The translations under genes and the position numbers were made by a program. A stretch of DNA of 60,559 bases from Calditrichota bacterium (GTDB taxonomy: Bacteria > CLD3). The notes beneath the pieces are model-generated. The model did not search any database, had not been told where the DNA came from, and saw only the letters and a list, made by a program, of their open reading frames with translations. Shown here one piece after another: positions 1 through 60,559 of this stretch. Within the stretch, counting starts at the first letter, position 1, and every line of letters starts with the position of its first letter. The stretch lies in assembly GCA_008501735.1 (NCBI GenBank), contig QQUF01000024.1, positions 1-60,559 of the forward strand, in the 5' to 3' direction.

Positions 1-2
1 CT

Positions 3-86
3 GAACTACTAGCCTCTTCGCGCTCTGCTGGAAAAAGTTATTCCGATGCAGTTTCTTGGAAATTAGATTCTGAAATCCCAAATTAA
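3..86 (+). pseudogene. asd: 5' fragment of asd, ended by an in-frame TAA
   Basis: This frame is open from the window edge and reads as the N-terminal part of aspartate-semialdehyde dehydrogenase. It contains the typical ASSRSAGK segment and then the SWKLDSEIP segment. It stops at a TAA at 84-86. The same frame continues immediately at GTG 87 with the rest of the enzyme. In relatives this spot usually reads Pro-Glu-Tyr-Val, so the simplest view is a Tyr codon (TAT) turned into TAA. Either the gene carries a nonsense mutation or the assembly has a single-base error. The true start lies left of the window. Confidence 0.75.
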
Positions 87-977
87 GTGAAAAACCTTAT
101 TGTCAAATCTGAAGACGAAATTGAAAAATTCACTTCTCAAATTGCATTTTCAGGCTTAGACGCTTCGGTAGCTGTAGATTTAGAATTTCGTTGTGCAAAT
201 AGCGGAATGGCTGTTGTAAGTAATGCAAGGAACTTTCGAATGGAAAAAGAAGTTCCGCTTTTAATTCCAGAAATCAACCCTGAGCACCTAACTGTAATTT
301 CCGAGCAAAAGGAAAAATTTGGTTTTAACGAAGGTTTCATTGTTACAAATTCAAATTGCTCAACAATGTTTCTGGCAATGGTTTTGGGAGTAATTGCCAA
401 AAAATTCACAATTGAAAAAACTTTAGTAACTACAATGCAAGCAGTTTCAGGAGCAGGTTATCCGGGCGTTGCTTCATTGGATATTTTGGGAAATGTAGTT
501 CCATTCATTGGTGGTGAAGAAGAAAAAATTGAAACCGAAACTCTAAAGATCTTGGGTAAAGTTGAAGATTCTGAAATCATTTCTGCAAACTTCAATTTGA
601 GTGCAAGTGTAAACAGAGTTCCAGTTGTTGATGGACATTTGGAAAGCGTTTCGTTCAAGCTCAGAGAAGCAACTAACGTAAACGAATTAAAAGAAATCTT
701 AACAAACTTTACAGCTTTACCTCAAGAATTAAAATTACCAACTGCACCCAAGAAGCCGGTTATAGTTTTAGAAAATGAAGACAGACCTCAACCAAAATTA
801 GACGTAAATAAAAACAATGGAATGGCAACTTTTGTTGGAAGAATTCGCAAATGTAAAGTGTTAGACTACAAAATGATGGTTCTCGGACACAATACAATTC
901 GAGGTGCTGCAGGTGCTGCAATTTTAAATGCAGAGCTTTTAGTAAAACAAGGTTTAATCCAAACAAAAGGTGATTAA
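87..977 (+). CDS. asd: Aspartate-semialdehyde dehydrogenase (archaeal/fungal type), N-terminus separated by a stop
   Basis: This enzyme makes aspartate 4-semialdehyde from aspartyl phosphate with NADPH, the branch point to lysine/diaminopimelate, threonine and methionine. The visible part holds the catalytic Cys91 in a TNSNCST motif, the QAVSGAGYPG segment at 119-127 and the active-site His184 (DGH). The Ile-Gly-Gly-Glu-Glu-Glu-Lys run near 141-147 is typical of the archaeal/fungal subfamily. The family is usually about 340-360 residues. The missing NADP-binding N-terminus lies upstream in the same frame (3-86 and beyond), separated only by TAA 84-86. GTG 87 has no ribosome-binding site in front of it, so it is probably not a natural start. 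The gene is followed directly by the M20 gene at 978. Confidence 0.85.
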   Translation: MKNLIVKSEDEIEKFTSQIAFSGLDASVAVDLEFRCANSGMAVVSNARNFRMEKEVPLLIPEINPEHLTVISEQKEKFGFNEGFIVTNSNCSTMFLAMVLGVIAKKFTIEKTLVTTMQAVSGAGYPGVASLDILGNVVPFIGGEEEKIETETLKILGKVEDSEIISANFNLSASVNRVPVVDGHLESVSFKLREATNVNELKEILTNFTALPQELKLPTAPKKPVIVLENEDRPQPKLDVNKNNGMATFVGRIRKCKVLDYKMMVLGHNTIRGAAGAAILNAELLVKQGLIQTKGD

Positions 978-2168
978 ATGAGTTGGAAAGCAATTTCTTT
1001 AGCTCACGATAAACTTTCTCAAAATGCAATTGAGTTTTGCCAGAAACTAATCCAAACTCCAAGTTATCCTGGTAAAGAGCGAAATTGTGCTGAATTAATT
1101 TTAAGCAAGATGGGTGGTTTAAGATTTGATAAAACCGAAATTGACAAAGCTGGGAATGTTCTTGGGTTTGTCAAAGGAACTGTCCCAAATTCTCCTAAAA
1201 TTTTACTTGCAACGCACATTGACCACGTTGGTTTTGAAGACCAAGAAATGTGGCAATTTCCTCCTTTTGAAGCAATAATTTCTGGCAGAAAAATATTTGG
1301 AAGAGGAGCCGCAGAAGCAAAAAGTGCAATTTCTGCACAAATCTACGGAGTTGCTGCCATTTTGGAAGCTGGTTTCAGACCGACAAATGATATTCATTTA
1401 GCATTTTGTGTTCAGGAAGAAACTGGCGGAACTGGAATGCGATATTTTGTAAATAAAGAAGAAAATAAAATTGATTTAGCAATTTTTGGTAACGCTACTT
1501 CAAATAATATTTACTTGGGGCATCGAGGAGTCGCAAACATTGAATTAATTTTCAAAGGGCAATCAGCTCACGCTTCAAATCCAAATTCTGGTAAAAACCC
1601 ACATTTTCCTGCTGCAAAATTTTTGACTTTACTTGAAAATGAGATGCCAAATTTTTCCGAACATTATTTGCTTGGAAAAACAATTGCTTCCCCTACTCTT
1701 TACGAAATTGGAAAAACAAATATTAATGATATTCCAAGTGAAGTAAAAATCAATTTGAACTGGCGATTTTCCTCTGAGACAAAAGAAGAAATTTTGGAAA
1801 TAATTAACAAATTAACAAAACAGATAAATTTTGAAATTAATGTTCAGATTTGTAAGCAAAAAAATATAACTTACAATGGCTTTGATGAAGGCACTCAGGA
1901 ACATTTTTCAACTTCTTTCCTAACAAGTTCAGATTTGAATTTTGTTCAAAGTTCTGCAAAAGCAATTGAGCAAATTTCTGGGAAGAAACAAAATTTTGGA
2001 ATTTGGAAATCAGCAACCGATGCAAGATTTGTAGCTGAAAAAGGAATCCCAACTTTTGGTTTTGGACCTGGACACGAAAGTTTAGTTCACCAAAAAGATG
2101 AATTTGTTGAAATTGAAATGCTCATTGAAGCAATGAAATGTTACTCAAAATTTATTTATAAAAATTAA
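978..2168 (+). CDS. M20-family metallohydrolase (YgeY/ArgE-like), divergent metal site
   Basis: This is a 396-residue member of the M20 peptidase/deacetylase family, which hydrolyses amide bonds of amino-acid derivatives or short peptides with two zinc ions. The fold markers are present in order: THIDHVG (first His and Asp), GRGAAEAK (usually GRGASDxK), the catalytic EE pair in VQEETGG, FGNATSNN before LGHRG, and a late His in LVHQKDE. Two metal positions differ from the family. The bridging Asp of SDxK is Glu here, and the Glu of the usual GEPT/GEAT motif is Asn. Function may therefore be altered. ATG 978 abuts the asd stop, with an AAAAGG-type ribosome-binding site at 965-970, so the two genes are likely co-transcribed. 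The substrate cannot be told. Confidence 0.75.
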   Translation: MSWKAISLAHDKLSQNAIEFCQKLIQTPSYPGKERNCAELILSKMGGLRFDKTEIDKAGNVLGFVKGTVPNSPKILLATHIDHVGFEDQEMWQFPPFEAIISGRKIFGRGAAEAKSAISAQIYGVAAILEAGFRPTNDIHLAFCVQEETGGTGMRYFVNKEENKIDLAIFGNATSNNIYLGHRGVANIELIFKGQSAHASNPNSGKNPHFPAAKFLTLLENEMPNFSEHYLLGKTIASPTLYEIGKTNINDIPSEVKINLNWRFSSETKEEILEIINKLTKQINFEINVQICKQKNITYNGFDEGTQEHFSTSFLTSSDLNFVQSSAKAIEQISGKKQNFGIWKSATDARFVAEKGIPTFGFGPGHESLVHQKDEFVEIEMLIEAMKCYSKFIYKN

Positions 2169-2173
2169 ATTTT

Positions 2174-2269
2174 GGAGGTGAAAGAGGAACTGGTGTCCTC
2201 CGCGGTCTTCAAAACCGTTTGTTCTGCAATCAAGTTGTGGAAGGTGAGTTCGATTCTCACACACCTCCG
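2174..2269 (+). tRNA. selC: tRNA-Sec (anticodon TCA)
   Basis: The sequence folds as a selenocysteine tRNA. The acceptor stem GGAGGTG (2174-2180) pairs with CACCTCC (2262-2268), and an eighth A-A position (2181/2261) is mismatched. The D stem is GAGGA/TCCTC (2184-2188/2196-2200). The anticodon stem GCGGT/ACCGT (2202-2206/2214-2218) closes the loop CTTCAAA with anticodon TCA at 2209-2211, which reads UGA. A long variable arm has eight pairs (2222-2229 with 2235-2242, including two G-T pairs). The T stem is GTGAG/CTCAC with loop TTCGATT. The discriminator is G2269 and CCA is not encoded. The long variable arm plus the UGA-reading anticodon separate it from serine or tryptophan tRNAs. It sits between two genes on the same strand. 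Confidence 0.93.
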
Positions 2270-2293
2270 TTATTTTTTGGAAAAAGGTAAAAA

Positions 2294-2929
2294 ATGAAAA
2301 TTGTACAAAATGAAATTGAACAGTACGCACTAAAACACACGACAAAATCAGACAAGATTTTTGAAGAATTAAAATCCGAAACTTATGAACAATCTGATTG
2401 CCCACAAATGTTAATAGGTGATTTAGAAGGCACACTTTTACAGCTTTTAGTAAAAATGTCGGGAGCAAAAAATGCTTTAGAAATTGGTATGTTTACAGGT
2501 TATAGCGGATTAAGAATCGCTTCTGCTCTACCAGAAGACGGGAAATTAATTTGTTGCGATGTAAATCCTGAAACTTCAAAGATTGCTCGAAAATATTTTG
2601 ATAAAAGTGGTTACGGACATAAAATTGAAATCAAACTTGCACCCGCATTAGAAACTCTTGAAACTCATAAAAATGAGAAATTCGATTTCGTTTTTATTGA
2701 TGCAGACAAAGAAAACTATCCAAATTATTTCAACAAAGTGATTGAAATGGTTCCATCTGGTGGTTTAATTTTGATTGATAATTGTATTTGGAGCGGTGAT
2801 GTTTTAGACCCAAAAACCCCAGAAGCAAAAGCAATTAACTTGGTAAATCAAATGGTTGTTGCAGACCCAAGAGTTGAAAATACTTTGTTGACAATTCGCG
2901 ATGGGATTATGCTCATTAGAAAAAAATAA
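2294..2929 (+). CDS. Class I SAM-dependent O-methyltransferase (family 3)
   Basis: This 211-residue protein belongs to the cation-dependent O-methyltransferase family (caffeoyl-CoA OMT-like; bacterial relatives act on catechols or tRNA hydroxyuridine, TrmR). The SAM-binding motif ALEIGMFTGYSG is at 61-72, an acidic ribose-binding segment CCDVNPE at 87-93, and the metal-binding FIDADKENY and IDN segments near 134-142 and 161-163. Length is normal for the family. There is no signal peptide, so it is cytoplasmic. A GG-rich ribosome-binding site precedes ATG 2294. It follows the selC gene by 24 bases and precedes a glycosyltransferase by 17. The substrate is not evident. Confidence 0.85.
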   Translation: MKIVQNEIEQYALKHTTKSDKIFEELKSETYEQSDCPQMLIGDLEGTLLQLLVKMSGAKNALEIGMFTGYSGLRIASALPEDGKLICCDVNPETSKIARKYFDKSGYGHKIEIKLAPALETLETHKNEKFDFVFIDADKENYPNYFNKVIEMVPSGGLILIDNCIWSGDVLDPKTPEAKAINLVNQMVVADPRVENTLLTIRDGIMLIRKK

Positions 2930-2946
2930 ATGGATTTTAAATCTTA

Positions 2947-4095
2947 ATGAAAATTCTATTTTTAACTGAGCATTTTCCTTCACCCGACTCGCCTGATTCA
3001 AGTCCTGTTTCTTTTTTTGCAAGTCAAAAACTTAGCACAAAACATAAAGTAACAGTCATTCACGCAAATTTTCAAGTTGGTTTAACAAAGCCTGAAATCA
3101 AAGTCGAGGTTTATAACGAAAATTACGAAGTCGTGAGGCTCGGAATTGCTTTGCCCCCAAAAGGCGATAGACTTTGGCTAAGGTGTATTTTGTTAAGAAT
3201 TGCTCTAAACTTTGTACAAGACAAATTGGATTATCTAAAAGACTGTGATTTGATTTTTGCAAGACTTGCAACAACTCCTGGTTGGGCAGGTGTCCAATTT
3301 GGGAAAAAGCATAAAATCCCAACAGTAATTTGGGCAGTTGGCTCTGACATTCATACATATCCCCAAATTCCAATTTTGAAACATTTTAACAAATACGCTT
3401 TAAAAAATGCCAAAGGAATTGTCTGCAACAGTAATTTTTTAGCAGAAGAAACAGAGAAACTTGGAATCAACAAATCGAAAATCATAGTTGCAAATACAGG
3501 AATCGCCGATACTCTTTTCGTCCCAAAGAATAAAATGGATTGCCGTAAGCACTTAAATTTACCTCTCGATAAAAATATTGTTGTTTTTGCAGGACACCTA
3601 ATTCCAATTAAAGGAATAGACATTTTACTTGAATCTTGGAAAGAGTTTGTTGCAAAGAACCCAAACTCACTTTTAACACTTTGCGGAAGTGGTGAAGGAA
3701 TAAATTCTTACCGAAAATTTACTAAGGACAATGGGTTTTCTAAATCAGTTATTTTTCGGGCAGCAATTGCACACAAAGATGTTGCAGATTGGTTTGGAGC
3801 TTCAGATGTTGTGGTTTTACCAAGTCGAAACGAAGGATTTCCTGCGGTTTTAATGGAAGCTCAATCTTGTGGCAGACCTGTTGTAGCAACAAAAGTTGGT
3901 GGAATTCCTGAAATTGTAAATTCAGATGATTTAGGAATTTTAGTATCTCCTGAAAACTCTAATGAATTGACTGAGGCACTTGAGAAGGTTTTTAACACAA
4001 ATTGGAATCGAGATAAAATTGTCGCAGCTTCTAAAAGATTTAGTTGGAATAAATTTGGTGAAAATATTGATGATTTTATCAAAAATATCGTTTAA
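2947..4095 (+). CDS. GT4-family glycosyltransferase (GT-B fold)
   Basis: This 382-residue enzyme moves a sugar from a nucleotide-sugar donor to an acceptor, probably a glycan or glycolipid at the cytoplasmic membrane face. The N-terminal acceptor domain begins with ILFLTEHFPSP. GSDIH is at 132-136, and the donor domain starts with VVFAGHLIPIKG (212-223). The EX7E motif is formed by E296 and E304 in SRNEGFPAVLMEA. These are hallmarks of glycosyltransferase family 4. It is probably the last gene of the run that starts at asd. Its stop overlaps the convergent galT stop by four bases. Donor and acceptor cannot be named from sequence. Confidence 0.88.
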   Translation: MKILFLTEHFPSPDSPDSSPVSFFASQKLSTKHKVTVIHANFQVGLTKPEIKVEVYNENYEVVRLGIALPPKGDRLWLRCILLRIALNFVQDKLDYLKDCDLIFARLATTPGWAGVQFGKKHKIPTVIWAVGSDIHTYPQIPILKHFNKYALKNAKGIVCNSNFLAEETEKLGINKSKIIVANTGIADTLFVPKNKMDCRKHLNLPLDKNIVVFAGHLIPIKGIDILLESWKEFVAKNPNSLLTLCGSGEGINSYRKFTKDNGFSKSVIFRAAIAHKDVADWFGASDVVVLPSRNEGFPAVLMEAQSCGRPVVATKVGGIPEIVNSDDLGILVSPENSNELTEALEKVFNTNWNRDKIVAASKRFSWNKFGENIDDFIKNIV

Positions 4096-5120
4096 ATAAA
4101 TTCTCTTAGCATTTTCGCTGATTTTTCAGGCGAAATTGGATTTATGTAAAAACCTGTTCCCCATTCAAACCCTGCAATACTTGTAATTCTTGGAATGATT
4201 TCAAAATGCCAATGGAAATACTCCTGAATATTTTCTAAATATTTATTTTCCAAATTTGGAGATGTGTGTAAAACTAAGTTATAAGGCGGATTATTGAGAC
4301 ATTCTGCGATTGCAGTTTGAGTTTTGCCCATAATTTCAGAAAGTTCCTTCAATTCTTTTGGATTACAATTTTGAAATTCTGAACTATGTTTTTTGGGCAT
4401 TATCCAAGTTTCAAAAGCAAATCTTGCCGCATAGGGTACAAAGGCAATAAATTCATCATTTTCAAGAATTACTCTTTCTTGAAAATTTTCATTATTGTTA
4501 ATCTTTGCACAAAAAATACACTCTGAGTAGGTTTTCCAAAAGTTTTCACTCGCTTTAATTTCTTCCATACCTCTCTTAGGAATTGTTGGAACAGCTATAA
4601 TTTGAGAATGTGGGTGAACTAAAGAAGCTCCTGCATCTTTTCCAAAATTTCTAAAAAGTTGAACGTAAGCAAAACGATAGTCCTTGTACAAATCTTCAAT
4701 TCTTTCACGAAAGACCTCCAAAATTTCTTTCCTCTTTTCATTTGAAAATGTGTGAAACTCCAAATTATGCTCAGGACTCTCAATAATCACCTCGTGAGCT
4801 CCCATTCCACCTATTCTGTTATGAACTTTGTTTAGATTGTCAAAAGAAAGTTTGTTTTCAATTTTTAAAGCAGGAAAACGATTTGCAACGACTCTGATTG
4901 CCCACTCACTAATGTTTTCGGTGTCATTTCTGCCTAAAGCTCTTATCTCAACAGAAGTCTCACCTTCGTTCCCTGGACAAAAAGGACATTTGGTTTCATA
5001 AGAATTTATTTCTGGTTTTATTTCTTCGACTTTAAAATCAGATGGTTTAAAATTTCTATCTGGCGAGATAATTACCCAACCGTCAGAAAAAGGATCTTTG
5101 CGTAATTCGGAACTATTCAT
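4092..5120 (-). CDS. galT: Galactose-1-phosphate uridylyltransferase
   Basis: GalT swaps UMP between UDP-glucose and galactose-1-phosphate in the Leloir pathway. The 342-residue protein shows an N-terminal Asp-Pro-Phe segment, a zinc-binding CPFC pair (45-48), the nucleotide-contact segment IESPEHN (113-119) and the active-site HPHSQ motif (169-173), where His171 would carry the uridylyl group. A second Cys pair (CIFC) comes later, and a C-terminal HWHFEIIPR segment is present. Serine in HPHSQ replaces the Gly of E. coli, a variation common in deep-branching GalT proteins. It is last in a minus-strand run with the NtrC-type regulator (17-base gap) and epmB. No galK or galE is in the window. 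Confidence 0.9.
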   Translation of the reverse strand: MNSSELRKDPFSDGWVIISPDRNFKPSDFKVEEIKPEINSYETKCPFCPGNEGETSVEIRALGRNDTENISEWAIRVVANRFPALKIENKLSFDNLNKVHNRIGGMGAHEVIIESPEHNLEFHTFSNEKRKEILEVFRERIEDLYKDYRFAYVQLFRNFGKDAGASLVHPHSQIIAVPTIPKRGMEEIKASENFWKTYSECIFCAKINNNENFQERVILENDEFIAFVPYAARFAFETWIMPKKHSSEFQNCNPKELKELSEIMGKTQTAIAECLNNPPYNLVLHTSPNLENKYLENIQEYFHWHFEIIPRITSIAGFEWGTGFYINPISPEKSAKMLREFI

Positions 5121-5137
5121 TTGTAATTTCTTGTAAT

Positions 5138-6481
5138 TTAAATCGGAATTTGGTGTTTTTCCATTTTTGAATACAAGGCTCTTCTTGTAACACCCAAATA
5201 ATTTGCAGCTTTTGATTTATTGCCTTCAGACTTTACAAGAGCCGATAATATAAAATTCTTTTCAATTTCTTCAAGATTGACTCCTTCATCAGGAATTTCA
5301 AAATCATTTACTCTTACAGTAACTTTGCCTAATCCCAAATCTGGTAGTAAAATATCTTCAGGTTTGACAGTATCCCCTGATGCCAAAATCGTTATTCTTT
5401 CAACTACATTCTCTAATTCCCGAATATTTCCGGGATAGTCATAAGCAAGTAGCTTATTTATAGACTTATCTGCAAAAAAAAGATTTGAGAAACCAAAATT
5501 TTTAAGGAAGCTCTCTGCAAGCATTGGAATGTCTTCTTTACGTTCTCTTAAAGGAGCAACAGAAATCGGGAAAACATTAAGCCTAAAAAACAAATCTTCT
5601 CTAAAAGTGCCTTCTTGAATTAATTTTGGCAAATCTTTGTTTGTGGCAGCAACAATCCTTGTTTCGACTCTAATCAAATCAGAACCTCCAACACGATAAA
5701 AACACTTTTCTTGAATCGCTCTGAGAAGTTTGACTTGAACATTTAAACTAACTTCACCAATTTCATCAAGAAATAAAGTTCCATTTGAAGCTAATTCAAA
5801 TTTGCCCATTTTCCTAGAAACGGCACCTGTGAAAGCTCCTTTTTCGTGTCCGAACAACTCACTTTCCAATAACGTTTCTGTTAAAGCTGCACAATTTATT
5901 GCGATAAACGGTCCATTTGCTTTATTACTATTTGCATGAATTCTTTTAGCAACTAATTCTTTCCCTGTGCCACTTTCACCATTAATTAGAACATTCGCCT
6001 TTGAGGGAGCTACTTTATCAATAAGCTCAATCAAGCTTTTGATTTTATTACTCTTACCTATAATTTCACTTGATGAACCTGATACGATTTTTTTCAGAAA
6101 TTCATTTTCTTTTTGAAGGCGTTGTTTCTCCAACATCTTTTCAATTAGCAATAAAAGCTCATCAATATCAAAAGGTTTGATTAAATAATCGTAAGCACCT
6201 TCTTTCATTGCTTTTACTGCATCTTTTGCTGACGCATAAGCAGTCATTAAAAGAACTTGAGTGTCTGTTGAAACTTTTCTAATTTTGGTTAAAAGTTCAA
6301 TTCCATTCATTTCCCCCATACGAATATCTGAGAGAACAATTTCAGGGTTTTCTTGTATAAAAGTAGCTAAACCTTCTTCACCATTTTTTGCAACAAAGAC
6401 CTTGTAACCAATATCCTCCAATTCCTCTTTTAACAAGAAAGACAGTTTTACTTCATCATCAACTATTAATATTTTTATCAT
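5138..6481 (-). CDS. Sigma-54-dependent response regulator (NtrC family)
   Basis: This 447-residue, three-domain activator opens sigma-54 promoters after phosphorylation. The receiver domain (1-115) has the acidic pair Asp8/Asp9, phospho-acceptor Asp52, Thr80 and Lys102. The AAA+ domain carries the Walker A motif GESGTGKE (168-175), the sigma-54-contacting GAFTGA loop (215-220), Walker B TLFLDE (235-240) and a conserved LFFRLNVFPI segment. The C-terminal Fis-type helix-turn-helix includes NKSKAANYLGVTRRALYSKM. All key residues are intact. No histidine kinase is adjacent, so its partner is elsewhere. It is cotranscribed with galT (17-base gap) and follows epmB (30-base gap). Its targets are unknown, and I saw no clear -24/-12 promoter in the window. 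Confidence 0.93.
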   Translation of the reverse strand: MIKILIVDDEVKLSFLLKEELEDIGYKVFVAKNGEEGLATFIQENPEIVLSDIRMGEMNGIELLTKIRKVSTDTQVLLMTAYASAKDAVKAMKEGAYDYLIKPFDIDELLLLIEKMLEKQRLQKENEFLKKIVSGSSSEIIGKSNKIKSLIELIDKVAPSKANVLINGESGTGKELVAKRIHANSNKANGPFIAINCAALTETLLESELFGHEKGAFTGAVSRKMGKFELASNGTLFLDEIGEVSLNVQVKLLRAIQEKCFYRVGGSDLIRVETRIVAATNKDLPKLIQEGTFREDLFFRLNVFPISVAPLRERKEDIPMLAESFLKNFGFSNLFFADKSINKLLAYDYPGNIRELENVVERITILASGDTVKPEDILLPDLGLGKVTVRVNDFEIPDEGVNLEEIEKNFILSALVKSEGNKSKAANYLGVTRRALYSKMEKHQIPI

Positions 6482-6511
6482 TGAGAACCTACAATATTTT
6501 ACAAGTTAAAT

Positions 6512-7465
6512 TTAGAGTGGAAATTTACTTGTAAATCCTTTTTTTTCATAAACATATTTTGGGATTGCATAACCAGGTAAACGCTTCCTTAGTTCAGAAA
6601 TTAGCTTTCTACCTTTACTCACAGGGACAAAAAAATGAGTTGCTCCGTTAACTTTGTCTAATTGGTGCAAATAATAAGGCTGAATATGGTTATTTATCTG
6701 TAACCTTAAAAATTTCTCCATCTCCTCAACCGAATCATTAATACCTTTAAGTAACACCATTTGATTCAAAACTGGAATTCCAACAGACTTAATCCTTTTC
6801 AACGCACCAATTACAAGAGGAGACAATTCGTTACAAGAGTTAGAATGAATTACAAAATAAATAACAAGATTAACCTTGCTTAAAAGATTAATCAAACCAC
6901 TATCTATTCTTTTGGCATTTACAATAGGCAAACGTGTGTGAATCCTTAATCTCTTGATGTGCTTTATTTTTGCAATTCTTTTAAATAGCTTCTCCAGTTC
7001 CATATTTTTCCACATTAATGGGTCTCCGCCGCTCAGGATAACTTCTTCTACTGAATTATCTTCTTCAATTAACCTCAGGTTTCCCTCAATAGATTCTGTA
7101 GTTTTAGGAACTTGCTTGTAATTAAATTCTCGACGAAAACAATACCTGCAATTTATCGCACAAGAACCTGTAATTACAAGTAAAACCCTACCTTTGTATT
7201 TTTGTAACAGTCCAGCTCTTTTACTTGCATTTCTGTCACCAACTGGATCAGAAACAAAACCTTTTTTTTCTAATAATTCTGATTCTGTTGGTAACACTTG
7301 AAGCAACAATGGATCTTTTGGGTTTCCTTTTTCAATTCTTGAAGCAAACTCTTTTGTTACCTTAAAAGAAAATTTTTGAGAAGCCTGCTCTGCCCTGCTC
7401 TTTAATTCAGAAGGTAGCTCTAAATAATCGACAAATTCAGACACATCTGTAAAGTATTTTTCCAA
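6512..7465 (-). CDS. epmB: EF-P (R)-beta-lysine modification enzyme: lysine 2,3-aminomutase EpmB
   Basis: EpmB is a radical-SAM, PLP-dependent aminomutase that turns L-alpha-lysine into (R)-beta-lysine for attachment to elongation factor P. The 4Fe-4S cysteines C102, C106 and C109 form CxxxCxxC (CAINCRYC), followed by FRREF. The SGGDPL motif is at 145-150. The very C-terminal TSKFPL holds Lys314, in the position of the PLP lysine of KamA proteins. At 317 residues it is short, like EpmB (about 340) and unlike metabolic KamA (about 400 or more). It is divergent from efp, with epmA beyond, which fixes the role by context. Confidence 0.87.
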   Translation of the reverse strand: MEKYFTDVSEFVDYLELPSELKSRAEQASQKFSFKVTKEFASRIEKGNPKDPLLLQVLPTESELLEKKGFVSDPVGDRNASKRAGLLQKYKGRVLLVITGSCAINCRYCFRREFNYKQVPKTTESIEGNLRLIEEDNSVEEVILSGGDPLMWKNMELEKLFKRIAKIKHIKRLRIHTRLPIVNAKRIDSGLINLLSKVNLVIYFVIHSNSCNELSPLVIGALKRIKSVGIPVLNQMVLLKGINDSVEEMEKFLRLQINNHIQPYYLHQLDKVNGATHFFVPVSKGRKLISELRKRLPGYAIPKYVYEKKGFTSKFPL

Positions 7466-7587
7466 AAATCAATTCCTATTTAGTTGATTCTTATGCAAGG
7501 TTATAAATAACAAGAACTTTATTGTGTTGGAAAATAGAATTTTTTTTTAAATTCCCACCCAATTTAATTTAAAAATTAGAGGAAATA

Positions 7588-8160
7588 ATGGCACAACAAA
7601 TCTCAACAAGTGATTTTAAAAAAGGTCAATACATAGAAATCGACAACACACCTTATATTTTAGTTGATAATCAATTCGTAAAACCAGGAAAAGGTCAAGC
7701 ATTTAGCAGAACTCGTTTCAAAAATTTAGAGAATGGAAATGTTTTAGACAGAACCTTTAAATCAGGTGAAAAAGTTCAACTTGCAGACGTTGAAGAAAAT
7801 TCTATGCAATATTTATACAGTGACGGGAATCTTTGGCATTTTATGAACGAAGAAACTTTTGAGCAACTTGGATTAAATAATACTCAAGTTGAGGAAGTTC
7901 TTCCATTTTTAGTTGAAGAAACTGTTTGCAACGTTATTTTCTTCAAAGGAAGGGCAATTTCTGTTACGTTGCCGAACTTTATGAATTTTGACATTGTTTA
8001 TACAGAACCAGGTTTTAAAGGCGATACAAGTGGAAACACAACAAAACCAGCAGAAATTAATACTGGCCATTCAATTCAAGTTCCACTTTTTATCGAAACA
8101 GGTGAAAAAGTCAGAGTTGACACGAGAACAGGTTCTTACATTGAGCGAGTTAAAGAATAA
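7588..8160 (+). CDS. efp: Translation elongation factor P
   Basis: EF-P relieves ribosomes stalled at polyproline stretches. The 190-residue protein has the three-domain length of bacterial EF-P. The modification loop reads VKPGKGQAF at 31-39, with Lys35 matching the beta-lysylated Lys34 of E. coli. The C-terminal signature around TGHSIQVPLFIETGEK and DTRTGSYIERV is intact. The ribosome-binding site AGAGGA precedes ATG 7588. epmB lies divergently upstream and epmA immediately downstream, so the modifying enzymes flank the substrate. A strong intrinsic terminator (8165-8189) follows at once, which would favour EF-P output over EpmA. Confidence 0.97.
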   Translation: MAQQISTSDFKKGQYIEIDNTPYILVDNQFVKPGKGQAFSRTRFKNLENGNVLDRTFKSGEKVQLADVEENSMQYLYSDGNLWHFMNEETFEQLGLNNTQVEEVLPFLVEETVCNVIFFKGRAISVTLPNFMNFDIVYTEPGFKGDTSGNTTKPAEINTGHSIQVPLFIETGEKVRVDTRTGSYIERVKE

Positions 8161-8164
8161 TTTT

Positions 8165-8189
8165 GGGGAATTTTGATTCCCCTTTTTTT
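8165..8189 (+). terminator. Intrinsic terminator between efp and epmA
   Basis: GGGGAAT (8165-8171) pairs with ATTCCCC (8176-8182) around a TTTG loop and is followed by seven T residues (8183-8189). It begins four bases after the efp stop and ends at the base before the epmA ATG (8190). epmA must therefore be read through from efp or use a start site I cannot see. Confidence 0.85.
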
Positions 8190-9116
8190 ATGGAAAAATT
8201 ACCAAATTTTATAAATCTGAAAATCAGAAATGAAACTCAACAAAAGTTGAGGCATTTCTTTCAACAAAAAAATTATCTCGAAGTTGACACTCCTCTCATT
8301 TCAAATTTCCCTTCAATTGATTTACACATTGAGCCTTTTACAACTTTTTATCAAAATTCTGAAGAATCTTTTTTACAGACTTCACCTGAATTTGCAATGA
8401 AAAGATTACTTTCTCTTGGCTCAGGCTCAATTTTTCAAATTTGTAAAGCTTTCCGTAATGGAGAGTTTGGGCAAATTCACAACCCTGAATTTACAATTGT
8501 CGAATGGTACAAAGTTGGAGCAAATCACTTTGAATTAATGGCAGAGATTTCTGAACTTTTTGAATCTGAATTCGGATTTCCAAAAGCAAAACTCAGAAGC
8601 TATCAAAATATTTTTGAGACATTCTTAGAAATCAACCCTTTTGAAATTAATTTTGATTCTTTGAAAGATTTTACTCAAAGTAAAGTCAGAAACCTACCTG
8701 AATTAAACTCTAAAGATGACTTTCTAAATTTACTCCTAACTGAATTTATTGAACCAAAACTTGGTTTTCAGCAACCCGAATTCATTTACGATTACCCAGA
8801 ATCTCAAGCAGCTTTGGCAAAAATTGAAAATGGTAAAGCCCAGAGATTTGAACTTTATATTAAAGGGACTGAAATTTGTAATGGGTTCAATGAGCTAACA
8901 GATGAAAATGAGCAAAAAAATCGATTCATTCAGGAAAATGAAAAACGATTTAAAGCCAAAAAAAGAGAGCTACCAATCGATTACAGATTTTTAGAGGCAT
9001 TAAAAACAATGCCAGAATGTTCGGGTGTTGCAATGGGCTTTGACAGATTAGTTATGCTTTTAACGCAAAGTAGTTCGATTAAACAAGTTATTACTTTTGA
9101 TTTTCCAAATGCTTAA
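8190..9116 (+). CDS. epmA: EF-P-(R)-beta-lysine ligase EpmA (GenX/PoxA)
   Basis: EpmA is a truncated class II lysyl-tRNA synthetase paralogue that activates beta-lysine and joins it to EF-P. It has only the catalytic core (about 308 residues, no anticodon-binding domain). Motif 2 reads FRNGEFGQIHNPEFTIVEWY, and motif 3 is MGFDRLVML near the C-terminus. The LQTSPEFAMKRLL segment is typical of GenX. ATG 8190 fits the family start. An in-frame TTG at 8163 would run through the terminator and is less likely. No Shine-Dalgarno sequence precedes ATG 8190, because the seven T residues of the terminator do. The end overlaps the next gene by eight bases. Confidence 0.93.
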   Translation: MEKLPNFINLKIRNETQQKLRHFFQQKNYLEVDTPLISNFPSIDLHIEPFTTFYQNSEESFLQTSPEFAMKRLLSLGSGSIFQICKAFRNGEFGQIHNPEFTIVEWYKVGANHFELMAEISELFESEFGFPKAKLRSYQNIFETFLEINPFEINFDSLKDFTQSKVRNLPELNSKDDFLNLLLTEFIEPKLGFQQPEFIYDYPESQAALAKIENGKAQRFELYIKGTEICNGFNELTDENEQKNRFIQENEKRFKAKKRELPIDYRFLEALKTMPECSGVAMGFDRLVMLLTQSSSIKQVITFDFPNA

Positions 9117-9972
9117 TTTCTTACAAAAACCTTACCCTTTCGACAATAATTTGAGAAAAAATCTCACTATAACTTTCTCAATCTCAATTTTTGTCTTTTT
9201 ATTTTTACTGTTTTTCCAACCTTTCGGGCTAAAAACTTTACCTGAAGACTTAAAAATTTGGATTTTCTTGGGGTTCGGTTTTGTAACTCTCTTTTCAATT
9301 GTCTTGGTAATTTTTATTGTACCTAAAATCTTTCCCAAAATATTTATTGAAGAGAAATGGACAATTCTGAAAGAAATCCTTTTCATTCAAGCAAATGTTT
9401 TGACAATTACTTTTGGGAATTATTTTTATAGTTATTTCTTAGGATTTCACGAATTTACTCTCAATGATTTCATTTCAAATTTCATTGATACTTTCGCAGT
9501 TGGAATTTTCCCTGTGTCTTTCATTGTAGTTTTTAACTACATCGCAAAGCTCAAAAGAAACCTTAAAGAATCAAAAATGCTCAATATTGAGTTAACTAAA
9601 AAAAATTCAGACTACATAAAAGAGCAAAGCGAAACTATTTTACTATCCTCAGAAAGTGGGAATGAAAATATTGAGCTTGATTTGAAAAACTTACTTTTTA
9701 TCGAATCAACGAGTAATTATATAGTTGTAAAATATGAGATTGAAAATAAACTCCAAGAAAAAATTTTGAGAAGTAGTTTAACCAGAATCGAGGAAAGTCT
9801 TTCTGAATTTGAACAGGTTTTTAGATGCCATAGAACCTACTTAGTCAATATTCAAAACATAAAATCAATCACAGGGAATTCACAAGGTTACAAACTAATT
9901 TTTGCAGGCTCCGTTGAAATCCCAGTTGCAAGGTCGAAGTCAAAACTTTTAAAAACCTTGCTAAAAAAATAG
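9109..9972 (+). CDS. Membrane-anchored LytTR-domain transcription regulator
   Basis: The N-terminal half has about four hydrophobic segments (residues about 15-145 from ATG 9109). A short coiled linker follows (KRNLKESKMLNIELTKKNSD). The C-terminal LytTR DNA-binding domain covers about 190-285, with the typical LLFIESTSNYIVVKY start, RSSLTRIEE, FRCHRTYLVN and a final IPVARSK segment. This is the architecture of membrane-bound LytTR regulators common in Bacteroidota, with no receiver domain. It would sense a membrane signal directly. ATG 9109 overlaps the epmA stop by eight bases; an upstream TTG 9097 is possible. Three direct repeats lie just downstream (9988-10037), ahead of the next gene, a likely target. 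Confidence 0.85.
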   Translation: MLNFLQKPYPFDNNLRKNLTITFSISIFVFLFLLFFQPFGLKTLPEDLKIWIFLGFGFVTLFSIVLVIFIVPKIFPKIFIEEKWTILKEILFIQANVLTITFGNYFYSYFLGFHEFTLNDFISNFIDTFAVGIFPVSFIVVFNYIAKLKRNLKESKMLNIELTKKNSDYIKEQSETILLSSESGNENIELDLKNLLFIESTSNYIVVKYEIENKLQEKILRSSLTRIEESLSEFEQVFRCHRTYLVNIQNIKSITGNSQGYKLIFAGSVEIPVARSKSKLLKTLLKK

Positions 9973-9987
9973 CTTTTGACAACTCCA

Positions 9988-10037
9988 TTCATCACTATTT
10001 CTTGACAATTCATACCAGAACCAAACACTTCATACCA
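9988..10037 (+). promoter_or_regulatory. Three direct repeats TTCATACCA, candidate LytTR binding sites
   Basis: TTCATCACT (9988-9996), TTCATACCA (10009-10017) and TTCATACCA (10029-10037) recur with 21- and 20-base spacing, each preceded by CA plus one or two bases. LytTR domains bind pairs of roughly 9-base direct repeats about two helical turns apart. The array starts 15 bases after the stop of the LytTR gene and ends about 80 bases before the DUF2306-like gene. A TTGACT hexamer follows at 10065. That these are the operator of this LytTR protein is an inference from spacing and position. Confidence 0.55.
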
Positions 10038-10118
10038 AAATCAAGCCAATCTAAACATTAGAATTTGACTCTTTAACTTCTCCAATTAAGTTCTTAAAAA
10101 TAACAAAGGAACTTTCAA

Positions 10119-10793
10119 ATGAAAACAGTTTTAGACATTGCATTAGTCATTCACATAATTTGCGGATTCGTTTCGTTAGTTGTTGCTCCATTAGCAATGA
10201 TTACCAAAAAAGGTGGAAAATCTCATAAAAGTTGGGGTAAAATTTACTTTGTAGGAATGACAGGCGTTGCAATAACGGGCGTTTTTATTTCCATTCTAAA
10301 GTCAATTCCATTTTTACTAATGGTTTCAGTCTTTAGTTATTATTTTGTCGCTTATGGCTACAGAATTATTTACTTAAAAAACCTGCATAAAGACCAAAAA
10401 CCTACTCGTTTAGATTGGGAAATTGCAATTGTAACAGGTTTGTTCAACATTGGTTTAATCTGCTTTGGCATTTACCAAATTCTTAATCAAACTTCAAATT
10501 CATTTTCCTACATCGCGATAGTTTTCGGAATTGTTGGAATTCAGACTGTTTACTCAAATTCAAAACTCTTCTGGAAAAAACCAACTGATCCAAAACATTG
10601 GTTTTACAGCCACATTGGCGGAATGGTTGGAAGTTACATCGCAACAGTTTCCGCATTTTCAGCAACCAATTTTTATTTTTTACCCACTGTTTTAAGATGG
10701 CTTTGGCCCACAATCCTTGGAGTCCCTTTAATAATTTTTTGGATAAAACACTACAAAAACAAATTTAATTCTGCCCAAAAAGGAGAAAATTAA
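10119..10793 (+). CDS. DUF2306-like polytopic membrane protein
   Basis: This 224-residue protein has about six to seven hydrophobic helices. It starts with a His-containing helix (VIHIICGFVSLVVAPLAM), then a KKGGKSHKSWGKIYF segment typical of DUF2306-like proteins. Further His residues occur in KHWFYSHIGG. The function of the family is unknown; conserved membrane His residues hint at haem or metal binding, but that is speculation. AAAGGA precedes ATG 10119. It is followed one base later by a TPR gene, so the two form an operon, probably under the LytTR-type repeats upstream. Confidence 0.65.
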   Translation: MKTVLDIALVIHIICGFVSLVVAPLAMITKKGGKSHKSWGKIYFVGMTGVAITGVFISILKSIPFLLMVSVFSYYFVAYGYRIIYLKNLHKDQKPTRLDWEIAIVTGLFNIGLICFGIYQILNQTSNSFSYIAIVFGIVGIQTVYSNSKLFWKKPTDPKHWFYSHIGGMVGSYIATVSAFSATNFYFLPTVLRWLWPTILGVPLIIFWIKHYKNKFNSAQKGEN

Positions 10794-10794
10794 A

Positions 10795-11850
10795 ATGCTT
10801 AAAACTTTAATTTTCATTACTCTACTCTGCTCAAATGCCTTTGCACAAAATGGTTTTGAACAAGCCAAAAAATTATTCGAAGATGCCCAAAGATTTGAAG
10901 CAGAAAAAATTCTTAAAAACCTTCCTCAAAAAAACGAAACAATTTTTCTACTTGGAAAAATCTACTACTACGAAGGGAATTACGAAAAAGCAAACGAGCA
11001 ATTTGAAAAGATTATCAGCCAAAACCCAAATGTTGGAGAATACCATTTGTGGAGTGGTAAAAATAACTCTAAAAGAGTCGCAAAAGTGAATTTCTTGAAA
11101 AAAGCATTCATCGCCAATTCAATGAAAAATGACTTTAAAAATGCAATAAAATTAGAGCCTAACAACTTGGAAGCAAGAATTAGTTTGTTTGAATTTTATT
11201 TGCAAGCTCCAATGATTGCAGGTGGAAGTGTTTCAAAAGCAAAAAATGAAGCTAAGGCAATCTTCAAATTTGATAAAATTCAAGGGTTAATTGCAGAAAG
11301 TAGAATTGAGGAAGTTGATGGATTAGAAAGCAAAGCAGAAAAGATACTTTTGGAAGCTAAAAAGGAATTTTCAAATGAAGCTGAACTTAATTTTGCTTTA
11401 GTCCAATTTTATAAAAGGACTGAGCAAAATGAGAAGTACATTCAGGCTCTAATTGAAATTTCTAAAATTTTCCCAAATGAAAAATCTTCAACATTTTTTG
11501 AGTTAGGACTTACCGAACAAAGGAACGAAAATTACAAAGAAGCTTTTGAATTTTTTGAAAAGTCAATTCAAGCTGATTCAACAAATTTTGCTTCTTACTA
11601 CCAATTTGCAAGGACAAGTATTTTTGCAAATTTACATTTAGAAAAAGGTAGAGATTACTTAACTAACTACATTCAAAACAACAGAGATAACTCAAGCCCT
11701 TCAAAATCTTGGGCAAATTTTAGACTTGGATTAATTTATGAGAAGTTAAAGGACTTTGACAAAGCTAAGTTTCATTTTAAAGAATCCTTAAGGTTTAATC
11801 CCAAAAATGAAAAAGCCAAAAAAGCATTAAAAAAAATTGAATTAAATTGA
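10795..11850 (+). CDS. Exported tetratricopeptide-repeat protein
   Basis: The protein has 351 residues and a Sec signal peptide of about 17 residues (cleavage after AFA). Several TPR helices follow: AKKLFEDAQRFEAEKIL, IYYYEGNYEKANEQFEK, ELGLTEQRNENYKEAFEFFEK and a final YEKLKDFDKAKFHFKESL. TPR domains mediate protein contacts, here in the periplasm. The start is ATG 10795, with AAAAGGAG ahead of it inside the end of the membrane-protein gene. It ends with TGA, showing that UGA is used as a normal stop here. It is operonic with the DUF2306-like gene. The specific role is not recognisable. Confidence 0.75.
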   Translation: MLKTLIFITLLCSNAFAQNGFEQAKKLFEDAQRFEAEKILKNLPQKNETIFLLGKIYYYEGNYEKANEQFEKIISQNPNVGEYHLWSGKNNSKRVAKVNFLKKAFIANSMKNDFKNAIKLEPNNLEARISLFEFYLQAPMIAGGSVSKAKNEAKAIFKFDKIQGLIAESRIEEVDGLESKAEKILLEAKKEFSNEAELNFALVQFYKRTEQNEKYIQALIEISKIFPNEKSSTFFELGLTEQRNENYKEAFEFFEKSIQADSTNFASYYQFARTSIFANLHLEKGRDYLTNYIQNNRDNSSPSKSWANFRLGLIYEKLKDFDKAKFHFKESLRFNPKNEKAKKALKKIELN

Positions 11851-11914
11851 AACAAATCCTTCTAAAAATTAGTCTTTGTTCTCAACCTTAATCTAAAAAA
11901 TAGTGAGAACAAAA

Positions 11915-12763
11915 ATGAATGAAGAAAGTTTAAAACTTCAAGAACTTGCTAAAAAACTTTTACCAGAAATTACGACAGATGAAAATGTTGAAGCAGTTTC
12001 AATTGTCGGCTCAGTAGCTTACGGAATGTCAGATTCTGCTTCCGACATTGATTTATTGATTTTATTTAATAAACTAACTGATGAGAAAATTGAACAAATT
12101 AAAAAATTCTGGACTCCTCGAAAGCCAATTTATGTGATTGGAGGAAAAGAAGCTGGGTTTATAACAGTTGGAAGATTTGTTGATAAAGTCAAAATCGATT
12201 TTGGACATTTAAGAAGAAATTATTACGACGAAATCATTGAAAATGTCTGTGTGAAAGGCAAAACAGACTTAGAGCAACAAGCAGCCTTGTTTGGCTTACT
12301 CAACTCCACTGTGCTTTTTGGTGAAAATTACATTGAGCAATTCCGCAAGAAAATTAGAAATTACCCTGACAAATTACAAACTGCAATGCTCAAAACATTT
12401 TGTCATTTTACTCCAAAGTGTGTTTATGACAAAATGATTGTGGACAGAAATGATAAATTATTTTTCTATGAATCAGCACTTAGAGACTTAAACAACGTAA
12501 TCGCAGTTCTATTTTCACTCAACAAAATTTATCATCCAGGAAAAGCCAAAGGAATTGGTTGGATTCTTGAGAAGCAGTTTAAAATTAAGCCTAAGAATTT
12601 GGAACAGAAAATTGATTTGGTCTTAACTTCAAGCCTGAAAAAAGGAACCAAAGTTTTATTTGAATTAATCAATGAAACAATGGATTTAGTTTCAGAAATC
12701 CGCCCAAATTTCGACTTAAGTTTTACAAAATCAAGAATGAATTTGGTTTTGAGGGAAAGTTAG
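11915..12763 (+). CDS. Nucleotidyltransferase-fold protein
   Basis: This 282-residue protein opens with an NTP-transferase core. GSVAYG (32-37) and SDIDLLIL (43-50) give Asp44 and Asp46, and KIDFGHL supplies a third acidic residue, Asp95. This is the minimal metal-binding triad of the pol-beta nucleotidyltransferase superfamily. The C-terminal half is helical and resembles aminoglycoside-adenylyltransferase-like or KNTase C-terminal regions only in general shape. ATG 11915 is preferred over GTG 11903. It lies alone between the TPR gene and the convergent PorV-like gene, with a four-base gap to the latter. Its substrate (small molecule, RNA or protein) is unknown. Confidence 0.7.
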   Translation: MNEESLKLQELAKKLLPEITTDENVEAVSIVGSVAYGMSDSASDIDLLILFNKLTDEKIEQIKKFWTPRKPIYVIGGKEAGFITVGRFVDKVKIDFGHLRRNYYDEIIENVCVKGKTDLEQQAALFGLLNSTVLFGENYIEQFRKKIRNYPDKLQTAMLKTFCHFTPKCVYDKMIVDRNDKLFFYESALRDLNNVIAVLFSLNKIYHPGKAKGIGWILEKQFKIKPKNLEQKIDLVLTSSLKKGTKVLFELINETMDLVSEIRPNFDLSFTKSRMNLVLRES

Positions 12764-12767
12764 GCTC

Positions 12768-13736
12768 TTAAAAAAATAACTTTACACTGAAAAGCTGATT
12801 TGCTCTAAGTCCTACATCTTCGTCATCGTAAGCGTAATCGAATCTTACTTTTACTTTTTCGGTTAAGTCGTAGTTGATTCCGAAACCAAAAGTAAAAACA
12901 TCATCTTTCAACCCTACTCTGAGCGGAATCATTTCGATGTAGTTTATCTCCATTCCGTGATGCCAAATTGGGTCGCTCGAAGTGTAATCTTCAATGTCGG
13001 AAGCTAAAGTTACCCAACTGAATTTGTAAGAAGCTCCAGCACGAACTCCAATTGGAATGTTTCCGTCAGCAGAAGCAGGTCTGCTGTAATCGTCGATTTT
13101 CCAACCAATGTCAGCTTTCAAATCTCTCGCCAAAAGTCCGATTGTTAAATTTTCGATTGGTTTAAAAGTCATTGAAGCATCTAAAGCGATTGTGCCTTCT
13201 CTTGCTTGGTCAGTCCCCGAACTTCTTAGTGGAAGTGTTTCCAAAATGTATTTTACATTAATTCCAAGAGCAAATTTTTCACCGATTCGATTTGCAAAAG
13301 AAAAAATAAACTCGTGGTTTGTAGCACTCGCAAATCCCAAATGTTGCCCTGTCGAACTTCTTTTATCAATGTTGTCAGTTCCTGAATAAAGCCAAGCAAA
13401 ACCGATTGCAGCAGTTGGCGGAAGTTTTTGTGAGTAAGCAATGAAATTCTGAAATCTATCAACGTCCATAAAATTGTGGTAAGCAGTGATTTGTTTTTTC
13501 TCGGAAAATGCGATTCCACTTGGGTTGTAAAAGATTGCCGTGTTGTCGTCGGCAATTCCTGTAAAAGTTCCGCCTAGAGCCTTTGCTCTTGCTCCGATTC
13601 CAACTCTTTGAAAAGCTCCTGCTTTTCCTCCATTTCCGTCATCAGCGAACAAAATGCTTGAACTAAGAACTAAAAACGAAAGTGAAATTCTATAAATTTT
13701 ATTTAACAATGAATTTTTCCTTTTTCTAAAAAACAA
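12768..13736 (-). CDS. PorV/PorQ-like outer-membrane beta-barrel protein
   Basis: This 322-residue barrel protein has a signal peptide ending near LFADD. It has the family opening AGAFQRVGIGARAKALGGTF followed by ADDNTAIFYNPSGIAF, the hallmark of PorV/PorQ (UPF0164) proteins of the FadL-like fold. It ends in an aromatic residue (KLFF), as outer-membrane barrels do. PorV recognises the C-terminal sorting domain of type IX cargo and shuttles it. Three cargo-type proteins are encoded at 25.9-35.2 kb. Whether this copy serves T9SS or is a paralogue with another job is open. It stands alone, with a convergent gene on the left and a divergent one on the right. Confidence 0.75.
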   Translation of the reverse strand: MFFRKRKNSLLNKIYRISLSFLVLSSSILFADDGNGGKAGAFQRVGIGARAKALGGTFTGIADDNTAIFYNPSGIAFSEKKQITAYHNFMDVDRFQNFIAYSQKLPPTAAIGFAWLYSGTDNIDKRSSTGQHLGFASATNHEFIFSFANRIGEKFALGINVKYILETLPLRSSGTDQAREGTIALDASMTFKPIENLTIGLLARDLKADIGWKIDDYSRPASADGNIPIGVRAGASYKFSWVTLASDIEDYTSSDPIWHHGMEINYIEMIPLRVGLKDDVFTFGFGINYDLTEKVKVRFDYAYDDEDVGLRANQLFSVKLFF

Positions 13737-13916
13737 TTTTCTTACCGCAAATTCAAGCCGAATTTAGTAAATAAAGTTGAACTTTTTTTGAATAATTTTA
13801 ATTAGGTTTTGTTGAAACATTGAAATTTGACTCAAGTAAATTAACCCAACTTTCTTAAAATTATTTCTTTTACAAATCAAACTCTCAAACTTTAACCAAA
13901 ACTTTTGGAGCAATCA

Positions 13917-14693
13917 ATGTATAAAAACAGAACTTTTCTTGCAATTTCCATTTTCGTTTTAGCAATTTCACAGTTTGTAACTGCACAAAAGTTAAACTTT
14001 GGGAAAATAACTTTTTCTTCGGAAGACGGATTGGAAATTACAGCTGACAAATACATTTCAAATGATTTGAATGCACCTTTTATCATTTTGTTTCACCAAG
14101 CTGGTTGGAGTCGCGGAGAATATTTGGAAATCGCACCAAAACTAAACAAACTCGGTTACAACTGTTTGGCAGTTGACCAAAGGTCGGGAAACAAAGTCAA
14201 CGAAATTCAAAATGAAACTTTCAAACGAGCCAAAGAAGCAGGCAAAGAAACTAACTTTCTTGACGCTTACCAAGATATGAAAGCAACTGTTGACTACGTG
14301 AAAGAGAATTTTGCAAAAGGTCAATTGATTGTTTGGGGAAGTTCTTACTCTGCCTCTTTAGTCTTAAAATTAGCGAGTGAAAAAAGTGATAAAATCAACG
14401 GTGTTTTATCTTTTGCTCCGGGAGAATACTTCAAGCGTTTTGGTGAAAGTGAAACTTTTATTCAAGATTCTGCAAAAAATATCAAATGCCCTGTTTTCAT
14501 TACTTCTGCAAAAGATGAGAAGCAAAATTGGATTCAAATTTTCGACTCAATCCCAACAAAATCAAAACAGTACTTCGTTCCCGAAACAAAAGGAAATCAC
14601 GGCTCACGTGCTTTGTGGGATAAATTTGAAGATTCAGAAAATTATTGGAGTGTGGTTAAAGCATTCTTGAGTAAACATTTTCAAGATTGTTAA
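13917..14693 (+). CDS. Exported alpha/beta-hydrolase (dienelactone hydrolase-like)
   Basis: The protein has about 259 residues and a Sec signal peptide (cleavage after VTAQ, about residue 24). The alpha/beta-hydrolase core has the oxyanion-loop segment LFHQAGWSRGEY (58-69), the nucleophile elbow GSSYS (Ser143), an Asp in TSAKDEK and a His in GNHGSRAL, which together form a plausible catalytic triad. It probably cleaves an ester or lactone in the periplasm. ATG 13917 has TTGGAG six bases upstream; TTG 13905 is part of that site and not the start. A TTGACT hexamer about 90 bases upstream could be part of its promoter. The substrate is unknown. Confidence 0.8.
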   Translation: MYKNRTFLAISIFVLAISQFVTAQKLNFGKITFSSEDGLEITADKYISNDLNAPFIILFHQAGWSRGEYLEIAPKLNKLGYNCLAVDQRSGNKVNEIQNETFKRAKEAGKETNFLDAYQDMKATVDYVKENFAKGQLIVWGSSYSASLVLKLASEKSDKINGVLSFAPGEYFKRFGESETFIQDSAKNIKCPVFITSAKDEKQNWIQIFDSIPTKSKQYFVPETKGNHGSRALWDKFEDSENYWSVVKAFLSKHFQDC

Positions 14694-14833
14694 TTTCTTA
14701 CCGTCGGAATCACGGATTTTAAAGAGTGAAGTTTGATTTTATCATTTTTCTAACCTACTAATTTTTTCTCTAAAATTTTATTCAAAAAAATTTAAATTGG
14801 AGCTAATAATTTTTTTGAAAGGCTTCCCCAAAA

Positions 14834-16855
14834 ATGCAAGAATTTAAAAAAACAGTTTGTGCTCACGATTGCCCTGACCAATGCGGAATGGTCGTAAAAC
14901 TCGAAAATGGAAAAATTGTCGGAGTTGACGGAGACAAAGAACACCCAATGACACAAGGTTTCCTTTGCGGAAAAGTCAAAGACGAATGGGAAACGGTTTA
15001 CTCGGACAAAAGAGTGAAATTCCCGATGAAAAGAATCGGTAAAAAAGGTGAAGGAAGATTTGAGCGAATTTCTTGGGAAGAAGCATTTGCAACCATTAAA
15101 AACAAAATCAACGAAACTTCTGAAAAATTTGGTTCGGAATCAATAATGCCTTACTCTTACGCAGGAAATATGGGACTAATTGCTCGCAAAATCGGAGACA
15201 GATTTTTTCACAAACTTGGAGCTTCAAGGCTTGACAGAACAATTTGTTCAACAGCTTCAACGGCAGGAATTGAAGCTTCTATAGGAGCCGAACTTTCTCC
15301 TTCTTGGAACAACATTGAAAATTCAAAATTCATTTTAATTTGGGGCTCGAACATCGTTTCGACGAATGTCCACCTTTTACCTTTTGTGAAAAAAGCACAA
15401 GAAAACGGAGCCGAAGTTTTTTGCATTGACCCTTACCGTAACCGAACAGCAAAAATGTCCGACAAACACATTCCGATTCGCCCTGGAACTGACACAGCTT
15501 TAGCTTTGGGAATTATTCGCGAAATCATTAACAACAAATTTTACGACGAACATTTTGTAAAAAATTCCACAAATGGTTTTGAAGAACTTTCGGAAGCCTG
15601 CCAAAGTTACACTTTAGAAAAAGTCGAAGAAATCACAGGAATTCCTGCAAACTTAACCAAAGAGATTGCTAAAAAATTACACTCTGCCCAACCCTCTTTA
15701 ATCAAAATCGGAATCGGAATGTCTCGCCAAATTTACGGTGCAACAGCAATCCGAACAATTTACGCAATTCCTTGTTTGCTTGGCTCTTGGAAACAAGTTG
15801 GAGGAGGAGCAATTTTGGAATCTGGCGGAATTTTTGATGTTGATACTTCCGTTGTTACTCGTGAAGATTTGGAGCCAAAAGAAACTCGGCTGATAAATAT
15901 GGTCGAACTCGGCAAAGCCTTAACCGAACTTAAAAATCCACCCGTGAAATTTCTTTTTGTTTGGAACTCAAATCCTGCGATTGTTTGCCCTGATTCTTCA
16001 AAAGTAATTGCAGGCTTGAAACGTGAAGATTTGTTTACAGTCGTTCACGAAAGAATTTGGTCAGACACAACAAAATTCGCTGATTTGGTTCTTCCTTCAA
16101 CGATTTACTACGAAAACACGGATTTTTATAAAAGCTACGGACATCACTTTGCTCAAATGACAAAACCTGTTGTTGAACCTCAGTTTGAAACAAAATCCAA
16201 CTTTGAACTTTTCCAAACTCTAGGCAAAGTTATGGGTTTTGAAGACGAGTGTTTTGATGAAACGGAAGAAGAATTAATTTCCAAAATTATCAAACCTTGG
16301 GAAGGCAAAACTATTTCGGATTTTGAGGTAGGTGAACCTGTTCGTGCCAAAATTCCCGAACACTACCAACCTTTTGCCGACGGAAAATTTTATACCAAAT
16401 CAGGAAAAGCCGAACTTTGGGACAATTCTTTGGTTGATTCTCCAAATTACAAACCTTCACCCGAGGGACATCAAGCTGCGAAAATTAAGAAATTCCCCTT
16501 GCAACTCATCACAGGAGCTTCACATAATTTTTTGAACTCAAGTTTTGGCGAATCCGAAAAAAATCGTAAAAGAGAAAAAGAACCAAAAATCAAAATCAAT
16601 CCTCAAGACGCTCAAAAACGTGGAATTTCAAACGGTTCGGAAGTCAAACTTTACAGCGAAAATGGATATTGTTTTCTCAAAGCTGAAATTACAGAAGATG
16701 TAAAAAAAGGAATTGTAGTTTCAGAATCTCTTTGGTGGAATGAAAAAACAAAAGAAACAAGAGGTTTGAACTTTGTTACTTCAAGCAAAATTACAGACTT
16801 TGGTGGTTGTTCAACAATTCACGCCAATTTAGTTGAAGTAATGACTAATGATTAA
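14834..16855 (+). CDS. Molybdopterin (bis-MGD) oxidoreductase, formate dehydrogenase-like family
   Basis: This 673-residue enzyme belongs to the DMSO-reductase superfamily. Its N-terminal 4Fe-4S site comes from C9, C13, C17 and C45 (CAHDCPDQC then FLCGK). The predicted metal ligand is Cys138 in DRTICSTAS. The middle domains hold the IWGSNIVSTNVH and PGTDTALALG cofactor segments. The C-terminal molydop-binding domain includes GASHNFLNSS and the INPQDAQKRGI segment. There is no Tat signal, so it is cytoplasmic. The subfamily is annotated loosely as formate dehydrogenase or general oxidoreductase, and the substrate cannot be stated. No electron-transfer subunit is adjacent, so it may act alone. 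The ligand is encoded as Cys, not UGA, so it is not a selenoprotein. Confidence 0.85.
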   Translation: MQEFKKTVCAHDCPDQCGMVVKLENGKIVGVDGDKEHPMTQGFLCGKVKDEWETVYSDKRVKFPMKRIGKKGEGRFERISWEEAFATIKNKINETSEKFGSESIMPYSYAGNMGLIARKIGDRFFHKLGASRLDRTICSTASTAGIEASIGAELSPSWNNIENSKFILIWGSNIVSTNVHLLPFVKKAQENGAEVFCIDPYRNRTAKMSDKHIPIRPGTDTALALGIIREIINNKFYDEHFVKNSTNGFEELSEACQSYTLEKVEEITGIPANLTKEIAKKLHSAQPSLIKIGIGMSRQIYGATAIRTIYAIPCLLGSWKQVGGGAILESGGIFDVDTSVVTREDLEPKETRLINMVELGKALTELKNPPVKFLFVWNSNPAIVCPDSSKVIAGLKREDLFTVVHERIWSDTTKFADLVLPSTIYYENTDFYKSYGHHFAQMTKPVVEPQFETKSNFELFQTLGKVMGFEDECFDETEEELISKIIKPWEGKTISDFEVGEPVRAKIPEHYQPFADGKFYTKSGKAELWDNSLVDSPNYKPSPEGHQAAKIKKFPLQLITGASHNFLNSSFGESEKNRKREKEPKIKINPQDAQKRGISNGSEVKLYSENGYCFLKAEITEDVKKGIVVSESLWWNEKTKETRGLNFVTSSKITDFGGCSTIHANLVEVMTND

Positions 16856-16868
16856 ACATATTTTTGTT

Positions 16869-16896
16869 GTAGAGACGTAATGCATTGCGTCTCTAC
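16869..16896. repeat. 28-base palindrome GTAGAGACG...CGTCTCTAC
   Basis: GTAGAGACG (16869-16877) is mirrored by CGTCTCTAC (16888-16896). The core AATGCATT is itself palindromic, so almost all 28 bases pair. It lies between two convergent genes. Palindromes with this GAGACG frame resemble REP/MITE-like intergenic repeats seen in several phyla. A related copy is at 19795-19823. It may also help end transcription. Confidence 0.75.
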
Positions 16897-16930
16897 GTAG
16901 TTTCATTTTAAGAAGATTCCCAATTTTACA

Positions 16931-18391
16931 CTAACCAACAATTTTCCGCCAAACATTCAAAGCACTCAAAACGACCGCAGGAACTCCTTGACCAGGGAAA
17001 ACTGTGTCGCCAACTAAAAACAGGTTTTTGAAAGATGTAATTCCTGACGGCAAAGTGAGCAAGTTCTTTTTCACAGAATGAGGAATTCCGCCGACAAAGC
17101 CTTTTTCTCGATTTGTGTAAAATTCAAAAGTGTTTGGTGAACTTGCTAGAACGAACATTTTTTCAGCTTCTCTGAGTTCTTCAAAGACTTTGTCAAATTC
17201 TGTTAAAATGAAATTCGTAACGATTTCTTTTTGTTCTTGGTAATTTTCTTTTGAAAGACTTTCCCAATTTTTAACGTCTGTGTGAGTCGAAATTGTAACT
17301 GTTTGCCAACCTTCTGGAGCTTTTACAATATCGTCGGGCTGTGAGAATGAAACGAAAATTGAACCACTGTTGCAAAATGGAATTTCTTTTTCGACGTGGA
17401 TTTGGTGATAAGAAGTTGTGATTTTCCCTTTTGATTCGATTCCGAAATTCAGAGTAAAAGCTCCCCAAGCATCTTGAAATTTTTCCGATTCACTTTGGAA
17501 GTAGTTTTGAATTTGCCCTTCTGTAATTTTTGCCAAATTCCAAATTGGAATGTTTGAAACGACATTTTTGGCTTGGAAAGAATTGCCTTTTTCAGTCGTA
17601 ACTTTGAAGCCTTCTTTGTTTTGAGCTAAGTTTGTTACTTTCTCTTTGAACTTAATTTCTCCACCAAACTCTGCGAACTTTTCAGCGACTAATCTTAGAG
17701 GTTCAACCATTCCACCAAATGGATAGTAAGTTTCAGAAGGATAAGCCAAACCCATTGCAGAAGGCACAAAAGGAGCATCTTTTGAAGTATTTTGAGTCGT
17801 GATTAGAAGCTGTTCGTCAATGAATTTTCTGAAAAGCAGGTCTTTTCCTAAGCCATATTTTTCTAATAAAAATTCCATCGGCAGAAAAATACCTTGTAAT
17901 AATCCGACTTTGGGGAAATTGGAAAATTTTACAAGTCTAATTAAATCTAAAATGCTTTTGGGAGGTAGTTGTTTGTTGTTTTGAAGAAAACCCCAAACAT
18001 CGGAATCAATCTCAAAAATCTTGTTCCAAAAATCACTTTGCTTTTTACTTTCAAAAAAATTTTCTGATTCGTAAATCCATTTTTCTTTGTCTGCGTAACG
18101 AGTAAGTGTTTTTTTACCGAAATGGATTTTCATTCCGGGTTCAAGTTTTCTCATTTTCGGCTGAATTTCCAACTCATTAAAAAGAATTCCCAAAGGTTGG
18201 TTTGGTAAAACTCCACTCAATGTCGTTGCTCCGACATCGAAAACAAAATCTTTTCTTTTGAAAAACGAGGCACAACCGCCAATTACTGTGTGAGATTCAA
18301 GAATTAAAACTGAAAATCCACTTTTCGCTAAAAGTGCAGCAGCAGACATTCCTCCGTAACCTGAACCAATTATAACAAAATCATAAACCAT
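16931..18391 (-). CDS. FAD-dependent carotenoid desaturase/isomerase-family oxidoreductase (CrtI/CrtISO/RetSat-like)
   Basis: This flavoprotein of about 486 residues has the N-terminal dinucleotide motif VIIGSGYGGMSAAAL (7-21) and then ILESHTVIGGCAS. Segments typical of the phytoene-desaturase superfamily follow: FDVGATTLSG, a YPFGGMVEPLRLVAEKF segment and the C-terminal LFLVGDTVFPGQGVPAVVLS FAD-binding motif. The superfamily includes carotenoid desaturases, cis-trans isomerases and retinol saturases, which cannot be told apart here. ATG 18391 gives the usual MxYDFVIIG start, five bases after the aldo/keto reductase stop; an ATG at 18415 would overlap that gene. A CarH-type light/B12 regulator, a class that often controls carotenoid genes, lies about 4 kb away. 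Confidence 0.8.
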   Translation of the reverse strand: MVYDFVIIGSGYGGMSAAALLAKSGFSVLILESHTVIGGCASFFKRKDFVFDVGATTLSGVLPNQPLGILFNELEIQPKMRKLEPGMKIHFGKKTLTRYADKEKWIYESENFFESKKQSDFWNKIFEIDSDVWGFLQNNKQLPPKSILDLIRLVKFSNFPKVGLLQGIFLPMEFLLEKYGLGKDLLFRKFIDEQLLITTQNTSKDAPFVPSAMGLAYPSETYYPFGGMVEPLRLVAEKFAEFGGEIKFKEKVTNLAQNKEGFKVTTEKGNSFQAKNVVSNIPIWNLAKITEGQIQNYFQSESEKFQDAWGAFTLNFGIESKGKITTSYHQIHVEKEIPFCNSGSIFVSFSQPDDIVKAPEGWQTVTISTHTDVKNWESLSKENYQEQKEIVTNFILTEFDKVFEELREAEKMFVLASSPNTFEFYTNREKGFVGGIPHSVKKNLLTLPSGITSFKNLFLVGDTVFPGQGVPAVVLSALNVWRKIVG

Positions 18392-18396
18392 AAAAT

Positions 18397-19272
18397 TTAA
18401 ATTTGCCCAACCCAATTTATATCATTTTCGAGAAAAGCTTTTTGAATTTGAGCAATGATTTCTTGTGGGAGTTTACCTTTGTTGACAATTTCGATGTTTT
18501 CTTTTAAATGCTCAACGTTTGCAGTGCCTGAAATTATTGTGTCAACTTCTTCTGAAAAAGCAGCAAATCTTAAAGTAAGTTCTCGCCAATCCATTCCCAA
18601 ATCGAGATTCATTTTTTGCATTCTAAGCCAATACTGGTGACAATATTCATTTGTTGGTTCAGTAGAAAATCTCCAAGGAACATTCCCAAGAGGTCTTTTC
18701 CCGATTGTTCCCATTCCTTGTTCTTTTGCTTTTGGCAAGTATTTTGAGATTCCCCTTTGGTCAAAAACATTAACAGAAGTCTGAAGGCTTTTGAACTTTC
18801 CAGTTGAAATTGCAAACTCCAAATCTTCATTTTCGCCCGAGTAAGCTGGAATTAAAACTTTACCACTTTCGACAGCTTTTTCGAGTGCGTCGATAATTCC
18901 ATTTTGCAATGTTTCTTTTGAGCAAGAATGAAAATGAACAATGTCCAAACGGTCTGTTTTCAAAAGTTTTAAGGCGTTGTCAATTCCTGCTTCAACACAT
19001 TCGTAAGTCCAATCTTCGTAACCCGGAATGTTGTAACCGACTTTTGTTGAAAGCACAAATTCGTCTCTTCTATGAGAAATTAATTTTCCAATTCTGTCTT
19101 CCGAAGCTCCGTACATTCTTGCTGTATCAATTAAATTGATTCCGTTGTCCAAAGCAAAATTCAAAACTTCTTCGGCTTCCTTGTCAGTTCTTTTTAAATT
19201 GCCGATTTGTGCAGCTCCAAGTCCTAAAACTGAAACTTCTAAACCTGTGTTACCGAATTTTCTTTTTAGCAT
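18397..19272 (-). CDS. Aldo/keto reductase
   Basis: The protein has 291 residues and the AKR (beta/alpha)8-barrel pattern. It begins RKFGNTGLEVSVLGLG. The catalytic tetrad is visible as Asp and Tyr in LIDTARMYGASE, Lys in LSTKVGY and His in VHFHSC. A late IISGTANVEHLKENI segment is the NADPH-binding region. The D-threo-aldose 1-dehydrogenase/YajO-like branch is the closest by pattern. It is encoded between DUF1499 (three-base gap) and the FAD oxidoreductase, forming a three-gene unit bounded by palindromic repeats. The physiological carbonyl substrate is unknown. Confidence 0.88.
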   Translation of the reverse strand: MLKRKFGNTGLEVSVLGLGAAQIGNLKRTDKEAEEVLNFALDNGINLIDTARMYGASEDRIGKLISHRRDEFVLSTKVGYNIPGYEDWTYECVEAGIDNALKLLKTDRLDIVHFHSCSKETLQNGIIDALEKAVESGKVLIPAYSGENEDLEFAISTGKFKSLQTSVNVFDQRGISKYLPKAKEQGMGTIGKRPLGNVPWRFSTEPTNEYCHQYWLRMQKMNLDLGMDWRELTLRFAAFSEEVDTIISGTANVEHLKENIEIVNKGKLPQEIIAQIQKAFLENDINWVGQI

Positions 19273-19275
19273 TTT

Positions 19276-19734
19276 TTAAATTCCATTTTTAAATTTATTC
19301 TTAATTTCTTCTACTCTTTTCCGATTTGCTCCTAAATCACTTTTTCCCAAACGTGAAAAACTTTTGACGTGAATTAATTTGTTCTCAAAATCTATGTAAA
19401 ATTCCACGTCATCAATGTAGTTCATCAGAAAAGTTTGGAATTCAGCATAAATGTAGTTTTCAGTTTTTGTCAAAATTGTAGTTTTTGGGAAACTTGAAAT
19501 TACTTTTTCCAATTGTGAAATTGGATTTTCATTTTCAAATTTTATCGGCTCAATTTTATGCTCCTCATCTGTTTCTTGTGAAGAAACGCAGTTTGGGAAA
19601 TCGGGACAAGGAAAGAATTTTCCATCAACAATGCCTAATTTTTCAGGCTTGTCAGAAAATGAAGGAATCATATTTCTAAGCATACTAAATGCCAGAATTA
19701 GAAATCCAATTACAAAAATTATTTTATTTTTCAT
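19276..19734 (-). CDS. DUF1499 family protein, membrane-anchored
   Basis: This 152-residue protein has one N-terminal hydrophobic segment (signal anchor or signal peptide, about residues 4-22). The DUF1499 signature follows: CPDFPNCVSSQ near 43-53, then YIYAEFQTFLMNYIDDVEFYID and HVKSFSRLGKSDLGANRKRVEEI. The family function is unknown. It is widespread, also in plastid-bearing lineages, and often sits beside redox or membrane genes. It is the first gene of the unit DUF1499-AKR-FAD oxidoreductase, with the repeat-rich gap 19735-19886 upstream. Confidence 0.85.
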   Translation of the reverse strand: MKNKIIFVIGFLILAFSMLRNMIPSFSDKPEKLGIVDGKFFPCPDFPNCVSSQETDEEHKIEPIKFENENPISQLEKVISSFPKTTILTKTENYIYAEFQTFLMNYIDDVEFYIDFENKLIHVKSFSRLGKSDLGANRKRVEEIKNKFKNGI

Positions 19735-19794
19735 TTTTAATTTACCCTAATTGAAGATTCGAACATTTTAGGTTTTTACCAAAATTTTGTTTTT

Positions 19795-19823
19795 GAGACG
19801 CACCGCCGTGCGTCTGTCTCTAC
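19795..19823. repeat. Palindromic repeat GAGACGCAC/GTGCGTCT with GTCTCTAC tail
   Basis: AGACGCAC (19796-19803) and GTGCGTCT (19808-19815) form a hairpin with loop CGCC. The following GTCTCTAC (19816-19823) repeats the outer arm found in the 16869-16896 palindrome. Read on the minus strand it is GTAGAGAC, then a short duplication, then the GACGCAC hairpin. It shares the GTAGAGACG...CGTCTC frame with the first copy but has a different core. It lies upstream of the DUF1499 gene. Confidence 0.65.
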
Positions 19824-19847
19824 GAAGTCTATTTTTTGCTTTTCTTT

Positions 19848-19874
19848 TTTCGTGTTTTTTGTGTGTTTCGTGGG
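19848..19874. repeat. GT-rich direct-repeat tract TTTCGTG-type
   Basis: A low-complexity tract carries repeats of CGTG, TGTG and CGTGG separated by T runs (TTTCGTG at both ends of the tract). It sits next to the palindrome at 19795-19823 and before the TonB receptor stop. It looks like intergenic repeat debris. No gene is visible in 19735-19886. Confidence 0.4.
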
Positions 19875-19886
19875 CAACTTCTTTTT

Positions 19887-22217
19887 TTAAAATTCAATTG
19901 TCAAACCAATTGAAGGCAAAACTCCGAGAGTTTGTTCATCTTCAATTTCGTCAGTCCAAAAGTCGTAACGAGGCTTAGTTTTGAATTTGTTGTTGTAAAC
20001 ATTTTGAACGTCTAAGAAAAGAATAATTCCCAAGTTTGTAAAATTAAATCTTCTGTCAATTCTAATATCTAAAGAATGGTCTGTTCCAAGTCTGTCGGTT
20101 AAGTATTCTTCTGGTAAATTTTGCAATTCTCCGCCATTTTCAGAAGGCAAATAAATTGGTGTAAAAGGAGCTCCTGTATTCATTCTAAATTTTGTGCTAA
20201 ATTCCCACTTTGCATTTGGTTTGTAGCCTCCTGAAATATTGAAAATCATTCTTTGGTCGTATTCGCCTGAGTAAACTTTGCCGTTTCCTGCTGTGTACTC
20301 ACTTTTTGCAAAACTCAAGCTCATTTGTCCGTAAATTGGAATTTCCGAGAATTTCTTTTGAAGCAAAAATTCCAATCCAAACGCTTTTCCTTTGGCTTCC
20401 GAAACTAATGGGAAATAGCCAAAAGATTGAAAATCGTTGTCTCTTCCTCCATAACCTGCATCTGTGTTTGTCAGAACCAAGTAATCCGTTTCAGAAGTCG
20501 TTCCTGTTGGTAAGTCAGTGTAATTTTTGTAAAACGCTTCAACCGAAAAATTCAAATCTTTTCTCAAAAGAAAGTCAAAGCCCAAAATCGTCATATCGTT
20601 TTTCATTGCCTTGAGGTCTTTGTTAAAATCATTAATTGTCCAAACGTAAGAAGGCGACTGAAAATACTTTCCGAAACTTCCTTTAATTCTAAGTTTCTTC
20701 GAGATTTGGTAGTTTGTCGAAAATCGGTAAGAAGGGTAAAATGACTCATTCAAAAAATTGTAGAAGTCCGCTCTAACACCTAAAAGTAAATTCCAATTTT
20801 TAAATAAATTCTGCTCTGTTTCAAGGTAAATTGCAGACTTTGTTGTTTTAGTTCTTTCATCAATTTGAGAAGGAATTCCAGTTTCTGCAATCGGAATTTT
20901 CTTTCCACTTCTGTTGTAAATGGTATCGGCGAAAGTTGTTTGGTTTGAATTTGAAATGAACTTTACCGAGCTTCCGGCATAAATTCCTGTTTTCTTTTTG
21001 ATTTTGTAGTAAGAATCAATTTTGAAATTATACTCTCTTTCTTTGGCATCACTTTGGAAATATTCTTCCAAGTTTTCGTCCGACTGACTGTAATCAAAAT
21101 TATTACGGTTATGGTTTAAAGTGAAATCCAAAAATCCGTTGTGAATTAACCTTCGATAACTCAAACCACCAATCAATTGAATTTGTGAATTATCTAAAAC
21201 ACTTGCGTTAGTTACACGGTTTTCCAAGTCCGATTGGTCTTTATCTATTTCGTCAATCGCTGCTAAGCCAAGCAAAAATAATCTGTCTTTTGATGAAAAA
21301 TTATACTCACCAACAAAATTTAAATCTGTAAAAACAGGAACAAAAGGAGCTCCGATTGCTTTAAAAATCAAATCCAAGTAACTTCGTCTCGCACTAAAAA
21401 CAAAATTCCCTTTTTCCGAAACAGGACCTTCTAATTCAAAACCGTATTGCGAAGCTGAAACTGTTGCTTTTCCTCCGATTCTATCGCTTCGACCAGAACG
21501 CATTTTTAATGAAAGCACAGAAGACATTTTGTCTCCGTAACGAACTCCGAAACCGCCAGTTGAAAAATCCACGTTATCGACAAAATCCAAGTAAACGAAA
21601 CTTAAAGAACCGCTTCCACTTCCTTGATTCCCAAAATGATTGATGTTTGGAACTTCCATATTATTTATCAAATAAAGATTTTCTGTCGGACCTCCTCCAC
21701 GAACTAGTAAATCATTTCTTCCTCCAACGTTCGCAGAAGCAACTCCGGGAACATTCGTAACTGCTCTGACAACGTCTTCAAAACCGCCCGGAAGTCTTCG
21801 GATTTCTTCTCGTGAAAGTGAGGTAGAGCTCACAGGTTCTTCTGATTTTTGAGAAAAATAACCAGCAGTGATTGTTACTTCTTCGGTCAAAATATTTGAT
21901 TGATTTAGCTCTACTCTAACTTTTGTCGGACTTACCGATTTTACAACAATGTCTGTAAGAATCTGGTTTTCGTAGCCAACGTAAGAAATTTCTAATCGGT
22001 AAGTTTCGGGTTTAAGATTCGTAATTACAAATTTGCCAAATTCGTCGGTAAATGCTCCTTTTGAAGTTTCAAGTAATTTTACACTTACTCCAATAAGAGC
22101 TTCTTTTGTTTTTGAATCGTAAACTTCACCATTAATTCTCCCTTTGCCTTGAGTGAATGCAAATTGGGCAAAAATAAGTATCTGAATCAAAATTGTTAGC
22201 TTCGTAAAAAATCTCAT
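19887..22217 (-). CDS. TonB-dependent outer-membrane receptor with carboxypeptidase-like domain
   Basis: This 776-residue protein imports a substrate across the outer membrane. A signal peptide (about 22 residues, ending AFTQ) is followed by a carboxypeptidase-regulatory-like domain (about 28-105; INGEVYDSKTKEALIGVSV and GAFTDEFGKFVI). The plug domain is about 125-240 (SLSREEIRRLPGGFEDVVRA, LLVRGGGPTENLYLINNMEVPN). The long beta-barrel ends in Phe (GLTIEF). Such receptors carry siderophores, cobalamin, metals or glycans, and the substrate cannot be read. No SusD partner follows. It is divergent from the CarH-type regulator, with a shared 325-base region and a terminator-like hairpin 23 bases before its ATG, which suggests regulated expression. 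Confidence 0.93.
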   Translation of the reverse strand: MRFFTKLTILIQILIFAQFAFTQGKGRINGEVYDSKTKEALIGVSVKLLETSKGAFTDEFGKFVITNLKPETYRLEISYVGYENQILTDIVVKSVSPTKVRVELNQSNILTEEVTITAGYFSQKSEEPVSSTSLSREEIRRLPGGFEDVVRAVTNVPGVASANVGGRNDLLVRGGGPTENLYLINNMEVPNINHFGNQGSGSGSLSFVYLDFVDNVDFSTGGFGVRYGDKMSSVLSLKMRSGRSDRIGGKATVSASQYGFELEGPVSEKGNFVFSARRSYLDLIFKAIGAPFVPVFTDLNFVGEYNFSSKDRLFLLGLAAIDEIDKDQSDLENRVTNASVLDNSQIQLIGGLSYRRLIHNGFLDFTLNHNRNNFDYSQSDENLEEYFQSDAKEREYNFKIDSYYKIKKKTGIYAGSSVKFISNSNQTTFADTIYNRSGKKIPIAETGIPSQIDERTKTTKSAIYLETEQNLFKNWNLLLGVRADFYNFLNESFYPSYRFSTNYQISKKLRIKGSFGKYFQSPSYVWTINDFNKDLKAMKNDMTILGFDFLLRKDLNFSVEAFYKNYTDLPTGTTSETDYLVLTNTDAGYGGRDNDFQSFGYFPLVSEAKGKAFGLEFLLQKKFSEIPIYGQMSLSFAKSEYTAGNGKVYSGEYDQRMIFNISGGYKPNAKWEFSTKFRMNTGAPFTPIYLPSENGGELQNLPEEYLTDRLGTDHSLDIRIDRRFNFTNLGIILFLDVQNVYNNKFKTKPRYDFWTDEIEDEQTLGVLPSIGLTIEF

Positions 22218-22240
22218 TTCTTAGCCTATAAAATTAGAAA

Positions 22241-22279
22241 AAGGAGTTACAGAAAAATGAATTTAAACTGTAACTCCTT
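22241..22279 (-). terminator. Terminator-like hairpin in the leader of the TonB receptor gene
   Basis: On the minus strand AAGGAGTTACAG (22279-22268) pairs over twelve bases with CTGTAACTCCTT (22252-22241), followed by TTTCTAATTTT. The U-rich tail occurs only on this strand, so it acts toward the TonB receptor gene, whose ATG is at 22217. It could be an attenuator. A weaker rival pairing exists: CTCCT (22300-22296) with AGGAG (22278-22274). Confidence 0.6.
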
Positions 22280-22335
22280 CAATAGAAAGGTAATTAGGAG
22301 GATAACCGATTGTCGCCGCCTAAAACAACAATCGG
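22241..22335 (-). promoter_or_regulatory. Structured 5' leader of the TonB receptor gene (candidate attenuator or riboswitch)
   Basis: Two hairpins lie in the untranslated leader. The outer one pairs CCGATTGT with ACAATCGG (plus positions 22306-22313 and 22328-22335, loop of 14 bases rich in GGCGGCG on the minus strand). The inner one is the terminator-like stem at 22241-22279. A CTCCT/AGGAG pairing would exclude the inner stem. I found no match to the B12 box or another riboswitch consensus I know. Function is inference from architecture only. Confidence 0.4.
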
Positions 22336-22404
22336 AAATTTGAACGTAAAAAAGAGAGGGTTGCAGTAAAAATTTTGAATTTAATTTTTAAATTTCATCA
22401 ACTT

Positions 22405-22473
22405 GAGCGTTTTGAACGATTTGAATGTAAAACCGAAAAATTCACTTGTCAAGAAGAAACGTCCAAAACGCTC
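22405..22473. promoter_or_regulatory. Inverted repeat upstream of the carH-type gene (candidate operator)
   Basis: GAGCGTTTTG (22405-22414) is exactly mirrored by CAAAACGCTC (22464-22473). The match extends imperfectly to about 18 bases in each arm. Inside the left arm CGTTTTGAA (22408-22416) is followed at once by CGATTTGAA (22417-22425), a tandem 9-base repeat. The right arm ends seven bases before the -35 box of the carH-type promoter. MerR/CarH-type proteins bind repeated sites near promoters, so self-control is plausible but not shown. Confidence 0.5.
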
Positions 22474-22480
22474 AAAAAAA

Positions 22481-22509
22481 TTGACTTCTCCTCAAAATCA
22501 CTTTATATT
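22481..22509 (+). promoter_or_regulatory. Sigma-70-type promoter of the carH-type gene
   Basis: TTGACT (22481-22486) and TATATT (22504-22509) are separated by 17 bases, a near-consensus housekeeping promoter. Transcription would start near 22516, giving a leader of about 27 bases with the AAAAGGA ribosome-binding site before ATG 22543. Confidence 0.7.
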
Positions 22510-22542
22510 CGGCTCATCAAATTGAAACTGAAAAGGAATTTT

Positions 22543-23412
22543 ATGCAAACCGATGTGAATTATTTTAATTCAAAAGATGCTGCCAAAATGCTTGGAGTCA
22601 ATGTTTCAAGCATCAAACGCTGGACTGACGAAGGCAAACTCGAATGCATTAAAACTGCAGGTGGTCACAGGAAATTTATCTTACAACATTTAGCTTCATT
22701 CTTAGAAAATCACAAAAAAGACAACTCAAGGGTTAATCTTTTTCCTCTTGAAAATGAAACGGATTTACTAATTAGTCATTACATTTTAAAAGGAAATTTT
22801 GAATATTTACAAAATTTTGTTCTAGAAAAAGCGTTTGAATGCAAACGTGAAAAAGTACAACAAGTCCTAAATGGTCTTTACTTAGGGCAATATCCTTTAC
22901 ACGAAATTTATGACAATTTACTTACTCCGATTTTCTATAAAATTGGAAATTTGTGGGAGGAAGGTAAAATCAGCGTCATTCAAGAGCATTTTGCTTCTCA
23001 AACAATTTCTGACTGTTTAATCAGACTTCAAGGAATAATTAAAATCCCAAATGAGAAAATTGGCAAAGCTATGTGTTTGAATTTTGCTACCGATTTACAC
23101 GACATTGTTTTGAAAATGGTTGACCATATTTTGGAAGTCAGAGGTTTTAATGTTCTTTACGCTGGTTCAAACACTCCACTTTTTGAGATTGAAAAAATCT
23201 TTGAAAATTTCAACCCCGATAGAGTTTACATTTCAAGTACGATTGTTTTAGACGAAGAAATGATTCAAAAAGAATTCGATAAATTGTGTAAAATTTGTGC
23301 TGATTTTGGCTCTGAAATCTACATTGGTGGAATGGGTTTTAATATTTTGAAATACGATGAATCCATTATTAAAAAAAAATTAGAAACCTTTGAAGAAACT
23401 TTTACTTTCTAA
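22543..23412 (+). CDS. CarH/LitR-type MerR regulator with B12-binding domain (photoreceptor-like)
   Basis: This 289-residue protein has three parts. A MerR helix-turn-helix (about 6-55) contains SKDAAKMLGVNVSSIKRWTDEGKL and the GGHRKF wing. A helical cap domain (about 70-165) carries the Wx9EH motif exactly: Trp138, Glu148, His149. A Rossmann-type B12-binding domain (about 175-289) has Asp184-x-His186 (DLHDIV), where the usual DxHxxG ends in Val and His186 would be the lower cobalt ligand. This is the layout of CarH, which binds adenosylcobalamin, represses DNA as a tetramer in the dark and releases it in light. ATG 22543 has a good ribosome-binding site. The frame is open upstream, but the promoter lies inside it, so a longer start is unlikely. 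Confidence 0.85.
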   Translation: MQTDVNYFNSKDAAKMLGVNVSSIKRWTDEGKLECIKTAGGHRKFILQHLASFLENHKKDNSRVNLFPLENETDLLISHYILKGNFEYLQNFVLEKAFECKREKVQQVLNGLYLGQYPLHEIYDNLLTPIFYKIGNLWEEGKISVIQEHFASQTISDCLIRLQGIIKIPNEKIGKAMCLNFATDLHDIVLKMVDHILEVRGFNVLYAGSNTPLFEIEKIFENFNPDRVYISSTIVLDEEMIQKEFDKLCKICADFGSEIYIGGMGFNILKYDESIIKKKLETFEETFTF

Positions 23413-24244
23413 AGATTCCGTAGTAGTGTTTTGGTAATTCAGAAACAAAAGTTGCTTTTAAATTTTGCTTAAAAAGTTGAGGATACTTTTCAAATTCCAA
23501 ACCAATTTTCTCAAATCGAATTTTATCCTCAACATCGAAAAAACCTTTTGTCGGATTTAAAAAAATCTCAAAAACCCACTCTCTTCGGTAATTTTCTTTA
23601 AACCTTTCAATTTCATTAATTTTTGAATTAGCATTCTTGAAAACAGAAATTCCGCTTACAAAAACTTTACCTTTTTCACTTAATAAGTTGGTTGCCGTTT
23701 CAAACATTGAAAATGGATTTGGTGAAAATTGGAGACAACGATTAAAAATTATCAAATCGAACTTTTCTTCAAACAAATCTAAATCCATTAAATTCATTTG
23801 AATCGAAGTCCAATCGTTAGAATAAAATTTCTTTGCTTTAAGTCCGTCAAATTCATTCAAAAAATAATCCACTGCTGTTACAGAATGTTTTTTTTCTGCC
23901 AAGAAATTTGAAAGCCAACCATTCCAAGCTCCTATTTCCAAAATTTTGAGATTTTCATTTGGCAAGAATTTTTCAAGAACTTCCAAATCAAAGCACCTAA
24001 CTTTCCACTCAATTTCACTTTGCAAAACGAAAGGTAACTTTTGAAAAAGGTTTGAAATTGAGACTACTCTATTTTCTTTAAATCTAATTTTCTCAAGTGT
24101 TTTTAAAAATGAATTTAGTTTACTTGAAAAATTATTTTCAAGCAAAATCAAAACATCTTCGTCAAAGAAAAACTTATGCCCATTTTGACAGAATAGTTTT
24201 TCAAAATCAATTTTGGTTCGGCACTCAGGACAAAGTAATTTCAT
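23402..24244 (-). CDS. Class I SAM-dependent methyltransferase with N-terminal zinc ribbon
   Basis: The 280-residue protein begins with a Cys cluster (LLCPECRTKIDF then LFCQNGHKF), a Trm112-like zinc-ribbon start. A methyltransferase type-11 core follows, with motif I LKILEIGAWNGWLSNFL (about 99-115), the acidic loop TAVDYF and the FDLIIFNRCLQF segment. Such fused proteins often modify glycans or small molecules in cell-surface clusters. The gene overlaps the flippase upstream by 20 bases, so the two are translationally coupled. Its stop overlaps that of the convergent carH-type gene by 11 bases. The substrate is unknown. Confidence 0.75.
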   Translation of the reverse strand: MKLLCPECRTKIDFEKLFCQNGHKFFFDEDVLILLENNFSSKLNSFLKTLEKIRFKENRVVSISNLFQKLPFVLQSEIEWKVRCFDLEVLEKFLPNENLKILEIGAWNGWLSNFLAEKKHSVTAVDYFLNEFDGLKAKKFYSNDWTSIQMNLMDLDLFEEKFDLIIFNRCLQFSPNPFSMFETATNLLSEKGKVFVSGISVFKNANSKINEIERFKENYRREWVFEIFLNPTKGFFDVEDKIRFEKIGLEFEKYPQLFKQNLKATFVSELPKHYYGIFRK

Positions 24245-25418
24245 TGTTTCTCATCAGTTTATTTTCATAAAAATAATAGGCGAAAAGCATAATCCATTGC
24301 GAAATGGCACTCGAAATTAATGCTCCGAGCAAACCCTTTCGGGGAATGAAATAAAAATTAAGAATTCCGTTCAAAACAACTCCCAGAACATTGACCAAAA
24401 GAACTTTATTTTGAAGGTTTGTTTTGTAAAGGAAATAAATTTTGGGAAGGTAAACGTAAACCGGCAAAACAAAAAGCCCACCAAAAATGAAAATCTCATA
24501 ATCAAATTCAAAATTGTAAAAATTTTCTAACACAATATTCAAAGTAAAAATGAAAATTGGAATCACCAAAATTCCAAAAAAACTGAGTTTTTTTGTGATT
24601 TTTTGAATTGACTCGAAATTCAACCTGTAAACATTTTTTGCAAAAGGAACTAACAGAAAATTTGCAAAGGCTTGAAAATAAATCAGAAAATTTATCAGAA
24701 TTTGGTATTTCCCAACTTCTGCTTCCGTAAGAAAAAATGCCACACAGTAAAGGTCTGTTCGGGATTGAAGCATTCCACTAACTTCCAAAGCAAAAAAAGG
24801 CAAACACATTAAAAGAATTTGGTAATCGAAACTGAATTTTAGTTTTGATTGGACTCTTTCCCAGAAGAAAATCGTAAAAGCCAATGCTTTCAAAATTGTT
24901 AAAATTGTAAAAATTAGAACTAAAAACTCTAATGAAAGTTGGTCTTTTTGAAAATAAATGAACCCTAAAATTGTAACTAAACTAACAATTTCAACTAAAA
25001 CCGAAAAGTTAAATTTTCTTTCGTAAATCACCAAAACATTAAAAGATTGGTGAATGAAATTAGCGAAGACAAAAAGAAAAACTAAAACTGAAATATTTAA
25101 GTCAAACCCACTTAGACTTAGGAAAGGAATTATAAGGAAAACCAATGAAAAGCGAGTTAGGAATACTGTTTTCCAAGTTTCAGGAATTAACGAGGGGTTT
25201 TGTGAAAATTTTCTAAGAAGAAATTCTTTGTTGCCAAAAGACAAAAATTGCGAGGCTAAGTTGACAAAAATCATCAAAAAGACAAATTCTCCCCACAACT
25301 CAACAGAAGCAAAATGAATCACCAAAAATGAAACAAGAACGTTTGAAATCGGCAACACCAAATTGTTGAGGGAGTTTGAGAAAATTATTGAAAGTCGTTT
25401 TCGGATTTTTAGGTTCAT
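24225..25418 (-). CDS. Oligosaccharide flippase family (Wzx/MATE-like) membrane protein
   Basis: This 397-residue, very hydrophobic protein has about twelve membrane helices and no signal peptide cleavage site. The N-terminal pattern (SNVLVSFLVIHFASVELWGEF) and the even spread of helices match polysaccharide-biosynthesis flippases of the MOP superfamily, which turn lipid-linked sugars across the inner membrane. The C-terminal PRKGLLGALISSAISQW segment is typical of this family. It is a little short (usually 400-480). It is coupled to the methyltransferase 23402-24244. No other surface-glycan genes are next to it. Confidence 0.75.
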   Translation of the reverse strand: MNLKIRKRLSIIFSNSLNNLVLPISNVLVSFLVIHFASVELWGEFVFLMIFVNLASQFLSFGNKEFLLRKFSQNPSLIPETWKTVFLTRFSLVFLIIPFLSLSGFDLNISVLVFLFVFANFIHQSFNVLVIYERKFNFSVLVEIVSLVTILGFIYFQKDQLSLEFLVLIFTILTILKALAFTIFFWERVQSKLKFSFDYQILLMCLPFFALEVSGMLQSRTDLYCVAFFLTEAEVGKYQILINFLIYFQAFANFLLVPFAKNVYRLNFESIQKITKKLSFFGILVIPIFIFTLNIVLENFYNFEFDYEIFIFGGLFVLPVYVYLPKIYFLYKTNLQNKVLLVNVLGVVLNGILNFYFIPRKGLLGALISSAISQWIMLFAYYFYENKLMRNNEITLS

Positions 25419-25479
25419 TTTATCAAAATAAAATAATTGTTACTGAATAATTAAAAATTTACCACTTGTTGTAAGTGTT

Positions 25480-25508
25480 TTGATTCTAAAGGTTAGTTTT
25501 TGTATCTT
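25480..25508 (+). promoter_or_regulatory. Putative sigma-70 promoter of the HIT-protein gene
   Basis: TTGATT (25480-25485) and TATCTT (25503-25508) have a 17-base spacer and lie about 40 bases before ATG 25550. The fit is moderate. It sits in the divergent gap between the flippase and HIT genes. Confidence 0.5.
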
Positions 25509-25549
25509 AGCAAAAATTTTTGAAAAACTAAATTTTTTATGGAAAAAAT

Positions 25550-25894
25550 ATGAGTGCAAATTGTATTTTTTGCAAAATCATTAAAAAAGAAATTCCTGCA
25601 GAGATTATTTTTGAAGACGAGAATGTTCTTGCATTTAAAGACTTGAATCCTCAAGCACCTTTTCACTTTTTGGTGATTCCGAAGCAACATTTAGAAACTG
25701 TAAATGATTTGCAAACAAATTCTGAAATCGGAGGTAAAGTGATTTCAACTGCTGCAAAAATTGCTGAAAAATTCGGTTTTTCAGAATCAGGTTATCGAAC
25801 TATTTTTAATTGTAATAAAGATGGTGGTCAAGAAGTATTTCATCTTCATTTACACCTTTTGGGTGGAAGAAAACTGAATTGGCCTCCAGGATAA
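25550..25894 (+). CDS. HIT-family nucleotide hydrolase (HINT-like)
   Basis: This 114-residue histidine-triad protein begins CIFCKIIKKEIPAEIIFEDE, as bacterial HINT proteins do. It ends with the triad VFHLHLHLLGGRKLNWPPG, in which the second or central His of HxHxH is the catalytic nucleophile. HINT enzymes cleave AMP-lysine-type phosphoramidates and are cytoplasmic housekeeping proteins. Length is standard. It appears monocistronic, with a promoter-like sequence at 25480-25508; a T9SS cargo gene follows 39 bases later. Confidence 0.95.
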   Translation: MSANCIFCKIIKKEIPAEIIFEDENVLAFKDLNPQAPFHFLVIPKQHLETVNDLQTNSEIGGKVISTAAKIAEKFGFSESGYRTIFNCNKDGGQEVFHLHLHLLGGRKLNWPPG

Positions 25895-25933
25895 AATCGC
25901 AAACTTTAATTTAAATTATAGGATTTTTTTCAA

Positions 25934-27844
25934 ATGAAAAACCTAAAGAAAACTTTAACTGTCGGATTTTTGGGAACAATGGCAATTTATGCAATTGCTG
26001 CAAATCCGGGTGACATTATCGTCAATGAAATTATGCAAAACCCATCTGTTATTAGCGACAATGATGGTGAGTATGTTGAAATTTATAACACAACAAATGC
26101 TGCAATTGACATTGAAGGTTGGATTCTAAGAGACAAAGATAGTGATTCACACACTATTGCAAATGGAGCTCCTTTGGAAGTTCCTCCAGGTGGTTTTTTA
26201 GTTCTCGGTAGAAATTCAGATTCAACAGTAAATGGTGGTGTTTCAGTTGATTATCAATTTGCAACATTCCAACTCTCCAACTCTTCAGATGAAGTAATTC
26301 TTGAAGAAAATGGTGTTGTTATTGATAGTGTCGGTTATGATGACGGTTCAACTTTTCCTGACCCAAATGGCTTTTCAATGGAATTACTTTCAACTGCTTT
26401 AGATAATACTCTTGGTGCAAACTGGGCAGCAGCTGACTCTTTGGCAACTTATGGAACTGGTGACAACAGAGGAACTCCTGGAGCTCAAAATTCAACTGCT
26501 GTTTCTTGTGCAGCTGGAACTGGAAATGCTTCTGTAACACAAAACTTATTTTCTGATAACACAGCAACTTCTTTAGATTTTTCTTTCGTAGGCGTTGATG
26601 TTTTAGACTATGGAACAATTGAAGTTACTATTCCTTTCGAATGGTTTTGGACAGGAAACGCAAGTGATGTTTCTTTAACAGGTGGAATTGCTGGTTCAAA
26701 TATTACAATTGAAGGAGATGGTTCTGACGACGAACCTTACATTATTACTGTTGATGGCTTTGACCAACCTGGAGATGATTTGGGAGATATTTCAATTTCC
26801 GCACTTACAACTCCTACAATACTGAATGCTAGTGGATTTAATTTCCATTTTGCAACAGGTGGAGATGTTGGAAGTGGTTGTGAAACTCCAGAACCGATAA
26901 CTTCTGTTAATGTTTGGGTTTATGGTGGATTTACTGACATTGATGACATTCAACAAGATATTGCAGGTGGTTGTGAATCTGTGTTAGAAGGAGATACTTT
27001 AGCAATTCAAGCAGTTGTTAGTGTTGAACCTGGAGTTTTTCGTTCAAATGGTTTAGATATTTATGTTGACGATGCAACTGGTGGTGTTAATGTTTTCACT
27101 TTTGCTGGAAATTTTAGTAATCTCCAAAGAGGTGATGAAATTGTTTTAATCGGTAGTGTTGATACATTTAGTGGAAAAACTGAATTACTTTATTTAGCAC
27201 ACGAAATTGTTTCTTCAAACAATCCAATCGCAATTGAAACAATTACAATTGGCGACATCGGTGAAGCTTACGAAGGAAAACTTGTTTACATTGCAGGTGT
27301 TGATACAGTCGCAAGTTCCGCTCTCGGACCTTGGCCAGTAACTGGTGGTGGAGAAACTGAAATTACAGACGGAACTGATGTTGCAACAATTAGAATTGAT
27401 GGCGATACAGAAATCGCTGATAGTTCTTTCACTCCTGTTTTTCCTGCAAACATTGCAGGAATTATCGCACAATTCGACGCAGATTCTCCTTGTGATAGTA
27501 ATTACTCAATTCAGCCAAGAGATTTAGCCGACTTGGATTTCACTGTTTCAGTTGAAGAAATTAGTAACGGAGTTGTTGTAAAGGATTACTCACTCTCTCA
27601 AAACTTCCCTAATCCTTTCAACCCAACTACTGAAATTAACTTCTCTTTACCAAATGAAACTAAAGTAACTATTGACATTTACAATGTTTTAGGGCAAAAA
27701 GTCTTAACTCTTTTAGACAGAAAAATCAAACAAGGTTCGCATTCAATTACTTTTGATGCAAAAAATCTTTCAAGTGGTGCTTATTTTTACAGACTTACAA
27801 CTGATGACTTTGTTCAAACCAAAAAAATGTTACTCTTGAAGTAA
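25934..27844 (+). CDS. Secreted lamin-tail-domain protein with type IX sorting domain
   Basis: This 636-residue exported protein has a signal peptide of about 23 residues (ending AIAAN). A lamin-tail domain spans about 25-150 (IVNEIMQNPSVISDNDGEYVE, then IEGWILRDKD and VPPGGFLVLG). The middle is acidic and rich in Gly/Thr, with an OB-like stretch (about 340-520; DIQQDIAGG, GDEIVLIGSV, YEGKLVYIAGV). The C-terminal T9SS type A domain (about 555-636) starts NFPNPFNPTTEI and ends in KKMLLLK. It would be exported by Sec, then carried across the outer membrane by T9SS and anchored or released. Lamin-tail domains are often linked to nucleases or surface enzymes, but no catalytic domain is recognised here. 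Confidence 0.85.
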   Translation: MKNLKKTLTVGFLGTMAIYAIAANPGDIIVNEIMQNPSVISDNDGEYVEIYNTTNAAIDIEGWILRDKDSDSHTIANGAPLEVPPGGFLVLGRNSDSTVNGGVSVDYQFATFQLSNSSDEVILEENGVVIDSVGYDDGSTFPDPNGFSMELLSTALDNTLGANWAAADSLATYGTGDNRGTPGAQNSTAVSCAAGTGNASVTQNLFSDNTATSLDFSFVGVDVLDYGTIEVTIPFEWFWTGNASDVSLTGGIAGSNITIEGDGSDDEPYIITVDGFDQPGDDLGDISISALTTPTILNASGFNFHFATGGDVGSGCETPEPITSVNVWVYGGFTDIDDIQQDIAGGCESVLEGDTLAIQAVVSVEPGVFRSNGLDIYVDDATGGVNVFTFAGNFSNLQRGDEIVLIGSVDTFSGKTELLYLAHEIVSSNNPIAIETITIGDIGEAYEGKLVYIAGVDTVASSALGPWPVTGGGETEITDGTDVATIRIDGDTEIADSSFTPVFPANIAGIIAQFDADSPCDSNYSIQPRDLADLDFTVSVEEISNGVVVKDYSLSQNFPNPFNPTTEINFSLPNETKVTIDIYNVLGQKVLTLLDRKIKQGSHSITFDAKNLSSGAYFYRLTTDDFVQTKKMLLLK

Positions 27845-27862
27845 CATTTAATTTATCTTTTT

Positions 27863-27895
27863 AAAGGCTCTTTCACATCGAAAGAGCCTTTTTTA
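27863..27895 (+). terminator. Intrinsic terminator after the lamin-tail gene
   Basis: AAAGGCTCTTTC (27863-27874) pairs over twelve bases with GAAAGAGCCTTT (27880-27891) around loop ACATC, followed by a T run. It lies about 20 bases after the stop at 27844 and before the CotH gene. Confidence 0.92.
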
Positions 27896-27950
27896 TTTTT
27901 ACTAATTGAGTTAGATTCTTTAAATTGATTTGTTTGAAACAGAGAGTCCG

Positions 27951-30900
27951 ATGAATAAAATATTAATTACAATTTTTCTCAGCCTATTTTTTTGCATTTC
28001 TGTAAATGCTCAAAGTTCTACTTTACTAATTAATGAATTTTTGGCTTCAAATGATTCTGTTAATTTTGACGAATTTGATGAATACGATGACTGGATTGAA
28101 ATTTACAATTCAGGAAATGAGCCAATTAACCTAAGTGGAAAATTTCTGACTGATGACTTTGAAGAACTTAAAAAATGGGAAATTCCCTCAACAGATTCTA
28201 CTAAAACAACTGTGTTGCCCGACAGTACAATTTTAATTTGGTTAGATGATGATGAAGTACAAGGAATTTTACATTCAAATTTCAAACTCAACTCTGACGG
28301 AGAATTTTTAGCTCTTGTAGATTCTAACGGCGAATCAATTATTGATTCAATTTCTTTTCAGATTCAAAGACCAAATATTTCTTTTGGTAGAAAATTAAAC
28401 GAACTTTCAAAATGGCTTTTCTTTGAAGAGCCGACTCCAAATGCTCCAAACATAACAAATGGTAAAAATGGCTTTTCAAATCTGCCTATTTTTACAATTG
28501 AAGAAGGTCGTTTTTTTCCAAATATTCAAGTAAGTTTTGAAAATGCAAATTCTGAAATTTACTTTACAACTGATTCTTCTGACCCAATAGTAGGAGTTTC
28601 AAATTTATACTCAAACCCAATATTTTTAGACACAACAACTGTCATTCGTGCTATTACAGTTGAAAATGAAAAATTTCCTTCAAAAATCATTTCTAAAACT
28701 TATTTAATTGAAGAAAGTTTTAACCTTCCTACTATCTCTTTAGTTACAAATCCGCCAAATCTATGGGATTGGAATACAGGAATTTATGTAAAAGGACCAA
28801 ATGCAGCACCAAATATACCTCACTTTGGAGCAAATTTTTGGATGGATTGGGAAAAGCATTCTTCACTAAGTTACTTTGAAGAAGATGGCTCAAAAGTGTT
28901 TTCAACTGATTTAGGAATAAAAATTTATGGAGGTTGGAGTCGAGTTTTTCCTAAAAAGTCTTTTTCTATAAATTTTGATAAAAAATATGATTTAGACAAA
29001 TTAGAGATTAATATTTTTGAAGACAAACCTCACATTGATGAGTTTGGTTCTTTGGTTTTGAGAGCAGATGCAAGAGGTGGAGTTAGAATTAGAAATGAGT
29101 TGATGTATCAAATACACAAACAAATGAAATCTCAACTTGGAATGCAAACTTACAAACCTACAGTTTTGTATTTAAACGGCGAATATTGGGGGATATATAA
29201 CTTGATGGAAAAAAAAGGAAATGCTTTCATTGAGAGAAATTATGGTTACAAAAATATTGATATGCTTTCCAATGTTGGAAATGATTCTTTAGAGATTCTT
29301 TATGGGAGTGAAACTGAATACTTAAATTTATTAGATTTTATGAATCAAAATGATATTACGCAAGACAGCATTTATGAGCAATTGAAGGAAAGAATCAATT
29401 TTAATGAATATATTGATTTTTGGATTTATGAAATTTATTCGAGCAAAGGCGATACTTACGCGAACATTCGTTATTGGAGGCCACAAGAAGAAGGTGGGAA
29501 ATGGCATTGGATAGGTTTTGACTATGATTGGTGGTTAGGATTGAATGAAAATACTTTGGAAAGAATGCTAAATGAGGAACAAGGAAATGCTATTGGAATG
29601 TGGACAATCGGAAGAATGATGAAAAATCCTAAATTTAGGAATGATTTTATCAACAGGTTTTGTGATTACCTTAACACAACAATGAAGCCTGAAAATGCTG
29701 TTCAAATTGTACAAGAAGTTAAGAATGTAATTATTGAAGAAATGCCAAAAGATTTAGAGAAATGGAATTTAGATTTTGAAGAATGGAATAATGAAGTTGA
29801 TAAAATCATTGAATTTGTTTCTTTTAGACCCGATTCAATACGAAGTTTCATAAAAAGTAGATTTAATTTAGAAGGCGAGACTGAAATAAATTTGAATGTA
29901 GGAAGTGGTGAAGGAAAAATTAAAATTAGCACTCTAAGTTTAGAAACCTTTCCTTGGAATGGGAAATACCTTCAAGGAATTCCTGTAACTATCGAAGCAA
30001 TTCCAGAAATTGGTTACAAATTTACAGGTTGGGAAAACGAAGATTTGGAGAAAAATTTTACTCTGAACCCAGATTCAGCAAATTTTGCTTTTACAGCTAA
30101 TTTTGAAAGAGAGTACGATTTACCAATTGTAATCAATGAAATTAATTTTCAATCTGGTCAAGAATTAAACTCTGGCGATTGGATTGAATTAATAAATATT
30201 TCAGAAGAAAAAATTAATCTTAAAGATTGGTCTTTCACTGATTCACAAAACAATTCATTCAAAATCCATAAAGATTTTGAAATTAAACCTAATTCTTGTG
30301 TTGTCCTTTGTCAAGATTCTTTAAAATTTGAAAAGGCTTTTCCTCAAAGTAAAAACTTCATTGGGAATTTTACTTTTGGATTAAATAAATTAAATGAAAC
30401 TGTCAAAATTATTGATTCAAATTCAAGGTTAATAGATTCTCTAACTTATAGCATTTTACCACCTTGGCAATTTATTGAAAATAATTCTGAGTTTACAATT
30501 CAACTTGAAGACCCAACTCTAAACAACACAAAATTTGAAAATTGGAAAATTTCAAATTTCAAAGGAGGCACACCCGAGTTTGTAAACTTCAATCCTCCTA
30601 CAAACATAAACTTACTAACACCTGAAAACGAAAAAGAAATTAATTCAAACTATGTTTACTTTTCTTGGAATACAGAATGGGAAATAGAATCAAATGATAA
30701 ATTATTTTATAACTTTCATTTATGGGGAAATGGTCTAGACACAACATTAACTGATTTAGATTTCGAATATTTAGAAAATCAAAATGAAATAAAATTAGAA
30801 AATCAGAAAGAATACTTTTGGCAAATTGAAACGATATTTCTAAATGACACTCTTAAAAGTGAGATTAATAAATTCACTTTACTTTATAAGAAACAAGAGC

Positions 30901-31190
30901 CTATAATTATCGAAAATTTCGAAATTTTCCAAAACTACCCTAACCCATTTAATCCTTCAACAAAAATTAAAATTGCTATTCCTCAAAAATCAAAAGTGAG
31001 TCTTAAGATTTTCAATATTTTAGGGCAGGAAGTTAAAAATCTGCTGAACGAAAATCTTGATTTTGGTTTTCACGAAATCATTTGGTATGGGACGAACAAT
31101 GAAGGGAAAAATGTTTCAAGTGGAATATATTTCTACAAAATTGAGACAAGTAATTTCAGAGAAGTTAAAAAGATGCTTCTAATTCGATAA
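27951..31190 (+). CDS. Secreted CotH-kinase protein with lamin-tail, chitobiase-like and type IX sorting domains
   Basis: This protein of about 1079 residues has a signal peptide (about 1-20, ending VNAQ). Domains in order: lamin-tail (about 22-150; LINEFLASND, DDWIEIYNSGNEPINLSG), a chitobiase/hexosaminidase C-terminal-like domain (about 178-255; EIYFTTDSSDP, IRAITVEN), a CotH kinase domain (about 260-615) with GGWSRVFPKKSFSINF, LMEKKGNAFIERNYGY and the acidic WIGFDYDWWLG. A short InlB-like repeat follows (GYKFTGWENEDLEKNFT), then a second lamin-tail (about 725-860) and a T9SS sorting domain (NYPNPFNPSTKI to the end). CotH proteins phosphorylate secreted proteins. ATG 27951 is chosen because it starts the signal peptide directly; TTG 27930 is in frame upstream. 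Confidence 0.88.
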   Translation: MNKILITIFLSLFFCISVNAQSSTLLINEFLASNDSVNFDEFDEYDDWIEIYNSGNEPINLSGKFLTDDFEELKKWEIPSTDSTKTTVLPDSTILIWLDDDEVQGILHSNFKLNSDGEFLALVDSNGESIIDSISFQIQRPNISFGRKLNELSKWLFFEEPTPNAPNITNGKNGFSNLPIFTIEEGRFFPNIQVSFENANSEIYFTTDSSDPIVGVSNLYSNPIFLDTTTVIRAITVENEKFPSKIISKTYLIEESFNLPTISLVTNPPNLWDWNTGIYVKGPNAAPNIPHFGANFWMDWEKHSSLSYFEEDGSKVFSTDLGIKIYGGWSRVFPKKSFSINFDKKYDLDKLEINIFEDKPHIDEFGSLVLRADARGGVRIRNELMYQIHKQMKSQLGMQTYKPTVLYLNGEYWGIYNLMEKKGNAFIERNYGYKNIDMLSNVGNDSLEILYGSETEYLNLLDFMNQNDITQDSIYEQLKERINFNEYIDFWIYEIYSSKGDTYANIRYWRPQEEGGKWHWIGFDYDWWLGLNENTLERMLNEEQGNAIGMWTIGRMMKNPKFRNDFINRFCDYLNTTMKPENAVQIVQEVKNVIIEEMPKDLEKWNLDFEEWNNEVDKIIEFVSFRPDSIRSFIKSRFNLEGETEINLNVGSGEGKIKISTLSLETFPWNGKYLQGIPVTIEAIPEIGYKFTGWENEDLEKNFTLNPDSANFAFTANFEREYDLPIVINEINFQSGQELNSGDWIELINISEEKINLKDWSFTDSQNNSFKIHKDFEIKPNSCVVLCQDSLKFEKAFPQSKNFIGNFTFGLNKLNETVKIIDSNSRLIDSLTYSILPPWQFIENNSEFTIQLEDPTLNNTKFENWKISNFKGGTPEFVNFNPPTNINLLTPENEKEINSNYVYFSWNTEWEIESNDKLFYNFHLWGNGLDTTLTDLDFEYLENQNEIKLENQKEYFWQIETIFLNDTLKSEINKFTLLYKKQEPIIIENFEIFQNYPNPFNPSTKIKIAIPQKSKVSLKIFNILGQEVKNLLNENLDFGFHEIIWYGTNNEGKNVSSGIYFYKIETSNFREVKKMLLIR

Positions 31191-31295
31191 AACACACATT
31201 TTATCAAATATCTCAACTTCACGTTTCTGTTTTTCATTTTTTTCTAAAACCTATTACATTAAAGCCTAATTTTTCAAAAAATTTTATAGGTAAAA

Positions 31296-33131
31296 ATGCA
31301 CGAACACTCACTAATTGGTCTATCTTTAATAATCGGACTCGGAATCTTTGCTCAATGGTTTTCTTGGCGATTACACTTACCTTCAATTCTAATCCTCTTG
31401 ATTTTTGGTTTTTTGGCTGGTCCAATCACAGAAATAATAAATCCTGATGAAGTTTTTGGGGACTTACTTTTCCCGCTTGTTTCTCTTTCGGTAGCTATAA
31501 TTTTGTTTGAAGGTGGTCTTAGTCTAAAAATTTCAAAGCTAAAAGAAATTGGAAATACGGTTAGGAATTTAGTTACAATTTGTGTTGCTGTAACTTGGGT
31601 TTTAATAACTGCTGCTTCATACTTTATTTTAGAATTCACCTTAGAACTATCAGCTCTTTTTGGTGCAATTCTTGTCGTAACAGGTCCAACAGTTGTTTTA
31701 CCGCTTCTTAGGTACATAAAACCAAAAGGAAAAATCGGTGAGATTATTCGTTGGGAAGGAATAATGAACGACCCAGTTGGTGCTATTTTGGCTGTTTTAG
31801 TTTTTGAAGCAATTATTACAGGTTCTTCAACAGGAGGAACAACTGTTTCAATTATTCTTGGCTCATTAAATGCACTTTTTATTGGTTTAGGAATTAGTGC
31901 AATTGGAGCGGGGATTTTATATATTTTCATCAAAAAATATTGGATTCCAGAGTATTTACATCCATTAGTTGCTTTGGCTTTGGTAATTATTACCTTCACT
32001 TTATCTAACGTTTTCCAGCCTGAATCGGGTTTGCTTACAGTTACTTTAATGGGCGTTTTTCTTGCAAACCAAAAATCTGTTGCTATTGGAAGTATTGTAA
32101 AATTTAAAGAAAACCTGACAATTCTTTTAATTTCTGCTCTCTTTATAATTTTGTCTGCAAGGCTCAAAATCTCAGATTTAGATTACTTAAATTGGCAAAG
32201 CGCTGCATTTTTATTTGCATTAATTTTAGTAGTAAGACCAGTTGCTATTTTTCTCTCCACAATAAAACATAAAATTTCTTGGCAAGAAAAAATTTTCTTG
32301 AGTTGGTTAGCTCCAAGAGGAATTGTAGCTGCTGCTGTTTCCTCAATTTTCGCAATTTATTTGGAACAAAAAGGTTATGAAGATGCTAAAAAATTAGTGC
32401 CTTTGACTTTTATCGTAATTATTGGAACGGTTTCAATTTATGGATTATCGGCTTTGCCTGTTGCAAGATGGTTAAAACTTGCACTTCCAAACCCACAAGG
32501 AGTTTTAATTGCAGGAGCTCACGATTGGATTTGTAAAATCGCAGTTCCACTTAAGGAATTAGGGTTTAGAGTTTTACTAATTGACACAAATTCACAAAAT
32601 ATAAGCAATGCTACATCACTTGAACTTGAAACACATTATGGGAGTGTTTTATCAGATTCAATAATTGATGAGCTTGAATTAAGTGGAATCGGTAAACTTT
32701 TGTCAATGACTTCAAACGATGAAGTAAATGCTTTGGCAGCTTTACACTTCAGAGAGATTTTTAGTAATGAAGAAGTTTATCACTTACCAGGAAAAACCAA
32801 AAACAAAGAAGATGGCAAACAAGTTCCTTTCAACTTAAGAGGAAGATTGCTTTTTGGTAAAAGCATAACTTTTGAATTACTCTCGGAATATTTTGCAAGA
32901 GGTACAGAAGTTAAAGCTACAAAACTGACTGAAAATTTTAATTTTGAAGATTACACAAATAAGTTTCAAAATAATTTTATTCCTCTTTTCTTAGTAACAG
33001 AGCAAAATGATTTGGAAATTGTTACAACGGATATTCCTTTCGCACCAACACCTAATCAGACAATTATTAGTTTGTTATTAGGTGATTCTGAAAATTTCGA
33101 TAAAATTAATTCTCAAAAAATTTGGAGTTAG
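31296..33131 (+). CDS. Na+(K+)/H+ antiporter of the CPA family with C-terminal RCK/TrkA-N domain
   Basis: The 611-residue inner-membrane protein has about twelve helices in residues 1-395, then a nucleotide-binding RCK domain (about 400-600; GVLIAGAHDWICKIAVPL, LLIDTNSQN). In the transport core, TGPTVVLPLLRYIKP and the NDP in GIMNDPVGAILAVLVFE are the unwound-helix and ion-binding segments of CPA antiporters. SWLAPRGIVAAAVSSIFA is another family signature. Close relatives are NhaP-type cell-volume or pH antiporters. The start ATG 31296 has AGGTAAAA ahead. It stands alone between two T9SS cargo genes, on the same strand. Confidence 0.9.
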   Translation: MHEHSLIGLSLIIGLGIFAQWFSWRLHLPSILILLIFGFLAGPITEIINPDEVFGDLLFPLVSLSVAIILFEGGLSLKISKLKEIGNTVRNLVTICVAVTWVLITAASYFILEFTLELSALFGAILVVTGPTVVLPLLRYIKPKGKIGEIIRWEGIMNDPVGAILAVLVFEAIITGSSTGGTTVSIILGSLNALFIGLGISAIGAGILYIFIKKYWIPEYLHPLVALALVIITFTLSNVFQPESGLLTVTLMGVFLANQKSVAIGSIVKFKENLTILLISALFIILSARLKISDLDYLNWQSAAFLFALILVVRPVAIFLSTIKHKISWQEKIFLSWLAPRGIVAAAVSSIFAIYLEQKGYEDAKKLVPLTFIVIIGTVSIYGLSALPVARWLKLALPNPQGVLIAGAHDWICKIAVPLKELGFRVLLIDTNSQNISNATSLELETHYGSVLSDSIIDELELSGIGKLLSMTSNDEVNALAALHFREIFSNEEVYHLPGKTKNKEDGKQVPFNLRGRLLFGKSITFELLSEYFARGTEVKATKLTENFNFEDYTNKFQNNFIPLFLVTEQNDLEIVTTDIPFAPTPNQTIISLLLGDSENFDKINSQKIWS

Positions 33132-33149
33132 ATGCCTTTTTATAAAAAA

Positions 33150-33175
33150 CTAAAAATTATTGAAATAATTTTTAG
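33150..33175 (+). other. AT-rich hairpin after the antiporter gene
   Basis: CTAAAAATTAT (33150-33160) pairs with ATAATTTTTAG (33165-33175) around TGAA. It has no G+C core or T run, so it is at best a weak terminator or an RNA 3'-end element. Confidence 0.35.
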
Positions 33176-33232
33176 CCAAATACTTTAAATTAATTGAATT
33201 AGACGAATCAAACCTTAACTCACGGAGATAAA

Positions 33233-35239
33233 ATGAAATCAAAACTAATCTTACTCACTCTCATTTCTTCTACTCTTCTTTCAAACGCATTTGCTGAAGA
33301 AGAACATTCGCACTCAGAAAGAGAAATGAAGCAAAAGTTCAGAATGGGAGAATTAGCTCATAAATTCAACCAAAAGAATACTCCAAAACTTTCACTTTTA
33401 CAATCAGAGTTTGATGTAAAGCATTATGACATTGCAATCGAAGTTTTTCCTTCACAATTCCAAATACAAGGTAGTGTTGGAGTTGATTTTGAATTGATTA
33501 ATTCTAGTTTATCAACGCTTACTTTAGATTTAATGAATAATATGAATGTTGACTCTGTAACCGTTTCTGGACAATCAGTTTCCAACTACACTCATTCAAA
33601 TAATTTATTAGATATTCCAATTGGAACTAATGATACAACTCTAACAGTTTGGTACAGCGGTTCACCTCAACCTGTTGGATTTGCAGGATTTGACTTTGAT
33701 ACTCACGGACCAAACAATATGCCAGTAATTACAACTTTAAGCGAACCTTTTGGTGCAAAAAGTTGGTGGCCTTGTAAAGATCATCCAAGCGATAAAGCAA
33801 CAATGAATATGGACATAACTTGCCCTGACAATCTTTACGGCGTTACAAATGGACTTCAAACTGGAATCGTTGACAATGGCGACGGGACAAAAACTTATAG
33901 TTATAACCATAATTATCTAATTACAACTTATTTAGTTTCATTTAATGTAAGCGATTACGTTCATTTTACAGAATACTGGCATTATTCTCCAACAGATTCT
34001 TTGCCATTAGAGTTCTATGTCTATCCTGAGAAATTAAATGCTGCAATAGAAGACTTTAATGTTACTGACGATATGCTTCAAGAATTTAGCAATAAATTCG
34101 GAATGTATCCTTTTATCAATGAACTTTATGGAATGGTAATGTTCCCTTGGGGTGGAGCAATGGAACACCAAACAATGACAAGTTACGGAGTAAATTTAGT
34201 CAATGGGTTTCACACTTACGATTACATTAATGCTCACGAAATCGCTCACCAATGGTTTGGAGATTTAATTTCTCCAAAATCTTGGGACCACATTTGGTTA
34301 AACGAAGGATTTGCGACTTACTTAGAAGCACTTTGGGAAGAATCTCAAGGAGGCCAACAAGCCTATTTGAATAAAATTTTAAATGAACAATTTAATAATT
34401 TTTATAATGTTACAGTAATTGCTGATTCAACTGACCCTTTTGATGATACACAATCAATCTACAACAAAGGTGGTTTAGTTCTTCATATGTTACGTGGAGT
34501 TATGGGAGACACAGCGTTCTTTGCTGCTCTTAATGATTATTTAAATCAATATGCTTACAGTGTTGCTGAAACTCAAGATTTAGTTAATATATGTTCTGTT
34601 CACCACGGTTCAAGTCTTGATTGGTTTTTCCAACAATGGATTTATGAATATGGTTTTTTTAATTATCAATATGCTTGGGATTGGGACACAGCAACTCAAA
34701 CTGCAACAATTGCTTTAAAAACAGGTGGAACAAAATTCTACCAAATGCCTGTTCAATTTGAATTTTCAGGTGGTGGAAATGATACACTTGTAACTTTTAT
34801 GAATGATATTGGAGTTATAGGTGAATTTCAGTTTTTCACTGTAAATTTACCATTTACACCACAATCAATGGACATAGATCCAAATGACTGGATTATCGCT
34901 TCAAAACAAACTACTTCATTTCCTGTAAGTATTGATGAGCACCAAAATCCTGTTGTTGAAAATTTTACATTGCTACAAAATTTCCCAAATCCATTTAATC
35001 CTGCAACAACAATTCCTTTCCAATTGAATGAAAATTCTAAAGTTAATCTTGAAATTTTTGACGAGCTTGGAAGGTCAGTGAAAACACTCGTTAAACAACA
35101 AAATTTACCTGCAAACTTTTACACCTTTTCTTGGGATGGAACGGATAAAAATGGAATAGTTGTCAGTAGTGGAACTTACTTTTACAACTTGAAAGTTGGC
35201 AATGAAACTCAAACTAAACGAATGACTTTTATCAAATAA
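33233..35239 (+). CDS. Secreted M1-family aminopeptidase with type IX sorting domain
   Basis: This 668-residue zinc aminopeptidase has a signal peptide of about 21 residues (ending AFAEE). An N-terminal M1 beta-domain covers about 55-240. The exopeptidase motif GGAMEH (near 307-312) is a form of GAMEN. The zinc site is HEIAH (335-339) with the third ligand Glu358 in WLNEGFATYLEA. The catalytic domain ends near 560, with no long ERAP-like tail. The C-terminus (about 580-668) is a T9SS sorting domain starting NFPNPFNPATTI and ending TKRMTFIK. It would trim peptides outside the cell for uptake. A His-rich segment (EEEHSHSERE) follows the signal peptide. Confidence 0.93.
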   Translation: MKSKLILLTLISSTLLSNAFAEEEHSHSEREMKQKFRMGELAHKFNQKNTPKLSLLQSEFDVKHYDIAIEVFPSQFQIQGSVGVDFELINSSLSTLTLDLMNNMNVDSVTVSGQSVSNYTHSNNLLDIPIGTNDTTLTVWYSGSPQPVGFAGFDFDTHGPNNMPVITTLSEPFGAKSWWPCKDHPSDKATMNMDITCPDNLYGVTNGLQTGIVDNGDGTKTYSYNHNYLITTYLVSFNVSDYVHFTEYWHYSPTDSLPLEFYVYPEKLNAAIEDFNVTDDMLQEFSNKFGMYPFINELYGMVMFPWGGAMEHQTMTSYGVNLVNGFHTYDYINAHEIAHQWFGDLISPKSWDHIWLNEGFATYLEALWEESQGGQQAYLNKILNEQFNNFYNVTVIADSTDPFDDTQSIYNKGGLVLHMLRGVMGDTAFFAALNDYLNQYAYSVAETQDLVNICSVHHGSSLDWFFQQWIYEYGFFNYQYAWDWDTATQTATIALKTGGTKFYQMPVQFEFSGGGNDTLVTFMNDIGVIGEFQFFTVNLPFTPQSMDIDPNDWIIASKQTTSFPVSIDEHQNPVVENFTLLQNFPNPFNPATTIPFQLNENSKVNLEIFDELGRSVKTLVKQQNLPANFYTFSWDGTDKNGIVVSSGTYFYNLKVGNETQTKRMTFIK

Positions 35240-35248
35240 TTTTCTTTT

Positions 35249-35278
35249 AAAGGGAACTTTGCTTAAGTTCCCTTTTTT
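35249..35278 (+). terminator. Intrinsic terminator after the M1 peptidase gene
   Basis: AAAGGGAACTT (35249-35259) pairs with AAGTTCCCTTT (35265-35275) around loop TGCTT, with the T run continuing to 35278. It lies ten bases after the stop and ends 16 bases before the cyclase ATG. Confidence 0.92.
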
Positions 35279-35293
35279 AATTTTAGAGATAAA

Positions 35294-37486
35294 ATGTCAA
35301 AGAAAAAATATAAAAAAATACTAATTCCCTCTGCTCTTCTTATAGCTTCTGTTATCATAGCAATGATTCTTAATGCAACATTCCTTTTTGAAAGGCTCGA
35401 GTTAAAACTCTACGACTTGAGAATGCTTTATAAAGGAGCAACTTCGACAGAACATTCTGACATAATTTTAATTGACATTAGTGATGATACTTGCCTTGAG
35501 TTAGGTGAAAGATTTCCAATTTCAAGAAACCATTATGCAACTTTAATAAGAAATTTAACCTTAGCTGGTACAAAATTAATTGTTTTTGATATTCAGTTTA
35601 CAGAACCAGATTTGAAAAATCCTGAACACGATGATGATTTGGCACTAGCAATTGCTGAATGCGGAAATGTTATTTCTGCGGGAAAATATTTTTACGATAC
35701 CATAAAAGGAAATTTAATTCCTGTTGAAGTTGCACCAATTCCAAAAATAAAAAATGCTAGTCTCGAATGGGGAACAGTTGGTGAGATTAAAGACTCTGAC
35801 GACGTTTTGAGAAATTATAGCCTTTTTACTTTGGACAAAGATTCAACGACAAAACTTTCAATTGGAATGCAAGCAATCAAACATTTACGAGATTTTAAAA
35901 AAGATGAAGAAATTACTTTTGATGCAGAGGAAATTCGATTTGGTGATTATGTAATGCCAAGAAGTCGAGGTGGGAATGAGATGTTCATAAATTATTACGG
36001 AAACAAAAATTCATTTAAGGTTTGGAATTTTGCTTTAGTTTTAGACACTTGGGACGTGGATTTACTTCCTGATGCAAACGGTAACGACACAGATACGGAT
36101 TTTATGGATTTATACATCGGTGATTTTGAAGGAATACCAGATTCAATTCGACAGAAAATTCAGGCTAAAAATCCATTCAAGGACAAAATTGCAATTGTTG
36201 GTGTTTCTTTGGCTGAAGCTCACGATTTAAAATTAACTCCATTTTCTAGAGTAAAAGATGAATTGGTTCTGATGCCTGGTTATGAAACTCACGCTCACGC
36301 GATTCAAACGATTTTGGACAAAAGATACGTTTCAAAGTTTTCAGGTGGATTTCTCTATTGGCTTTTTGCTTTTTTCTTAGCAACGTTGGTAACACTTTCA
36401 GTTATAAAACCTAAAAATCCAATGATTGGAATTCTTTTTTCAATAATTACAGGAGTTTGTTATTTTGTATTTTGTTTTTGGGTCTTTGATAAACACTACA
36501 TAATGTTTGACATCGTTTCAGGTGAATTAACCATCCTCATTGCTTTTATTTCTCAAAGCACCAATAAACTTGCAATTTCTATTCGTGAAAGAAAACAAAT
36601 TGAAGGAATGTTCGGTCATTACCTTCACCCAAACGTTATTGACCAATTAAAGACAAATCCTGACAAATTAAATCTTGGTGGAAATGAAGTCGAAGCCTCT
36701 GTAATTTTTAGCGACGTTGCAGGTTTTACATCTATTTCAGAAAAATTATCAAACTACGAATTAGTCGCACTTTTAAATGCATACCTAACAGAAATGTCAG
36801 ATTTAATAATGGACGAAATGGGAATTATTGACAAATACGAAGGTGATGCGATTATGGCAGAATTCGGAATTCCAATGACAACTGAAGAACACGCTTTTCA
36901 AGCCTGTCGTGCCGCTTTGAGAATGAAAGTTAGACTGAAACACTTAAGAGATGTAAAGTGGAAAAACACTAATCGCCCACCGCTTTATGCAAGAATTGGA
37001 GTCAACTCAGGAAAAATGGTTGCAGGAAATATGGGTTCACAAAAGGTTTTTGACTACACGGTAATGGGCGATGAAGTGAATCTTTCATCAAGGCTTGAAG
37101 GTGCGAATAAACAGTTTGGAACTTCAATTATGATTGGAGAAAACACTTTCGAATTAGTACAAGATAAATTCTTCATTCGTTACTTAGGTCAGTTAAAAGT
37201 TAAAGGAAAAAAAGAGCCTAAAGTTGTTTACGAACTAATGGATTTCTTGGATTCACCACTTAAAAAAGAATTAATTCAAATAATTGAACTCTATGAAAAA
37301 GGAGTTGCTCTTTACAAAGACAGAAATTTTTCGGAAGCATTAAAATATTTTAAAAAGACTTTACCTCTAGAACGAGTTGACGGAGAACGCTCACCAAGTA
37401 GTGTTTATATTAAAAGATGTGAAGAATTTATAAAGAATCCTCCTCCTGATGACTGGGACGATATTTCTGAATTAACTGAGAAGTAG
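35294..37486 (+). CDS. Class III adenylate cyclase with CHASE2 sensor domain
   Basis: This 730-residue membrane receptor makes cyclic AMP from ATP. A short N-terminal tail and one helix (about 8-30) lead to an extracytoplasmic CHASE2 domain (about 35-350; YDLRMLYKG, DIILIDISDD, FPISRNHYATLI, VVFDIQF-like segment). About three helices (355-430) follow, then the cyclase domain (about 455-650). SVIFSDVAGFTSISEKL gives the first metal Asp. DKYEGDAIMAEFG gives Lys, the usual ATP-selecting residue, and the second metal Asp. The tail (about 680-725) has one TPR-like unit. The layout is that of cyanobacterial and spirochete CHASE2 cyclases. The gene is bounded by a terminator upstream and a convergent gene downstream. 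Confidence 0.92.
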   Translation: MSKKKYKKILIPSALLIASVIIAMILNATFLFERLELKLYDLRMLYKGATSTEHSDIILIDISDDTCLELGERFPISRNHYATLIRNLTLAGTKLIVFDIQFTEPDLKNPEHDDDLALAIAECGNVISAGKYFYDTIKGNLIPVEVAPIPKIKNASLEWGTVGEIKDSDDVLRNYSLFTLDKDSTTKLSIGMQAIKHLRDFKKDEEITFDAEEIRFGDYVMPRSRGGNEMFINYYGNKNSFKVWNFALVLDTWDVDLLPDANGNDTDTDFMDLYIGDFEGIPDSIRQKIQAKNPFKDKIAIVGVSLAEAHDLKLTPFSRVKDELVLMPGYETHAHAIQTILDKRYVSKFSGGFLYWLFAFFLATLVTLSVIKPKNPMIGILFSIITGVCYFVFCFWVFDKHYIMFDIVSGELTILIAFISQSTNKLAISIRERKQIEGMFGHYLHPNVIDQLKTNPDKLNLGGNEVEASVIFSDVAGFTSISEKLSNYELVALLNAYLTEMSDLIMDEMGIIDKYEGDAIMAEFGIPMTTEEHAFQACRAALRMKVRLKHLRDVKWKNTNRPPLYARIGVNSGKMVAGNMGSQKVFDYTVMGDEVNLSSRLEGANKQFGTSIMIGENTFELVQDKFFIRYLGQLKVKGKKEPKVVYELMDFLDSPLKKELIQIIELYEKGVALYKDRNFSEALKYFKKTLPLERVDGERSPSSVYIKRCEEFIKNPPPDDWDDISELTEK

Positions 37487-37506
37487 AATGTTACTTATTT
37501 TCAGTT
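37474..37506. terminator. Possible bidirectional terminator between convergent genes
   Basis: AACTGA (37474-37479) with TCAGTT (37501-37506) and AAGTA (37481-37485) with TACTT (37492-37496) form a stacked hairpin with a small bulge. It spans the stops of the cyclase (plus) and the RND transporter (minus). T-rich stretches flank the stem on the plus strand (TTTTC after 37503). The stem is AT-rich, so the call is tentative. Confidence 0.4.
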
Positions 37507-39956
37507 TTCATTCGTCTATTTTCTAAGAATTGTAGAATTGATGGAAGAAAGAAAGCAGAAGCTAATAAAGATGCTGCAATTCCTGTAACAGCCAAGTAAC
37601 CCATTGAATTTAGACCTTTGTGGTGAGCTAAAGTTAAACTTGCAAAACCTATTGCAGTCGTCAAAGAAGTTACCGAAATAACTTTTGCTGTTGAGAAAAA
37701 TACTTTTTTTAATGAAGTCCTGTTTTCCTCTCGATAACGAAGGTAAATATGAACTCCGTCGTCAATACCAATTCCAATTATTGAAGGGAGAACAACCATA
37801 TTATAGAAATTCAATTTCATTCCAGTAAGCCACATTACGCCAGCCATCCAAGAAATTCCTACAAGAAGTGGAATTAGAACAAAAAAAGTTGATTTTAGAT
37901 TTCTCAAATCAATTAGTAAGAGTAGAAATACCATTCCCAACGTAAAAGCTATCGCGATTTCTACATCTTGTTCCATAAGCAAAAGTAAGTCTGCAAAAAT
38001 AATTGGATTTCCTGAAGTGTAAAAAGTTTTGCCACTTGGAATTGTAATCTCTCGAATATCATCTGCAAAATTTATAGCATTTTTACCGTCCTTCATCGGA
38101 ACAGAAGGATAAATATAAGCAAATTCACCAGTCGATTTATCTTTTCCGATAAAGGCTTTTTTGATATTAAAAGGAACATTTTCGATTGTAATCGGCTCCG
38201 TAACAAGAACTGCTTTTCTAAGCCTATCTAATCTTTCTTTGTCTTTTCCTTTAACTAAATCCGCAGCGTCATCTTCAACCAGTCTTTTTAATTTTTTAAT
38301 AATTCTAATTTTTTTCAATTGGTCGAAAGGAACAGCTTTTTCGATTGTTTTAATCTTTTTAATTGTTGGAGAAAGGGTATCAGTTTTGATTTTTTCCTCA
38401 ATTACTTGTTTGATTTCCTTGATTTCTTCAGTATTTGCTAAAACGAAAACAGGAGAATTATCCGAAGCGTCTTTGAAGACTTGTTTAATCTTAGCTTTAC
38501 CTTCATTAGAAGTTGCAACGTCAGCTCTGAGATTTGTAAAATCATATTCAAATTCAATATTTGGTAAAACTCCAATACTGAATACAGTTATTATTGAACA
38601 AATAAATAATGCTTTTTTCCACCACTTGATCGGCTCACCATTTAAATGCTCATAACTATTGACTATTGAACGAGTTGTAACAAAAGCACCTGTCTTTTCT
38701 CCAGCAACTATAAAAGCAGGAAGAATGAAAAGCATTGTAAGTAAACCAAAAATGATTCCTACTCCAGAAATAAACCCTAACTCTGAGAAACCTTTAAAAT
38801 CATTAATTGTCAATGAGAAAAATGCTGCTGCCGTTGTCAAAGCAGAAGTTGTAGTTGCAACTCCTGTTGTTGTTATCATAATTCTAAGTGATTCCTCTTG
38901 AGAATGACCTGCCGTTCTTTCTTCCAAGTAACGTGAGTAAAGGTGAACTCCAAAATCTATCCCAAGTCCGAATAAAATCACAATCAAAAATCCTGTGATA
39001 ATATTTAGATTTCCGATTGCCAAGTAAGTTAGGCCGAAAGTCCAGCACAAACTCATTGCCAATGGAATTACAATTAATAAAATTGAAACTATTTGTTTTA
39101 AAAGTGAAGAAAGGATTGCTTTTGGATTAGTTTTATCAAGCGGCTGCCAAAAATAAAGTAAAATTACTAACATTACAAAGGCTAAACCGTAGGGCAAAGT
39201 TCCAAAAATATCATTGGTTACGACTTCGTAATTGTCAATTTTATTTTGGAAATCTCCACCATAATAAATTTTTAAATCTTTACTAAACTCTTTTGGATTT
39301 TCAGATTCAACAATTCCTTGAATGTGTTTTACAACCTTTTTAGCTGTGCTTACATTGGTTGAACGAGCTTTTGGATAAAGTTGAATTAGCAGTATTTTTC
39401 CATCTTCACTTCTATAAAACTCATCTGGAATTTTACCTTTTTCGTCAATTTCGGCTAATGAAGTATCGTCTTCTTCCTCGTCACCAAATCCCAAATCCAA
39501 ATCAACAAACATTGGATTTAGTTTCTCCTTTTCCTTATCAATCTTGGATTTTACTTTTGTGTAAAGAGTCCTTAAATCTCCTAAAGAAAGGTATAACAGT
39601 TGATTTTTCTCAATAAACTCAACATCACGCCTAAACTCAACTCTCGCAATTAAAGAGTCTGCTTCAAATTTTGGTAATAATTTTTGAGCAAAATCATAAT
39701 TTGTCTGAAAACCGCCTGACTCTAAAACAATAATTAAATTACTTGTTGAACCAACTTTCTCTTGAACTTTTCTTAATGTTTTAACGCTCTGAGTTGTCTC
39801 AGGAAGAAGTCTATCAAGACTTGATTTTATTCGAAGTTTAGATCCGAAGTAAGCAGTAATTACTGAAAGAATTAGACCAAAAATAATTATCCAAATGTAA
39901 TTCTTTGTGATGAAATTGATATTGTCTCCAATTTTGGAGAAGAGTTTTTCGAACAT
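37491..39956 (-). CDS. MMPL/HpnN-like RND-superfamily transporter
   Basis: This 821-residue protein has the duplicated RND plan: one N-terminal helix, a periplasmic domain, five or six helices (about 245-440), a second periplasmic domain and a final helix bundle (about 650-810). The two halves share the SSD-like patterns GFLIVILFGLGIDFGVHLYSRYLEE and GIGIDDGVHIYLRYREE, each with the proton-relay Asp in the helix. It is shorter than AcrB-type pumps (about 1040) and resembles hopanoid (HpnN) and mycolate (MMPL) lipid exporters. It follows an MlaC-like gene by 29 bases, the pairing seen in hpnM-hpnN. It is the last gene of a ten-gene minus-strand run. The cargo is probably a lipid, by inference. 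Confidence 0.85.
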   Translation of the reverse strand: MFEKLFSKIGDNINFITKNYIWIIIFGLILSVITAYFGSKLRIKSSLDRLLPETTQSVKTLRKVQEKVGSTSNLIIVLESGGFQTNYDFAQKLLPKFEADSLIARVEFRRDVEFIEKNQLLYLSLGDLRTLYTKVKSKIDKEKEKLNPMFVDLDLGFGDEEEDDTSLAEIDEKGKIPDEFYRSEDGKILLIQLYPKARSTNVSTAKKVVKHIQGIVESENPKEFSKDLKIYYGGDFQNKIDNYEVVTNDIFGTLPYGLAFVMLVILLYFWQPLDKTNPKAILSSLLKQIVSILLIVIPLAMSLCWTFGLTYLAIGNLNIITGFLIVILFGLGIDFGVHLYSRYLEERTAGHSQEESLRIMITTTGVATTTSALTTAAAFFSLTINDFKGFSELGFISGVGIIFGLLTMLFILPAFIVAGEKTGAFVTTRSIVNSYEHLNGEPIKWWKKALFICSIITVFSIGVLPNIEFEYDFTNLRADVATSNEGKAKIKQVFKDASDNSPVFVLANTEEIKEIKQVIEEKIKTDTLSPTIKKIKTIEKAVPFDQLKKIRIIKKLKRLVEDDAADLVKGKDKERLDRLRKAVLVTEPITIENVPFNIKKAFIGKDKSTGEFAYIYPSVPMKDGKNAINFADDIREITIPSGKTFYTSGNPIIFADLLLLMEQDVEIAIAFTLGMVFLLLLIDLRNLKSTFFVLIPLLVGISWMAGVMWLTGMKLNFYNMVVLPSIIGIGIDDGVHIYLRYREENRTSLKKVFFSTAKVISVTSLTTAIGFASLTLAHHKGLNSMGYLAVTGIAASLLASAFFLPSILQFLENRRMKTENK

Positions 39957-39985
39957 ATTTTATTCTTTGGATAACCTTTTGTATT

Positions 39986-40570
39986 TTAACTTTTATCGGA
40001 TTTTTTTAGGTTTTCTTTGAGTTTTGAAAGAAGTTCCTGAAATGAAGACTTTTCAATTTTTTTGTAAAATGAATCGCGATATTTTAAAGCTGTTGAAGCT
40101 TCGTCAATAATTGTATCGTAAACTTTCCAATTTCCATCTGACTTGTGCATTTTATAACAAATGTCTGTGCTTGAATCCTTATAGTAAGCAATTGTGTAAA
40201 CGATTACTTTTTCATTGTCGTATTCAGGCTCATCGTATTCGATTTCGTCAGCTTTGTAAATACTCAATTTTTTTACAGATTGGTTACTAATTAATTCTTT
40301 AAAAGTATTAATAAAATCAATTTTTTCTTCTGATGAAATCTCTTCCCAATGCTTTCCAAGTGCTACTTTTGAGAGTTCTTCAAAATCATAAACTTTATTT
40401 ACAATGCTTTTTAATTGCTCAGTTTGTTTTGAATCCAAAGAATCTTTACCTGAGATAATTTCTTTAATTTCAGAATCACGGTTTTTCAAAGTCTGAATTG
40501 GATCTTCTGCAAAAAGTAAATTTGCAAAAATTGTAAGAATAATTAGTGAAGTTATTTTGAAAAATTTCAT
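39986..40570 (-). CDS. MlaC/Ttg2D-family periplasmic lipid-binding protein
   Basis: This 194-residue exported protein has a signal peptide (about 21 residues, ending LFAED). The MlaC pattern follows: QTLKNRDSEIKEII near the start, VYDFEELSKVALGKHWEEISSEEK around 70-90, FINTFKELISNQSVKKL, then the beta-rich half with VIVYTIAYYKDSSTDICYKMHKSDGNWKVYDTIIDEAS. MlaC proteins carry phospholipids across the periplasm, and HpnM is a relative for hopanoids. No MlaD/E/F ATPase system is present here; the partner is instead the RND transporter next door. It lies 14 bases after DUF3047. Confidence 0.85.
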   Translation of the reverse strand: MKFFKITSLIILTIFANLLFAEDPIQTLKNRDSEIKEIISGKDSLDSKQTEQLKSIVNKVYDFEELSKVALGKHWEEISSEEKIDFINTFKELISNQSVKKLSIYKADEIEYDEPEYDNEKVIVYTIAYYKDSSTDICYKMHKSDGNWKVYDTIIDEASTALKYRDSFYKKIEKSSFQELLSKLKENLKKSDKS

Positions 40571-40584
40571 TGTTTTAACCTTTT

Positions 40585-41325
40585 CTATTTTTTTTCTACT
40601 TCTACTTTAGAGCCTGAAAAGTGTTTAGATGGGTAAGCAATTAGTTCATCATAATCAGCACTTGCTTCTGTCCCAGTTGAGTTTCCGTCAGTCAAAAAGC
40701 CAATTGCTAAAATTTTGTTGTCTGGTTTTTCCCCCCAAGCTTTTTCAAAATCTTCTGCCAAATTTCTTGTAACTGTTACCCATTCGCCGACATTTTCTTT
40801 TCCAGATTGAACAACGATAACGTGAGGTTTACCCAACTTTTCTTTTCTAAATTCTGTTCCTTCGGGCAAAGTGCTCCCCCAAATGTATTTTATACTTTTA
40901 GGAATACCAAAAAAGTTACGTTTGAAAGTTATGTATAGCCCTGCTGCTGAATCGTTTTTACCTTTCCAAGCATCTGCATCTTCAGGCAACTTTCTAACTC
41001 GCCATTTCCAAGTGAGTACAGGATATTTTTTCAAATTCCACTTAACTTCTTTACCAATAATTATTGATTGACCAGTGTCATCAGCTTTTAAATATTTATT
41101 TTCATTTTCTTCTGCAATAATGTAAGGTTTGAAAACTCCATCGTCTTCTTCGTGCTTTTTCATTGACCAGCCATTTCTCCATTTGAGCCAAGAAGGATAT
41201 TCGCCGACGACACCTTTGGAAAAATCTTCAATAATTAATGAATCTTTAGTAGTTTCATTAGCCAAGACAAAACTTCCAAGAAGCATTGCCAATAAAAAGA
41301 TAATTTTATATTTTAAATTTTTCAT
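40585..41325 (-). CDS. DUF3047 family exported protein
   Basis: This 246-residue protein has a signal peptide of about 22 residues (ending FVLANET). The DUF3047 pattern is seen in DFSKGVVGEYPSWLKWRNGW, YPVLTWKWRVRKLPE, NDSAAGLYITFKR, IKYIWGSTLPEGTEF and the C-terminal KILAIGFLTDGNSTGTEASADYDEL. The family is predicted to form a beta-sandwich, carbohydrate- or lipid-binding like, but the function is unknown. It lies between TolC (four-base gap) and MlaC-like (14-base gap), so a role in the same envelope transport path is likely. Confidence 0.8.
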   Translation of the reverse strand: MKNLKYKIIFLLAMLLGSFVLANETTKDSLIIEDFSKGVVGEYPSWLKWRNGWSMKKHEEDDGVFKPYIIAEENENKYLKADDTGQSIIIGKEVKWNLKKYPVLTWKWRVRKLPEDADAWKGKNDSAAGLYITFKRNFFGIPKSIKYIWGSTLPEGTEFRKEKLGKPHVIVVQSGKENVGEWVTVTRNLAEDFEKAWGEKPDNKILAIGFLTDGNSTGTEASADYDELIAYPSKHFSGSKVEVEKK

Positions 41326-41329
41326 AAGC

Positions 41330-42688
41330 CTAATACTTAATTAATTCTATTCCGCTTACTTTTTCTAATTTCGCAATTGCAAGATTAAATTTGTAAACTG
41401 TGTCTAAATATTTTTGTTCTGTTTCAACTTTTGCCGAAAATGCTTCAACTAACTCTTTGAGTTCACCCAAACCTAAGTCATAATCCGAAGCAGTAGTTTT
41501 GTACCAACCACTTGTCATTTTCGTCATTCGGCTTAACTCCCTAACTGTTAATCTCAAATCCTCTGCTTCAAGAAATGCCTTTTTGACTTCTAATTTTATA
41601 CCTTCTTTTGAGTACTTTTCCTTTGCCAAAAGTTCTTGGTATTCAAATTTTGCCTTCTCAACTTTTTTGCTTGAAACGTGGAAACCCAAATTTTGCTTAA
41701 AACCAATTACAGCTTTGTAACTATTGAAATTAGAATTATCAACTAAAAATGGATTGTCAATGTCATCTCTTCCAGGAGTTTTATTAAACTTGTATTCAGC
41801 TCCAATAAAAAATTGTGGGAAAAATTCTGACCTTGCTTCTTCAAGTAAAAATTTTTTTGCTTGAATCCCAAATTTTAGTTGTTGGAAGTCTGCTCTACTC
41901 TGAAATGATTTTTCGATTAAAATATTTAAATCAGACTTTTCAAATTTAACCGAAGCCAATTTTTCATCTTCTAAAAAAAGTGAATCTGAGTAATTTATCC
42001 CTAAAGTTAGTTTCAAAACTTCCAAAGATAAAATTTTGGCTGTTTCCGCTTGTCTTACTTTCTCTTTAACTTCTGTTTCTCTAAGTTTAATTTTGAACAA
42101 ATCAGCTTGAGTTACTTCTCCTAATCCTTCTTCAAGTTTATCTTCTACTTTTTTCTTTGCTTCTTTAATTTTTTTCTGCGTATCATTTGAAAGTTCAACC
42201 AATTCACTTGCAAGCAAGTAAGACCAATAATATTTTTTAACGTCATAAAGAATATCAATTTTCTCACTTTGAAAATCAAACGATTGAACTTTGATGTTTG
42301 CTTTTGCCGCATTTTTCAAACCCGAAAGTTTGCCAAAAGTAAAAATTGGTTGTAAAGCCTCAACTTTGAAATCTGTAAAAGGTCCCCAATCTGAGTAAGA
42401 ATCTTCGCTTTTGTTCGCATAGGCATAATTAATTGAATCAATTCTTATTGCATCAACTCCCGGAACAAATCCAGAAGCATTTCTCAAAGTTAGTATCGGA
42501 AGAAAGTAACTTCGTTTTACTTGCTCTAATTTATTTTCAGCGATTTTAATTTTGAATCTTTTCTCTTTAAGCTGAAGATTTTGCTCAGAAGCAATTTTTA
42601 ACGCTTCTTCCAAATTCAATCTATAAATTTTTTGAGCAAATAAATTTGAAAAAAGTGTAAAGATTATCAATAAGGAAACAAGTTTCAT
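41330..42688 (-). CDS. TolC-family outer-membrane channel protein
   Basis: This 452-residue protein has a signal peptide (about 18 residues, ending LFAQ). It shows two repeats of the outer-membrane efflux protein pattern: LNLEEALKIASEQNLQLKEKRFKIKIAENKLEQVKRSYFLP at the start, and the second unit from ILIEKSFQSRADFQQLKF. Long coiled-coil helices with heptads match the periplasmic tunnel. TolC proteins form trimeric ducts for RND or type I exporters. Here no membrane-fusion adaptor gene is seen, and the gene is followed by DUF3047, MlaC-like and RND genes. It is 51 bases after the K+ channel gene in the same run. Confidence 0.88.
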   Translation of the reverse strand: MKLVSLLIIFTLFSNLFAQKIYRLNLEEALKIASEQNLQLKEKRFKIKIAENKLEQVKRSYFLPILTLRNASGFVPGVDAIRIDSINYAYANKSEDSYSDWGPFTDFKVEALQPIFTFGKLSGLKNAAKANIKVQSFDFQSEKIDILYDVKKYYWSYLLASELVELSNDTQKKIKEAKKKVEDKLEEGLGEVTQADLFKIKLRETEVKEKVRQAETAKILSLEVLKLTLGINYSDSLFLEDEKLASVKFEKSDLNILIEKSFQSRADFQQLKFGIQAKKFLLEEARSEFFPQFFIGAEYKFNKTPGRDDIDNPFLVDNSNFNSYKAVIGFKQNLGFHVSSKKVEKAKFEYQELLAKEKYSKEGIKLEVKKAFLEAEDLRLTVRELSRMTKMTSGWYKTTASDYDLGLGELKELVEAFSAKVETEQKYLDTVYKFNLAIAKLEKVSGIELIKY

Positions 42689-42739
42689 TCGTTCTCTAAA
42701 AATTAAATTTTGAAGTTTTTAATTTTAGTCATTAAAAAC

Positions 42740-43780
42740 TTAATCTTCGTTTAACAAAAATTTTCTTGCTTGTTCAACTTGAACATAACTGCCTAATAAA
42801 ATCAAAACATCACTTATATCCAATTGAATATCAGGATTTGGATTAAATTTTATAAGTTGAGTCAAATGGTTTTTTATACCTATAATCATTGCTCCACTTT
42901 CCTGACGAATATTCGATTCCTTAATCATTTTACCTATAACTGGAGATTTTTTGTTTAATTCAACTTCTTCAATTGTTAAGAATATATCATCTTCACCAAA
43001 AACCATTGAATCCAAAAAGTCCGCAACGTGAGGTCGCAGCAAAGTTAAAGCCATTCTTTTTCCACCAATAACATTAGGTGCAACAACAACATTTGCACCA
43101 GCTCGAAATAATTTTTTCTCAGTGGAAGAATAAGAAGCTCGTGTAACAATGTGAAGTTTTTTGCTCATTTCTCTTGCAGTCAAAGTTACAAAAACATTGT
43201 CAGCATCACTTGCAAGTGCAGCAACAAGACCTTTTGCTCTTTCAATTCCAGCGAGTTGTAAAACTTCATCTTCGATTGCACTTCCGTGAATTACAGTGTA
43301 ACCTTCGTGAACTGCTTTGTTATATTTTTCATCATCAATTTCAATAATTAAAAAAGGCGAATTTGATTTTTTAAGTTCGTGACAAACTTGGACACCATTT
43401 CGTCCGAAACCACAAATTATGTAGTGGTCATTTAATCTCGAAATTTCTTTTTCTAATTTTCTGTCTTCCAAAAACATCTTGAATTCTCCATCAATTACAA
43501 AAGTTGCCATAGTTGAAAGTCCGTAAGCAAAAGAACCTAACCCAACAATTAAAAGCATACTTGTGAAAATTCTGCCTTCCATCGAAAGTGGTCTAACTTC
43601 ACCAAAGCCAACAGTCGTTAATGTAATAACTGTCATATAAAAAGACTCTACTAAATTCCAACCTTCAATTGCCATATAACCAAAAGTTCCGATGAAAGTT
43701 AAGCAAAGGGTAAAACAAAGAGTGAAAAATATCTTCCTTCGGTTAGCCAATGCAGCTTTTTTTAATAGAATTCTATCCAT
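42740..43780 (-). CDS. Two-helix potassium channel with RCK (TrkA-N/TrkA-C) domains
   Basis: The 346-residue inner-membrane channel has two helices (about 15-35 and 70-95) around the pore loop with selectivity filter TVGFGE (56-61). The RCK domain begins at about 110 (YIICGFGRNGVQVCHEL, a Rossmann dinucleotide motif) and ends with a TrkA-C unit (about 255-340). This is the MthK/Kch plan, with gating by ligands such as Ca2+ or nucleotides. The filter has Phe in place of the usual Tyr (GFG), a natural variant. It lies six bases after rodA in a ten-gene run. Confidence 0.9.
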   Translation of the reverse strand: MDRILLKKAALANRRKIFFTLCFTLCLTFIGTFGYMAIEGWNLVESFYMTVITLTTVGFGEVRPLSMEGRIFTSMLLIVGLGSFAYGLSTMATFVIDGEFKMFLEDRKLEKEISRLNDHYIICGFGRNGVQVCHELKKSNSPFLIIEIDDEKYNKAVHEGYTVIHGSAIEDEVLQLAGIERAKGLVAALASDADNVFVTLTAREMSKKLHIVTRASYSSTEKKLFRAGANVVVAPNVIGGKRMALTLLRPHVADFLDSMVFGEDDIFLTIEEVELNKKSPVIGKMIKESNIRQESGAMIIGIKNHLTQLIKFNPNPDIQLDISDVLILLGSYVQVEQARKFLLNED

Positions 43781-43786
43781 TTAATA

Positions 43787-45046
43787 TCATCTACTTACTC
43801 TGATTAAAAGTCCCATCATTACAGACATTGAAAGGTAAAAAGAACCTCCGTAACTAAAAAACGGTAATGGAATTCCAGTTACAGGCATTAAACCTGCTAA
43901 CATTCCAATATTAATAAAAATATGATAAACCATTAAACCCCAAATTCCGATTGCCACTAAACTATTAAATCGGTCATCTGTACTTATTGCAATCATCAAT
44001 GTACGCAAACACAAGAACAAAAATAGAATTAAAACTCCAGCAACGCCAACAAAACCCATTTCCTCTGCTAAAACAGAAAAAATAAAATCCGTGTGTTGTT
44101 CAGGTAAAAATCTAAGTTGAGTTTGTGTTCCTTCCAAGTAACCTTTTCCCCAAAAACCGCCTGAACCAATCGCTGTCAAAGATTGCAAAACTTGGTAACC
44201 TCCTCCAATCGGGTCTTTTTCTGGGTCTAAAAATGTTAAAATTCGATTTTGTTGGTAAGTTTTAAGACTGTTCCAAGCAAATAAACCAATTTTAGAAACT
44301 CCAAAATTTACTCCAATAGTGAGAACAACAAGGATTATTTTTTTAACCAAATCTAAATTGCTGAAAACAAAAGCAATTACTCCAACAACTAAGCACCAAA
44401 TCGCAAGGTATTGAATTGGCAGAAAGCCTAAAAGGGCACTCACAATCGGAGTCGCCAAAAGGAATAAAATCAAAAGTGGAAATCCTGCCCAAAAAATCAT
44501 TGGCAAACTAATCGCAATTAACGCCAAACCACTTCCTAAATCAGGTTGAAGCATTATTAAACCAAAAGGAAGAATTACCATCACTAAAATTGTTGCTGTT
44601 AGTTTAAAGTCAAAGTGATTCTTATCAGCTAAAAATCTCGCTAAGGTTAGGATCAAAGAAATTTTCATTACTTCCGCAGGTTGAAATCTAACAACTCCAA
44701 AGTTAAACCAACTTCTTGCACCACCAGCAACGTAACCAATTGAAACAACAAGAATTAAAAGGATCACAGAAATAAAGTAACTTGAGTAAGAAAACTTTGA
44801 AATCCAATCTAAACTCAAAGCATTGACAACAAATAAAACAACAAATCCAAAACATACCCAAACTACTTGTTTATTAAAATTGGAACTTAAAAAAGAAGTA
44901 GAATCAGAAGATTGAATGCTCAAAGTTGCACTGTAAAGAGTCGCCAACCCAAAAGCAGTAATTGCAATTACCAAAACGAAAGTAATCAAATCAAATTTTT
45001 TAACTAAACTACTGTCTAAAAATGTATAAAGTAATTTTGAAACCAA
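43787..45046 (-). CDS. rodA: Peptidoglycan glycosyltransferase RodA (SEDS family)
   Basis: RodA polymerises lipid II glycan chains in the elongasome with PBP2. This 419-residue protein has about ten membrane helices. Family segments include LYSATLSIQ near the start, ARSWFNFGVVRFQPAEVMKI, LQPDLGSGLALI, LPEQHTDFIFSVLAEEMGF and the terminal GIPLPFFSYGGS. It follows the PBP2 gene by 28 bases, the usual mrdA-mrdB order. mreB, mreC and mreD are not in the window. Confidence 0.96.
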   Translation of the reverse strand: MVSKLLYTFLDSSLVKKFDLITFVLVIAITAFGLATLYSATLSIQSSDSTSFLSSNFNKQVVWVCFGFVVLFVVNALSLDWISKFSYSSYFISVILLILVVSIGYVAGGARSWFNFGVVRFQPAEVMKISLILTLARFLADKNHFDFKLTATILVMVILPFGLIMLQPDLGSGLALIAISLPMIFWAGFPLLILFLLATPIVSALLGFLPIQYLAIWCLVVGVIAFVFSNLDLVKKIILVVLTIGVNFGVSKIGLFAWNSLKTYQQNRILTFLDPEKDPIGGGYQVLQSLTAIGSGGFWGKGYLEGTQTQLRFLPEQHTDFIFSVLAEEMGFVGVAGVLILFLFLCLRTLMIAISTDDRFNSLVAIGIWGLMVYHIFINIGMLAGLMPVTGIPLPFFSYGGSFYLSMSVMMGLLIRVSR

Positions 45047-45074
45047 GTTTTCAACTCTTCAATATTATAAAAAA

Positions 45075-46856
45075 TTAGTTTAATTTAATTTGTGCGTAAT
45101 CTACTTTTTTACTCAAGAAAAATAATTTTAAAAGTTCACCTGCAATCGGAGCAGCATTTCTTCCTCCGCCACCACCATTTTCAATTAAAACACACATTGC
45201 AACTTCTGGATTTTCAAATGGAGCAAAGCCAATAAACCAGGCGTGATCTTCACCGTGTGGATTTTGTGCAGTTCCTGTTTTTCCTGCAACGACTTCGCCT
45301 TCAACCTTTGCTCTTTTAGCAGTTCCGTGAACTCCTTGAACAACTCTTCGCATTCCTTCCCGAACAATATCCATTGTTTTTTTGGAAACATCTACTTTTT
45401 CAGTTACAACCTCTGGAACAATTTTTTCGCCTTTGTGGTCAAAATAATACTTTAACAAATGAGGTTTAAAATAAGTTCCTCCATTTGCAAGCATCATAGT
45501 GTATTGAGCGAGTTGCAAAGGAGTAACTCCAACTTCTCCCTGTCCAATTGCAATATTTAAAAGAACTCCTTTAGACCAACCTGACCTACCAAAAGTTTCG
45601 TTATAGTATTCTTCTGAAGGAACTGTTCCTGAAAAGTCGCCAGGTAAATCAATTCCTGTTTTTCTACCAAAATAAAATTTCTCAGATATTTCTGTAAACT
45701 TATCCATTCCCATTTTAAGAATTGATTCGAAGAAAAAAATGTTGCAAGATTGTTCAATTGCGTAAAAAGCATCAACTTTTCCGTGCCCACTATGATTCCA
45801 ACAATGAGCAATTCTATCACCAATTACATAATAACCTGGACAAAAAAATGTTGTGTACTCATCAATTACCCTGCTCTCCAATGCTCCAATCAATGTAATT
45901 GGCTTGAAAGTTGAGCCTGGTGAATGGAGGCTTTTTGTCGTTCGATTATAAAGTGGAACTTCTTCATCTTTTTGTAAATCACTCCAAATATATCGGAGTT
46001 TATTCAAGTCATAATCTGGTTTCGAAAGCATTGCCAAAACATCACCATTTCTTGGGTCAATCATTACAACTGCACCTCTTTTACCTTCCAAAAGTGCTTC
46101 TGCTGATTCTTGCAAAAATGCATCAATCGTCAAATGCATATCAATGCCTTTTTCCGCAGGAATTTCAGACTCAACTTCGATGTCGTCAACAACTCTTCCG
46201 TAACGGTCAACTTCCAAATAATTGACACCTTTTTTACCACGCAAAACTTCTTCGTAATAATATTCCAATCCACTTTTTCCGATAATGTCTCCTGACGCAT
46301 AGTATTCATCTTGTTCTAAGTTTTTCGGAGTTACTTCTCCTGTGTAGCCCAAAACGTGAGAAAGCCTTGCTCCACTTGGATAAGCTCTTTCTGGTTCTGT
46401 AACTCTAGAAACTCCTGGAAGAAAAAGTGCATTTTCTTGAATTTCTACTATTGTTTCCATTTCTACATTTCGTTTCACTCTTTGAGGTAGGAACCTTTGA
46501 ACACCTTTTACTTTAAGCTTTTGTACTAGATCACTAACATTCATTTCCAAAATCCTTGCTAAAAGTTCTAAAGCTCTTGGTTCTTTTTCAAATTCATTTG
46601 GAATAATTGTAATCGTATTTGCAGGTCTATTGTCAACGATAATTCTTCCATATCGGTCAGAAATCAAACCTCTTGAAGGTTGAGTAATTACTTGCCGAAT
46701 TCGGTTGTTTTCACTACGGAGTGAGTATTTGCTTTCAAGTTTTAACTGTAAGTAGTAATACCTTCCACCGAGTAACGCAAAAATCCCAATTGTTAAAAAT
46801 ACAAAAATGTATTTTACGTAATTTGGGATTTCAAAATTTTGGTCGAAAGTTGTCAT
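45075..46856 (-). CDS. mrdA: Penicillin-binding protein 2 (elongation transpeptidase)
   Basis: This 593-residue class B PBP crosslinks peptidoglycan during rod elongation. One N-terminal helix (about 16-37) is followed by the pedestal/dimerisation domain (about 50-225; QPSRGLISDRYGRIIVDNRPA, GVSRVTEPERAYPSG). The transpeptidase domain carries the catalytic Ser315 in STFK (315-318), SCN (370-372) and the KTGT box near 530. Length is typical. It lies five bases after the cytochrome-like gene and before rodA. Start ATG 46856 is the only good choice. Confidence 0.96.
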   Translation of the reverse strand: MTTFDQNFEIPNYVKYIFVFLTIGIFALLGGRYYYLQLKLESKYSLRSENNRIRQVITQPSRGLISDRYGRIIVDNRPANTITIIPNEFEKEPRALELLARILEMNVSDLVQKLKVKGVQRFLPQRVKRNVEMETIVEIQENALFLPGVSRVTEPERAYPSGARLSHVLGYTGEVTPKNLEQDEYYASGDIIGKSGLEYYYEEVLRGKKGVNYLEVDRYGRVVDDIEVESEIPAEKGIDMHLTIDAFLQESAEALLEGKRGAVVMIDPRNGDVLAMLSKPDYDLNKLRYIWSDLQKDEEVPLYNRTTKSLHSPGSTFKPITLIGALESRVIDEYTTFFCPGYYVIGDRIAHCWNHSGHGKVDAFYAIEQSCNIFFFESILKMGMDKFTEISEKFYFGRKTGIDLPGDFSGTVPSEEYYNETFGRSGWSKGVLLNIAIGQGEVGVTPLQLAQYTMMLANGGTYFKPHLLKYYFDHKGEKIVPEVVTEKVDVSKKTMDIVREGMRRVVQGVHGTAKRAKVEGEVVAGKTGTAQNPHGEDHAWFIGFAPFENPEVAMCVLIENGGGGGRNAAPIAGELLKLFFLSKKVDYAQIKLN

Positions 46857-46861
46857 AAAAT

Positions 46862-47185
46862 CTACTTCAATTTTGCAACGTAATTTATTACACTTTCCAA
46901 AGTATCGCCTGTGAGGTGCTTGAATCTTGGCATTTTTTCATTCCCTTCGACAAGCATCTTGCGAATACGAGAGATTTTTAATTCATTTTGAATAAGAGAA
47001 GGTCCTCTAACAGTTCCACCAAAATCCTGACCGTGGCACCAAGAGCAGGCTTCTTCATAAATAATTTTCGGATTTTTAGTCGTTGGTTTGTAATCTCCGG
47101 GATTCGCACAGCTACCTAAAATAAAAACTGTGTAAATGTAAAAACATCTTAAAATTTTACTTGATGTAAGACTTAATTCTGCCAA
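46862..47185 (-). CDS. Small cytochrome c lipoprotein
   Basis: The protein is about 108 residues. The TTG at 47185 gives a clean lipoprotein signal (n-region with Lys and Arg, hydrophobic FYIYTVFIL, lipobox LGSC at about residue 26). A single haem c domain then has CSWCH (about 47-51) and a Met ligand in GNEKMPRF. The frame is open up to an ATG at 47233, but that would overlap the TPR gene by 77 bases. Another option is ATT 47155, one base after the TPR stop. It would be tethered in the periplasm and shuttle electrons. A haem protein between TPR lipoproteins and PBP2 is an odd neighbour. The start is uncertain. Confidence 0.8.
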   Translation of the reverse strand: MAELSLTSSKILRCFYIYTVFILGSCANPGDYKPTTKNPKIIYEEACSWCHGQDFGGTVRGPSLIQNELKISRIRKMLVEGNEKMPRFKHLTGDTLESVINYVAKLK

Positions 47186-48452
47186 TTTGTGATTCAATAT
47201 ATTTGAGTGATTCTTTATTTTTAAGTGATTCAATTTCAGAATTTTTGCGAATCTCCAAAGCCCTTTCCCAATTCAAAACAGCTTCATTGTATTTGAATGT
47301 CTTTTCATAAAGTGGAGCAACTGTTTCAATTGCAACCAATGAATTTGGGGAAATTAAAATTGCCCTTTCAAAAACCCTAATTGCATTTGCAGTTTGTTTC
47401 AAATTCAAGTAACAAAAACCTTGTTTTAAGAAAAGTTCTTCTGAAGCAAGTCCGCTCTTTTCTGCATCTGAATACGCTTCTTCACTTTTTTCAAACTCTA
47501 CTTCATTGTAGTAAATATCGCCCAAAGCTAAGTAAATTTCAGCTTCGCTAACTTGGGTCAAACTCTTACTTGACAAAACATCTTTTAATTTTTTTATAGC
47601 AGTTTTTGGTTTTCCACAAGAGTACAAAGAGTAGGCTAATTTTTTGTAAAGTTCACCATTTGAGAATTCTTTTTCGATACAATACTCATAAAATTTAATC
47701 GCTTGAGCAAACTTAAAATCATCGTAAGCTTTGTTTGCAATTTGATAACTTTCATTTCCTGTTACATCAATAATTTCTTTTTCAAAGACCTTGAAAGAAC
47801 GAATAATTTGGTCAAACTGAATCGACATTTCTGGGTAGTATTTTGAATCAACTTGCATCAAAACAGTATAAGCCATTTTGCTTGCTTCATCGAAAATAAA
47901 ATATTTGTCAATCCTCAAAGTCTCAACATTGCTAACACCGATTTTTATTTTTGAAAGTTTTGCTTTTAGGCCTGAAAGTTTTGGATCAGAGTCGTCTCCG
48001 ATTGGTTCTTTTATCGTTAAGTTTTGAAGATTAATTATCCAATTTTTTTTCTCCAATTTATAAAATGCTTCGAAGTCTTGATAAGTTCCATAAGTTTTAA
48101 TCGTAATATTCATTGGAATTGTTTTAGGTGGCGATTTTGACTCAACAATTATTTCAGGTTCATAACGTCTGTCGATTGTCGGAATGGGTTTTATCGTCAA
48201 GTAATCTGTGTTCTCCCAAAATGGTGGAAGTGAAATCGAAAAATTCAAATACGAATTCGAATAATTTCCATTTGTCCAAGTTCCTTTATAAATATTTTCA
48301 AGTTCAGTTCTAAAAGTTTCAGATTTTTTGTCCGAAGCACTTTTTAAAATTGCACAACCAACAAAAAACGCACAGCAAAACCCAAAGATTAATGTGCTTT
48401 GAAATGTTTTTTTAAATTTATTTCCAAATTTTGGAATCAAAGTTTTATTCAT
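47157..48452 (-). CDS. TPR lipoprotein with N-terminal beta-rich domain
   Basis: This protein of about 431 residues starts at ATG 48452, which avoids overlap with the upstream gene; ATG 48467 is also in frame. A signal peptide ends in the lipobox FVGC. Residues about 30-225 form a beta-rich domain of unknown type (YSNSYLNFSISLPPFWENTDYL, KMAYTVLMQVDSKYYPEMSIQFDQIIRSFKVF), similar in pattern to PsbP/LpqN-like domains. Residues about 235-425 are TPR units (ANKAYDDFKFAQAIKFYEYCIE, ALGDIYYNEVEFEKSEEAYSDAE, NLKQTANAIRVFERAI). It is operonic with another TPR lipoprotein one base upstream. The role is unknown. Confidence 0.75.
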   Translation of the reverse strand: MNKTLIPKFGNKFKKTFQSTLIFGFCCAFFVGCAILKSASDKKSETFRTELENIYKGTWTNGNYSNSYLNFSISLPPFWENTDYLTIKPIPTIDRRYEPEIIVESKSPPKTIPMNITIKTYGTYQDFEAFYKLEKKNWIINLQNLTIKEPIGDDSDPKLSGLKAKLSKIKIGVSNVETLRIDKYFIFDEASKMAYTVLMQVDSKYYPEMSIQFDQIIRSFKVFEKEIIDVTGNESYQIANKAYDDFKFAQAIKFYEYCIEKEFSNGELYKKLAYSLYSCGKPKTAIKKLKDVLSSKSLTQVSEAEIYLALGDIYYNEVEFEKSEEAYSDAEKSGLASEELFLKQGFCYLNLKQTANAIRVFERAILISPNSLVAIETVAPLYEKTFKYNEAVLNWERALEIRKNSEIESLKNKESLKYIESQIGRIKSYIK

Positions 48453-48453
48453 T

Positions 48454-50037
48454 TTATTTTTTTTCAACTTTCATTTTTAGTTCAGTAGAATTTGGATTTA
48501 ATGCTAATCCTTTTACCCAATTTTCTTGAGCTTTTAAAGAATTTCCCATTTTATCGTAAATATCTCCTAAGTGCAAATAAATTTCCCAATTCGGTTCATT
48601 AGAAACCATTTCTGCTTGCTGAATGTATTCTAATGCCTTATCCAAGTTTTCTAATTTGAAATAAATCCAACCAATTGTGTCAAGGTAAGAACTGTTCGTA
48701 GGCTCTTTTGAAATCGCCTTTTTGCTCATCTGTAAAGCTTCTTTTAATTTCTCACCTCTAACAGCGAGACTGTAGCTGTAATTGTTCAAAATCAACGCAT
48801 TTTCAGGAGTCATTTCTAACAAAACTGCGTAAGCTGAATCCGACTTTGCATATTTTTTTTGCAAATCATAAATCGATGCAACACCTGGTAAAGCAGGAAT
48901 ATTGTTTTGTTGAATTTCCAAAGATTTTTCGTAAGCTGAAGCGGCTCTTTCTAAATCTTGCATTTGTGCAAAAACCAAACCTAAGTAGTATTGGAAAACT
49001 GATTTTCCTGGAATTCTTTCCTCTGCTTTTTCAAAATGTTTAACTGCTTGAGAAAGTTTGTCTTGAATTAACAAAACTTTTCCGTATTCAATCCACCCTT
49101 CTAAATTTTCAGGATATTTTTCCATAATATTTTTGAAATAGCCTAAAGCTGAATCATATTCTTCATTTTCAACTGAAATTTGCCCTAAATAAAAATTTGC
49201 TCGCCAATCTTCTGGGTCAAGTTCTTTAGCATTTTTAAATTTTTCTTGAGCATTTGTAGTATCTTTTTGAACATAGTAAAGAGTTCCCAAGACAAGTTGG
49301 TAGTAAATTTCATTTGGGTAAATTTTCGCAAGTTCTTCAAAATGAGGAATTGATTTTTCGACCATTCGGTTTTTACGATAAATTTCAGCGATTCGTTCAC
49401 GAAGTTTTATGTTATGAGGTTCACTCTTTAGAGCTTTTTCATAAAAACTTGCAGCTTCAAGAGGCATATCTTGTTCTTCATAGAGTTTGGCAATATCAAT
49501 CAATATCTTAGTACTGTTCGGTTGCAATTCAGCAATTTTCAAGAAATATTTCAAAGCATTCTCAGAATCACCCTTAATTAATGAAGTGTAAGCAAGTCTA
49601 TAATTTGCATTTAAATCTTCAGAGTCTAATTCTAAAATTTTATACCATTCTTTTTCGGCAAGTTTTATCAAACCGCCTTTGAGATAAACATTTGCAAGCA
49701 TTCTGTGAGATTCAAGATGGTTTGGATTGTGTTTGATACTATTTTGTAAAAATTTAATCCCGCGTTCAGGTTTGCCAACTGCTTCGTAAGCTTTTGAGAT
49801 TGCGACAGAAATTGTTGCAGAAGTTGAATCATAATTTAACGCTTCTCTGTATTCGTCAATTGCTGCATAAAAATCTCCTGACAACTCGAAAAATTGTCCA
49901 TCAGTAAAATGCTCCAAAGCTCTTGGGTCAGGTTCAGAGCTTGTTTCAGTTTCTGTTTTAACAACTTCTTTTGTAGAACTACAACCGAAAGTAAAAATTG
50001 AAAATAAAACTATTGTAAAAAAACTGATTTTATACAA
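48454..50037 (-). CDS. Multi-TPR lipoprotein
   Basis: The protein is 527 residues. The lipoprotein signal ends at FGC near residue 19. A short Ser/Thr/Glu-rich linker follows, then about twelve TPR units to the end (first FTDGQFFELSGDFYAAIDEYREAL, late YFKLENLDKALEYIQQAEMV and IYDKMGNSLKAQENWVKGLAL). Such proteins scaffold envelope assemblies. It is the first gene of a run of ten minus-strand genes that leads through PBP2 and RodA to the RND transporter. The divergent RNase Z-like gene starts about 110 bases away, so the promoter must lie in 50038-50145. Confidence 0.85.
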   Translation of the reverse strand: MYKISFFTIVLFSIFTFGCSSTKEVVKTETETSSEPDPRALEHFTDGQFFELSGDFYAAIDEYREALNYDSTSATISVAISKAYEAVGKPERGIKFLQNSIKHNPNHLESHRMLANVYLKGGLIKLAEKEWYKILELDSEDLNANYRLAYTSLIKGDSENALKYFLKIAELQPNSTKILIDIAKLYEEQDMPLEAASFYEKALKSEPHNIKLRERIAEIYRKNRMVEKSIPHFEELAKIYPNEIYYQLVLGTLYYVQKDTTNAQEKFKNAKELDPEDWRANFYLGQISVENEEYDSALGYFKNIMEKYPENLEGWIEYGKVLLIQDKLSQAVKHFEKAEERIPGKSVFQYYLGLVFAQMQDLERAASAYEKSLEIQQNNIPALPGVASIYDLQKKYAKSDSAYAVLLEMTPENALILNNYSYSLAVRGEKLKEALQMSKKAISKEPTNSSYLDTIGWIYFKLENLDKALEYIQQAEMVSNEPNWEIYLHLGDIYDKMGNSLKAQENWVKGLALNPNSTELKMKVEKK

Positions 50038-50145
50038 ATTAAATCCTTTAAACTTTAATTTTGAAAATTTGCGATAAGGTACTAAATTAATTTTTTAATT
50101 TTTAATTCAAATGAAACTAAAAGTAAAGTGTGGAAATTAGTTTTT

Positions 50146-50874
50146 ATGAAAATCCAATTTCTTGGAACAGGTGCAGCAGCGAATCACGGAAGATATAATT
50201 CTTCAATTTTGATAAACGATAAAATACTTTTAGATTGCGGTCCTACATCTGTCGCCAATTTGAAAAAAATTGGATTAAAAACTGAAGACATTTCAACAAT
50301 TTTCATTTCTCATTTACACGGAGACCATTTCATAGGGTTACCATTTTTCTTTTTAGATTCTGTTATTTTGGAAAAAAGACAGAATCCTCTTATTTTAGTT
50401 GCACCAAAAGAAACGATTTCCAAAGTTCTAAAAATTGCAGAAATAGTTTATGGAGGCTCTTTGAAGAAAAAATTGCTTTTGGACTACCCCCTAAATTTTG
50501 TTTCTATTGAAGGAAGTTTTTATGAAGAAGAAATTTCTGAGTGCAATTTTCAGGCTATTCAAACAAAGCACGGTGAAGAACTTGCTTACAATCTAATTTT
50601 AGATTTTAATGGCAAAAAACTTGGTTATAGTGGCGACTCAGAATTCTGCGAAACTTTACAACAAACTGCCTCTAAAGTTGACGTAATGATTTGCGAAAGA
50701 ACTTCACCAAAAGAAAAACTAAAAGGACATTGTTGTGGTGATGAAATTGAGATTTTAGCAAAAGGAATGAAAACAGACAGTAATTTGATTTTGACACACT
50801 TCGTAGAAACAGAAATTCAAAACTCTAATCCAAATTTTATCTATCCAAACGACTTTGAAAAATTTTACTTTTAA
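50146..50874 (+). CDS. RNase Z-like metallo-beta-lactamase-fold hydrolase
   Basis: The protein is 242 residues. The N-terminus MKIQFLGTGAAANHGRYNSS is typical of the RNase Z/ElaC and PhnP-like branch. The zinc motif HLHGDH (56-61) is followed by further ligands: His in QTKHGEEL, Asp in YSGDSEFC and His in ILTHFVETE. It may process tRNA 3' ends or cleave a phosphodiester. It is shorter than true RNase Z (about 300) and lacks a clear flexible exosite arm, so a related phosphodiesterase is possible. ATG 50146 fits the family start; GTG 50128 is in frame upstream. Confidence 0.75.
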   Translation: MKIQFLGTGAAANHGRYNSSILINDKILLDCGPTSVANLKKIGLKTEDISTIFISHLHGDHFIGLPFFFLDSVILEKRQNPLILVAPKETISKVLKIAEIVYGGSLKKKLLLDYPLNFVSIEGSFYEEEISECNFQAIQTKHGEELAYNLILDFNGKKLGYSGDSEFCETLQQTASKVDVMICERTSPKEKLKGHCCGDEIEILAKGMKTDSNLILTHFVETEIQNSNPNFIYPNDFEKFYF

Positions 50875-50896
50875 ACTAAACATTAGGAACTCACAA

Positions 50897-51697
50897 ATGA
50901 AAAAACTAATAATTTTAATTTCCTTGCTAATAACTTTTTCGCAAAGTTATGCTGGAATTCTGATGAAATGGAGTAACGCTACCTTTAAAGATGCAAAACT
51001 TGAAAAGTCATCTACTGTAAATATGTATTTAGAAAAAAACAAATTAAGAGTTGAAGGAAAGTTTGGAGATAAGGACAAAGTTATGATTTTTAGATTGGAT
51101 AAAAACGAAACTTGGATTTTAAACCCTGAAGCTAAAACTTATAAAATAAGAAAGAAAAAAAAGCCAAGCAAAACAGACAAAAAAAATGAAGAACTAAAGA
51201 ATAAAGTGCAGAACACTTTTCAAAAATTTTTAAATAAAGTACCCAAAAAACATAAAGGGAAAGCTGAAAATTATACGAATAAATATGCAGGAGGATTACT
51301 TCCTGAGTCAAAATTGAATTTTGTACAAACAGAAAAAGATATAGAATACCAAGGTGTAACAGGGAAATTTGCCAGATACGAAGCTAAAGTTAAAGATAAG
51401 TTAGCGAAAATGATTTTGACTTTGAAATACAAAGATGCTGAAATGACTAAAAAAGATATGCAGATTTTGTATGACGTTTCTAATTTTGTCGGAAGTGCTT
51501 TTAATGAAGTTAGCGATGTGAAATTTAAAAATGACTTTGCTCAAGAGAAAGGAAAATACAAAGGTTTTCCAGCAGCAAGCTACTACTATGATAAAAATGG
51601 AAAAGTAAAATACTCAAGATTTTTAAACCAAATTGAAAATGAGAAACTTGATTCTCAGCTTTTTGAGGTTCCAAAAGGTTATAAAAAGGTTAGATAA
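50897..51697 (+). CDS. Exported DUF4412-like protein
   Basis: This protein of about 266 residues has a signal peptide (about 19 residues, ending SYAG). It is beta-rich with many Lys residues. DUF4412-type features are the early VNMYLEKNKLRVEGKFGDKDKVMIFRLDKNETWILNPEAKTY stretch and the ending KYKGFPAASYYYD. A basic insert (KKKKPSKTDKKNEELKNK) may be a coiled linker. The family relates loosely to LolA-like lipoprotein-binding folds, but function is unproven. ATG 50897 starts the signal peptide; an upstream in-frame ATG at 50855 is inside the previous gene. A strong terminator follows. Confidence 0.65.
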   Translation: MKKLIILISLLITFSQSYAGILMKWSNATFKDAKLEKSSTVNMYLEKNKLRVEGKFGDKDKVMIFRLDKNETWILNPEAKTYKIRKKKKPSKTDKKNEELKNKVQNTFQKFLNKVPKKHKGKAENYTNKYAGGLLPESKLNFVQTEKDIEYQGVTGKFARYEAKVKDKLAKMILTLKYKDAEMTKKDMQILYDVSNFVGSAFNEVSDVKFKNDFAQEKGKYKGFPAASYYYDKNGKVKYSRFLNQIENEKLDSQLFEVPKGYKKVR

Positions 51698-51708
51698 TTT
51701 AAACAAAA

Positions 51709-51737
51709 AAAGCCGTGTAACTTTTTTACACGGCTTT
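51709..51737. terminator. Bidirectional intrinsic terminator
   Basis: AAAGCCGTGTAA (51709-51720) pairs over twelve bases with TTACACGGCTTT (51726-51737) around CTTTT, with A and T runs on the sides. It lies between the convergent DUF4412-like and porin genes and can serve both. Confidence 0.93.
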
Positions 51738-51756
51738 AAATAAATCAATAAGATTT

Positions 51757-53004
51757 TTAGAAACTCACTGTCATACCAGAATAGCTCCAAACTCCATTGT
51801 CTCCAGCTTCAGGAAAATAAACACCTAATCCAGCATTGAATTTGATTGCAGAATTAATTTTCCACCATAAATTTAAGTCAAGTTCTTTTCCAAGGTCATT
51901 ATCACCTTCAGCAGTTTTAAAAATGTGGAAATCGGCAGTTAAACCCAAATTCTCTTTTTTCCAAGCTCCACCAACAAAAATATCTTTCAGCCCAATAGTT
52001 GGGTTTACTAAGAAATAATCCATACTTCCATAGAATTTATGATTTGTTGCATAAAGAGTATTGAAAGTATTGTTTTCAGAAGCGTCTGTTCCATCATCAC
52101 CAGAAAGCATATCAAAACCAGTTTTTACTGCAAATTTTTGGTCAGAATCACCAAACCACATTGAAGCATTAATCCCAAACATAAATGCTTTTGTGTCAAC
52201 ATCTGTTACATCATTTTTACCAATTTGGTAAGCTCCGTCAGCCTCAAGTGAAAGACCATTTTCCATCTTGAAATTGTAGTAAAGTCCCAAAGTTGTGAGG
52301 TTATCAGTTGAAGATTTGTCTTCAGTAGCTGTAGAACCGTCATCAATTTTAGTTGTTCTAAAATAAACAAATGGCTGAACAGACATTCCGTCAGAAGATA
52401 TAAACTCAGAATGAATTCCGATTAAATCCGTATCTCCGAAATCTCTATTCGCTGTTTTTAGATCTCCTGCACTTGCAACAAAATTATCAGATTGTCCAGA
52501 TGTATTTTTTTCAACAACTCTTGAACTAAAGAAATCAGCTTTAAAGCTCTCGCCTTTGTAATTAAAAACTGCTGCATCAAAACTGCGACCGACATTACTC
52601 CAACCAACAGAACCAATTAACCTTTGATTTGCATAGGCTAATTCCATTCTTCCTACTTTTAAACCAAAGTTTGAGCCATTAATTGTACTCCAATCAAAAT
52701 AACCTTGATGTAAGTCCAAATTTTTTGAATTTGATAAAGTGTTTTTTTCACTACCTTCAACTCTCGAATCTTGCAATGTTAAAACAACATTGACGTGGCT
52801 TAAAGGCGAAAACTTGGCATTAAGTCTAGTTCTTAATAAACCAAAAGTCTCTCCATCTGTGTCACTGTTAAAATCTTTACCAGAAAATTCGCCACGTGTA
52901 CGAATTTCTCCACTTAGTTCAAATTTTTCACCTGCATTTGCAGTCAAAACTCCAAAAGCCATAAAGCTTGTTGCGAGCATAATTTTAGTAATAGAAGTTT
53001 TCAT
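51757..53004 (-). CDS. Outer-membrane porin (alginate-export/OprO-like beta-barrel)
   Basis: The protein is 415 residues with a signal peptide of about 24 residues (ending ANAG). An alternating-residue barrel follows, starting FELSGEIRTRGEFSG and running RLNAKFSPLSHVNVVLTLQDSR, then YANQRLIGSVGWSNVGRSFDAAVF, a segment common in alginate_export-type porins. It ends GMTVSF with the terminal Phe of outer-membrane barrels. Substrate selectivity cannot be inferred. It is monocistronic, with a bidirectional terminator behind it and a 331-base gap before the NAT gene. Confidence 0.85.
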   Translation of the reverse strand: MKTSITKIMLATSFMAFGVLTANAGEKFELSGEIRTRGEFSGKDFNSDTDGETFGLLRTRLNAKFSPLSHVNVVLTLQDSRVEGSEKNTLSNSKNLDLHQGYFDWSTINGSNFGLKVGRMELAYANQRLIGSVGWSNVGRSFDAAVFNYKGESFKADFFSSRVVEKNTSGQSDNFVASAGDLKTANRDFGDTDLIGIHSEFISSDGMSVQPFVYFRTTKIDDGSTATEDKSSTDNLTTLGLYYNFKMENGLSLEADGAYQIGKNDVTDVDTKAFMFGINASMWFGDSDQKFAVKTGFDMLSGDDGTDASENNTFNTLYATNHKFYGSMDYFLVNPTIGLKDIFVGGAWKKENLGLTADFHIFKTAEGDNDLGKELDLNLWWKINSAIKFNAGLGVYFPEAGDNGVWSYSGMTVSF

Positions 53005-53335
53005 CCTTCTTTCTCCCAGAAAGTTTTGTTAATGTAAATTGATTTATTTTATCTTGAGAATTGAAATCTAACTTTTGTAATCTTTGAAATTGGATTTTCA
53101 TAAATCTTAAATCTCGATTATCTTATTTAAGCAACTTTTTACAGCAAATCTTTTGCCAATACAAAAACTCTTTTTAAACGTAGGCTAAAAAGATAACTTG
53201 CATTTTTGCAAAGAGTTAATGAGTTACTACTCTTTTTATTAAGATGTTTCAAATTAACAAATGAATATTTCTAAAAAGTTATTGAGTTTTTATTTAATTT
53301 ATATGAATTAGTCAAACTTTAAATTGGGAATTAAT
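53005..53335. other. 331-base AT-rich intergenic region
   Basis: No gene is seen here. It should hold the porin promoter (minus) and the NAT-operon promoter (plus), but no hexamer pair is convincing. Small inverted repeats are present, such as AAAGAGT (53210-53216) with ACTCTTT (53229-53235). The ribosome-binding site GGGA (53326-53329) for TTG 53336 lies at the right end. Confidence 0.5.
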
Positions 53336-54112
53336 TTGAATAATTTTATTTCAAAATACTTAAGTCGTTTAAAAATAAAATCTGAACCAAAGCCATATCT
53401 GAGTTTTCTAAAAGAATTACATAGAAAACATCTTCTTAACATTCCATTTGAAAATTTGAACATTCACTACGGTTTTAAAATTGAAACTTCAAAACCTGCT
53501 CTTGAGAAGAAAATTTTAGACCAAAATCGAGGTGGTTTTTGTTACGAACTCAACGGTGCATTTTCGTTCTTACTAAAAGAAATTGGTTTTGATATTTCTT
53601 TGCTTTCTGCACGAGTTATTAATGAAAATGGGGAACTAGGAGCTGAATTTGACCATTTAGTCCTTTTCGTTAAATTAGAAGAAGGTAATTTTTTAGTGGA
53701 CGTTGGATTTGGAGAAGCATTTTTAGAGCCTCTTAAATTTGAATTGGGCAAAACTCAAACTCAATTGGGAAGAGCCTTTAAAATTATCAAAGTAGAAGAA
53801 AATCAATTCAAATTACTAAAATCCGACGATTCCAAAACTTTTTCGGAAAAGTATCTTTTTTCACTTACTACAAGGCAACTTTCTGATTTTGAAGGAATGT
53901 GTAAATTTCACCAAACTTCACCCGACTCTGTTTTTACCAACAAAGTCATCTGCACAAAAGCTACTTCAACAGGAAGAATTACCTTATCAGACTCAAAATT
54001 TATTGAAACTATAAATGGAATTAAAACTGAAACCGAAGTTCAAAATGAAATTGAGTTTAAAAAACTTTTAAAACAAAAATTTGAAATTGAAATTAATCTA
54101 AATGTCTCATAA
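53336..54112 (+). CDS. Arylamine N-acetyltransferase
   Basis: The protein is about 258 residues. NAT enzymes move acetyl from acetyl-CoA to arylamines or hydrazines. The catalytic triad is complete: Cys69 in RGGFCYE, His107 in FDHLVLF and Asp122 in VDVGFG. The N-terminal IPFENLNIHYG segment is also typical. The start is TTG 53336, with GGGA six bases upstream; no ATG is available in the right place, and another TTG (53324) lies before. It heads a run with NUDIX (11-base overlap), MBL, NUDIX-MBL fusion and GNAT genes. Confidence 0.92.
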   Translation: MNNFISKYLSRLKIKSEPKPYLSFLKELHRKHLLNIPFENLNIHYGFKIETSKPALEKKILDQNRGGFCYELNGAFSFLLKEIGFDISLLSARVINENGELGAEFDHLVLFVKLEEGNFLVDVGFGEAFLEPLKFELGKTQTQLGRAFKIIKVEENQFKLLKSDDSKTFSEKYLFSLTTRQLSDFEGMCKFHQTSPDSVFTNKVICTKATSTGRITLSDSKFIETINGIKTETEVQNEIEFKKLLKQKFEIEINLNVS

Positions 54113-54560
54113 AAAACCTTCCGCATTTAATTGCCGAGTTTACGGAATCTTAACCCAAAAGAATCAAATTTTAATTTCTCGTGAAAAATATGATGAAATT
54201 GAAATAATGAAATTTCCTGGTGGCGGAATTGAACTTGGAGAATCTCCAGAGGAAGCCCTTATTCGTGAGTTTGCAGAAGAAGCAAATGCGAAAATTAGAA
54301 TTGATGAATTCATAAACGTTTCAAAAAAATTTCACAAGTCAGTTTTTAACGGCACACAACTAATCGCACTTTATTGGAAAGTCTCACTTTTAGAAGATGA
54401 AAAAATCACAACACACAAAGAGCTAATTCCAACTGGTGAGAAACCGAATAGTTTTTACCAACTCTTTTGGGCAAACATTTTTGATTTGAATGAAGATTTC
54501 TTTACCTTCGCCACCGAAAAAGAAACGTTCAAAAAATTCAAACAAAGTTATTCAAAATGA
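54102..54560 (+). CDS. NUDIX hydrolase
   Basis: This 152-residue cytoplasmic NUDIX enzyme hydrolyses nucleoside diphosphates linked to another group X. The NUDIX box is at about 40-62 (GGGIELGESPEEALIREFAEEAN), with the REFAEE catalytic helix. The last Gly of the consensus is Asn here. It overlaps the NAT gene by 11 bases upstream and the MBL gene by four bases downstream (ATGA), so translation is coupled. The substrate is unknown. The stop is UGA. Confidence 0.9.
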   Translation: MSHKKPSAFNCRVYGILTQKNQILISREKYDEIEIMKFPGGGIELGESPEEALIREFAEEANAKIRIDEFINVSKKFHKSVFNGTQLIALYWKVSLLEDEKITTHKELIPTGEKPNSFYQLFWANIFDLNEDFFTFATEKETFKKFKQSYSK

Positions 54561-55405
54561 AAATTGGAAATTATAACGTCGTTTCAGTTGAAACTGGAAG
54601 ATTTGCTTTAGATGGTGGAGCGATGTTTGGAGTTGTTCCCAAAACTCTTTGGAACAGAACAAATCCTGCTGATGAAAAAAACAGAATCGACCTTGCACTC
54701 CGCTCTCTTCTGCTTTTCAACAAAGATAAAGTAATCTTAGTTGACACTGGAATCGGGCAGAAATGGGCTGAGAAGCACAAAGATATTTATAAAATTGATT
54801 TTAAAAAATACAACATAGAAAACTCCTTGAAAAAATTTGGATTCACAAAGGAAGATGTTACAGATGTAATTCTTACACATTTGCACTTCGACCACACAGG
54901 AGGTTCTACTTTTGTAGATGAAAATGGTGAGACTCAACTTTCTTTCCCAAATGCGACTCATTTTATTAACAAAAGGAATTGGGAACACGCTTTGAGTCCA
55001 ACTGACAGAGACAAAGCAAGTTTCGTGAAAGAAGATTTTTACCCGATTTTTGAAAAAGGGAAATTGAAAATTATTGAAGAAATTACGGGGGTTTTTGAAA
55101 ACATTGAATTTGTAATTTCTGACGGACACACAATCGGAATGCAACTTGTAAAGGTTTCAGACAAAGAAAATACTTTAATTTACTGTGCTGACCTAATTCC
55201 AACCTCTTCACACATTCCTGTACCGTTTGTTATGGGTTATGACATTCAGCCTTTAATAACTGTCGAAGAAAAGAAAAAAGTTCTTGCTCAAGCTGTTAGA
55301 GAAGATTGGATTTTATTTTTTGAACACGACCCAATTGGTGAAGCCTGTAAAGTAAAACTTGAAAATGGAAAATTCTCTGCTGGTGAGAGAATTTCACTCA
55401 ATTAA
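54557..55405 (+). CDS. MBL-fold metallohydrolase
   Basis: The protein is 282 residues and has a complete metallo-beta-lactamase zinc site: HLHFDH (108-113), a later His in SDGHTIGMQL, Asp in IYCADLIPTSSHIP and a final His in FFEHDPIGE. The pattern is that of the AHL lactonase/glyoxalase II-like subfamily (LVDTGIGQKW after the first strand). It is cytoplasmic, with no signal peptide. It lies between a NUDIX gene (ATGA overlap) and a NUDIX-MBL fusion (ten-base gap). The substrate is not known. Confidence 0.87.
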   Translation: MKIGNYNVVSVETGRFALDGGAMFGVVPKTLWNRTNPADEKNRIDLALRSLLLFNKDKVILVDTGIGQKWAEKHKDIYKIDFKKYNIENSLKKFGFTKEDVTDVILTHLHFDHTGGSTFVDENGETQLSFPNATHFINKRNWEHALSPTDRDKASFVKEDFYPIFEKGKLKIIEEITGVFENIEFVISDGHTIGMQLVKVSDKENTLIYCADLIPTSSHIPVPFVMGYDIQPLITVEEKKKVLAQAVREDWILFFEHDPIGEACKVKLENGKFSAGERISLN

Positions 55406-55415
55406 GGAAAATTAA

Positions 55416-56933
55416 ATGCCTGCTCCAATTCGACTTTCTGTTGCTGTAATTCCTGCAAGAAATCCTGCAAACCCCGAATTCTTTTGGGTAAAAAGAAACC
55501 CTGTTCTTCCTTTTATGGGAAGATTTCACGCTTTTCCGGGGGGCAAAGTTGACCGCTCAGATTCCTCAGATTGTGTAATTGGAACTAAATCTGATGAAGA
55601 GAAAGCATTAATTTTTACAGGAACTCGTGAAGTCTTTGAGGAAACTGGAATTTTGTTGGTAAAAAATAATTCTCTCTCTGAAAATAAAATTGACGAAGCA
55701 AGAGAATCTGTTTTAGACGGAAGTTTGGATTTTAAAGAATTCCTTACAAAGCACGACTTAGAAATCGAGTCAAATCGTTTTCAAAAAGCTGGTCAATGGA
55801 TTACTCCTGAATTTCAGCCGATGAGATACGATGCAAGGTATTTCTGTGTTTGGCTTACTGAACAAGAAATTAATTCAATAAAAATTGTTCACGGTGAACT
55901 TGTAGAAGGTGAGTGGATTAAACCTCCAAAAGCATATGAAAGTTGGTTAAGCGGCAAAACTTTGCTTTCTCCGCCAATTGTTTTTATTGCTCAAGAATTT
56001 TCCAAAGGAAAAGAAGATTTGATGGAACGACTTCAAAATCCACCAAAAGTTCTTGGAATGGCAAATAAAAGAATTGAGTTCCGCAAAGGAATTCAACTTT
56101 TCCCAATGAGAACTCCAACATTACCGCCGGCAAAACACACAAATTGTTACTTAATCGGTGAAAAGAAATTAAGCTTAATTGACCCAGCTTCACCTTACAA
56201 AGAAGACCAAAATTACCTTCTAAACTACCTAAACAATTTAGAAAAATACACTAACCAAGTTCCAGAAAGAATTTTACTGACTCATCATCACCCTGACCAC
56301 ATTGGTTCTGTAAATTTTCTGAAAGAGAAATTTGGAATTCCTGTTTGGGCTCACGAAGAAACGGCTAGAAAATTAGAAGGTCAAATTGTAATTGAACACC
56401 ATTTACAAGACAAAGAAATCATTCCAATTGAAGGAAATTTTGAACTTCAAGCAATTTTTACTCCTGGACACGCAACTGGGCATCTTTGCTTTTTAGAAAA
56501 AAAGTCAGGAAGTTTTATCGTTGGTGATATGATTTCAGGTTTTGGAACAATTTTGATTAGTCCCGAACACGAAGGTGATATGCAACTTTATATAAAATCT
56601 TTGAAAGAAATGTTAGAATTGGATTTTGATGTTTTACTTCCTGCTCACGGTGGAAGTATTGGAGACGCAAAAGGAAAAATTCAGCAATACATTGACCATC
56701 GGTTAATGCGAGAAGAAAAAGTCTTAAAAGCCTGTCAAACCGAAGCTAAGACTTTGCAAGAATTAGTTGAAATTGCTTATTCAGACACTCCTCAAAAATT
56801 GTGGAAAATTGCTGAACTTTCTTTAAAAGCTCATTTGATAAAACTACAAAGAGAGAATAAAATTCAAGGTTTTCAACATTTAACCAATGTTGAAAAATCA
56901 GATTTTTCCATTTATGAAAAACTTAATTCTTAG
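55416..56933 (+). CDS. NUDIX-MBL fusion hydrolase (LACTB2-like C-terminal part)
   Basis: The protein is 505 residues. The N-terminal NUDIX domain (about 5-230) has HAFPGGKVDRSD (38-49) and the catalytic REVFEETGIL (71-80), with an insert between them. The MBL domain (about 245-450) has HHHPDH (290-295), a His in FTPGHATGHLCF, the Asp in IVGDMISGFG and a His in LLPAHGGSI. The C-terminal about 55 residues resemble the winged helix of LACTB2-type endonucleases (LSLKAHLIKLQREN). A separate stand-alone NUDIX and MBL pair lies just upstream, so the two activities appear twice in one operon. The role could be removal of damaged or CoA-type nucleotides, by inference. Confidence 0.85.
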   Translation: MPAPIRLSVAVIPARNPANPEFFWVKRNPVLPFMGRFHAFPGGKVDRSDSSDCVIGTKSDEEKALIFTGTREVFEETGILLVKNNSLSENKIDEARESVLDGSLDFKEFLTKHDLEIESNRFQKAGQWITPEFQPMRYDARYFCVWLTEQEINSIKIVHGELVEGEWIKPPKAYESWLSGKTLLSPPIVFIAQEFSKGKEDLMERLQNPPKVLGMANKRIEFRKGIQLFPMRTPTLPPAKHTNCYLIGEKKLSLIDPASPYKEDQNYLLNYLNNLEKYTNQVPERILLTHHHPDHIGSVNFLKEKFGIPVWAHEETARKLEGQIVIEHHLQDKEIIPIEGNFELQAIFTPGHATGHLCFLEKKSGSFIVGDMISGFGTILISPEHEGDMQLYIKSLKEMLELDFDVLLPAHGGSIGDAKGKIQQYIDHRLMREEKVLKACQTEAKTLQELVEIAYSDTPQKLWKIAELSLKAHLIKLQRENKIQGFQHLTNVEKSDFSIYEKLNS

Positions 56934-56936
56934 ATT

Positions 56937-57491
56937 ATGGCACAGATTTCTAATAAAATTTTAAAAACTAAAAACGGAAATAAAATTTTAATCCGAACCG
57001 CTCAAATTGAAGATTCCAAAGCAATCTTTGAAATCCAAAGTTCAATTTCACAAGAAGAAGTTTTTATGCTAAGGGATTCAAGTGAGATAAGTTACAATCA
57101 AGCTAATTCTCAAGAAAAAATCTCTAATTATTTAGAAAATGAAAATTGGCTTTATTTAGTTGCAGAAGTTGACGGATTGGTTGTTGGATTTTGTGAAATT
57201 AGTAACGGTTATTTTAACAAAACAAAACACTGTGCCGATTTCTCAATTTTTATTCTCAATAACTTTCGTAGTCTCGGAATTGGAAAGATTTTGTTAACGA
57301 GCCTTTTAGAATGGTCAATGAAAAACCCAATTTTAATCAAAGTAACTCTTGCAGTTTTTTCAACGAATAAACGAGCAATTAATCTTTACAAAAATTTAGG
57401 TTTTACTATCGAAGGAACTTGTCCAAAAGATATGAAATTGCCCAACGGCGAATTTATTGACAGTATTTTGATGTACAAATTTGTAGATTAA
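56937..57491 (+). CDS. GNAT-family N-acetyltransferase
   Basis: This 184-residue protein has the GNAT fold with the acetyl-CoA loop in LGIGKILLTSLLEW (near 116-129) after the FRS segment, and the C-terminal NKRAINLYKNLGFTIEGT pattern of RimL/PhnO-like enzymes. The acceptor could be an amine, peptide or antibiotic. It is last in the NAT-NUDIX-MBL run, three bases after the fusion gene. Its stop overlaps that of the convergent SpoVR gene by four bases. Confidence 0.9.
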   Translation: MAQISNKILKTKNGNKILIRTAQIEDSKAIFEIQSSISQEEVFMLRDSSEISYNQANSQEKISNYLENENWLYLVAEVDGLVVGFCEISNGYFNKTKHCADFSIFILNNFRSLGIGKILLTSLLEWSMKNPILIKVTLAVFSTNKRAINLYKNLGFTIEGTCPKDMKLPNGEFIDSILMYKFVD

Positions 57492-58966
57492 ATCTTCGTT
57501 GTTATGAATTTTTCATTTTCCCAAGAATAGAAAATCTTAGATTTGTTGTTTATAGTTTCAATGTGAGTTGGGCGACTCCAAATTGAACTTAAATTCATTA
57601 AAGTATCTCTTGCATAATTCAAATCCAAATCAACTCCATCGTGTTTGTGAACCAAATAAAGTTCAGACCGATTCCTAAAGTTCCCATCTATTACTTCGAT
57701 AATCGGATTTCCCATATTGGTCAATTGTTTTAGTAGATTAGTTTTAACTTTCTCAAATTCACGAGTGTAAACTTCGTAGTCAGCTGAATAAGGGTTTTTC
57801 CAAAATGAAAACAATTGGAGTCTTTCGGCTAATTCTGGTGTTAAAAATTCATCAAGAAAAGTAACGTCGTTGTAAATTTTCCTAACTTGAAAAATCTTTT
57901 CTCTTCCAAGACCAAGATTTTTGTTCCACTCTGCTCTAATAATCGAATCATAACATTCTTCATATTCTTTACCAAATTTTCCTTTATCCCAACGTTCTTC
58001 GATGTCTCTGAAAATCTCAAGCCCAATTTTATAAGGATTAAAAGAGCCTTCACTCATTGCCACAGTTCCTGCGTGGTGTTCAGCAAAATCCAAAATTTCC
58101 GAATCAGATAGAATTTTTGCCGTCATAATTTTTGAGTGCCAAAAACAAGCCCAGCCTTCATTCATTATTTTTGTCATTCCTTGAGGAGCAAAGTAGTAAG
58201 CCTCGTCTCGAATAATTTCCAAAACATCTCTTTGCCAATTGTTTAAAGGAGCGTGTTCAATTAAGAACAAAAGAACGTCTCTTTCAGGATTCTCGGGGAA
58301 GTTTACAACCTTAGTTTCTTTTTCTTTGTCAGAAACGTCTTTAGAATTGTCTTTTGGGTTAATGTAAGGATCCATATACCCTTTACTTTTGAACTTAACA
58401 ACTTTGGATTCTACCTTTTCAATTTCAGTTTCATAAGGTTTATTTCGTCTTTTCAAATATGGTGAATGAAAGTCTATCAAATTTTCAATTGAAAGACAAT
58501 TTGTGATAAAATCCTCAACTTCCTCATAACCGACTTTATTCATATAGGAACGAATTCTGTTTCCATTGTTCCCCATTTGGTCAATCATTTTTCGATTTGT
58601 AACCGAGAACCAATAATTATTTTTGAAAAAATCAACGTGTCCGTAAACGTGAGCCATTACTAACTTTTGGTCAACCAAAGGATTCGATTCCATCAAATAA
58701 GCGTAACTTGGGTCATTGTTAATCACAAGTTCGTAAATCTTTTCAAGTCCGTACGCATAGCCTTTGGAAAGTCTTTCATATTGCATCCCAAACTTCCAAT
58801 GAGGATAACGAGTTGGAAATCCACCGTAAGCTGCAATTTGATTTAATTCATCAAATGGTAAAACTTCAAAAATTACAGGAAAAAAATCTAAGTCAAATTC
58901 TTCCGCAATTTTTTCAATTCTGTATTTCCATTCTTTAAGTTCTGTAGTAAATGAAGATTTGAACAT
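57488..58966 (-). CDS. SpoVR family protein (YcgB homologue)
   Basis: This 493-residue cytoplasmic protein is of the SpoVR/YcgB family, known in Bacillus spore cortex formation and as part of the yeaG-yeaH-ycgB stress unit in enterobacteria. Landmarks are YGGFPTRYPHWKFGMQYERLSKGYAYGLEKIYELVINNDPSYAYLM, MAHVYGHVDFFKNNYWF, the FAPQGMTKIMNEGWACFWHSKIM segment and AMSEGSFNPYKIG. ATG 58966 is chosen because it gives the usual start and leaves one base after the DUF444 gene; the frame upstream overlaps that gene and is not used. The biochemical function is unknown. Confidence 0.92.
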   Translation of the reverse strand: MFKSSFTTELKEWKYRIEKIAEEFDLDFFPVIFEVLPFDELNQIAAYGGFPTRYPHWKFGMQYERLSKGYAYGLEKIYELVINNDPSYAYLMESNPLVDQKLVMAHVYGHVDFFKNNYWFSVTNRKMIDQMGNNGNRIRSYMNKVGYEEVEDFITNCLSIENLIDFHSPYLKRRNKPYETEIEKVESKVVKFKSKGYMDPYINPKDNSKDVSDKEKETKVVNFPENPERDVLLFLIEHAPLNNWQRDVLEIIRDEAYYFAPQGMTKIMNEGWACFWHSKIMTAKILSDSEILDFAEHHAGTVAMSEGSFNPYKIGLEIFRDIEERWDKGKFGKEYEECYDSIIRAEWNKNLGLGREKIFQVRKIYNDVTFLDEFLTPELAERLQLFSFWKNPYSADYEVYTREFEKVKTNLLKQLTNMGNPIIEVIDGNFRNRSELYLVHKHDGVDLDLNYARDTLMNLSSIWSRPTHIETINNKSKIFYSWENEKFITTKI

Positions 58967-58967
58967 T

Positions 58968-60071
58968 TTATTTGCCCTTTCCAAGAAAATCTTTGATTGA
59001 ACGGTAAATGTCATCTTTATTTGAAATTGGAGAAGTAATAACATCGTCGGAGTCAGCAAAATGCTCTTCCAAAGTCTTGATAAATTTACCACTTCCATAA
59101 AGGCTTTCGACTTGCCCATAACAAAAAACATTGCTTCTTGGGATTAAATCATTTGTCAAAATTTCAATACATTTTTCTGTGTCACCTGCCCAATTGTCTC
59201 CATCCGAGAAATGGAAAGGATAAACATTCCATTCTGCAAAATTATACTCATCGTTAATAATTTTCATACAAAGTTCATAGGCAGAAGAAATTTTTGTGCC
59301 GCCACTTTCGCGAGTTCTGAAAAATGTTTCTTTGTCAACTTCCTTTGCATCGGAGTCGTGAATTATGTAACGAGTTTCAAGACCTTTGTATTGAGAACGT
59401 AACCAAGTGTCAATCCAAAATGATTCAATTCTCACGATTTCTTTTTGTTCTTCTCCCATCGAACCGCTTACGTCCATCATATAAATTACAACTGCACTGT
59501 TCTGTGGAATTTGTTTTTCTGACCAAGAACGAAACACTTTGTCTTCACGAATCGGCACAACCATTGGATTCTCAGGATTAAAAGTACCACTTGAAATCAT
59601 TCTCTTAAGTGCCTTACGATAAGTACGTTTAAAATGCCTAAGAGATTCTGGTCCGACACTTCGGATTCCAACGTATTTATCTTTAACAGACTTAATTTTG
59701 TTATTCCCTTTTGGTTCGATTTTGGGCAATTCCAATTCTTCACCGAGAATTTCTGCTAAATCTCCAAGTGAAACATCAACTTCCAAAATGTGTTGTCCAG
59801 GAGTTTCTCCAGCTTCACCATTACCATCTTGAGGTTTACCTTGACCAAGTTTATCTCCAGATTTACCTTTTCCTTGTCCAGTGCCTTTTCCTTTTGAGAA
59901 GTCAAATTTAAAACGTGGGATTTCTATTTCAGGAACAGGAATACTTACTAAATCCTTTCCTTGTTTTCCTATTAACTCACCTTGCTTAATATATTTTTTA
60001 AGATTCTTTTTTATCTGACCTTTTACGATTTTCTTGAATCGGCTGACATCTGTATCTATTTTCCTGACCAT
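58968..60071 (-). CDS. DUF444 family protein (YeaH/YhbH homologue)
   Basis: The protein is 367 residues with a Lys-rich start ([23 protein letters not shown]), a Gly/Lys-rich linker (about 60-95, [19 protein letters not shown]) and a von Willebrand A-like domain (about 190-360) with the MIDAS-type DVSGS in [21 protein letters not shown]444 proteins act with the SpoVR protein and the PrkA/YeaG kinase. The SpoVR gene follows by one base. No PrkA gene is in the window; it could lie beyond the right edge. A strong ribosome-binding site (GGAGG) lies about eight bases before ATG 60071. Confidence 0.9.
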
Positions 60072-60188
60072 TTTAGACCTCCATAGAAAAGATTATTTTA
60101 GTTTCTAACGCAAAATAGAAGTTCTTGCTTCCTAAAAATGTAAAAAGAATGGCAAAATTTGGAAAGAGAATAAAGAAAGACTAAGTTT

Positions 60189-60559
60189 TTAGGCTAAGAG
60201 TTCTTTAATTTTATCAACGAAAATTTGTGTGGATTCTTCATTTGTACGGAAAAAAAGTTCAGGTTCAAGTGCCTCAAACTCCATAAGCACAAACTCGTTA
60301 TCAATTTCAACTCCATCTACTCTAACATAGAGTAATTTTTTGTCTAATGAATCAATCATTTTTTGAGCTGTCTCAACAATTCTTTTAGAAGGAATTTCAA
60401 CGTTTACACTTCCTCCAAAATCTGATTGAACTCGAAAATCACCTTGTTTTGCTTTTTTAAGAATTGCGTGACTAAATTCATTTCCAAAAAAAATTAAACT
60501 CCACTCGCCTTTTGTCTGACTTTCAGGCAAAAATCTTTGAACTAAAATCCCAGTCTTTT
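60189..60559 (-). CDS. ATP-grasp family ligase, C-terminal part, cut by the window edge
   Basis: This frame is open from the right edge to TAA at 60189, about 123 residues. It shows the last part of an ATP-grasp fold: ILVQRFLPES, GEWSLIFFGNEFSHAILKK, FRVQSDFGGS, VDGVEIDNEFVLMEFEALEPELFF (metal-binding acidic segment). The pattern fits glutathione synthetase/RimK-like ligases. The N-terminus is beyond the window, so the substrate cannot be told. It lies 117 bases upstream of the DUF444 gene on the same strand and could be co-transcribed with it. Confidence 0.75.
   Translation of the reverse strand, partial: KTGILVQRFLPESQTKGEWSLIFFGNEFSHAILKKAKQGDFRVQSDFGGSVNVEIPSKRIVETAQKMIDSLDKKLLYVRVDGVEIDNEFVLMEFEALEPELFFRTNEESTQIFVDKIKELLA

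Follow-up and report, generated by a model that had tools for sequence, protein, structure and literature searches.

A tRNA-Sec gene with an A-A mismatch at pair 8, and the accompanying selenocysteine genes, in a member of the Calditrichota

The stretch of DNA analysed here (the window; 60,559 nucleotides) is contig C16 of a 4.14-Mb Calditrichota genome in 59 contigs that is rated 100% complete. ARAGORN called a single tRNA in the window, a tRNA-SeC with anticodon TCA at 2174-2269 on the forward strand (Table 1). A cmscan search matched positions 2174-2268 to the tRNA-Sec family RF01852 with 61 bits (E = 9e-12), above the Rfam gathering score of 47. When the RF01852 matches of the whole genome were ranked, this gene came first, and the runner-up, a tRNA-Ser at 44 bits, fell under that cut-off. 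The covariance model thus prefers tRNA-Sec for this gene over the serine tRNA encoded elsewhere in the genome. The initial annotation had described a tRNA for UGA with a long variable arm, and ARAGORN, RF01852 and the predicted fold all agree with that description.

The predicted fold of selC is a complete cloverleaf with an energy of -36.4 kcal/mol (z = -3.3 compared with shuffles, 0 of 200 of which were as good). The acceptor strands GGAGGUGA and ACACCUCC, together with GUGAG/CUCAC of the T stem, give the 8/5 geometry, with 12 pairs plus one A-A; the mismatch reported earlier at acceptor pair eight is therefore real. The D stem has six pairs and a 4-nt loop, with one bulge, the anticodon is UCA, and the gene has both a long variable arm and G73. 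On every testable feature, positions 2174-2269 are a genuine bacterial tRNA-Sec gene.

Table 1. Genes and structural elements at the selC locus, in window positions.
Feature	Positions	Strand	Evidence
argC-like semialdehyde dehydrogenase gene; precedes the M20 gene both in the window and in the relative G001	87..977	+	Pfam PF02774, synteny
M20-family peptidase/deacylase gene (argE-like), ends 5 nt 5' of selC	978..2168	+	Pfam PF01546, synteny
selC, tRNA-Sec(UCA), 96 nt including discriminator G73, CCA not encoded	2174..2269	+	ARAGORN; RF01852 61 bits; sequence
5' strand of the acceptor stem, GGAGGUGA; seven pairs, then the A2181/A2261 mismatch (pair 8)	2174..2181	+	sequence, fold
D arm GAGGA(a)C-UGGU-GUCCUC; 6 pairs, bulged A2189, 4-nt loop	2184..2200	+	fold, RF01852 alignment
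Anticodon arm GCGGU-CUUCAAA-ACCGU; anticodon UCA at 2209-2211	2202..2218	+	ARAGORN, fold
Variable arm, 9 pairs, 3-nt loop	2222..2242	+	fold
T arm GUGAG-UUCGAUU-CUCAC, 5 Watson-Crick pairs	2244..2260	+	sequence, fold
Acceptor stem 3' strand ACACCUCC plus discriminator G2269	2261..2269	+	sequence
T run TTATTTTTTGGA directly 3' of selC; possible transcription end	2270..2281	+	sequence
O-methyltransferase gene after selC	2294..2929	+	Pfam PF01596

The flanking M20 hydrolase and methyltransferase genes named in the initial annotation were confirmed by their Pfam domains. We compared nine genomes of the phylum (G000-G008), among which G001 is the only other member of the window genome's family. In G001 an M20 gene likewise precedes selC, with a gap of 8 nt, and a T7 run is found at the equivalent place behind it. 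The order argC-M20-selC-glycosyltransferase is common to the window and G001; the O-methyltransferase gene lies between selC and the glycosyltransferase gene in the window only, and no such gene adjoining selC was found in G001 by tblastn. A sigma-70-like promoter was sought upstream of selC and none was found. Because selC follows the M20 gene by only 5 or 8 nt, has no promoter-like site ahead of it and is followed by a T run in both genomes, it is likely to be transcribed together with the arg genes.

Searches of the whole genome recovered the three protein-coding genes of selenocysteine insertion, all above their curated cut-offs: selA on contig C52 (492 bits; cut-off 268), selB on contig C32 (371 bits; cut-off 242) and selD on contig C46 (367 bits; cut-off 125). 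The selB product comprises the GTPase and the C-terminal SelB winged-helix domains 2 and 3. With selC, the system is spread over four different contigs, and selA, selB and selD are absent from the window because they are sited on the three others. These genes, along with at least seven selenoprotein genes, support the earlier proposal that the organism inserts selenocysteine. They also dissolve the puzzle of a selC with no selenoprotein in view, as the selenoprotein genes sit on other contigs.

The selenoprotein search covered SelD and four oxidoreductase families, with frames read through stops, so that the seven genes found (SelD and six others, each with UGA in frame at a site known to be catalytic) are a lower bound. 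In SelD the UGA is at the catalytic position in KCAGUASK, and in the formate dehydrogenase FdhA (TIGR01591, 777 bits) it lies in CAATUHAPTVAGL. The remaining genes encode a BCP-type peroxiredoxin (Prx; ADTPGUTIQG), two TlpA/ResA-like redoxins (WFGYSUPSC and FFGYNUSSC), a Thioredoxin_7-TPR protein (ASWUGPCK) whose gene is 2.5 kb from selD, and an AhpD-like protein (NGCHYUIIHH; TIGR01926, 147 bits). The motifs UHxP, TxxU, UxxC and CxxU are tabulated for such prokaryotic selenoprotein families in PMC13188914. We also noted that the two redoxins, L176 (7119-8270, reverse strand, contig C20) and L177 (4702-6189, reverse strand, contig C32), combine UxxC with a sorting domain for type IX secretion at the C terminus (TIGR04183, 31 and 35 bits, respectively; cut-off 23). 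Judged by these domains, they are apparently exported selenoproteins. The pairing of a UxxC redoxin with a type IX sorting domain is not named in the selenoprotein table of PMC13188914, as far as the available part of that source extends.

Each of the seven UGA codons is followed, 17 to 23 nt downstream, by a hairpin with a G among its first two loop bases. The hairpin after the FdhA UGA, with its GGUCU loop, presumably resembles the fdhF SECIS of E. coli. Five of the seven reached -5 kcal/mol or lower (Prx, -5.7; the redoxins, -9.7 and -8.7; FdhA, -5.5; the AhpD-like protein, -5.5), compared with 3% of control codons. The hairpin of the thioredoxin (WUGPC) was at -4.4 kcal/mol, the predicted SECIS of both f1 SelD genes was weak (-1.3 kcal/mol), and none was found for the SelD of G005 under the constrained model. 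The rules applied were those of the published bacterial SECIS model, as set out in PMC13188914, with an energy limit of -7.5 kcal/mol and a distance of 16 to 37 nt from the UGA. UGA-containing frames with SECIS-like stems had been suggested as a check in the initial annotation; the frames are there, in seven genes, and the stems are only partly convincing, with 2/7 candidates satisfying every rule of the model, the -7.5 limit included. Comparison of minimum free energies with those of shuffles over the 36 to 56 nt behind each UGA carried no information for SelD, Prx and Trx, and the constrained SECIS model was more useful.

Bacteria that use selenocysteine employ UGA both as a stop and for Sec, and a local mRNA hairpin directs Sec insertion. 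Among the window frames of at least 600 nt from stop to stop, 32 end in TAA, 8 in TAG and 4 in TGA. Two UGA stops singled out earlier, those of a TPR gene (11848-11850) and a NUDIX gene (54558-54560), both read TGA. They had been set against the presence of selC, a contrast that falls away in view of the double use of UGA by Sec-using bacteria. The FdhA frame itself reads ELS and then UGA, and because this end precedes a TAG by two codons, UGA probably serves twice in the FdhA message, once for Sec and once as the stop. UGA stops elsewhere are therefore no argument against Sec decoding. It had also been stated that no gene in the window is cut at an internal UGA; this was upheld by a scan of the window that produced no credible interrupted gene and a single weak candidate, at 50186 on the reverse strand, near codon-bias noise. 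The window does encode a molybdopterin oxidoreductase of the FdhA superfamily (14834-16855; PF00384, 168 bits), which is without any UGA and so is not a selenoprotein.

Of the nine genomes of the phylum, six carry a tRNA-Sec (G000, G001 and G005-G008), and selD, each copy with one UGA, was found in exactly the same six. Neither was found in G002-G004, which come from two genera of a second family; because two of these three genomes are rated 100% complete, the absence of the Sec system there is likely to be real. G001 retains the A-A at pair 8 and differs from the window selC at pair 6, where C-G replaces U-A, a compensatory change. The WUGPC protein, too, exists in G001 in a Sec form. In the tRNA-Sec of G005-G008 (L021 and L023-L025, about 1501-1594), which make up the other family, all eight acceptor pairs form, but the T stem pairs only if one C is bulged out (GU[C]GGG/CCCAC). 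The two families thus each deviate from a perfect 13-bp helix in their own manner. Beyond SelD, no selenoprotein was found in G005-G008 in the molybdopterin oxidoreductase, AhpC-TSA, Thioredoxin_7 and CMD families. We take the GGCA-GGUC-UGCC hairpin of SelD in G006 (L183) and G005 (L184) to resemble the apical loop of E. coli fdhF. It lies farther from the UGA than the 16 to 37 nt given for SECIS elements in the published model. The comparison documents a Sec system that is complete and apparently well used, serving seven or more selenoproteins; in this small phylum, three of the nine genomes are without one. As a finding this selC is ordinary, and its only novelty is that it adds to the catalogue of a phylum that has been little sampled. 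Its value lies in that addition, in the set of selenoproteins and in the corrected view of the mismatch.

The initial annotation suggested that, because of the A-A mismatch, the acceptor/T helix may be weaker than usual here. Two samples of bacterial tRNA-Sec were compared at this position. The first consisted of 80 named loci spread over many phyla, picked by D-loop and anticodon-arm sequence, together with six of this phylum. It yielded 65 distinct clear 8/5 tRNAs; 55 of these lack a standard pair at position 8, and seven of the 55 have A-A. The second came from the phylum to which an Oscillospiraceae genome belongs, with no selection on arm sequence, and yielded 83 tRNAs, of which 71 have a purine-purine combination at pair 8, mostly G-A. 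Across both samples pair 8 is mismatched in 126 of 148 distinct tRNA-Sec, counts that are inflated and not independent, as the sampled tRNAs are related. Ten tRNAs with an apparent 7-base acceptor were set aside from the counts (L054-L056, L060, L064, L067, L069, L091, L126 and L130). These ten belong to several members of the Verrucomicrobiales and Akkermansiaceae, to one of the Phycisphaerales and to three Spirochaetes, and their acceptor strand of apparently seven bases before G73 is similar to that of the 12-bp AT-stem type. Pairing at position 8 is not a defining property of bacterial tRNA-Sec, since 126 of the 148 lack it, and A-A at this position is normal for the class. The reading of the mismatch as an unusual weakness is thus unsupported, and an acceptor mismatch should neither signal decay nor cast doubt on tRNA-Sec calls.

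In E. coli tRNA-Sec, the antideterminant against EF-Tu consists of 7:66, 49:65 and 50:64 (PMC11231383). It therefore comprises pairs 8 to 10 in the present numbering, with 7:66 and 49:65 corresponding to pairs 8 and 9. Because pair 8 coincides with this EF-Tu-excluding region, the apparently weak spot may be functional, by analogy with E. coli. We tentatively suggest, as something that would extend the main reading and not compete with it, that purine-purine at pair 8 may be selected and replace the wobble at position 9 as the barrier to EF-Tu. In sample 1, 27 of 28 tRNAs with purine-purine at 8 have a Watson-Crick pair at 9, and C-G, U-C or A-C at 8 accompanies G-U at 9 in 33/35. Both states occur inside the Acidobacteria (L079 compared with L086 and L088) and inside the Actinobacteria. 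A mismatch or G-U is present at pair 8 or 9 in 144 of the 148 tRNA-Sec, and only four are Watson-Crick at both, compared with 29 of 41 ordinary tRNAs of the same loci at the corresponding places (the last acceptor pair is mismatched in one of the 41). Against this notion, the counts come from related sequences and are not independent, and G-G at 8 occurs together with G-U at 9 in 13 tRNAs of sample 2, so the exclusion is not strict. The wider generalization, that tRNA-Sec as a class keeps an irregularity at pair 8 or 9 (purine-purine at 8 or G-U at 9) that excludes EF-Tu, with the A-A of the window as one instance and a fully paired 13-bp helix as the exception, is possible and, on these counts, still doubtful.

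The mismatch might instead be the first sign of a decaying selC, and G002-G004, in which neither tRNA-Sec nor selD was found, indicate that the trait has been lost in the phylum or is unassembled there. However, the A-A is common to G001, where pair 6 has changed on both sides; many selenoprotein genes are present and intact; and a mismatch at pair 8 is found in the majority of bacterial tRNA-Sec. We regard decay as extremely improbable. An equally slight chance attaches to a serine tRNA, an opal suppressor or a look-alike (selC* tRNA-Cys or allo-tRNA), since the likeness among class II tRNAs, which takes the genome's own tRNA-Ser to its 44 bits with RF01852, is outweighed by the 61 bits of selC, its UCA anticodon, six-pair D stem, 4-nt loop, G73 and unbulged five-pair T stem, and by the presence in the genome of SelA, SelB and seven redox genes interrupted by UGA. 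selC* tRNA-Cys has U73, an 8/4 form and a bulge at 51a, and in allo-tRNAs the acceptor/T helix is 8/4 or 9/3 and the anticodon is mostly a different one (PMC7609411). G73 and the unbulged five-pair T stem exclude the former identity, and the five-pair T stem excludes the latter.

A functional selC within a standard bacterial Sec system is, with near certainty, the best explanation of the locus. In such a system the tRNA would be charged with serine by SerRS, and SelA would convert Ser-tRNA to Sec-tRNA using selenophosphate from SelD. SelB would then carry Sec-tRNA to those UGA codons with a SECIS hairpin behind them, and all remaining UGA codons would terminate translation.

Compared with known systems, the window selC shares with bacterial tRNA-Sec (RF01852) the UCA anticodon, the 8/5 layout, the six-pair D stem with its 4-nt loop, the long variable arm, G73 and a genome with selA, selB and selD. 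It differs in the A-A at pair 8 (a mismatch there being common in bacteria), the bulged A of the D stem and the lack of an encoded CCA. In the tRNA-Sec with a 12-bp AT stem (the Cloacimonetes type and others), one acceptor-strand nucleotide is missing, giving 7+5, and D-stem bulges have been reported (PMC5330540). The window selC resembles this type in that its acceptor/T helix has, in effect, 12 canonical pairs and its D stem a bulge; unlike it, it has the eighth position on both strands, mismatched. Assignment to the Cloacimonetes type was rejected, as no acceptor nucleotide is missing. With the E. coli Sec system (SelA, SelB, SelC, SelD and FdhF) the genome has all four components in common; it differs in that SelD is itself a selenoprotein and in that selA, selB, selC and selD each lie on a contig of their own.

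Follow-up and report, generated by a model that had tools for sequence, protein, structure and literature searches.

A four-gene operon from a Calditrichota bacterium encoding a putative proton-driven, Mla-like lipid transporter with a DUF3047 protein

Within a 60,559-nucleotide stretch of DNA from a Calditrichota bacterium (the window), four closely spaced genes encode a TolC-family outer-membrane protein (OEP), a DUF3047 protein, an MlaC-like periplasmic lipid carrier, and an MMPL/HpnN-like RND transporter. Judged from sequence comparison, this operon probably encodes an Mla-like transporter, powered by protons, that moves phospholipid or a related lipid between the membranes and in which DUF3047 would work together with MlaC. 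The mechanism, direction, and energy source of inter-membrane lipid movement are still debated and have been studied in few model species. If the proposal is true, nature has swapped an ABC motor for a proton-driven RND motor on the same carrier parts, which would allow direction and energy coupling to be compared on one and the same carrier; furthermore, DUF3047 would gain a first function open to testing, supported by its natural fusion to MlaC.

The operon and its genomic setting

The four genes were originally predicted to lie at 37491-42688, separated by gaps of 4-29 bases, and the open reading frames are indeed found there, all on the minus strand and all belonging to the Pfam families claimed. 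In the order OEP-DUF3047-MlaC-RND, the intergenic gaps taken from the ORF list are 4, 14, and 29 bases. The genes are as follows:

41330-42688, minus strand: TolC-family outer-membrane protein (OEP), 452 aa; PF02321, 122.6 bits
40585-41325, minus strand: DUF3047 protein, 246 aa; PF11249, 110.8 bits
39986-40570, minus strand: MlaC-like periplasmic lipid carrier, 194 aa; PF05494, 104.8 bits
37491-39956, minus strand: MMPL/HpnN-like RND transporter, 821 aa; PF03176, 153 bits

The Pfam matches of all four proteins exceed the curated cut-offs, which stand at 26 for PF05494 and 27 for PF11249. A convergent gene for a CHASE2-cyclase is located downstream of the operon and ends at 37486. The gene upstream encodes a K+ channel and ends 51 bases before OEP, and thus, co-transcription from further upstream is possible.

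On reading the protein sequences, OEP, DUF3047, and MlaC were each seen to possess a hydrophobic, signal-like N terminus lacking a lipobox cysteine; all three are therefore expected to be exported, with DUF3047 and MlaC being soluble in the periplasm. The hydrophobic segments of the RND protein follow the usual two-fold RND layout, PF03176 matching in two stretches (one per half), and each half carries an aspartate within a GID(F/D)G motif. This protein is proposed to be the proton-driven motor of the operon and OEP the outer-membrane end of the system. An MMPL domain combined with a two-fold layout of around 800 aa, the criterion applied for HAE3/MMPL transporters, is present in the RND protein; it nevertheless scores 184 against the HAE3 subfamily model TIGR00921, under the cut-off of 351.9. 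Scores against the two HpnN models are likewise below threshold (309.1 for TIGR03480, cut-off 751.85; 192 for NF052374, cut-off 1100), as is that against the BstA model NF045600 (229.9, cut-off 1400), and MlaC reaches 71.9 bits against the HpnM model TIGR03481, under its cut-off of 160.1. Among NCBIfam families, RND is closest to HpnN and MlaC to HpnM, and the solved structures nearest to RND are those of HpnN (5khn and 6wu0).

DUF3047 was modelled with AlphaFold from 73 aligned sequences (pLDDT 90.2, pTM 0.85), giving a confidently predicted jelly roll. The best structural match of the model is the beta-sandwich domain of D-glucuronyl C5-epimerase (Z 14.5, 3.2 Å, 155 residues), followed by CFAP20, the complex I assembly factor CIA30/NDUFAF1, and CBM11/CBM16 modules; no solved structure matches DUF3047 by sequence at E up to 1. 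The epimerase beta-sandwich, CFAP20, CIA30, and CBM folds bind sugars or other proteins, and the predicted jelly roll is by itself compatible with either kind of ligand. The near-invariant residues of DUF3047 are mostly aromatic (W46, W106, W108, Y147, W149, and W182). Among 5.39 million searchable open-access papers, DUF3047 is mentioned solely in a marine metagenome survey, and no description of MlaC together with DUF3047 was found there, subscription journals and preprints being outside the scope of the search.

A genome-wide search identified the operon MlaC as the sole MlaC of the genome. MlaE was found once, at a separate locus (G000:C5), in a gene run comprising an MCE protein (MlaD), a weak match to an ABC auxiliary lipoprotein, an unknown 617-aa protein, STAS-MlaE, and an ABC ATPase. 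MlaC is absent from this MlaFED run, and thus, the only MlaC of the genome is encoded with an RND transporter: the pairing of MlaFED with MlaC that characterises the Mla system is not found, RND following MlaC in the operon instead. The further claim that no MlaDEF component, membrane-fusion adaptor, or hopanoid gene is in view holds locally, MlaD, MlaE, and MlaF being present elsewhere in the genome; by ORF and Pfam analysis, no membrane-fusion adaptor domain occurs in the operon proteins or in the two adjacent genes. MlaA (PF04333) was undetected in all nine genomes of the phylum, and the E. coli control was positive. The window genome also contains several other OEPs and several RNDs, and a second HpnN-like RND is paired with a LolA-like carrier at G000:C41.

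Conservation of the gene set and its link to MlaC

The available sample of the phylum is small, at nine genomes. In a sister genome of the same family (G001), all four genes are present in the same order, with identities of 57-66%. In the seven genomes of the sister family, MlaC-type and DUF3047-type domains are fused within one ORF of around 400 aa. Both domains were HMM-scored in one frame in six of the seven, two of which were confirmed by Pfam, and in the seventh (G005), a 394-aa ORF aligns over its full length with the other fusions. Since the fusion is repeated in seven assemblies, an assembly error is excluded. The structure predicted for the fusion has a low confidence (pLDDT 64), with no readable interface between MlaC and DUF3047. 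The fusion genes adjoin a gene for an LpxH-like phosphoesterase, with an Lnt-type N-acyltransferase close by in six of the seven genomes. Neither RND nor OEP lies beside the fusion genes in the sister family, and no RND of the window type was seen there; the RNDs that this family does possess were considered as partners of the fusion and rejected, as the tree groups them with the LolA-linked RND.

Scanning the DUF3047 alignment against 84,980 genomes yielded 69 loci, seven of which, from genomes titled Candidatus Latescibacterota or Gemmatimonadetes, contain OEP, DUF3047, and MlaC in the order seen in the window. Across this Latescibacterota-type phylum, the OEP-DUF3047-MlaC run was found in 14 of 16 genomes and DUF3047-MlaC in 15 of 16. 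The RND is here unlinked to the trio and located elsewhere on the genome; a full-length relative was present in all seven of the genomes searched (32-33% identity, E 7e-105 or better). In the RND tree, the Latescibacterota proteins group with the window RND and are separated from the LolA-linked RND; the branch concerned is non-starred and carries a long-branch warning.

In Latescibacterota, a CDP-alcohol phosphatidyltransferase domain is encoded 165 bases upstream of OEP, and in the sister family, a gene of this kind precedes a lone DUF3047 by 25 bases. These neighbours point to phospholipid chemistry and favour a phospholipid-like substrate in the relatives; in the window genome, enzymes of this type gave distant matches only, none of them linked to the operon.

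In eight Methylomirabilota genomes, a divergent DUF3047 gene adjoins the run mlaE-mlaF-mlaD-OEP-mlaC; these regions were picked by their similarity to one example and, therefore, do not represent a frequency. OEP, MlaC, and DUF3047 accompany an MlaFED ABC motor in these genomes, which suggests that the motor is exchangeable. The OEP of the Latescibacterota operon matches the window OEP at 1e-56 and that of the Methylomirabilis mla operon does so at 8e-42, compared with about 1e-13 for the second-best OEP encoded in the window genome, which indicates that one OEP subfamily accompanies MlaC in three phyla.

Within the DUF3047 tree, linkage to MlaC accounts for five state changes, at least three of which are forced by supported branches, compared with 18 when labels are shuffled; these counts do not separate gain from loss. 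As MlaC-linked DUF3047 genes occupy separate places in the tree, the association appears to be recurring and not the legacy of a single accident. In other phyla, DUF3047 mostly stands without a neighbouring MlaC, and hence, the basic role of DUF3047 cannot depend on MlaC. A general DUF3047 neighbourhood was also sought, and none recurs beyond the groups described here, save lineage-specific ones.

A lack of conserved gene order in relatives had been named beforehand as a refutation, but the four-gene order was found in the sister genome and the three-gene order in another phylum. Chance proximity of the genes is ruled out by the order in the sister genome, the MlaC-DUF3047 fusion, and the recurrence of the trio in 14 of 16 genomes of the other phylum. 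The prediction that DUF3047 is a periplasmic partner of an MlaC-like carrier is, in turn, well supported by the operon, the fusion, the divergent neighbour of the mla operon, and the predicted fold.

Proposed mechanism and alternative explanations

In the favoured explanation, the RND transporter would use the proton gradient to extract an amphiphilic lipid, phospholipid-like or otherwise, from the inner membrane and load it onto MlaC, which would then ferry it through the periplasm. DUF3047 would assist MlaC, either in docking or in recognition of the head group, and would, together with OEP, take over the lipid once it reaches the outer membrane. The TolC-family protein would thus serve as the outer-membrane station, in the place occupied by MlaA in E. 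coli. Gene order, protein families, fusion, conservation, and the predicted DUF3047 fold are observed; a lipid substrate, physical contacts between the proteins, the role of DUF3047, and movement from the inner to the outer membrane are inferred from them. Hopanoids require HpnN for their placement in the outer membrane (Doughty et al. 2011, as cited in PMC10942540), and this suggests an outward direction for the window RND as well.

A broader version of this explanation is that of a modular outer-membrane lipid transport system, where MlaA would be replaced by a TolC-family protein plus a lectin-like DUF3047, and the MlaC module would be powered either by MlaFED (ATP) or by RND (proton). This generalisation is put forward tentatively, falling somewhat short of an even chance.

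The same four parts might alternatively constitute an efflux pump for solvents or amphiphiles, with the RND capturing toxic hydrophobic compounds, the two periplasmic proteins relaying them, and OEP releasing them outside. TolC-family proteins are classic efflux exits, and a precedent for the four-part logic exists in AmeABCD of Castellaniella defragrans, an HAE3 RND cassette whose deletion lowers monoterpene tolerance (PMC6394551). Of the families that make up AmeABCD, however, the window operon shares the RND alone; its carrier belongs to the MlaC family of phospholipid carriers (PMC8035174), the same parts are found in or beside the mlaEFD operon in Methylomirabilota, and no degradation genes directly flank the operon. 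An efflux function is thus considered unlikely. Export dedicated to a special envelope glycolipid or phospholipid whose sugar or inositol head group would be read by DUF3047 is regarded as a little less likely still. Such a role would accord with the resemblance of the predicted DUF3047 fold to sugar-binding modules and with the nucleotidyltransferase/CDP-alcohol phosphatidyltransferase-type genes beside the Latescibacterota trio and the lone DUF3047 of the sister family, and aryl polyene and flexirubin lipids do go with RND and LolA-like proteins, ApeLMN being the precedent (PMC8253772). Resemblance of fold is not equivalent to binding, however, and the window genome holds only distant homologues of these enzymes, away from the operon.

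Hopanoid or sterol transport of the HpnM/HpnN or BstABC type, with the biosynthesis genes located elsewhere, is suggested by the closeness of RND to HpnN (in both NCBIfam and the PDB) and of MlaC to HpnM. The hopene cyclase domain (PF13243, the single marker used) was, however, undetected in the window genome and in eight of the nine genomes of the phylum, control genomes being matched, and the scores of RND and MlaC fall well short of the HpnN, BstA, and HpnM cut-offs. Hopanoid transport was rejected on these grounds, and the hopanoid/sterol explanation as a whole is deemed very improbable. Proton-driven transport of phospholipid or a related lipid by way of MlaC stays the preferred explanation.

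Comparison with known systems

Tested against the criteria of Mla (motor and MlaA), HpnN/HpnM, BstA, AmeABCD, and tripartite HAE1 pumps, the window operon falls outside each. With the Mla system (MlaFEDB-MlaC-MlaA), it has in common a carrier of the MlaC family, and OEP, MlaC, and DUF3047 occur in or beside the Methylomirabilota mlaEFD operon; it differs in that the motor is an RND, MlaA is undetected, and a TolC-family protein and DUF3047 are added. MlaABC is described as mostly confined to Proteobacteria, and the direction of Mla transport is debated (PMC10665443). The mlaEFD-tolC-tamB operon of Veillonella likewise places a TolC homologue in an mla operon and lacks MlaA, but it contains no MlaC, its MlaD is thought to span the periplasm, and its motor is of the ABC type (PMC10665443).

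AmeABCD resembles the window operon in comprising four genes, for an outer-membrane protein, two periplasmic proteins (one with a lipid-carrier fold), and an HAE3-type RND, and both are devoid of a membrane-fusion protein. The partners nevertheless differ: those that define AmeABCD (DUF1302, DUF1329/LolA-like, and COG4447) are missing from the window operon, where OEP, MlaC, and DUF3047 are found instead, and the substrates of AmeABCD are monoterpenes. Hopanoid transport by HpnN/HpnM similarly combines an MMPL-type RND with a periplasmic protein of the MlaC/HpnM family, whereas the window proteins score under the family cut-offs, no hopene cyclase was detected, and DUF3047 and OEP are extra. 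ApeLMN (PMC8253772), pairs of RND and LolA-like proteins, and BstABC (PMC10942540) share the arrangement of an MMPL-type RND, a periplasmic lipid carrier, and a partner on the outer-membrane side. In these systems, however, the carrier is LolA-like or BstB rather than MlaC, and DUF3047 is absent.

The original prediction that the system might be new is therefore upheld in part. Its overall plan is known from AmeABCD (PMC6394551), ApeLMN (PMC8253772), and BstABC (PMC10942540); the set of parts (OEP, MlaC, DUF3047, and RND) and the pairing of the same parts with an ABC motor in some genomes and an RND motor in others appear to be undescribed.

Gene neighbourhood in the window

The operon is preceded by a gene for a K+ channel with TrkA domains (42740-43780), the end of which lies 51 bases upstream of the OEP gene, with RodA in turn upstream of the channel; this RodA/K+ channel/OEP neighbourhood is conserved in G001, the sister genome from the same family. 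The window also carries a selenocysteine tRNA at 2174-2268 (Rfam RF01852, 61 bits).

Surroundings of DUF3047 in other genomes

Within the sister family (stretches L029-L035), an LpxH-like metallophosphoesterase gene directly adjoins or overlaps the gene for the MlaC-DUF3047 fusion, and an Lnt-type N-acyltransferase lies near the fusion in six of seven genomes. Nucleotidyltransferase/CDP-alcohol phosphatidyltransferase-type genes, fused or repeated, occur near DUF3047 in two phyla, Latescibacterota and that of the window genome (L036:5985-10200, L042-L044, L048:3084-8245), and possibly represent a polar-lipid head-group pathway. DUF3047 is very frequent in Methylomirabilota (55/60 genomes, with up to 8 matches per genome); some of these matches fall in very long open frames, and most copies in the stretches read do not adjoin mla genes.

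Further Mla-type and RND genes in the window genome

Contig C5 of the window genome holds an Mla-type operon without MlaC, its genes in one run (L162:5557-10876):

MCE/MlaD
weak match to an ABC auxiliary lipoprotein
617-aa protein, no Pfam match
STAS-MlaE
ABC ATPase

The first four are also grouped in G001. On contig C41 (~115000-118200; L167:8012-11232), an 859-aa HpnN-like RND protein is followed by a LolA-like carrier, forming a second pair of RND protein and periplasmic lipid carrier within this genome; G001 likewise has such a pair. The model nearest to the C41 carrier is flexirubin LolA2.
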